DNA of 27,610 bases from a virus. The stretch lies in the IMG/VR virus record IMGVR_UViG_3300030060_004025, positions 1-27,610 of that record. One strand, written 5' to 3'. The notes beneath the pieces are model-generated. The model searched no databases, was not told the origin of the DNA, and saw nothing but the letters and a program-made list of their open reading frames with translations. Below are positions 1 to 27,610 of this stretch, in pieces. The number at the start of each line of letters is the position of its first letter. The first letter of the stretch is position 1. A program made the translations under genes and the position numbers.

Positions 1-20
1 GCTATACTAGTAAAAATTGT

Positions 21-70
21 TAGGGGGTTTGAGGGGGTTAGCATAGGGCGCCCCCGCCCCCGTCTTTATT
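21..70 (+). terminator. G/C-rich hairpin, probable terminator of an upstream gene
   Basis: Two runs of five G (23-27, 33-37) face two runs of five C (51-55, 57-61), so the RNA can fold into a very stable stem; the C side is followed by GTCTTTATT. It lies directly before the dUTPase ribosome site (GAGGAG, 71-76). The likely job is to end transcription from the gene left of the window, of which at most a few codons are present (tandem stops TAG TAA at 8-13). Three G runs in a row could also form a G-quadruplex, which cannot be told apart by eye. Confidence 0.55.
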
Positions 71-84
71 GAGGAGATAATGAA

Positions 85-636
85 GTGATTCAAATTTATA
101 AACTTGCACCTAACGTAATTCTACCGTTATACCAAACAAAAAACTCTGCGTGTTTTGATATTCATGCCTATTTGAGAGGACCTAACTTGACTGAGGATAA
201 GTATCCTATTGCCAGAAGTGTTAAAATTTTCAATTCAAAGAATGAAGAAGTTGAAACTCAAGTTAGATTTACGTTTGATTCTGATGACTGTAAAGCAGAT
301 ATTGAAATCCCCCCACACGGAAGAGCGTTGATCCCAACTGGATTTATTCTTGAGATTGAGCCAGGATTTTCTGTCAGGCTTCATGCTCGCTCTGGACTCG
401 CCGTAAAGAATGGTGTCTCTCTCGCTAACTCGGAGGGAGTCATTGATTCAGATTATAAGCAAGAAGTTTTTGTTCCGTTGATCAATAACTCAGACGAACC
501 ATATCTTGTGAAGCATGGAGACAGAGTGGCACAAGGAGAACTTGTTGAATGCTTTACTTCTCCTATCATCATAACAGAAGAAAAACCACAAAAAGTCACC
601 GAAAGAGTTGGTGGTTTTGGTAGCACTGGTGTATAA
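85..636 (+). CDS. dut: dUTPase (deoxyuridine 5'-triphosphate nucleotidohydrolase)
   Basis: Trimeric-type dUTPase, hydrolysing dUTP to dUMP and pyrophosphate; it keeps uracil out of phage DNA and feeds dUMP to thymidylate synthesis, matching the thyX gene downstream. All five family motifs are visible in 183 residues: motif I around 22-30 (ACFDIHAYL), II at 101-106 (ARSGLA), III at 117-128 (GVIDSDYKQEVF, with Q where G is usual), IV at 145-152 (GDRVAQGE) and V near the C-terminus (RVGGFGSTG, 174-182). About 30 extra residues sit between motifs I and II, making it longer than the usual 140-150. The start is GTG at 85 with GAGGAG at 71-76; the in-frame-looking ATG at 80 meets a stop after two codons. 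First gene of the nucleotide/replication run. Confidence 0.93.
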   Translation: MIQIYKLAPNVILPLYQTKNSACFDIHAYLRGPNLTEDKYPIARSVKIFNSKNEEVETQVRFTFDSDDCKADIEIPPHGRALIPTGFILEIEPGFSVRLHARSGLAVKNGVSLANSEGVIDSDYKQEVFVPLINNSDEPYLVKHGDRVAQGELVECFTSPIIITEEKPQKVTERVGGFGSTGV

Positions 637-657
637 TTAAGTCGAAAGGAATATACT

Positions 658-975
658 ATGAATCGTGAACAACTACTGAAACATCACTCTGATCTATGTT
701 CGCAGGCTCTTTCTATCATGAAGAAGAAGAATCATGATTACGCTGGTAAGGAGGGTGATCAACCCTTCGCAAACTTTGAAAGAACTGAATCGATGGGTGT
801 TTGCTCTACCGAGCAAGGATTTTTAGTCAGAGTGGTTGACAAGGTTTCTCGACTCTCTACCTTTTGCTCCGCTGGAGAACTTAAGGTTGATAATGAGAGT
901 TATGAAGATGCTATTCTGGATATTATTAATTACATGGTTTTGTTTAGTGGATATCTAAAAGATAAAAATGAGTGA
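658..975 (+). CDS. MazG-like small protein, Nmad1/DUF1599 type
   Basis: A 105-residue protein that resembles the Nmad1 (DUF1599, nucleotide modification associated domain 1) family, all-alpha and related to MazG-type nucleotide pyrophosphohydrolases. Seen: an N-terminal helix followed by KKKNHDYAGKEGDQPFANFE (21-41), a central helix VRVVDKVSRLSTF and a C-terminal EDAILDIINYMVLFSGYL helix with the acidic residues expected in the E-x-x-E/D metal-binding pattern. Role in T4-like phages is not established; it may control modified or non-canonical nucleotides. AAAGGA precedes the start at a normal distance. Its last eight bases overlap the polymerase start, so the two are probably translationally coupled. 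Confidence 0.7.
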   Translation: MNREQLLKHHSDLCSQALSIMKKKNHDYAGKEGDQPFANFERTESMGVCSTEQGFLVRVVDKVSRLSTFCSAGELKVDNESYEDAILDIINYMVLFSGYLKDKNE

Positions 976-3502
976 AACATTTTACACCAACGTGTCCCTG
1001 AGAGGGAACAAGGTGTTGTTGCGTGGTTTTGTCGATGGTGAAAGAGTTCAGCAAAAGATAGACTTCAGCCCCACCTTGTTCCTTCCGAGCAACAAACCCA
1101 CAGAGTATAAAACTCTGGAGGGTGAATTTGTAGAACCGTTTAAACCCGGAACAATCTCTGACTGTAGAGACTTTATCAAGCAGTACAAAGACGTTTCTGG
1201 TTTTAGAATTTTCGGTAATACAGATTATGTGTACCAGTTCATCGGTAAGATCAGTTCCGGTGAGGTGGACTATGACTTTTCTAAGATTAAAGTTGCTAAC
1301 TTTGATATTGAAACTACATGCGAAAATGGGTTCCCTGATATAGATGATCCCCAAGAAAAAGTTATTGCGATAACTTTGGATGTAAACGGATGGAAGTACG
1401 TCTTTGGTTTAGGTGAGTTTGAGTTGGAGGGTGAGAGACTCAAGTATTGGGCGTTCGACAATGAGGAGGATCTTCTTCGTTGTTTCTTGGACACATGGAA
1501 TCTAGAATCCCCTGATGTCATGACTGGTTGGAACATCAGGTTTTTCGATATTCCATATTTGGTTAATCGAATGAAGGTAGTTCTTGGTGAAAAAGAAACA
1601 AAGAGACTATCTCCGTGGAAGTTGATCAACGAGAAAACAGTCACCAAAATGAACAGGGATCATTATGTTTATGATCTCGTAGGTATTGCAACTCTAGACT
1701 ACTATGAATTATACAAGACATTCACTTATGTAAATCAAGAATCATATCGACTCGATCACATTGCACATGTTGAACTTGGGGAGAACAAACTTTCTTATGA
1801 CGAGTTTGACAACATGGCAGAGTTTTATAAAAACGACTTTCAAAAGTTCATGGAATACAATGTCAAAGATGTCGATCTGGTTCAGAGACTAGAGGACAAA
1901 CTTAAACTTCTAGAACTTTCTGTCGCTCTAGCCTATTCCGCTAAAGTAAACTTCATGGATGTTTTCAGTCAGGTTAGGACTTGGGATTGTATCATCTATC
2001 ATTATCTCAATGATCACAACATTGTAATACCACAAAAGAAAGCGTCATCGAAGGACTCTCAGTATGCTGGTGCGTATGTGAAAGATCCCATCACAGGAAT
2101 ACACGACTGGATTGTGTCACTCGACCTAAACAGTCTGTATCCACACTTGATCATGCAATACAACATCAGTCCCGAAACCAAAGTCAACGGGGACAAAGAT
2201 CATACGGTGTCACCCAATCAAATCCTAAATGGTAAAACACCGACAACGGGACAACACTCTCTCGCTGCAAACGGAACTCGGTACATCAAAGATTATCAAG
2301 GATTTCTTCCAGCGTTGATGGAGAAGATGTACAAAGAACGTAAGATGTACAAAGGGAAGATGATCGATTGTCAAAAAGAAAGACAAACGATACTCAAGTC
2401 CGGTGCTTTGGGTGCGGATGTTAACAAACTGTTATCAGAGAAAGACAATGAGATTGCAAAGTATAACAACTTCCAACTAGTTAGAAAAATTCAACTAAAC
2501 TCTGCTTATGGTGCGATTGGTAATCAGTACTTCCGTTACTTTGACGTAGAGATGGCAGAAGCAATCACTCTGTCTGGACAATTGAGTATCCGCTGGATTG
2601 CAGATAAACTAAATGTGTTTCTTAATGAAACTATCGGGACAAAGGATTATGATTATGTTGTTGCATCTGATACAGACAGTGTTTATCTTCGTCTTGGGAA
2701 TCTTGTGGATAAAGTATGTGGGGGTAAGTCGAAGTCAGAGGTGGTTGACTTCCTCGACAAGTCATGTGAAGAAGTGATCCTTCCGTTTATCAAAGACATG
2801 TATGATGAACTGTCTTCCCTAATGAACGCATACAAAAACAAGATGGTTATGGACAGAGAATGTATCGCAGACAAGGGTGTATGGACAGCGAAGAAAAGAT
2901 ACATGCTAAATGTTCATGACTCCGAAGGTGTTCGGTATAGTGAACCTAAGATGAAGATCATGGGTATCGAAACCACTAGAAGTTCGACACCAAACATTGT
3001 TCGTCAAGAGTTGAAGAAGGCGATCAAGTTAGTTCTGACATCGGACGAGGACAGTGTTATAGAATTTATTGATAACTTCAAAACTAAGTTCTATGCGTAT
3101 GATCCAGAGGACATTGCGTTTCCCCGTGGAGTCAACGGACTAGAAAGATACTATGACACAAGCAACATCTACAAGAAGTCAACCCCCATTGCAGTCAAAG
3201 GTGCGTTGATTTACAATCACTACTTGAAGTTGAAGTCCCTTGATAGAAAGTATCATCTAATTAATGAGGGTGAAAAAATCAAGTTTGTCTATCTTAAGAA
3301 ACCTAATCCAATGGGTGGTGCGTATGGAACTGATCAAGTTATATCTTTTCCCAATGCAATACCAAAAGAATTTGGACTAGATGACTACATAGACTATGAC
3401 AAACAGTTTTCTACTAGTTTCCTAGAGCCTTTGAAAACCATTTTAGACACGGTTGGTTGGAAACACGAAAAGACATCTACCCTTGAAGGATTCTTTACAT
3501 GA
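968..3502 (+). CDS. 43: Family B DNA polymerase, T4 gp43-like
   Basis: Replicative DNA polymerase with 3'-5' proofreading; 844 residues against 898 for T4 gp43. Exonuclease motifs: Exo I FDIET at 112-116, Exo II around N189-D194 (GWNIRFFDIP), Exo III YNVKDVDL at 297-304. Polymerase motifs: A SLDLNSLYPHL at 384-394, B KIQLNSAYGAIG at 507-518 and C DTDSV at 568-572. All catalytic aspartates are in place. The start overlaps the preceding stop by eight bases and has no clear Shine-Dalgarno, which suggests translational coupling. It is followed by a small ORF and uvsX, a common T4-like order of replication genes. Confidence 0.97.
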   Translation: MSETFYTNVSLRGNKVLLRGFVDGERVQQKIDFSPTLFLPSNKPTEYKTLEGEFVEPFKPGTISDCRDFIKQYKDVSGFRIFGNTDYVYQFIGKISSGEVDYDFSKIKVANFDIETTCENGFPDIDDPQEKVIAITLDVNGWKYVFGLGEFELEGERLKYWAFDNEEDLLRCFLDTWNLESPDVMTGWNIRFFDIPYLVNRMKVVLGEKETKRLSPWKLINEKTVTKMNRDHYVYDLVGIATLDYYELYKTFTYVNQESYRLDHIAHVELGENKLSYDEFDNMAEFYKNDFQKFMEYNVKDVDLVQRLEDKLKLLELSVALAYSAKVNFMDVFSQVRTWDCIIYHYLNDHNIVIPQKKASSKDSQYAGAYVKDPITGIHDWIVSLDLNSLYPHLIMQYNISPETKVNGDKDHTVSPNQILNGKTPTTGQHSLAANGTRYIKDYQGFLPALMEKMYKERKMYKGKMIDCQKERQTILKSGALGADVNKLLSEKDNEIAKYNNFQLVRKIQLNSAYGAIGNQYFRYFDVEMAEAITLSGQLSIRWIADKLNVFLNETIGTKDYDYVVASDTDSVYLRLGNLVDKVCGGKSKSEVVDFLDKSCEEVILPFIKDMYDELSSLMNAYKNKMVMDRECIADKGVWTAKKRYMLNVHDSEGVRYSEPKMKIMGIETTRSSTPNIVRQELKKAIKLVLTSDEDSVIEFIDNFKTKFYAYDPEDIAFPRGVNGLERYYDTSNIYKKSTPIAVKGALIYNHYLKLKSLDRKYHLINEGEKIKFVYLKKPNPMGGAYGTDQVISFPNAIPKEFGLDDYIDYDKQFSTSFLEPLKTILDTVGWKHEKTSTLEGFFT

Positions 3503-3512
3503 GGACATGATT

Positions 3513-3740
3513 ATGAATGATAAAATTAAATTTGAGTTGACACAAAAGAGTTACCAAACTATAGTGGATCTACTCAAGGTTGAAAAAGAATGCAAACAAT
3601 CAGAACTAAAAAAATTAACAGTGGACAAAAATTGTTCTGCTGAAGCATATCAGCGTAAGTTAGATTACATAGAATCAATTAACATGTGCTTGCTTGACAT
3701 GGACAAAAGAAAATGGATTGGAGATAAATTTTATGAGTGA
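3513..3740 (+). CDS. Small conserved-position hypothetical protein
   Basis: Unrecognised 75-residue protein between polymerase and uvsX. It is charged, Lys/Glu-rich and predicted all-helical ([23 protein letters not shown]... then a second helix ending [10 protein letters not shown]), with no transmembrane segment. Of three ATGs (3499, 3507, 3513) the one at 3513 is best placed, with GAGGA at 3501-3505 seven bases upstream. It overlaps the start of uvsX by eight bases. Function unknown; the position suggests a recombination or replication accessory factor, but nothing in the sequence shows it. Confidence 0.7.
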
Positions 3741-4755
3741 CTTCTTGAAAACTATTATTAAAAACTCTGGAAACGAGTATGCAGGAATCGCATCCGATGG
3801 AATCGACGGAAGTGATGTAACTGGTTTCATTGACACTGGATCGTATGCGTTCAACGCACTTCTCTCTGGATCTATGCATGGAGGAATACCAAACAATAAA
3901 ATCATGGCACTTGCAGGTGAGTCTGCTACAGGTAAGACTTACTTCGCATTGAGTATGTGTAAGAAGTTTCTTGATGACAACCCAGATGGTGTTATTCTCT
4001 ACTTCGACACTGAGCAAGCGATTACTTCTGACATGATCAAGGAGCGAGGAATGGATCCTGCAAGGGTAGCAATCTTCCCAGTTGCTACCGTCGAAACATT
4101 CCGTCACCAAGCAATTAGTATCGTTGACAAGTACATCGAAACGAAGGACAGTAAGCCTGTGTTTGTTGTTCTCGACTCTCTTGGTATGCTTTCAACTGAG
4201 AAAGAAATGAATGATACAGCAGAGGGTAAGTCAACCCGCGACATGACACGCGCCCAAGTTATCAAAGCAACATTCCGTGTGCTTACTCTCAAGTTGGGTA
4301 AGGCTGGTATTCCTCTTATCATGACAAACCACACCTATGATGTTGTTGGTGCTTATGTTCCCATGAAAGAGATGGGTGGTGGTTCTGGTTTGAAGTATGC
4401 CGCTTCTACAATTGTGTATCTTTCAAAGAAGAAGGACAAGGATGGAACTGACATCATTGGTAATATCATTCGATGTAAGTTGTTCAAAGGAAGATTCACC
4501 AAAGAAAACAAAGAGGTTGAAGTTCAACTAAACTATGACACCGGACTCAATCCTTACTATGGACTGGTTCCTCTTGCTATCAAATATGATATCTTCAAGA
4601 AGGTGTCCACCCGAATTGAATTACCAGACGGGAAGACTGCTTTCGAGAAATCAATTAACAACGATCCGGAGAAGTATTTCACCGATGAGGTTATGGAACA
4701 ACTAGAAGATGCGGTTGCAAAGGAATTTAAGTATGGAAAAGAAACCACCGACTAA
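3733..4755 (+). CDS. uvsX: UvsX-like RecA-family recombinase
   Basis: ATP-dependent strand-exchange protein that would coat ssDNA and drive recombination-dependent replication, as UvsX does in T4. In the 340-residue protein: Walker A GESATGKT at 62-69, a catalytic acidic stretch FDTEQ at 91-95, Walker B VFVVLDSL at 143-150, and a loop region from TNHTYDVVG to the Gly-rich MGGGSG (198-219) that fits the DNA-binding L2 loop. The ATG at 3733 is chosen over 3694 because GGAG lies at 3720-3723. Its 3' end overlaps the glycosyltransferase start (4733), so an accessory gene has been placed directly behind it. Confidence 0.92.
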
Positions 4756-6745
4756 AAAATTATTTTGGAACTTGCAACGAGGGGGACTGGCTAATTGTTT
4801 CTATTCGTTAGAACTCGCAATTGGTTTTGCAAAACTAACCAATAGAGAACTTTACATACATGATAAAGGTGGGTGGGCTTCTTTGAACATTGCTTCAGGG
4901 TTAGGAGGCATACAAGATCGTGAAACAACCATTCTGGATTTGTTCGATCTACCAGTTGACGTAAAGATTAGCGATGATGAAATGATTAACTCGTTGGAGG
5001 GATCAACTTATCTTTATGATAAACCTATCTCTAACTCTGCTATGGGTGTTGGGGGCAAAGAGTCCGTGGGAAATAAAATACCATATGATTTTTTCACAAG
5101 GACAGTTGATTCCAAGGATTCAGATAACTCAATCATCAAGGACAACTTCTCTGAAAATTATCTAGTAGGATTTAGAAAAGTAGATGGTAAGATCGTTGGA
5201 GACGGGGATCAACACGCCTATCAGGATGCGTTGTCATACAGAAACAGATTCTTTTATGGAGACACTGAGGAACTTTTCGGTTTTCTTGATCAAATCAAAC
5301 CGAAGAAGGAATATCAAGAACTAGCAGACAAGATATCGAGTGATCTGGGGAGATACAATTCTGTCCACTTCCGTGTCGGTGATTGGAGTCACTTTTTGTC
5401 GAACGGATCCACAGATTCCAGCAGAGCAGAGGATCTCCTTGACACGATAGAAAAGTACGGAATCGACAGAGAAAAAATAGTGATGTGTAGTAACATGACT
5501 CGAAATGATAATTATCTCCTTTCTATTATCAAAGATAGGTTTCCCAACCTTATTAATTTGGAACAACATATAACAGTAAATTATCAAGACGATATTAACA
5601 AACTGAGTAAATACACTCCAAATATATTGGCTCTTATATCACTTATTGTGACATCTCAATCCATAGACTTCTGGGGTTGTTTTGGAAGCACCTTTACTTC
5701 TTTGATCAATAGACAAAAGACAAATAGGGATCCGTCATACAAACCAAAGTACCACGACATGAAAAATTGGAGTTGGTTCACAAATAGATCTCTTCCCTTA
5801 GACAATGAGGGAGGAATATTAAATAATAGGATTGGTAACTTCTCTTGGAACGGTACTTTTATTGAAGAAAAAGCCTCTTGGGTTGTTGAGTTTCCTACGC
5901 TACACTCTATAAAACCTCCGAAGGGAAAACCAACCAAAGTTCCAAAGATTATTCATCAACAAGGTCCAGCAGACAAAAATAAATGGCATCCAGCATGGGA
6001 GCATTGTCAACAGACTTGGAAAAACATCTTCCCCGATTATGAGTATAAGTTGTGGACAGATGAAGATCTCCATGATCTAGTGAAGAGTGACTTTCCAGAG
6101 TACTTAGAAATGTACGAGGGGTATCATCTAAACATTTGTAGGATAGATATAGCACGACCTATGATACTCTATAAGTATGGTGGAATATACGCTGATTTGG
6201 ATGTTTTATGTAATAGAGATTTCTACGATCAACTACCAGAGGGGGTGAGCATTGTTGAGTCCTCCCACCATCATGAGATATTCCAAAACTCAATGATGAT
6301 GTCTGATCCGGGAAATGAAATTTGGATTGACTTGTTAAACCATTGTTATGAGGAAATGATGTACAGTCCAAAGAATGATGAGTTGCTATCCCTTTTAAGA
6401 TTTGAACGGGGGGAGGCAGATGATTATATTTACAATCATGAAGAAGTTGAAAATCCACAAGATATGATAAGTATGAGGGTTAGACAATTGACAGGTCCAA
6501 TCTCACTCTCCGTGTTAGATAATAAAATAACAAAACTTCCTCATGAACAGTGGAACCCCAATCACGGAAGTCCAAATTGGTTTAGTGAGGATGTTTATGC
6601 TAAACATGTTCAAACCGGAAAGTGGGCAGACAATAGTGATATGAGTGACAAGACAGTAGAGGATATCTACGAAGGAGAAAAACGGGCATATTTCCCAGTT
6701 ATAGAAAGTAAAAAAAAGAACAAAGGAGTTTCCAATGAAGTATGA
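4733..6745 (+). CDS. Two-domain glycosyltransferase: fucosyltransferase-like N-half plus GT32-type DXD C-half
   Basis: A 670-residue protein with two apparent transferase domains. The N-half (about 1-390) begins with [17 protein letters not shown] (13-29), like the GGLGNQ-type nucleotide-sugar loop, then has HFRVGD at 212-217, matching the H-x-R-x-G-D motif of alpha-1,2/O-fucosyltransferases, and [13 protein letters not shown] at 315-327, like their third motif. The C-half starts at [10 protein letters not shown] (403-412) and carries [21 protein letters not shown] (470-490), with D488-x-D490 the metal/nucleotide-sugar site of the GT32 (Gly_transf_sug) family. It probably modifies cell-surface glycans, phage DNA or virion protein; the acceptor cannot be read from sequence. 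The start at 4733 overlaps uvsX by 23 bases, with AAGGAA just upstream. Non-replicative gene set inside the replication cluster. Confidence 0.78.
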
Positions 6746-7025
6746 ATTTTCCGAGAGTGAAAGTTATAAGACGAGAGTTCCCATCACCATTACAGAGGAT
6801 GGTGACTACAGCGGATTCAAATTTGTGTATGGCACAATAAAGTTCGTAGAAGTAGGCGAGGACGATGAGAGCATGGGGCTAAACTTTACATACGAAATTT
6901 TAGAAAACCCAAATAATATAGAGGAAAATCAAGATTTAATTGATACAATGGGTGACATATTGGTTGATGTATTGGAGTCCGAGATGGGGGAAATCGGAGA
7001 GGGTGAATTTTTAAGTCAGGAGTGA
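6735..7025 (+). CDS. Small acidic hypothetical protein
   Basis: Unrecognised 96-residue, strongly acidic protein (many Glu/Asp, especially in the C-terminal third, MGDILVDVLESEMGEIGEGEF). The first half looks beta-rich, the second helical. No membrane segment or catalytic motif seen. The ATG at 6735 has AAAGGAG at 6722-6728 and overlaps the glycosyltransferase end by 11 bases; the helicase GTG follows four bases after its stop. Small acidic proteins in this slot could be helicase-loader or ssDNA-protein-associated factors, but this is only positional. It is too short to be T4 gp59 or gp32. Confidence 0.65.
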   Translation: MKYEFSESESYKTRVPITITEDGDYSGFKFVYGTIKFVEVGEDDESMGLNFTYEILENPNNIEENQDLIDTMGDILVDVLESEMGEIGEGEFLSQE

Positions 7026-7028
7026 TTC

Positions 7029-8444
7029 GTGTCAATAGAAAAAACTATCATTGACAATCTATTTTTAAATGATGAGTACTCTAGAAAAGTTGTTCCTTTT
7101 CTTCAAGAGGAATACTTTTCAGACAAGGTTGAACGGAAGATCTTCACTTTGGTTCGTGACTTTGTTATCAAGTACAACAGTCTCCCTACGAAAGAGGCTA
7201 TTATAATTTCCTTCGAGAAAGAAAAGGGGATCACTGAGGAGGAGTACAAGCAGGGATGCGAAATCATATCTTCAGTTGAAACAAAGGAACCAAACGAAAG
7301 TTGGTTGCTCGAAGAAACTGAAAAGTTCTGCAAGGATAAAGCAGTTTATAATGCCATCATGGAGTCTATTCATATCATTGATGGAAAGTCAAAAGAGAAA
7401 ACTGAGAATGCGATTCCAAACATTCTCTCTGATGCATTGTCTGTCTCTTTCGATACACACATCGGACACGATTACCTAGAGGACTATGACTCACGGTACG
7501 ACTTCTATCACAAGGTGGAGAAGAGGGTTCCTTTTGACTTGGAATTTTTCAATACGATAACATCCGGGGGAACACCAAACAAAACTCTTAACATCATCAT
7601 GGCAGGAACTGGTGTTGGTAAGTCTTTGTTCATGTGTCACCATGCTGCTAATTGTTTGACACAGAATAAGAATGTTCTTTACATAACTTGTGAGATGGCT
7701 GAAGAGAGAATCGCAGAGCGGATTGATGCAAACTTGATGGACATTACTCTTGACTCCCTCAAAGACTTGCCTTATGAGATGTATCAAAACAAACTCAAAA
7801 CAGCGAGTGCGGGTATCAATGGGAAACTAATTGTCAAGGAGTATCCAACTGCGTCTGCACACTCTAATCACTTTAGAATATTGCTAGATGAACTTTGGTT
7901 GAAGAAGCAGTTCAAACCTGACATTATTTTTATTGATTATCTCAACATCTGTGCGTCATCTAGAATCAAGGGTGGTGCAAATGTCAACTCGTATCAGTTC
8001 ATCAAGTCAATCGCAGAGGAACTGAGAGGACTAGCGGTTGAGTATGACGTTCCTATTTTCTCTGCTACTCAAGTAAACCGACAGGGGTTTAGTAGCACCG
8101 ATGTTGGGTTGGAAGATACATCCGAATCGTTTGGACTTCCAGCAACCGCAGACTTTATGGTTGCTTTGATTAGCACAGAGGATCTCGATGAAAACAATCA
8201 AATACTAGTCAAGCAATTGAAGAACAGATATAATGACACTGTTGCTAACAGAAAGTTTCTGTTGGGTATCAATCGTGCTAAGATGAAACTGTATGATGTG
8301 AAAGAGGAAGAGCAGACTGGACTGTCACAATCAAACCAAACAGAGGATCAAGTTCTTGGGTTTGGTTTCAATGGAAAGTCATTCGATGACAAGTTCAACA
8401 GAGCGTCTGCTAAGACTGAAAACTTTACAGAATGGAAAGTATAA
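7029..8444 (+). CDS. 41: Replicative DNA helicase, DnaB family, T4 gp41-like
   Basis: Hexameric 5'-3' helicase of the phage replisome, working with the primase encoded next. 471 residues against 475 for T4 gp41. Seen: helical N-terminal domain, linker, then RecA-like core with Walker A AGTGVGKS at 192-199, catalytic Glu in YITCEMAEE (218-226), Walker B PDIIFIDYL at 297-305, a SATQVNR segment at 345-351 matching DnaB motif H4, and a C-terminal arginine-finger region. The start is GTG at 7029 with GGAG at 7019-7022. It ends three bases before the primase GTG. Confidence 0.95.
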   Translation: MSIEKTIIDNLFLNDEYSRKVVPFLQEEYFSDKVERKIFTLVRDFVIKYNSLPTKEAIIISFEKEKGITEEEYKQGCEIISSVETKEPNESWLLEETEKFCKDKAVYNAIMESIHIIDGKSKEKTENAIPNILSDALSVSFDTHIGHDYLEDYDSRYDFYHKVEKRVPFDLEFFNTITSGGTPNKTLNIIMAGTGVGKSLFMCHHAANCLTQNKNVLYITCEMAEERIAERIDANLMDITLDSLKDLPYEMYQNKLKTASAGINGKLIVKEYPTASAHSNHFRILLDELWLKKQFKPDIIFIDYLNICASSRIKGGANVNSYQFIKSIAEELRGLAVEYDVPIFSATQVNRQGFSSTDVGLEDTSESFGLPATADFMVALISTEDLDENNQILVKQLKNRYNDTVANRKFLLGINRAKMKLYDVKEEEQTGLSQSNQTEDQVLGFGFNGKSFDDKFNRASAKTENFTEWKV

Positions 8445-8447
8445 AAC

Positions 8448-9497
8448 GTGCCTATTTTTCTTGATAAAAAGTATATCAACACGGTATCTCCACAACTTGA
8501 ACGGTTCGCTTGGAAGAAGGATACCCTAGCGAATTGTCGGTGTCCTGTGTGTGGAGACTCACAAAAAAACAAGAACAAGTGTAGAGGATTTTTTTATCAA
8601 AAGAACGACTCTTTTTTCTATAAGTGTCACAATTGTGGGTTTGGATCTAACATATATAATTTTTTGAAACAAGTATCTCCCTCTTTGTGCAAAGAGTACG
8701 CACTAGAGCAATTCAAAGAATCAAAATCGTCGGGTAAACCAAACATGTTCAAACCAAAAGAAAAGAAACCATCACCGACAAATCCACCCAAACAAAAACT
8801 ACTGAATCAATTGGTTTGTATTAATAAACTACCAACCGATCATCCAGTAGTTCAGTTTGCGGACATGAGACAAATTCCAAAGCAACACTGGAATCTTCTG
8901 TATTACACAGACGACTTCGGAAGATTTATGAAGATCGTTGATCCGGAGGTACATGCCATCCACATCGTAGGAAAAGAAGGAAGACTTGTGATTCCCTTCT
9001 TTAATAAAAATGGCGATGTGGTTGCAGCACAGGGAAGATCTATAAATTTTAGAGATGAGTATAATGCCAGAACCACTGCGAAGTATCTAACTGTAAAAAC
9101 AGACAAGTCTCCAGATAGACTTTGGTATGGACAGTGGAGAGTCAATCCAAAGAAAAAAATCTACATAGTAGAAGGACCTATCGATAGTCTGTTTCTTAGA
9201 AATTCTATAGCGATGGTGGGTGCTGGTGCTTTGGATCAGATCCCAGAACACCTGAAGAGAAGTGAGGGTGTTTATGTTTTGGACAATGAACCAAGAAATA
9301 AACAAATTGTCTCCTACAACGAGAGACTAATTGAACTAGGTAAAAATGTTTGTATATGGCCAGACAGTATTTCAGAGAAAGACATCAATGATATGGCTAT
9401 GACTAAATCTACAAGAAAGATTGAGAAGATCATTGATGAAAACACATACCGAGGTTTGGAAGCAACCATGCGACTGAACGAGTGGAGAAGAGTGTAA
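8448..9497 (+). CDS. 61: DNA primase, T4 gp61-like
   Basis: Makes RNA primers for lagging-strand synthesis together with the gp41-like helicase just upstream. 349 residues, close to T4 gp61 (342). N-terminal zinc ribbon with C32-x-x-C35 and C60-x-x-C63 (CPVCGDS and CHNCGFGSN), then a proline/lysine linker, and a TOPRIM-like core with the conserved Glu in IYIVEGPIDSLF (238-249) and an acidic site at VYVLDNE (275-281). The start is GTG at 8448; no strong Shine-Dalgarno is visible, so coupling to the helicase stop four bases upstream is likely. Confidence 0.93.
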   Translation: MPIFLDKKYINTVSPQLERFAWKKDTLANCRCPVCGDSQKNKNKCRGFFYQKNDSFFYKCHNCGFGSNIYNFLKQVSPSLCKEYALEQFKESKSSGKPNMFKPKEKKPSPTNPPKQKLLNQLVCINKLPTDHPVVQFADMRQIPKQHWNLLYYTDDFGRFMKIVDPEVHAIHIVGKEGRLVIPFFNKNGDVVAAQGRSINFRDEYNARTTAKYLTVKTDKSPDRLWYGQWRVNPKKKIYIVEGPIDSLFLRNSIAMVGAGALDQIPEHLKRSEGVYVLDNEPRNKQIVSYNERLIELGKNVCIWPDSISEKDINDMAMTKSTRKIEKIIDENTYRGLEATMRLNEWRRV

Positions 9498-9512
9498 CAC
9501 AAGGAATCAAAT

Positions 9513-10457
9513 ATGTCAGATATTTCGTTATGGATGTGGGTGGGGTTTCTCCTCGCCGCTTACAGTGTAATTGCAAACGATTCGATCCAAACACTTGGAA
9601 CTTGGATTGCGAGTAACAAAAAAGTAAATTGGAAGATCATGTGGGGCTTTGCAGGCTCCGTTCTTCTTTTCGCAATCTGGTATGGTTGGTATGCCTACGA
9701 TGGTAGTATCTCATACGGTAGACTAAACAAGATTCCGTTTGAGGGGGTGGAGTGGTATCAAGCACTCGCACCCGCTGTTCTTCTACTGCTCACCAGATTC
9801 GGTATTCCTGTATCAACCTCATTCTTGGTTCTTTCTGCGTTCGCGTCCACGGTGGTGCTAGAGAAAGTTCTAATGAAGTCCATGATGGGTTACTGTGTTG
9901 CGGGTGTCGCCGCTTATGTGATTTGGATTGCACTCACTCGTCTTCTCGACGAAGGCAAACCAATCAAAGAGTCAAACAAAATGAAATGGAGAGTCGCACA
10001 GTGGGTGACAACTGCATTCCTCTGGTGGACTTGGTTGTCTCACGACATGGCAAACATCGCTGTATTCCTGCCTCGACAACTTTCCGTGGATGTGATGATT
10101 ATCATCTCCGTTGTATTTGTCGGGGGACTTGGTTGGATGCTGCAACACCGTGGCGGTAAGATTCAAGAGATTGTTCTTGAAAAGAAAAATACTAAATATG
10201 TTCGTTCTGCAACCTTGATTGATTTGTTCTACTTTGTTATTCTATACATCTTCAAGGAAATGAATGACATTCCGATGTCCACCACTTGGGTGTTCGTTGG
10301 ACTCCTCACTGGACGAGAACTTGCAATTGCATCTTTCCGACACAAGGATAGTGTCAAGAAGGTGTTCCCAATGGTAAGCAAAGACTTCCTGAAGTTGATG
10401 GTTGGACTTGCCGCTTCACTACTAATCGTACTCATTGTTCAATATGCGAAAGGTTAA
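9513..10457 (+). CDS. PiT-type inorganic phosphate transporter-like inner-membrane protein
   Basis: A 314-residue polytopic membrane protein with roughly eight to ten hydrophobic segments. It shows both inverted halves of the PiT (Pho4, PF01384) signature: first half VIANDSIQTLGT at 19-30 with GIPVSTS at 97-103; second half SHDMANIAVFLP at 176-187 with DIPMSTT at 252-258. In PiT proteins the two ND/HD segments and the two P-x-S-T-[TS] loops form the phosphate and cation site. It would import phosphate across the inner membrane by H+ or Na+ symport. It is shorter than typical PiT (about 420-500), with a small central loop (148-162). AAGGAA precedes the ATG. It sits between primase and thyX. 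Caution: substrate is inferred from family; distant members may carry other anions. Confidence 0.7.
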   Translation: MSDISLWMWVGFLLAAYSVIANDSIQTLGTWIASNKKVNWKIMWGFAGSVLLFAIWYGWYAYDGSISYGRLNKIPFEGVEWYQALAPAVLLLLTRFGIPVSTSFLVLSAFASTVVLEKVLMKSMMGYCVAGVAAYVIWIALTRLLDEGKPIKESNKMKWRVAQWVTTAFLWWTWLSHDMANIAVFLPRQLSVDVMIIISVVFVGGLGWMLQHRGGKIQEIVLEKKNTKYVRSATLIDLFYFVILYIFKEMNDIPMSTTWVFVGLLTGRELAIASFRHKDSVKKVFPMVSKDFLKLMVGLAASLLIVLIVQYAKG

Positions 10458-10460
10458 TTA

Positions 10461-11246
10461 ATGAGCATTAAGGAAACTGTGCTAGATAATGGACACGTTC
10501 ATCTTGTGGATAAGATGGGAAGTGATTTAACTGTGTGTAACGCCGCTCGGGTTTCGTTCAACAAAGAAACCGAATGGTGTGCTGATGAAGAAGCGGTGAG
10601 AAGGTTAGCAGAAACGGGTTCTACATATAAAAAGGAGGATGTAAGAACCCTATGTGAAAGAGATATCAAACTCATTCGATATCTTGCAAAGCATAATCAC
10701 TGGACACCATTCGCACATCCGCAAATCACTCTTAGAATTAAGGCACCGATTTCTATTCGGACACAATTTTTTAAACATAAGCAAGGGTTTGTTGAAAATG
10801 AAATTAGTCGTCGCTACGTTGATGAAGAACCTGAGTTTTATTATCCACAATTCCGACACAGACCATCGGGAAATGCCAAGCAAGGAAGTGATGGTTGGTT
10901 GGAATGCAAAGACGGAGGTGGTGAGACATCTGGGGGATTTGCTACCCACCCACTCTATGAGGGTTACAGATCTCTTATGAAAAATGCACTAAGGGTGTAT
11001 GAAGATTTGATTTCTTCTAATGTCGCACCAGAACAAGCACGATTCGCACTTCCACAGGGAATGTATACTGAGTGGTACTGGACAGGATCTCTCGCTGCTT
11101 ATGCAAGATTCTATAAACAACGTATTGATGATCATGCACAATGGGAGATTCGTCAGTATGCAGATGCAGTAGGAAAAATTATTCAACCTCTCTTCCCAGT
11201 ATCATGGGAACAACTAACTAATTGTATAAATAAAGAACAAGACTAA
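10461..11246 (+). CDS. thyX: Flavin-dependent thymidylate synthase ThyX
   Basis: Converts dUMP to dTMP using methylene-tetrahydrofolate, NADPH and FAD, completing the dUTPase route. 261 residues. The ThyX signature is present in variant form: KHKQGFVENEISRRY at 105-119 where RHR-x7-S is usual (both Arg are Lys, one extra residue before the Ser). Other family features: an N-terminal NAARVSF (27-33), HNHWTPFAHPQITL (78-91) with the expected H-x-T-P-F, and APEQARFALPQGMYTEWYWTGSL (189-211) preceding the C-terminal arginine-rich helix. There is an insertion around 125-165 (Gly/Ser-rich) unlike minimal ThyX. ATG has AAAGG upstream. nrdJ follows 21 bases later. Confidence 0.93.
   Translation: MSIKETVLDNGHVHLVDKMGSDLTVCNAARVSFNKETEWCADEEAVRRLAETGSTYKKEDVRTLCERDIKLIRYLAKHNHWTPFAHPQITLRIKAPISIRTQFFKHKQGFVENEISRRYVDEEPEFYYPQFRHRPSGNAKQGSDGWLECKDGGGETSGGFATHPLYEGYRSLMKNALRVYEDLISSNVAPEQARFALPQGMYTEWYWTGSLAAYARFYKQRIDDHAQWEIRQYADAVGKIIQPLFPVSWEQLTNCINKEQD
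11225..11232 (+). promoter_or_regulatory. TATAAATA late-promoter-like box before nrdJ
   Basis: An exact match to the T4 late promoter core TATAAATA lies inside the thyX 3' end, 35 bases before the nrdJ ATG; no -35 element is expected for this promoter type. Chance occurrence in this A+T-rich DNA is quite possible, and a nucleotide-metabolism gene would more often be early or middle, so this is a weak call. Confidence 0.25.
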
Positions 11247-11267
11247 AACTAAAATAGGAGTTACATA

Positions 11268-13235
11268 ATGCAGGAAGAGCGAACCGGACTACCTAGTCTG
11301 TATCAGGATTTTATTCATCTCTCAAGATATTCTAGGTGGATTGATGATCAAGGAAAGCGAGAATCGTGGGAAGAAACAGTCACACGTTACTTTGACTTTT
11401 TCGTTGATCATCTTAAAGAAAATAACAACTACACTGTAAGCAAGAAAGAAAGAGACGAACTAGAAAAGGCAGTTATAAATCTAGAGATTATGCCATCCAT
11501 GCGGGCGTTGATGACTGCGGGTGAGGCACTCAAGAGAGACAACATCGCCGGTTACAACTGTTCTTTCTCCAGTGCAGGTAGAGTTCGTTCCTTTGATGAA
11601 ATTCTTTACACTCTTATGTGTGGAACTGGTGTAGGGTTCAGTGTAGAGAGAGACTTCTTAGGTAAACTTGCAACCATATCAGAGGAGTTTGAGGACAGTG
11701 ATACTACGATTGTTGTCCAAGATAGTAAGATGGGTTGGGCGAAAGCCTACAGGGAACTTACCTCCCTTCTTATTGCAGGTCAAATTCCAAAGTGGGATCT
11801 TAGTAAAGTTAGACCTGCGGGAGCAAGACTCAAGACTTTCGGAGGTCGTGCTTCTGGACCAGAACCACTGGATGATCTATTCCGGTTCACGGTGGAAACA
11901 TATAAAAAGGCTTCTGGGAGAAAACTCACTTCCATCGAATGTCACGATATCATCTGTAAAATTGCTGAGATTGTCGTCGTTGGGGGAGTACGAAGAAGTG
12001 CCCTTATCTCACTCTCTTCGCTTACCGACGAGAGGATGCGTGATGCGAAGCACGGTCAGTGGTGGATTTCCGATCCGCAAAGAGCGTTGTCGAACAACTC
12101 AGTTGCATACAAAGAAAAACCAGAGGTAGGAACTTTCATGGAAGAATGGCTTTCTCTTTACAAGAGTAAGTCGGGTGAGCGTGGTATCTTTAATCGTGAT
12201 GCTGCAATACGTCAAATTGATAGAGCAAATTCCTATAGGGAATCTATGGGTGGTGATTATAGACTTCGTGAAACCAACCACGACTTCGGAACAAATCCAT
12301 GCAGTGAAATCATTCTAAGAGATAGAGAGTTCTGCAATCTCACAGAAATTGTTGTTCGTAGAGATGACACTCAGGAGGATTTAGAAAGAAAGGTAAGACT
12401 TGCCACAATTCTAGGAACTTGGCAGTCCACTCTTACTAACTTTAAGTATCTTTCTAGTGAGTGGGCTAAGAATTGCGAAGACGAAAGACTTCTTGGTGTT
12501 TCCATGACTGGTATCATGGACAATCCATTGACAAACGGATCTAAGAAGGATCTTGAAACAAGACTGGAATCACTCAAGAATATTTCTATCAAGGAAAACA
12601 AGAAGCAGGCTGATAAGATTGGTATCAATTCTTCGGTTGCAATCACTTGTGTCAAACCATCCGGAACAGTTTCACAACTTGTTGATGCTGCCTCCGGTAT
12701 TCATGCTCGTCACAATGAATATTACATCCGCACCGTTCGTGCAGACAATAAGGATCCGATTTGTCAGTTTATGAAGGACAAGGGATTCCCGCATGAAGCA
12801 GATGTAATGAAACCAGAACACGTTACTGTTTTCTCTTTCCCGATGAAGTCACCGAAGGGTGCGGTTTGTAGGAAAGATATGACAGCAATCGAACAGTTAG
12901 AGTTGTGGTTGGTATATCAGAAGTATTGGTGCGAACACAAACCATCCATTACCATCACAGTAAAAGAAGATGAATGGTTTGAGGTTGGTGCATGGGTATA
13001 TTCTAACTTCAATGAGGTATGTGGGGTATCATTCCTACCATTTTCTGATCACAGTTATAAGCAAGCACCATATCAAGACTGCACCGAAGAGATCTATAAA
13101 GAGGCACTCAAGAAGATGCCTACCGATATAGACTGGAGCGATCTTAGTAAATATGAAGAGGAAGATAACACATCAGGTACGCAAACTCTTGCCTGTAGTG
13201 GAAACACATGTGAGATCGTAGATCTAACCGGCTGA
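11268..13235 (+). CDS. nrdJ: Adenosylcobalamin-dependent class II ribonucleotide reductase, monomeric type
   Basis: Reduces ribonucleotides (probably triphosphates, as the Lactobacillus RTPR type) to deoxyribonucleotides with a B12-generated thiyl radical, needing no oxygen or second subunit. Seen in 655 residues: first redox Cys in GYNCSFSS (C98), NPCSE at 343-347 with the thiyl Cys C345, Asn and Glu of the active site, the partner Cys in REFCNLTE (C356), CVKPSGT at 461-467, and a C-terminal C643-x4-C648 pair (LACSGNTCEI) spaced as in RTPR. The enzyme is shorter than the 739-residue RTPR. GGAG precedes ATG. It supplies dNTPs beside thyX and dut; it implies the host has cobalamin. Confidence 0.93.
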   Translation: MQEERTGLPSLYQDFIHLSRYSRWIDDQGKRESWEETVTRYFDFFVDHLKENNNYTVSKKERDELEKAVINLEIMPSMRALMTAGEALKRDNIAGYNCSFSSAGRVRSFDEILYTLMCGTGVGFSVERDFLGKLATISEEFEDSDTTIVVQDSKMGWAKAYRELTSLLIAGQIPKWDLSKVRPAGARLKTFGGRASGPEPLDDLFRFTVETYKKASGRKLTSIECHDIICKIAEIVVVGGVRRSALISLSSLTDERMRDAKHGQWWISDPQRALSNNSVAYKEKPEVGTFMEEWLSLYKSKSGERGIFNRDAAIRQIDRANSYRESMGGDYRLRETNHDFGTNPCSEIILRDREFCNLTEIVVRRDDTQEDLERKVRLATILGTWQSTLTNFKYLSSEWAKNCEDERLLGVSMTGIMDNPLTNGSKKDLETRLESLKNISIKENKKQADKIGINSSVAITCVKPSGTVSQLVDAASGIHARHNEYYIRTVRADNKDPICQFMKDKGFPHEADVMKPEHVTVFSFPMKSPKGAVCRKDMTAIEQLELWLVYQKYWCEHKPSITITVKEDEWFEVGAWVYSNFNEVCGVSFLPFSDHSYKQAPYQDCTEEIYKEALKKMPTDIDWSDLSKYEEEDNTSGTQTLACSGNTCEIVDLTG

Positions 13236-13282
13236 TAAAAACTTTTAAAAAAATAAAGTTAATGGATTGTATTAATCCAGAT

Positions 13283-13299
13283 GTTCTATATAATAGAAC
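13283..13299 (+). promoter_or_regulatory. Sigma70-like -10 inside an inverted repeat, upstream of the porin cassette
   Basis: GTTCTAT (13283-13289) and ATAGAAC (13293-13299) are a perfect 7-base inverted repeat, and they hold an exact TATAAT (13289-13294). A weak -35 candidate, TTGTAT, is at 13267-13272 with a 16-base spacer, and it overlaps a second inverted repeat GGATT/AATCC (13264-13268 / 13274-13278). A promoter placed in a palindrome suggests operator control of the small-protein/porin pair. This is inference from sequence pattern only. Confidence 0.45.
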
Positions 13300-13315
13300 A
13301 ATTCAATTTTCGTTC

Positions 13316-13343
13316 AGGGGGCGGAGTGCCCCCTAAATTTTTC
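13316..13343 (+). terminator. Rho-independent hairpin, nrdJ terminator or leader attenuator
   Basis: AGGGGGC (13316-13322) pairs perfectly with GCCCCCT (13328-13334) around a 5-base loop, followed by AAATTTTTC. It lies after nrdJ but also after the TATAAT box and 25 bases before the 68-residue gene, so it can end nrdJ transcripts or act in the leader of the porin transcript. Confidence 0.7.
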
Positions 13344-13368
13344 TAGGTTCAACATAAAGGAGAAAACC

Positions 13369-13575
13369 ATGAGTGGAACCAAAGCAAATTGCAAGACTGA
13401 GTGTCCTGCAACCGAAACCTGTGAGAAGGATTTCGTTCGATGTACGTTATGTAAGATTGGGGTTACTCGTTCTACCCTAATCAGTCTAGCCCTAGTACCA
13501 TTCGCGTGGGATGGTGTTGTATGGTTCAAGGATGCCATTCAGTGGGCGTGGGATACTGTAAGCGGCCTCGGCTGA
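13369..13575 (+). CDS. Small Cys-rich single-pass membrane protein
   Basis: Unrecognised 68-residue protein. The N-terminal half carries five cysteines at 8, 12, 18, 25 and 28 (C-x3-C-x5-C-x6-C-x2-C), which could bind metal or form disulfides; the C-terminal half is one hydrophobic stretch, VTRSTLISLALVPFAWDGVVWF (31-53), then an aromatic tail. There is no export signal, so the Cys part is probably cytoplasmic. A strong site, AAAGGAG, precedes the ATG. The porin ATG follows 22 bases after its stop, making the two a likely operon. It may be a partner or regulator of the porin, but this is only context. Confidence 0.6.
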   Translation: MSGTKANCKTECPATETCEKDFVRCTLCKIGVTRSTLISLALVPFAWDGVVWFKDAIQWAWDTVSGLG

Positions 13576-13597
13576 AAATAAAACAAGGAGACTACTT

Positions 13598-14680
13598 ATG
13601 AACAATTTTAAGTCAAAGTGGTTTAAGTACGGTATTCTCATTGCAGTCAGTTTAGCATTTGGTGTCGCAGTTGACGCTGCATCAGCCGATGAAAACTGGA
13701 TGGAAGAAGAACGTCGCGTTCAGACAAAACTTCTCGTAAATGAAGTTCTTGCTGATGCAAACAGCAGAGTTAGTCTTGGTGCAGTAGACTCACCAATTAC
13801 TCTGGATGTCAACGGGTTTGTACAGACTCGTTTCATTTATAACAGTGGTGGAAGTGTAGAGGCAAATCACGGATTCGACATCCCTCGCGCCCGCCTAGAA
13901 TTCTCCGGTAAAGTATACGACTTTGATTACAGAGTCAGCGGAGAGTGGAGTGACGGTGGTAATTTCGATCTTAAGGACGCATGGGGTTCTACTGATCTAG
14001 CCGGTGTAAACTTCAAGTTTGGACAGTTCAAGAGTCCTTTCATGAAGTCCGAGTTAGTCAGTGCTTCTAATCTTCTTGCAGTTGATCGTTCACTTGTCAC
14101 CTATACATTTGGACAGGGACGCTCGCAGGGTATCCAGTTCGGTAAGGACTTTGGAGATCTCCGTCTACGAGCCTCGTATAATGATGGTTTCAACAGTGCG
14201 AATGGTGCCGGTGTACAGAACGGCTACGCTCTTAACGCAAGAGCAGATTATGATGTAACTGATTGGATGACTGTTGGTGGTGCAATTTCATGGAATGATC
14301 TTGACACTACTGACTTCTGGACTTATACGATTGATACCGGACTTGTGTTCGGTGGATTTAATCTCGACGCTTCATATGTCGGGAGAAATCAAGATGCAGG
14401 GAACGACTGGGCTACCCAGTTCCAAGCATCTTACTTTGTCACAGACGAGGTACAACCTTTTGCTCGTTACGAGTACGGTTCTCTTCCCGGTGAGGAAGAT
14501 CTGAGTCTTGTCACCGCAGGTTTCAATTATCACTTTAATGATAATGTTAAGTGGACTACTGATGTAGGTTATTCGCTTAACGGTATCGGTGTAGGTTGGG
14601 ACACTGCAAACACTGGCTGGAATTCCAGCACCGACAGTGGTGAGTACCTCATCCGTACTCAGATTCAAGTTCGTTTCTGA
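13598..14680 (+). CDS. Outer-membrane porin, OprO/OprP phosphate-selective type
   Basis: 360-residue beta-barrel porin resembling the Porin_O_P (PF07396) family. A classical Sec signal peptide is visible: basic start, hydrophobic YGILIAVSLAFGVAV (11-25) and cleavage after ASA at 28-30. A short helical segment (34-57, EEERRVQTKLLVNEVLADANSR) precedes the barrel, whose alternating-hydrophobicity strands begin near 67 (ITLDVNGFVQTRFIYN). GQFKSPF (142-148) and LAVDRSLV (160-167) match the family core. It ends IQVRF, with the terminal Phe used for outer-membrane insertion. OprO/P members pass phosphate or polyphosphate; the pore lysines cannot be assigned by eye. GGAG precedes ATG. The resemblance to planctomycetal porins, which also start with an EVLADA(D/N)-type helix, is from memory. 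It is flanked by its own promoter-like box and terminator. Confidence 0.85.
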   Translation: MNNFKSKWFKYGILIAVSLAFGVAVDAASADENWMEEERRVQTKLLVNEVLADANSRVSLGAVDSPITLDVNGFVQTRFIYNSGGSVEANHGFDIPRARLEFSGKVYDFDYRVSGEWSDGGNFDLKDAWGSTDLAGVNFKFGQFKSPFMKSELVSASNLLAVDRSLVTYTFGQGRSQGIQFGKDFGDLRLRASYNDGFNSANGAGVQNGYALNARADYDVTDWMTVGGAISWNDLDTTDFWTYTIDTGLVFGGFNLDASYVGRNQDAGNDWATQFQASYFVTDEVQPFARYEYGSLPGEEDLSLVTAGFNYHFNDNVKWTTDVGYSLNGIGVGWDTANTGWNSSTDSGEYLIRTQIQVRF

Positions 14681-14706
14681 TTTAAATTAAACTCGAATTT
14701 GTATCG

Positions 14707-14739
14707 AAAACAACCTTCCTTCGGGAAGGTTGTTTTTTA
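14707..14739 (+). terminator. Strong Rho-independent terminator after the porin
   Basis: CAACCTTCC (14711-14719) and GGAAGGTTG (14724-14732) form a perfect stem closed by a TTCG tetraloop, with four A before and six T after (14733-14738). It isolates the porin cassette from the RuvC-like gene. Confidence 0.95.
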
Positions 14740-14745
14740 TTATGG

Positions 14746-14753
14746 GATAAATA
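14746..14753 (+). promoter_or_regulatory. Late-promoter-like GATAAATA box before the RuvC-like gene
   Basis: GATAAATA differs at one position from the T4 late core TATAAATA and lies just downstream of the porin terminator, 19 bases before the RuvC-like ATG, with AGGAGG in between (14760-14765). The gene must be transcribed from here or by readthrough, which supports a promoter. Confidence 0.4.
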
Positions 14754-14772
14754 TGGTGTAGGAGGAACCACT

Positions 14773-15336
14773 ATGATAATAGCAGGTATTGATTATTCCA
14801 TGACAAGCCCAAGTATATGTGTTTACGCTTCAAAGAAGTCGGAGAGTTTCTCTTTCAAGAAATGTAAGTTATACTTTTTAACAGATACAAAAAAGTACAG
14901 CGGAACATTTAAGAACGTGATTGGGAGAAGTTTCAATGAATGGAATGAAGACACAGAAAGATTCAAGAGTATATCTGACTGGGCGATAGAAACTCTGGCA
15001 TACGTTGAGCAAGTTGCCATAGAAGGTTACTCATACAACTCTACGGGTAAAGTTTTTCACATAGCGGAGAACACAGGTATTCTCAAGTATAAGTTATATG
15101 AAGACGGAACTCCATATGAAATATACTCACCCTCCAGTATTAAGAAGTTTGCTACAGGAAAGGGTAACGCGGACAAAGAACTAATGTATAAATGTTTTGT
15201 GGAGGACACAAAGGTAGATCTAATGAAACTGTTAGATTGTAAGCAAACAAAAGTAGGAAACCCCGTGAGTGATATCGTGGACTCTTACTATGTTTGTAAA
15301 AAATTATATTCAGACTACAAGACTAGATCTTCTTGA
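14773..15336 (+). CDS. RuvC-like Holliday-junction resolvase/nuclease
   Basis: 187-residue RNase H-fold nuclease. Seen: strand 1 AGIDYSMTSPSICVY (4-18) with the first catalytic Asp D7; a second strand VAIEGYSYNS (81-90) with E84; helix FHIAENTGILKYKL (95-108); basic KGNADKELM (130-138); and the C-terminal DIVDSYYVCKKL (167-178) with D167/D170 as the last metal ligands. This matches phage RuvC-like resolvases. It probably cuts branched DNA before packaging, doing the job of gp49 (endonuclease VII) in T4. AGGAGG at 14760-14765 is well spaced. Its 3' end overlaps the convergent lipoprotein gene by 14 bases. Confidence 0.85.
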   Translation: MIIAGIDYSMTSPSICVYASKKSESFSFKKCKLYFLTDTKKYSGTFKNVIGRSFNEWNEDTERFKSISDWAIETLAYVEQVAIEGYSYNSTGKVFHIAENTGILKYKLYEDGTPYEIYSPSSIKKFATGKGNADKELMYKCFVEDTKVDLMKLLDCKQTKVGNPVSDIVDSYYVCKKLYSDYKTRSS

Positions 15337-16204
15337 ATCCGTTCTTAATTTTGATATGAGAAATTATTTTCTTGGTTAGAGAACTTGTGACTTTGGAAGC
15401 ATAACCACCAACACCAAATACTTCTTTTCTCTCCTCGGGAGATAATCTAATCTTCATCTCCTCCACCAACTGAACTATTTCCTTTATCGCTTCCTTGTCG
15501 TTTCTTCCGTCGATGAGCATCCATCCTACCACACCAAGTGAAGCAACGATACCAACAATTAGAACAATGAGTCCAACCGTTGCAATCTCTTCGAGATAGA
15601 ATTGCGATGCTGCCGCAAATCCTACGGTGAGAACACCAATTGCCAATACAATACCACCAAGTTTACCACTTACCCAGAAGGTAAGAAATGCACCACCAAT
15701 GAGCATGGCGAATCCTGCTACGAAGAACAGAGTTATGAAACTGTGTAGATTCTCAAGAGCCTCTTTGCGGACTTCTCTATCGGATTCTTCGTACTCTCGA
15801 ACCAGATCTTCTAGGCTCTTGATTTCTCCAATTGCCGCAGCCACTCTTGCGTTTGCTGATTCCAAATCCTCTAACGCCTCTTCTATTCTTACTTGCTCTT
15901 TCTCCGCAACGTCCACATGTTCCTTGATAGACTCCGCGTTGTTTTCTATGCTGTCCAGCAAGGGATCGTTTTGGTTTGGTGCTAGAGCGATCCCGTTCAA
16001 GATAGAATCCGCTTCCTCGTCTATGCTTCCCAGAGTCCCTGAGATCGCTCCTGAAGCGTCTGTGATCTCTTCTGTCTGCTCTTTTTGTTCCCGAACGCTG
16101 TCCACTACGGTTGATGAAGTGTTTTCGGGACTCGTCACTGCCTCTTGCAGACTCTCGCAGCCTACCATCATCAATAGAAATGCGCCTATTATTGTCTCTC
16201 TCAT
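15323..16204 (-). CDS. Lipoprotein with coiled coil and C-terminal membrane segments
   Basis: 293-residue protein starting MRETIIGAFLLMMVGC: a lipoprotein signal with a lipobox ending at C16 (M-V-G-C). It is followed by a long hydrophilic, Glu/Ser-rich region with heptad-like coiled coils (about 20-150), then three hydrophobic spans (about 158-220: FITLFFVAGFAMLIGGAFL, GGIVLAIGVLTVGFAAA, VGLIVLIVGIVASLGVVGW) and a charged C-terminal tail. An N-terminal lipid anchor with a distal membrane anchor is the layout of unimolecular spanins, which fuse inner and outer membranes at lysis, but it is much larger than known u-spanins. ATG at 16204 is preceded by GGAGG (16214-16218); the upstream TTG is unlikely. 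No other lysis gene is seen nearby. Confidence 0.75.
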   Translation of the reverse strand: MRETIIGAFLLMMVGCESLQEAVTSPENTSSTVVDSVREQKEQTEEITDASGAISGTLGSIDEEADSILNGIALAPNQNDPLLDSIENNAESIKEHVDVAEKEQVRIEEALEDLESANARVAAAIGEIKSLEDLVREYEESDREVRKEALENLHSFITLFFVAGFAMLIGGAFLTFWVSGKLGGIVLAIGVLTVGFAAASQFYLEEIATVGLIVLIVGIVASLGVVGWMLIDGRNDKEAIKEIVQLVEEMKIRLSPEERKEVFGVGGYASKVTSSLTKKIISHIKIKNGFKKI

Positions 16205-16275
16205 TGGGGGGATCCTCCATTCCAAAGGCAGAACTACTAAGTGCCAACCATAATATGGCTATGACTTTGATCATT

Positions 16276-16662
16276 TTATTTTCCCACTGGGGGTATCAGG
16301 TAAGTCATTATCCCTGTTGTGCTGTCTTTTACCACTACTGGTTTTCCGGGATTTTTATGTGCGTATGATCGTATATCTTGGTTGTCCATGTTTTCCATGT
16401 TTAACTTTTTATCCCATCTTTCATACTTTGCTCTTCCACGCATACATTTGTTATACTCTTCACTTGAAAGTTCAAATACAGGACAACCGGCAAATGTTTC
16501 ACGAATCTTTTTCTTTTTTCTTGGGGGAATAGCGAGTCTATCTGCCTCTCTCCCCGAGTCTATTGTTATTCCATCATTAGGATCGATGCTTTGGTGCATA
16601 CCTACAACCCCACCACCAGCGGAAGTCATTGTTTCAGACATAAAATCATTGAGGGTTTTCAT
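16276..16662 (-). CDS. Hypothetical protein with head-targeting-like N-terminus
   Basis: Unrecognised 128-residue, basic and charged protein starting MKTLNDFMSE, similar to the MKT-x-x-x-F capsid-targeting start of T4 internal head proteins. A central KKKK stretch, then two Cys (in FAGCPVF and NKCMRGR) and a beta-rich C-terminus (VVVKDSTTGIMTYLIPP). GGAG lies 11 bases before the ATG. Start overlaps the MGCGCG gene by 17 bases, and its stop is one base before an alternative signal-peptide ORF start (16274), so this is a tight minus-strand run. Internal virion protein is a guess. Confidence 0.65.
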   Translation of the reverse strand: MKTLNDFMSETMTSAGGGVVGMHQSIDPNDGITIDSGREADRLAIPPRKKKKIRETFAGCPVFELSSEEYNKCMRGRAKYERWDKKLNMENMDNQDIRSYAHKNPGKPVVVKDSTTGIMTYLIPPVGK

Positions 16663-16924
16663 TTGCTTCGGATCTCCATTTCTCGACTTTCTTGTGGTTT
16701 TCTATTATTTCTTGTTGACGTTGATTGCTCAATCTAATGTAGTCTTCCATGTTTCCGTTTTTTAACGCCCATTGCATTTGTCTCAATTCCCAAGTTGGGG
16801 CTTCATCCTCAATACTTTGTTGCTGTCTTAATCTTGCCTCGTTAATGAGTTTTTGTTGTTCAGCAGTAGCAACCATACTTTTGTTGTTTCTACTTCCCCC
16901 ATTTTTTCCGCAACCACAACCCAT
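16646..16924 (-). CDS. Small hypothetical protein with MGCGCG start
   Basis: Unrecognised 92-residue protein. It starts MGCGCGKNGG, with Cys at 3 and 5, then a conserved-looking SMVATAEQQKLINEA (16-30) and a long charged helix rich in Gln and Glu (RQQQSIEDEAPTWELRQMQWALKNGNMEDYIRLSNQRQQEIIE). No membrane segment. GAGGAG is seven bases upstream of the ATG, and the ATG overlaps the previous stop as TAATG. I recall similar short Cys-start proteins in marine T4-like phages without known function. The Cys cluster may bind metal. Confidence 0.7.
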   Translation of the reverse strand: MGCGCGKNGGSRNNKSMVATAEQQKLINEARLRQQQSIEDEAPTWELRQMQWALKNGNMEDYIRLSNQRQQEIIENHKKVEKWRSEANENPQ

Positions 16925-17298
16925 TATAGACTCCTCGTTATGTTTATAATTTTTTGTATTTGTAAGTCACACTGAGTTTCTCTCTGTGCGCCTGGCCAGT
17001 ACAGGTAGTCCTTCTGCTTATTCTTTTTTAGGTTTACCAAGAGAGGCATTATTATCTTTTCTATTTCAGTCATCTTAGCACCTAGCAATTCATCATACTG
17101 TTCTTTGACAGCACCAGCACCCTCACAGGATGAGTTCATCTGAAGGATGAGATCTAACTTTTCTTGCATCTCCTTGATTTCGTCTGGAGTGGTAGCATCG
17201 TCTATTTTAACTAGAGCGTTAAGTTCATCTTCATCTGCTGCGGTAAAACCAAAGTCAATATTTTCATAATCCTCTGGATTGATATTATCTTTAGACAT
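16924..17298 (-). CDS. Hypothetical protein, acidic and helical
   Basis: 124 residues, N-terminal half very acidic (DNINPEDYENIDFGFTAADEDELNAL), followed by a helical pair (PDEIKEMQEKLDLILQM and KMTEIEKIIMPLLVNL) and a C-terminus with YLYWPGAQR. No catalytic motif, signal or membrane segment seen. GGAGG repeats lie just upstream (tandem GGA triplets that also encode the previous gene's Glu run). It starts eight bases inside the upstream gene. I recall proteins of this look in marine T4-like phages near structural genes; role unknown. Confidence 0.75.
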   Translation of the reverse strand: MSKDNINPEDYENIDFGFTAADEDELNALVKIDDATTPDEIKEMQEKLDLILQMNSSCEGAGAVKEQYDELLGAKMTEIEKIIMPLLVNLKKNKQKDYLYWPGAQRETQCDLQIQKIINITRSL

Positions 17299-17701
17299 CT
17301 GCCTCCTCCTCCTCCATAATAATCTCGTCTAGATTTATATTTTGCTCAGAGAGAAACTCTTTGATCTCATTAATGACTAACTCACCGTCTCCACCCATTC
17401 GATCAACGTCTTCCTTGATGAGAAGAAGTGCGGTAGAAAATCTTTGTAGTTTTGCCTTGAGGGCACCACCCGGAAGTTGATCGGTTACTTTTTTGAGATT
17501 TATGATCAACCTGTTGAAAACACTACCCGCTTCTTTTTCCTCGGGAGTGGTGAACTCAGTTGACTTTTTGATGAAGTTACCTTTTTTGTCTATGATACCC
17601 AACTTATAAGCAGGCATACTAGTGTATGGTGTGGTGAAGGATTTTATGAATTTGTAAACTGTAAAGGCGCTTACAACTTTTCCTATATCCGACTGACTCA
17701 T
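17291..17701 (-). CDS. Hypothetical conserved phage protein
   Basis: 136 residues with an N-terminal helix (DIGKVVSAFTVYKFIKSF), then TTPYTSMPAYKLGIIDKKG (38-56), a pattern I recall from marine T4-like myoviruses, and a helical middle region (SVFNRLIINLKKVTDQLPGGALKAKLQRFSTALLLIKED). It ends in a poly-Glu tail. No enzyme motif seen. AGGAG is eight bases before the ATG, which overlaps the preceding stop by one codon (ATGA type). Part of the tight minus-strand run 16276-18774; a structural or assembly role is plausible from context. Confidence 0.8.
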   Translation of the reverse strand: MSQSDIGKVVSAFTVYKFIKSFTTPYTSMPAYKLGIIDKKGNFIKKSTEFTTPEEKEAGSVFNRLIINLKKVTDQLPGGALKAKLQRFSTALLLIKEDVDRMGGDGELVINEIKEFLSEQNINLDEIIMEEEEADV

Positions 17702-18090
17702 TCCAAGTCTCCTAGTATTTTTAGAACTTTATGATCTATGGGTATTTCTTCTAGATCAGTTTCCGGTATTGTGTGAGGTAGGTATTGAAGGTATTCTAAA
17801 AAGGTCTTTAGGTAACTGTGATACTTTGACTCTAACTTGAAGAACAAAATTCTACATGCGGGTTCTGCACCCAAAGTGTTCTGTAGTATTATTATGTGAT
17901 TTAATATGAGCCTGTATTTAAGAATCCCTTTTGTGTGATACCTACCAAGAAGTCTCTTTATGTACTTAATTCTATTCAAGTCCTCATGAAACTCATCTAT
18001 CCCAGTACAACCGGGATTGCTGTAGTGCTTCATCGCGTAGAGGAGAAAATTGTTTTTTGTTAATTTCTCTTGATTCATCATTAAGTACAT
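17698..18090 (-). CDS. Hypothetical conserved phage protein, all-helical
   Basis: 130 residues, predicted mostly helical: KNNFLLYAMKHYSNPGC, DEFHEDLNRIKYIKRLLGRYHTKG, then LKYRLILNHIIILQNTLGAEPACRILFFKLESKYHSYLKTFLEYLQYLP. The pattern of basic helix then Leu-rich helices is familiar from T4-like marine phages, where it is uncharacterised. Two starts are possible (18090, or MNQEK at 18078); AGGA sits about ten bases before the first, which I use. Adjoins the gene at 18103 (12-base gap) and overlaps the next by four bases. Confidence 0.75.
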   Translation of the reverse strand: MYLMMNQEKLTKNNFLLYAMKHYSNPGCTGIDEFHEDLNRIKYIKRLLGRYHTKGILKYRLILNHIIILQNTLGAEPACRILFFKLESKYHSYLKTFLEYLQYLPHTIPETDLEEIPIDHKVLKILGDLE

Positions 18091-18102
18091 CAGTTCTTTA
18101 TC

Positions 18103-18774
18103 CTACTTTTTTCCTCTAAGTCTTATCTTACCGGCTTTGTCTCCGTAGTATTCTTTACTGTAGTCACCCTGTCCGAGTTTGACGAGAGGGACTTCCTTCT
18201 TGTCTTCCTTCTTTTTCCCAAGACCGCTTACGGGCGCTTTGAGATTCATCTCGTCAACTTCGCCGACTTCACCGATGTTTGTTCCATTTAACTCTTCATC
18301 GTATTCGTGTTCTGGATCTTCAACACCTTCAGATAAAGGAGCGATCTTAGCGTTGATGTTATAAAGACCGTTTTCGAGATACTCACAGTTTACGTTGAGA
18401 GTTAGAGGAGACTCTAACCCATCAGTAACTTCAAATCCGTTGCGTAGATCGTGAGTAGGACTTGTACCGAAAGTTCCACCATAGCGGGTTACGGGAATTC
18501 TGAAGTCTTCACCAACTGGCAGTTCTTCCTTTCCAGTAAACTGGAAGTCTAAACCAACCTGATTTAACTTCTGACGTAAACCGGCGAGAGCAGCCTTCTT
18601 ATCCTGTACCTCTGTTTGGAAGTAATTATGGATGAAAGAGTTGACTCTACCAAGTTGTTCGGGACTCTCGACACGGTGTGCGCCGTAGTGACTATGTGCA
18701 GATCTAGAGTAACCACCTGCTGGTGTGTCCTCTGCTTCCATAATCGTATTCATTAGTTCGTTGAAAGTTTTCAT
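18103..18774 (-). CDS. Probable virion-associated protein with head-targeting-like N-terminus
   Basis: 223 residues. Starts MKTFNELMNTIMEAE, close to the MKT-x-x-x-F capsid-targeting sequence of T4 internal proteins, with IME as a possible prohead-protease cut site. After that: Tyr/His-rich spacer, a helix (GRVNSFIHNYFQTEVQDKKAALAGLRQKLNQVG), and a beta-rich domain (FRIPVTRYGGTF...LTLNVNCEYLENGLYNINAKI), then acidic linker and a basic C-terminus ending RLRGKK. GGAG is seven bases upstream. A TTATACATAAT box at 18814-18824 is its likely promoter. First gene of the minus run to 16276. Function unknown. Confidence 0.75.
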   Translation of the reverse strand: MKTFNELMNTIMEAEDTPAGGYSRSAHSHYGAHRVESPEQLGRVNSFIHNYFQTEVQDKKAALAGLRQKLNQVGLDFQFTGKEELPVGEDFRIPVTRYGGTFGTSPTHDLRNGFEVTDGLESPLTLNVNCEYLENGLYNINAKIAPLSEGVEDPEHEYDEELNGTNIGEVGEVDEMNLKAPVSGLGKKKEDKKEVPLVKLGQGDYSKEYYGDKAGKIRLRGKK

Positions 18775-18813
18775 TTGTTTCTCCAGTCTGTTGAAAAATA
18801 CAGTTACCTATAC

Positions 18814-18824
18814 ATTATGTATAA
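18814..18824 (-). promoter_or_regulatory. Late-type promoter box TTATACATAAT
   Basis: Reads TTATACATAAT on the minus strand, 39 bases before the ATG of the gene starting at 18774. It shares the core TTATACATA with two boxes upstream of other virion-type genes (21292-21302, 25574-25584). Probably this phage's form of the T4 late TATAAATA element. Confidence 0.5.
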
Positions 18825-18832
18825 AATTTAGC

Positions 18833-19450
18833 CTACTTCTTGGGTTGTTGACTCAATTGGATGTTTATCAGATCTCTCGATTTACCCAGTATTTTGGTGC
18901 ATTCTTCCTCGTTAATGTCGTCCGCTTTGGATAAACTACACCATTGAATCATGAGATATCCTGATATTTCGTTCTTAGTTTTTAGAGGAAGCGCCATGAA
19001 TGATACCACACTGCTATTTTCCATATAACTTTTACAGTAGGTATCTGGTTGATCGTGTGTCATTACCAATTTACCACTATCCTCTAATATTATGTTCATG
19101 AGAGGTATGAATAGGGATAGTTGTAGGTTTTGTTTTCTGTCTGCCTCTCCAGAAACTCCACCATTTAAAGATTCGTGTGTCAGAGATTTCCTACGCATGG
19201 ATATTCCATCCATGAAGTATTCTCCGTTGTGAAACTGCACAAGTTGTGCCCTAGCACAGTCTGTTTTTACTCTGAGTTCAGTTAGGGTTTCGTATATTCT
19301 ACTGTGGGACTTGAAGTAATCTTGTTTGTTCGACTTACGCTTCAAGAATTTGATTAACCCCCAAATGACACCACCAAGAACTGCCGCTCCTGCAAGTCCC
19401 ATCTCAAACCAAACCATCAATTCAGCATTACTTATCTTTCCATCCAACAT
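18833..19450 (-). CDS. Membrane-anchored GAF-like domain protein
   Basis: 205 residues. One N-terminal transmembrane helix (MVWFEMGLAGAAVLGGVIWGLIKFL, about 12-36) is followed by a cytoplasmic-type KRKSNK stop-transfer and a soluble domain. The soluble part begins RIYETLTELRVKTDCARAQLVQFHNG (52-77), whose arginine-rich helix and Q-F-H-N-G strand recall GAF-fold sensor domains, and continues with a beta-rich core (VSFMALPLKTKNEISGYLMIQW) as GAF domains have. It may sense a small molecule or signal superinfection at the membrane; the family is known in marine phages only as hypothetical to my knowledge. No RNA or DNA-binding output domain is present. GGAG is 11 bases before ATG; it starts four bases after the nucleotidyltransferase stop. 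Confidence 0.65.
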   Translation of the reverse strand: MLDGKISNAELMVWFEMGLAGAAVLGGVIWGLIKFLKRKSNKQDYFKSHSRIYETLTELRVKTDCARAQLVQFHNGEYFMDGISMRRKSLTHESLNGGVSGEADRKQNLQLSLFIPLMNIILEDSGKLVMTHDQPDTYCKSYMENSSVVSFMALPLKTKNEISGYLMIQWCSLSKADDINEEECTKILGKSRDLINIQLSQQPKK

Positions 19451-19453
19451 CTA

Positions 19454-21262
19454 TTACTTTTCTCCCGGTGTTCCTTTTTTGTATAAATCGTCTAAGGATT
19501 TTGTTCCCATTTCTCTCTTAGAGGAGTCAGTTTCTTGTGCTGTTTTCATTGACTTATTATTACCAATGCCTCTATTTTTCGATTTATCCATTACGGAAAT
19601 GTTAGATGCAGAATTATTTAGTGGATTTCCATCTTTGTGGTGGAGATCTTTTCCATCACCCCTTTTTACAATCCCTTTTTTCTCGGCTGCTCTTCTCGCT
19701 GCACCCCTAGCGGTTCTTCTTTTTATTTGCTCTTTGGTATTATTCCATTTTGCCTGTCTTGCTGCTCTTCTCTCGGGATCTTCAGCCTCCGTCTTTATCT
19801 TTTTGACAGTCTGTGTGGTTATACCTGAAATCATGACTGGGGTTTCTCCACCACCCACTTTCAGTGGTGGGATGGGATCTACCTTAGGTCTTATCCTCTT
19901 AAACGGACGCTGTGATAATGGTAACTGTTCCTTTGGTGTCTCCTCAGATCCATTTACTCTTCTCTCTGCTCGTTTTCTAGCAGCGTCTTTTTGTTTCGGA
20001 TTCTCTACACCAGTTCCCCTAGAGAATTCTTTTTGTTTTTCTCGGGAAAGTGCGTTCTGATTAATTTTATTAACCGCTTCTGTAGCAAGTCTAGCCTTCG
20101 CTTTGATTCTTTCTTTTTCTTTCTTCTTGACTGATGGTAGAAGTTTCTTAGACAGTCTCTTTACAACTGCTGATTTTTTCTTTACCTTAACCTCTATCTT
20201 TTCCTTGTCCTTCGGACTGAGATCCGCCCAGTTTTTACCTCGAAGAATTTTGTTTTTGACAGTAAGGATCGCTGCTCTCTTTGCAGCCTTTTTCATTTCG
20301 TCCTTACTCTTCATTCTTTTTGCTTTTAACTTTCTCTTCTGGGCTCTTCTCTTTGCGGTTCTTCTAGCAGCCCGTCCCATCTTCAGTCTTTGCTGTACGG
20401 TGAGTTCGTCTAGTTGTGTTTCCTCGGAACGCACTCTGATTCTATCTTTATCATCCGACTTCACATCTGCCACTTTAGCACGTTGTTTTTGTCTAAGTTG
20501 TCTTACCTTTAAATTTTCTCTCTCACGCTGACGCTGTACTTTGTTCGTTTCTTTCTCTCTTTGATGCTGTTTTAGAAGATTGGACTTCTGGACATTGTGC
20601 TTGTTCCGAACGAAGGTGAGTTTACCTTGCTCCTGTAAGTCCATGAGACTGTCTCTGAAGTCTTCAAACTCCTCAAAAACAAACCAAGACTGTTCGGTAT
20701 GCTCTCGTATACCCATGCTCTTTTGTAGTGTTTTAAACATACCCTCCGCGTCTTTCTTGGAGATGTGATCGGGTAGTCCTACCCTAAACGAGTTTATATC
20801 ACCATCTTTCGCGGCTTGTCTCATTTTAGAGGCAGACATTCCGGTGACACCTTCAGCCTCTGGATCTCTGTCACCAGCAGAGACAACATCAAATTCTTTT
20901 ATATCGTAGTCCTTACCAGGTCCGACATAACGAGATATACTCTTCTTGAACTCAGAGACTCTATCTGAACCCACAACCATTATGATCTTTTCGTATCCAG
21001 CATCGGATAGGACTTTCATTGCATGAAATGCCGTTTTTACATTGGAGTCCACCACAGCGTTCTTATCCCGAAGGATTTTTTTCATGTATCTTTCTTTGAT
21101 CTTGGGGGAGAGGGGGTTTTTCCTCTTATCATGACTAGAACTACCAAAAATTCTATAGTCCGCACTGTTCTTCTTAGCAACAGATTTAACCTTTTCAGCC
21201 AATTTTATATGACCTACCGTGGGTGGGTTGAATCTTCCGAATGTGAATACGACGGTTTTCAT
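19454..21262 (-). CDS. Cytidylyltransferase-fold nucleotidyltransferase with basic tail and HNH-like C-terminus
   Basis: 602 residues in three parts. The N-terminal domain (1-175) has GRFNPPTVGH at 9-18 (the HxGH nucleotide-binding motif) and SASKMRQAAKDGD at 143-155, the second motif, as in NMN/cytidylyltransferases. A long Arg/Lys-rich helical middle (215-440) follows, containing EETQLDEL at 280-287, similar to cleavage-like motifs elsewhere in the window. Near the C-terminus, DLHHKDGNPLNN (539-550) looks like an HNH-nuclease core (H541, H542, N549, N550), with N554 near. Similar proteins are common in marine T4-like phages, usually called nucleotidyltransferase; the HNH-like end is unusual to my eye. 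Possibly a virion or DNA-modifying protein. GGAG upstream; promoter box at 21292-21302. Confidence 0.8.
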   Translation of the reverse strand: MKTVVFTFGRFNPPTVGHIKLAEKVKSVAKKNSADYRIFGSSSHDKRKNPLSPKIKERYMKKILRDKNAVVDSNVKTAFHAMKVLSDAGYEKIIMVVGSDRVSEFKKSISRYVGPGKDYDIKEFDVVSAGDRDPEAEGVTGMSASKMRQAAKDGDINSFRVGLPDHISKKDAEGMFKTLQKSMGIREHTEQSWFVFEEFEDFRDSLMDLQEQGKLTFVRNKHNVQKSNLLKQHQREKETNKVQRQRERENLKVRQLRQKQRAKVADVKSDDKDRIRVRSEETQLDELTVQQRLKMGRAARRTAKRRAQKRKLKAKRMKSKDEMKKAAKRAAILTVKNKILRGKNWADLSPKDKEKIEVKVKKKSAVVKRLSKKLLPSVKKKEKERIKAKARLATEAVNKINQNALSREKQKEFSRGTGVENPKQKDAARKRAERRVNGSEETPKEQLPLSQRPFKRIRPKVDPIPPLKVGGGETPVMISGITTQTVKKIKTEAEDPERRAARQAKWNNTKEQIKRRTARGAARRAAEKKGIVKRGDGKDLHHKDGNPLNNSASNISVMDKSKNRGIGNNKSMKTAQETDSSKREMGTKSLDDLYKKGTPGEK

Positions 21263-21291
21263 AAAGACAGTCTCCGTAAACTTATAGATAT

Positions 21292-21302
21292 TATATGTAT
21301 AA
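21292..21302 (-). promoter_or_regulatory. Late-type promoter box TTATACATATA
   Basis: An 11-base TTATACATATA on the minus strand, identical to the box at 25574-25584 and at nearly the same distance (29 versus 26 bases) from the start codon. It precedes the nucleotidyltransferase gene. A shared late promoter is the simplest explanation. Confidence 0.55.
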
Positions 21303-21309
21303 AATAAGA

Positions 21310-21332
21310 CGAGGGCATCCCGAATGCCCTCG
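21310..21332 (-). terminator. Nine-base-pair hairpin with T-rich tail
   Basis: CGAGGGCAT (21310-21318) and ATGCCCTCG (21324-21332) form a perfect stem. Read on the minus strand it is followed by TCTTATTTTA, so it ends transcripts of the small membrane protein gene (21434-21550) before the next promoter box. Confidence 0.7.
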
Positions 21333-21344
21333 CCCTAAAATTAG

Positions 21345-21432
21345 TCCCACTGACTTCAGCAGGTATGTGATTATTTTGATCACCTCCTAACCTCTTGCTA
21401 ATCGCTGAAGTCAGTGGGATTTTTTATTTTAT
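21345..21432 (+). terminator. 16-base-pair hairpin with 16S-tail-like loop and T-run
   Basis: TCCCACTGACTTCAGC (21345-21360) pairs perfectly with GCTGAAGTCAGTGGGA (21404-21419); on the plus strand a T-rich TTTTTTATTTTATC follows. The 43-base loop has GATCACCTCCT (21378-21388), identical to the 3' end of bacterial 16S rRNA, and an inner 5-base stem GTGAT/ATCAC (21367-21371/21379-21383). It is a terminator by structure, or a small RNA on the plus strand; on the minus strand it is a hairpin downstream of the 38-residue gene. Confidence 0.55.
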
Positions 21433-21433
21433 C

Positions 21434-21550
21434 TTATTTGTTGTTCCACGGGAAAAATCCACGAACCCAATTCCATGCTGGAACACCAATTAACGCGCCT
21501 GCGGTAAAGACAAGGACGCTCCACCAAATTGTACCTAAAAATGATTCCAT
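21434..21550 (-). CDS. 38-residue small membrane protein
   Basis: ORF of 38 codons with one hydrophobic helix, starting MESFLGTIWWSVLVFTAGALIGVP and ending VRGFFPWNNK. AAGGAG sits eight bases before its ATG, an excellent ribosome site, and a terminator-like hairpin lies 15 bases after its stop. Topology suggests an N-out/C-in single-pass anchor. Similar tiny membrane proteins are, in my recollection, common in marine T4-like phages with unknown roles. This short gene fills the only otherwise gene-poor stretch (21264-21563) of the minus strand. Confidence 0.7.
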   Translation of the reverse strand: MESFLGTIWWSVLVFTAGALIGVPAWNWVRGFFPWNNK

Positions 21551-21563
21551 GTGATTTCTCCTT

Positions 21564-21908
21564 CTATGATAGTTTTCTTACCGTGAAACCTTTGTGATGA
21601 GGTCTTGAACCTCTCATAACTGCGAACATCGTAGACTTATTTAGTTCATTGTCTACACAGTATTTAGTAAAATTCTCTACTAGATCCCTTATTCCATCAG
21701 GTCTAATAAAAACATACATTGATTTTGTTTTCTTTACAGGTTCTTTATGTTCAGGTGCATCTTCCCACACATAATATCTACCTCGACGGGAAAATCCTCC
21801 TCCATGCGTGTCCACAAATTTTCGTCTGTGTGCTGCTGCTCGGGAGTCCTCGTTCATCCAAACCCATGTTCTAGTATTTCTTCGATTTACCTGTTCTTTG
21901 CTATACAT
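21564..21908 (-). CDS. NUMOD-like small DNA-binding protein
   Basis: 114 residues. The N-terminal part is very basic (SKEQVNRRNTRTW, RAAAHRRKF), and the C-terminal part (YVFIRPDGIRDLVENFTKYCVDNELNKSTMFAVMRG...HHKGFTVRKLS) matches the NUMOD-type segment that homing endonucleases use to bind DNA (aromatic strand, PDG turn, L-x-x-F-x-x-x-x-x-L-N-x-S-x-M-x-x-V-x-x-G, HKGF). No nuclease domain (GIY-YIG or HNH) is seen, so it may be a stand-alone DNA-binding protein or a remnant. ATG at 21908 with GGAG (21917-21920) is preferred over GTG at 21917. It starts one base after the ligase-like gene stop. Confidence 0.6.
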   Translation of the reverse strand: MYSKEQVNRRNTRTWVWMNEDSRAAAHRRKFVDTHGGGFSRRGRYYVWEDAPEHKEPVKKTKSMYVFIRPDGIRDLVENFTKYCVDNELNKSTMFAVMRGSRPHHKGFTVRKLS

Positions 21909-21909
21909 A

Positions 21910-23115
21910 TTAACCACTCCAATTTTTAGCGACTGAGAAATTAGCCTTACTAAACTCTAGTCTGTCAACTAACTTCACTGCGCCTTTTTTGTACCTATCA
22001 ATACCAACAAACCCCTCCGGTTTGGTTGATTTGAAACCATTACCAGTTCGTATAAAAGTACCTATGCTTTTTATGTTTTCCATTTTTCGTATAAGCACTG
22101 TTTTTGCTGCTTGTATCTTAAAGTGGATAGAAAATATAGAATCCAAATCGGAAGAGATGGCCTTTATTTTTGCAAGGGTATCTTGTTTTTCAGTTTTCTT
22201 TTTTTGTTTACCCGCATCTGATTTAAGACCATCAATCGCTTTATCAAATCTATCATTCATGAAAGATACGAAGCCTGAACTTGATAACTTGTCACTACCC
22301 TGACGCACCATCGCGTTAGTGTAGATGTTTAATAAATCTCTTGTGCCTGGTAAGGACTCCAAAGCAGAGAACGCTTTCTTTACACCCCTGAAATCACTTT
22401 CGATTTGGGAGATGTAACTGTTCATTCTTTCAGTTTCACCTGAACTTAGAGAGGCGGTTCCACTAACGTCCTTGAAGTCTGCGTTGTCAAACCAAACACT
22501 AGTTGTCTTTTTTAGTTTAGATACGTTTGCACCGAAGTTCGCTTTCATTGTCTGAAGCGTTCTTCCTGAATATGTTGTATGGAAAACTATTCCAATTTTA
22601 GATCTTTTTATTCTTTTACCCAGATCACTATCTACTGGCACAGCGTAGGTAATTGTGTTAGGGGTGAAGGTGTAGCACGACTCCCCATTAATTGTTTCTG
22701 TTTTTATGTCACCGGGACCGTACATCATGTCACCCTGAAGAACACCTTTGATGTTGAGTTTAGATAGGTGTTTCAGTGCATGTGATAACTTGTCAGCGAG
22801 TCCACCCCCGTGATTTTTTTTGATATCCGCTTGTGTGAAGTTTACCTTTGGTGTCTTGTTGAAAACACTCTTGGTTCCAACAAAAAAGTCACCAGTTTCA
22901 GGATCAGTCCCGCAGAATATAGCAGGAGCGCCATCCCACTTTACAGTGGCATTTACTTTCTTTGAACCTGAACTTGAAAGCATGTTTGTGAGTTCTTTTA
23001 GAAACTCTATCGCAGATCCTACCTCTTCCACCCCATCGAACACTAGATCCTCTATGTGAGTGAGGTGTAGGTTTTTGCTTTCACTCAATGCAAATTTAGA
23101 AAATGTCTTAATCAT
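21910..23115 (-). CDS. Ligase-superfamily-like nucleotidyltransferase with head-targeting-like N-terminus (DUF6267-like)
   Basis: 401 residues. KWDG at 59-62 fits the adenylated-lysine motif I (K-x-D-G) of DNA/RNA ligases. Further possible motifs are GVLQGDMMYG (124-133) and KIGIVFHTTY (173-182), and near the end EGFVGIDRYKKGAVKLVD (367-384), which resembles motif IV (EGFV) followed by the K-x-K of motif V. It begins MIKTFSKFALSESK, like the T4 capsid-targeting start, with LSE as a possible prohead-protease site, so it could travel in the virion. I recall similar marine-phage proteins labelled DUF6267. Ligase activity is inference. ATG 23115 is preferred to 23130: GGAG lies nine bases upstream. 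Confidence 0.6.
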   Translation of the reverse strand: MIKTFSKFALSESKNLHLTHIEDLVFDGVEEVGSAIEFLKELTNMLSSSGSKKVNATVKWDGAPAIFCGTDPETGDFFVGTKSVFNKTPKVNFTQADIKKNHGGGLADKLSHALKHLSKLNIKGVLQGDMMYGPGDIKTETINGESCYTFTPNTITYAVPVDSDLGKRIKRSKIGIVFHTTYSGRTLQTMKANFGANVSKLKKTTSVWFDNADFKDVSGTASLSSGETERMNSYISQIESDFRGVKKAFSALESLPGTRDLLNIYTNAMVRQGSDKLSSSGFVSFMNDRFDKAIDGLKSDAGKQKKKTEKQDTLAKIKAISSDLDSIFSIHFKIQAAKTVLIRKMENIKSIGTFIRTGNGFKSTKPEGFVGIDRYKKGAVKLVDRLEFSKANFSVAKNWSG

Positions 23116-23133
23116 ATTCCTCTGCTCCATACA

Positions 23134-23805
23134 CTATGTATGGATTAGAGAGTTGTAAGAGTCTATAACCTCTTTCAATCTTTTGACATAATTTATGGGG
23201 TTTCCCTCGAACACTTGACATGTGCAAGTTTGTTCACATGCGACTAGTATTTTGAAGGTATCTATTGCTATACCTGTCATCTCTTGCCACATGAGTGCGT
23301 ATGCTGTCGCTTGAAGATAGTAGTTTTCAATATCGCTAGATTTCTTTTCTCTAGTGCTTCCCTTAAAGTCTATAATGGAAAGAGTCCCATCATGTTCAGC
23401 AACACAATCTACTCTACCAGCGAGTCCTACCATGTCACTCCACAGAGGAACTTCAAGAGCGTAAACATTATCAATTTTGTCTAACTCGGGTTTCAGTTGC
23501 AGGAAGAGATCCATGATATTCAGTGGAACATAGTCCGTGTCCGGATCAAATTCATTCAACAGATATTTTTCTATCAAACTATGCAATTTGTTCCCGCGAA
23601 CAGTGACTCGTTTTGATTCCTCTGGATTTTTCCTCCTCCATTCGGCGAAGAATTTACTCTTCTCCCAACCAACAACAGTGGTCACGCTTGGGAGTTTTGA
23701 TCCAGTAGGGGTTTTATAGTGCCGTTTTCCGTCCACATTCACTGTGGGGATGTCGTCAAATTTAACATCCTCGAATTGTTTGTGGGTAAATCTTTTCATG
23801 TTCAT
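23134..23805 (-). CDS. RecB/Cas4-type PD-(D/E)XK exonuclease
   Basis: 223 residues with the motifs of the RecB-family nuclease domain: GNKLHSLIEKYL (71-82, H75), a Glu in ALEVPL (116-121), AGRVDCV (129-135, D133), LSIIDFKGS (142-150, D146-x-K148) and YYLQATAYA (162-170, with the Q of motif Q). It probably degrades or processes DNA ends in recombination, host DNA breakdown or packaging. ATG at 23805 (GGAG at 23812-23815, six bases upstream) is preferred over TTG at 23817. It is divergent from the gene at 23880; the 74 bases between would hold both promoters. Ligase-like gene follows 18 bases after its stop. Confidence 0.85.
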   Translation of the reverse strand: MNMKRFTHKQFEDVKFDDIPTVNVDGKRHYKTPTGSKLPSVTTVVGWEKSKFFAEWRRKNPEESKRVTVRGNKLHSLIEKYLLNEFDPDTDYVPLNIMDLFLQLKPELDKIDNVYALEVPLWSDMVGLAGRVDCVAEHDGTLSIIDFKGSTREKKSSDIENYYLQATAYALMWQEMTGIAIDTFKILVACEQTCTCQVFEGNPINYVKRLKEVIDSYNSLIHT

Positions 23806-23838
23806 ATTGTACTCCAATTATTAAAAATGTCAACTAAA

Positions 23839-23849
23839 CTACATAGTAT
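23839..23849 (+). promoter_or_regulatory. Late-type promoter-like box CTACATAGTAT
   Basis: The core TACATA is shared with the minus-strand boxes TTATACATATA, 31 bases before the ATG at 23880. It is only a partial match, but this gene stands alone on the plus strand and needs its own promoter here. Confidence 0.35.
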
Positions 23850-23879
23850 ATAGTCAACCATAAAGACGGGAGTACCACA

Positions 23880-24593
23880 ATGGCAGGAGCAGGAGCAGAG
23901 AGACAGGAAACAGGTCTCGTTAATGCTATTAATCGAGCAGTTAAGAAGAATGGTGGGAAGGGTATCCGACTTCAGACAGTGGGATCATCCCTCACCAATA
24001 TCACCAAGGCTGAAAAATATTCTGGACGATCTAGTGCCGGAACGGAGCCGTATACCGACGTAATTTTACACTCACAGGGTGGACGAAGATGGAACCTCTC
24101 TATGAAAGGAGAGTCTGCACCTTCTCTCGCTGGTGGTGGACTGGAGGGACTGGAATTAATTGTCCCCGGAATCGGTGGTAAATTCTTAAAGGCTGCATAT
24201 AGAGCATACATTCGTGAGGGATTTAAAAAAGGGGATGATCTTCCGGATGCATACGCAACAGTACCCGCAAACCTAACGTCTAAAATCGTCACGGGAACCG
24301 CTGCGATGGGTGGACCTATTCATTACATGTATCAGGGACCTATGGATGTTACTTCTAAATTTAACGAGAACGCTGGTATATTAACAGTAAATGGTAAATT
24401 GACAGCATCATCTGTTTTTGCGAAACAATATAAACTAATATTCAGGTTGAGAAGAAGAAGAGCAGATAGAAAATTTTTGATTGAAACTGATCCTGGCGGA
24501 AGAGACAAGCGTGGACTACCCATGATTACTCAGGGTAGAAGAATTATGGTTGTTGATAGTATGCCAAGAGACGCATTTAAAGTCAGGATATAA
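23880..24593 (+). CDS. Uncharacterised protein, possible PD-(D/E)XK nuclease fold
   Basis: 237 residues. N-terminal: AGAGAERQETGLVNAINRAV (2-21) helix, then TDVILHSQGGRRWNLSMKG (59-77), in which D60 and S74-x-K76 resemble the D...(E/S)-x-K site of restriction-endonuclease-like nucleases (with Glu8/Glu10 as a possible upstream acidic residue). The rest is beta/alpha with a Gly-rich stretch (LAGGGLEGL), and a basic run RLRRRRADRK (189-198). It stands alone on the plus strand inside a minus-strand region. No clear Shine-Dalgarno (GGGAG at 23869-23873 is close). A terminator follows directly. Nuclease function is only a suggestion. Confidence 0.6.
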   Translation: MAGAGAERQETGLVNAINRAVKKNGGKGIRLQTVGSSLTNITKAEKYSGRSSAGTEPYTDVILHSQGGRRWNLSMKGESAPSLAGGGLEGLELIVPGIGGKFLKAAYRAYIREGFKKGDDLPDAYATVPANLTSKIVTGTAAMGGPIHYMYQGPMDVTSKFNENAGILTVNGKLTASSVFAKQYKLIFRLRRRRADRKFLIETDPGGRDKRGLPMITQGRRIMVVDSMPRDAFKVRI

Positions 24594-24621
24594 AAAAACC
24601 CCCCGAAAGGGGGGTTTCTTT
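24594..24621. terminator. Bidirectional terminator between convergent genes
   Basis: CCCCCC (24599-24604), GAAA tetraloop and GGGGGG (24609-24614), flanked by an A-run on the left and TTTCTTTT on the right, so it can end both the plus-strand gene at 23880 and the minus-strand DUF5872-like gene. Confidence 0.95.
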
Positions 24622-25547
24622 TATCGTGCTATTCTAAGTTTCTGTTCAGGTTTACTTTCACTGGATCCACTCTCGGTGCTAGATCCACCACCAACCTTAT
24701 CCTTAACTTTTTGCTTTAGTCTCTCCGCTGCGGCGGTTGCGATTTCCTTACCCGCAGCCTTTAGTCCCGACTTGATCTTTTCTTTTCTCTCGGGAGTTAC
24801 ATGCTTGTCAGCAAAGTTCTTAACCGCATCTCCGACTTTCTTGCGGTTTTCTGGTTTGGATAGTTTATGTGCTGCGTATGCTGCACCTCCGGCTAAAGCG
24901 GCTCCCGCTGCCTTCTTTAATAAACTTTCATCAACATCTTCTTTTTCATACTCACGGGCAACCAGTTTCTTGGTTGCCAGATCAACACCCTTACCACGCT
25001 TGATCATCTGATCGGCATCTTTACCAATGAGCGGACCTTTAACGGACTGGTTTCTTCTTGCGATGTCGTTTCTTTGTGCTTTCGCTTTATCTTTGTAGTT
25101 CATGAGAGTAGACTTCTTAAGTTCGTCTACTTGATCATACTCTACATCTTCACTCTTGGCTTTTCTCCAAGTTCCACCCTTGCTCTTATAGTCCTTTGAT
25201 GCCCATGCGTTTGCATATGCAGATGGATAAACGTCAAACTTTGCCCTTGCGGCTGCTTTGGATGCAGCCCACTTCTTGGGATCGTTTGGGACATTCTTCT
25301 CTTCGAGATCTAGACTCTCATCTAGTTCTACGTTATCACTCAGATTTTTTTTTTCACTCTCGTTATTAGTAACGCGAGCGATTGAGTCAAAAAGTGATGG
25401 TGCTTGCTCTTTGTTTAGAGCGTTGAATATATCACCTTGTGTCTTCTGTTGTGACAGGTAAGAACTATTTCGTGCTTCTTTGTGTTCCTGATCGTTGTCC
25501 ATCTTGTTCTGAACCCAGTTTAGAAACATGTTTTTATCAAATGTCAT
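24621..25547 (-). CDS. DUF5872-like virion-associated protein
   Basis: 308 residues. Residues 88-129 (NDPKKWAASKAAARAKFDVYPSAYANAWAS...KSKGGTWRK) match the DUF5872 motif I recall from marine phages and large algal viruses. Upstream is an acidic region with NVELDESLDL (72-81) and downstream VEYDQVDEL (135-143), V-x-L-D-E-type motifs shared with the neighbouring large protein. An Ala/Gly-rich helix LLKKAAGAALAGGAAYAAHKL (209-229) and a basic Gly/Ser-rich C-terminus follow. Probably a structural or internal head protein. AAAGGAGAT precedes the ATG; a promoter box lies at 25574-25584. Confidence 0.75.
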   Translation of the reverse strand: MTFDKNMFLNWVQNKMDNDQEHKEARNSSYLSQQKTQGDIFNALNKEQAPSLFDSIARVTNNESEKKNLSDNVELDESLDLEEKNVPNDPKKWAASKAAARAKFDVYPSAYANAWASKDYKSKGGTWRKAKSEDVEYDQVDELKKSTLMNYKDKAKAQRNDIARRNQSVKGPLIGKDADQMIKRGKGVDLATKKLVAREYEKEDVDESLLKKAAGAALAGGAAYAAHKLSKPENRKKVGDAVKNFADKHVTPERKEKIKSGLKAAGKEIATAAAERLKQKVKDKVGGGSSTESGSSESKPEQKLRIAR

Positions 25548-25573
25548 TGGTATCTCCTTTAGAGGTTTATCAC

Positions 25574-25584
25574 TATATGTATAA
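25574..25584 (-). promoter_or_regulatory. Late-type promoter box TTATACATATA
   Basis: Minus-strand TTATACATATA, identical to the box at 21292-21302, 26 bases before the ATG of the DUF5872-like gene and just after the stop of the large protein (25586). Together with its twin it is the best-supported promoter in the window. Confidence 0.55.
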
Positions 25585-25585
25585 T

Positions 25586-27610
25586 TTACTTGGCGTTTCT
25601 TTTCATGAAAGTTAACCAGTTTGCTACGTTCTGAATCTCAGACACTGACTCTTCTACTTTTTTTGTCTTGGGATCGTCGTGACTGTATCCCTTTTTCTCC
25701 ATCTCCTCATGATCCTTCTTTGTTTCGGCTTTATAACCTTTACCAGTCTTGGGATCATACATCATGTGAGGTTTAAAGTCATCTCCGTTTTCACTTACAT
25801 CTTTACCATAAGTGATACAAGGATCTTGTCCGCATCCGCAGTTTTTCTGCTCTTCAACAGACTCACCTTCAGTTTGTGTTTTTTTAGCCTGAGCCTTTGC
25901 AACTTTCATCGCCTTGATTGATTTTAATTGCTTCTTCATTGCTGCACGACGAAGCATCTTAACTCTATCCATAGGATTCTTATGATCCTTGGAACTCATT
26001 TCTTCTTCGATTTCATGATCGACATCAGCGAAGAGTCTTTGTCCCTTGTACTTACCAGCAACGTCTGGAATACCAGCGTCTCTACGACTTCTTGCCTCTG
26101 CACTCTTGTTGTGTTTCGCAACTAGTCTATCTGCGGCTGCTTTGTCGTGTCCGTGAGACATACCCATTGCACCTCTTGGATGGTTCTTGAGAACAGAGTA
26201 CGTTCCGTCATCTCTCTTCTTTGCGAAGTGTGCGGGTTCTGGTTTTTTATAACCAACACTCTCCCCCATTCCTTCACCACCACCCGGTCTACCGGATCTC
26301 ATTCCGTATCTCTTTGCTTCTGCCTCTCTCTGCTTTTTCATCTTATCGAAGTTTGCCATATCGTCTGCATGTGCTTCAGTTTTAGCATTGTCATCTTTAT
26401 ACTGTTCCCAACTAGTGTTGTCTGTTGCATGTTTCTTCGGTGGAGTTTCTACCGCTTCCATGGCAGCATAGTCAGCCTCAGAACCCCTACCTTTACCAGA
26501 AAGAGCAGCAGCAGCGTTCTTTGGGTTGACGTTTCTATAGTATAACTTAAGCATCTTCACAGGATCAACTGACTTGTACTTCATACCGTGCTTCTTGATT
26601 TCTCTCTCGAATTGAGCAAACCATCTCATGAGTGGCTTCTCATCACTTTCGAGAATCTCTTCCCACTCGACATGATCCTTCATTGCGAGTTTGGTAGCGG
26701 TTGCATACATGACATCTTTACCGTCTTTGCCATACTTTTTCATGAAGTATGACTGTGGACGCTTTTCTTTCATTGCTTTTACAATTTGCTCTTTCTTTTT
26801 CATCTGTGCATCAGTCATCTCTTCGGAGACTTCCTCTGCTCGAAGTCCAGGCATGATCTTGTCGAGTTTCTTTCGTGCCTTCAATGCACCCTTCAACCTT
26901 TTAATAGTCTTGGGAGTGACTTTTCCGGTGTCGGTCTTCGTGTCCCGCGTGACTTGCTGCGAGGCTGCGTTGTTGTAGCGAATGAGTGTTCCTGCATCGA
27001 GTTCGTCAACCTGTTCAACGTCTTCTTTCGGCATTGCCATTTTCGAGATCCGCTTGTCCATCCCTGTCAATGGTTTCTCAGGCATACGGTCGTTGATTTC
27101 TAGATCGAGTCCCTTAAACTTCTTCATGACATTCTGTGCTGTGTCTTTGAATTTAGAATGCACCCTGAGTTTGTTGGCTTTTCTCTCACCCATGTGCGGA
27201 ACACCAGCGTTGACTAACGCTCTTCGTGCAAGATCAAACTTCTCGTCGAGTTGTACATTGTCATCAGCAAACTCTGGATGGTATGATGCGGACAGATAAA
27301 TCTTCTTCAAACCTTTCTTCTTCGCAATCTTTTCTGCTTCAACCTTTGCGTCTTTATAAGGCATTTTGTTCGGTGACATATAAAATTGTTTACCAAATTT
27401 CTTATCACTGAAAGACCATCCACCAGTCTCGTTTGGATTTGGTCTTTTACCATGATCAGAACGATAGTGTGAAGTATCAACAGTTGCTTCATCAAGTTGT
27501 ACGTCTTCTCTCATGAGTTTAGCGGGGATGATATCAGATGCTACACCACCTAATTTTGTAGACATCTTCTTAGCACCGCGAACATCACCCTTCTTCAACA
27601 TACCATGAAT
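25586..27610 (-). CDS. Large modular virion-type protein with repeated VxLDE motifs, 5' end beyond window
   Basis: At least 671 residues; the reading frame stays open past the first ATG (27601) to the window edge, so the true start is likely outside. Charged and Lys-rich, built of modules separated by motifs DVQLDE (33-38), NVQLDE (115-120) and EQVDELD (196-202), resembling prohead-protease (L-x-E) cut sites. Other visible parts: YGKDGKDVMYATATKLAMK (290-308), a motif I recall from marine T4-like phages, and near the end a Cys-rich NCGCGQDPC followed by MYDPKTGKGYKAETKKD. No enzyme signature. Its likely role is an internal head or scaffold protein cut during assembly. Confidence 0.75.
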   Translation of the reverse strand: MHGMLKKGDVRGAKKMSTKLGGVASDIIPAKLMREDVQLDEATVDTSHYRSDHGKRPNPNETGGWSFSDKKFGKQFYMSPNKMPYKDAKVEAEKIAKKKGLKKIYLSASYHPEFADDNVQLDEKFDLARRALVNAGVPHMGERKANKLRVHSKFKDTAQNVMKKFKGLDLEINDRMPEKPLTGMDKRISKMAMPKEDVEQVDELDAGTLIRYNNAASQQVTRDTKTDTGKVTPKTIKRLKGALKARKKLDKIMPGLRAEEVSEEMTDAQMKKKEQIVKAMKEKRPQSYFMKKYGKDGKDVMYATATKLAMKDHVEWEEILESDEKPLMRWFAQFEREIKKHGMKYKSVDPVKMLKLYYRNVNPKNAAAALSGKGRGSEADYAAMEAVETPPKKHATDNTSWEQYKDDNAKTEAHADDMANFDKMKKQREAEAKRYGMRSGRPGGGEGMGESVGYKKPEPAHFAKKRDDGTYSVLKNHPRGAMGMSHGHDKAAADRLVAKHNKSAEARSRRDAGIPDVAGKYKGQRLFADVDHEIEEEMSSKDHKNPMDRVKMLRRAAMKKQLKSIKAMKVAKAQAKKTQTEGESVEEQKNCGCGQDPCITYGKDVSENGDDFKPHMMYDPKTGKGYKAETKKDHEEMEKKGYSHDDPKTKKVEESVSEIQNVANWLTFMKRNAK

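Follow-up and report, generated by a model that had tools for sequence, protein, structure and literature searches.

A porin of planctomycete type in a recurrent gene slot of marine T4-like phages

Why would a marine T4-like phage carry a gene for an outer-membrane porin, from which bacteria did the gene come, and what does it say about the cells that the phage infects? These questions are raised by one open reading frame in the IMG/VR virus record IMGVR_UViG_3300030060_004025, a stretch of 27,610 nt (27.6 kb) that is called the window here.

The porin gene and its genomic setting

The window covers part of a larger T4-like genome; relatives reach 157 kb. All four markers used to recognize a T4-like phage were found in its T4-type replication module: a gp43-like family B polymerase and UvsX (both assigned by profile), a gp41-like/DnaB-like helicase (by similarity) and a primase (recognized from its neighbourhood and sequence alone). 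The window also encodes ThyX, a class II ribonucleotide reductase (RNR) and a RuvC-like resolvase (Table 1). The polymerase was at most 53% identical to those of annotated phages, with cyanophages nearest, and no tRNAs were found in the window or in the porin loci scanned. The 678-aa product of positions 4709-6745 combines a region weakly resembling fucosyltransferases with a DXD glycosyltransferase (PF04488).

Table 1 Features of the window around the porin gene
Feature	Position	Strand	Remark
PiT-like inner-membrane phosphate permease	9513..10457	+	optional porin partner
Class II (B12-dependent) RNR	11268..13235	+	left border of porin slot
Terminator-like hairpin with T tail	13316..13339	+	between RNR and o68
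o68, cysteine-rich ORF of 68 aa with a single hydrophobic stretch	13369..13575	+	directly 5' of porin
Porin gene of Phycisphaerales type (PF07396, 360 aa)	13598..14680	+	
Predicted signal peptide region, aa 1 to ~30	13598..13687	+	inferred from sequence; MNNFKSKWFKYGILIAVSLAFGVAVDAASA
N-terminal helix, aa 33-58, with VLADANSR motif common to Phycisphaerales porins	13694..13771	+	
Predicted 16-strand beta-barrel, aa 67-360, last residue Phe360	13796..14677	+	AlphaFold2
Terminator-like hairpin, strong (-19.8 kcal/mol, z -5.1)	14706..14738	+	directly 3' of porin
RuvC-like resolvase	14773..15336	+	right border of porin slot

The porin ORF begins with ATG, has an AAGGAG box immediately upstream and scored 34.9 bits against Pfam PF07396 (Porin_O_P, phosphate-selective porin O and P), above the curated cut-off of 20.9. 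AlphaFold2, supplied with an alignment of 40 viral homologues, gave a model with a mean pLDDT of 85, in which short helices at residues 150-171 lie in an inward constriction loop and residues 8-21, in the signal peptide region, form a low-confidence helix. The solved structures nearest to the model were OprP (Z 28.6) and OprO (Z 28.4) of Pseudomonas aeruginosa, with other porins at 25.1 or below. Both resemble the viral protein in Pfam family and in having a 16-strand barrel, but they share only 19-20% identity with it in the structural alignment, and a PDB search with the porin sequence profile returned no porin match. The viral barrel is also strongly acidic by comparison, with 20 K/R and 37 D/E residues; its net charge of -17 would argue against strong anion or phosphate selectivity, and a specificity for phosphate is therefore unsupported. 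As regards the arginine ladder and basic central site of OprP-like phosphate-specific porins, the viral porin has some conserved K/R residues (R78, R99, K140, K145, R164, R175 and R215). A terminal Phe is usual for outer-membrane barrels folded by the BAM machinery, and Phe360 may be read as such a signal.

A viral porin family in a recurrent slot

A scan of IMG/VR returned 106 relatives of the porin; the best 80 were taken further. Viral homologues with 41-88% identity number in the dozens and occupy a gene slot that recurs, which indicates that the porin is not there by chance. This slot, consisting of RNR, a small ORF and the porin, is shared by dozens of marine T4-like contigs with conserved synteny. 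An RNR lay just upstream of the porin in 54 of the 60 loci with enough sequence, o68 immediately preceded it in 57 of the 79 viral porin loci able to show this, and RuvC followed within 6 kb in half of the loci (15/30). Profile searches with o68 gave no family match. The porin was sited elsewhere in a few contigs (L058, L059, L069, L072-L074), in some of them beside apparent structural genes. Searches of annotated phage records retrieved none with the porin or the PiT-like permease, and when collections of phages and plasmids were searched with the porin, no viral match emerged, only weak matches, most of them proteobacterial.

The slot also varies in content. The RNR is of a different type in L053, L057, L064, L078, L084 and L090, being 28-30% identical as opposed to the usual 70-90%. 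A secreted trypsin-like protein recurs 3' of the porin in 36 loci (for example, L099 3922-4737), and a glutamine synthetase-like gene (PF00120, 58 bits) is present in the porin-bearing phages L087 (3128-4201) and L086. The porin does not qualify as a core gene of the lineage, since relatives such as L345, L351, L352, L354 and L363 lack it; in the porin-less relatives inspected, a trypsin-like protein occupies the slot instead (L345 17341-18105, L354 13399-14154). A third arrangement, seen at L020 7091-7861 and L044 6712-7482 and in similar form in L022-L027, has a weakly porin-like protein of ~256 aa between o68 and PiT, where it takes the place of the full porin of other members. The short protein of L044 scored 18.5 bits against PF07396, below the cut-off.

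Cellular relatives of the viral porins

The original prediction was that the porin resembles those of planctomycetes, and the motifs that it had singled out (NEVLADANSR, GQFKSPFMKSELVSASNLLAVDRSLV and RSQGIQF) are all present in the ORF. This resemblance is strongly supported by scores, trees and shared motifs, which narrow it to a single order. An earlier contig scan with viral porins as the only query had detected no cellular relative, its patterns being too viral. We then have the result from 84,980 species genomes, scanned with a query that also included gamma- and alphaproteobacterial porins and was thus biased against a planctomycete outcome: Planctomycetota ranked first despite this. 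The top match, from Phycisphaerales bacterium OFTM399 (L129), was full length, 35% identical and located on a 379-kb contig; it was followed by a run of planctomycete MAGs, with other phyla giving mostly partial matches at E values of 1e-10 or weaker.

A profile of 40 viral porins was also run over evenly drawn genomes of four phyla. The best score was 267 bits in Planctomycetota (392 genomes; the G378 copy), compared to 75 bits in Pseudomonadota (398 genomes), 65 bits in Verrucomicrobiota (195 genomes) and 45 bits in Bacteroidota (247 genomes), so that the best matches fell neither in Proteobacteria nor in another of the sampled phyla. Every match above 102 bits in this sample came from the order of OFTM399. 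Within that order the porin profile matched 141 of 146 and 146 of 151 sampled genomes. In the planctomycete genomes searched with this profile no phage copy was seen, the 267-bit match being cellular. Tandem arrays of PF07396-type porins were observed in planctomycete genomes (L131, L137, L142 and contig C50 of G006).

The careful tree united 15 viral with 33 Phycisphaerales-type porins in one clade (support 100/100) that excluded other phyla, and constraining the viral sequences to group with Pseudomonadota was 120 log units worse and rejected (p 9e-82). Within this group the viral porins formed a single clade (support 100/98) on a substantial stem. The viral clade was nested within the cellular porins in a quick tree and sister to them in the careful tree; an arrangement that nests it with seven porins of cells, most of which have genomes of 1.8-2.6 Mb, improved on the free tree by 3.95 log units, a difference that is not significant (p-AU 0.605).

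Motifs agree with the trees. The helix motif (V/I)(L/I)xD(A/S)(D/E/N/S)(S/T/A)R was present in 42 of 83 Phycisphaerales-type and 35 of 62 viral porins, compared to 1 of 88 other porins, and (R/W)(S/T)QG in 17, 62 and 0 of these same sets, respectively. Like the viral proteins, the PF07396 porins of Phycisphaerales combine a VLADAD(S/T)R helix with a barrel and a C-terminal GW...RTQxQ..F signature. They differ in being longer (412-505 aa for the copies shown, against ~315-400 aa) and in occurring several per genome, often in tandem, whereas viral loci have one each.

Probable present hosts and function

A single viral clade on a substantial stem implies one acquisition of the gene, in an ancestor, followed by inheritance. 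A porin that entered the lineage once and long ago marks the host of that ancestor, or the donor lineage, and not the present host. Accordingly, where the original prediction took a host-like porin to suggest a planctomycete phage, kinship bears it out for the donor lineage; for the phage's present host, one old acquisition makes it a matter of likelihood. We consider it somewhat probable that the host belongs to Planctomycetota, with marine Phycisphaerales or their kin as the most likely present hosts. Two further observations are weakly compatible with this: in L063 (10787-11380) a Dockerin_1 domain (26 bits) occurs in a 197-aa protein encoded near the porin, dockerins being frequent in planctomycetes, and a phage-type PiT is found on a true chromosomal contig (with rpoB and rpoC, by sequence) of the order of OFTM399. 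A dockerin-like motif was also noted in a phage protein near the porin of L075 (7440-9311).

The alternative that survives best, which we regard as possible but rather unlikely, accepts the Phycisphaerales origin of the porin and places the present hosts in another phylum, after one ancestral pick-up or a move from phage to phage; a general porin would work in any diderm. The separate stem of the viral clade fits such a history, and the cyanophage affinity of the polymerase (53%), the lack of a phage copy of the porin in the planctomycete genomes searched and the lack of the porin in some relatives count against a planctomycete host. PiT is likewise common to other phage lineages, some members of which also encode a BMP-type binding protein, a kind known from SAR11 phages or cells. 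Tetranucleotide usage fails to separate the hosts: the best correlations of the window were weak (r = 0.44 for Phycisphaerales, 0.40 for Verrucomicrobiota, 0.35 for Bacteroidota and 0.26 for Pseudomonadota), and other members rank differently. It does not, however, speak against planctomycetes; the Dockerin_1 protein beside the porin fits a planctomycete cell, and the helix and C-terminal signatures are still common to viral and cellular porins after long divergence.

The permease bears more on function than on host. The PiT-like ORF scored 26.1 bits against PF01384, under the curated cut-off of 33.7, and may work as a permease judging from two conserved stretches with invariant ND/HD motifs (ANDSxQTLG and SHDMANIAV); its structure model was useless (pLDDT 37). 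A full porin accompanied PiT in 6 of 28 PiT records, and of 31 porin records, mostly fragments, no more than 4 also had PiT; in further PiT records, a short weakly porin-like protein lies just before PiT. This pairing suggests an uptake route across two membranes. PiT proteins with 67-72% identity occur in L028-L046, phages without most other genes of the lineage, indicating that PiT moves between phage groups. As a host marker PiT was rejected: a single genome matched among 151 from the Phycisphaerales order and none among 249 from Pseudomonadota, and PiT is present in other phage lineages.

The likely function of the phage porin is to increase nutrient uptake during infection. In the explanation that we favour, a marine T4-like ancestor would have taken the porin once from a Phycisphaerales bacterium or from near kin of that porin lineage, with the clade retaining it in the recurrent slot. 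During infection the porin would be made from an o68-porin unit flanked by two terminators, exported by Sec and inserted by the BAM machinery of the host. There it would raise the permeability of the outer membrane, letting small nutrients (phosphate or organic solutes) reach the virus-making cell, and in some members, including the window, the phage PiT could move phosphate on across the inner membrane. Taken as a whole, from a Phycisphaerales-derived porin kept in its slot to enhanced uptake in hosts that are likely Phycisphaerales or kin, we judge this account to be fairly probable. The rarity of PiT in porin records and the relatives that do without the porin weigh against its functional part.

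The main functional alternative is that the porin alters the surface of the infected cell and so blocks adsorption of competing phages, as has been described for porins of some lambdoid phages and prophages. Phages commonly use porins as receptors, the acidic barrel shows no sign of phosphate selectivity, and the slot can hold a shorter, weakly porin-like protein instead. Against this, the neighbourhood of replication and nucleotide genes and the optional pairing with PiT favour nutrition, and lasting exclusion would presumably benefit a lytic T4-like phage less than it does a prophage; we therefore view surface exclusion as improbable. That the porin is instead of proteobacterial type, with its planctomycete likeness a chance recall of common PF07396 motifs, is refuted within the genomes sampled, since GQFKxPF-like motifs are indeed widespread in PF07396 but neither the gap in profile scores nor the rejected grouping of virus and Pseudomonadota leaves it any appreciable probability.

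Host inference from gene kinship has a precedent in marine viruses with GlnK-AmtB-OmpL porin modules (PMC8115048), which likewise have a viral porin beside a nutrient transporter. That porin is of Bacteroidetes type and linked to ammonium transport, in contrast to the planctomycete-type porin described here, which has PiT as a partner in some members. Phage-ZRK32, from a deep-sea planctomycete, is reported to have a 21.9-kb genome and a chronic mode of infection (PMC10945688), unlike the window, which is a piece of a larger T4-like genome. The literature covered, which left most subscription journals and preprints outside, contained no description of phages with a planctomycete-type porin.

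Planctomycetes are common in the sea and few of their phages are known. With the closest cellular relatives of its porin confined to one planctomycete order, the clade may consist of viruses of a phylum with almost no known phages. Whether it is the first large group of marine planctomycete phages, a widespread lytic T4-like clade that infects pelagic Phycisphaerales and adds a phage porin and sometimes PiT, we consider evenly balanced. A host-type marker on many syntenic contigs makes the host of this large uncultured T4-like clade directly testable, and outer-membrane porins of a further phylum join the nutrient-uptake genes of marine phages.
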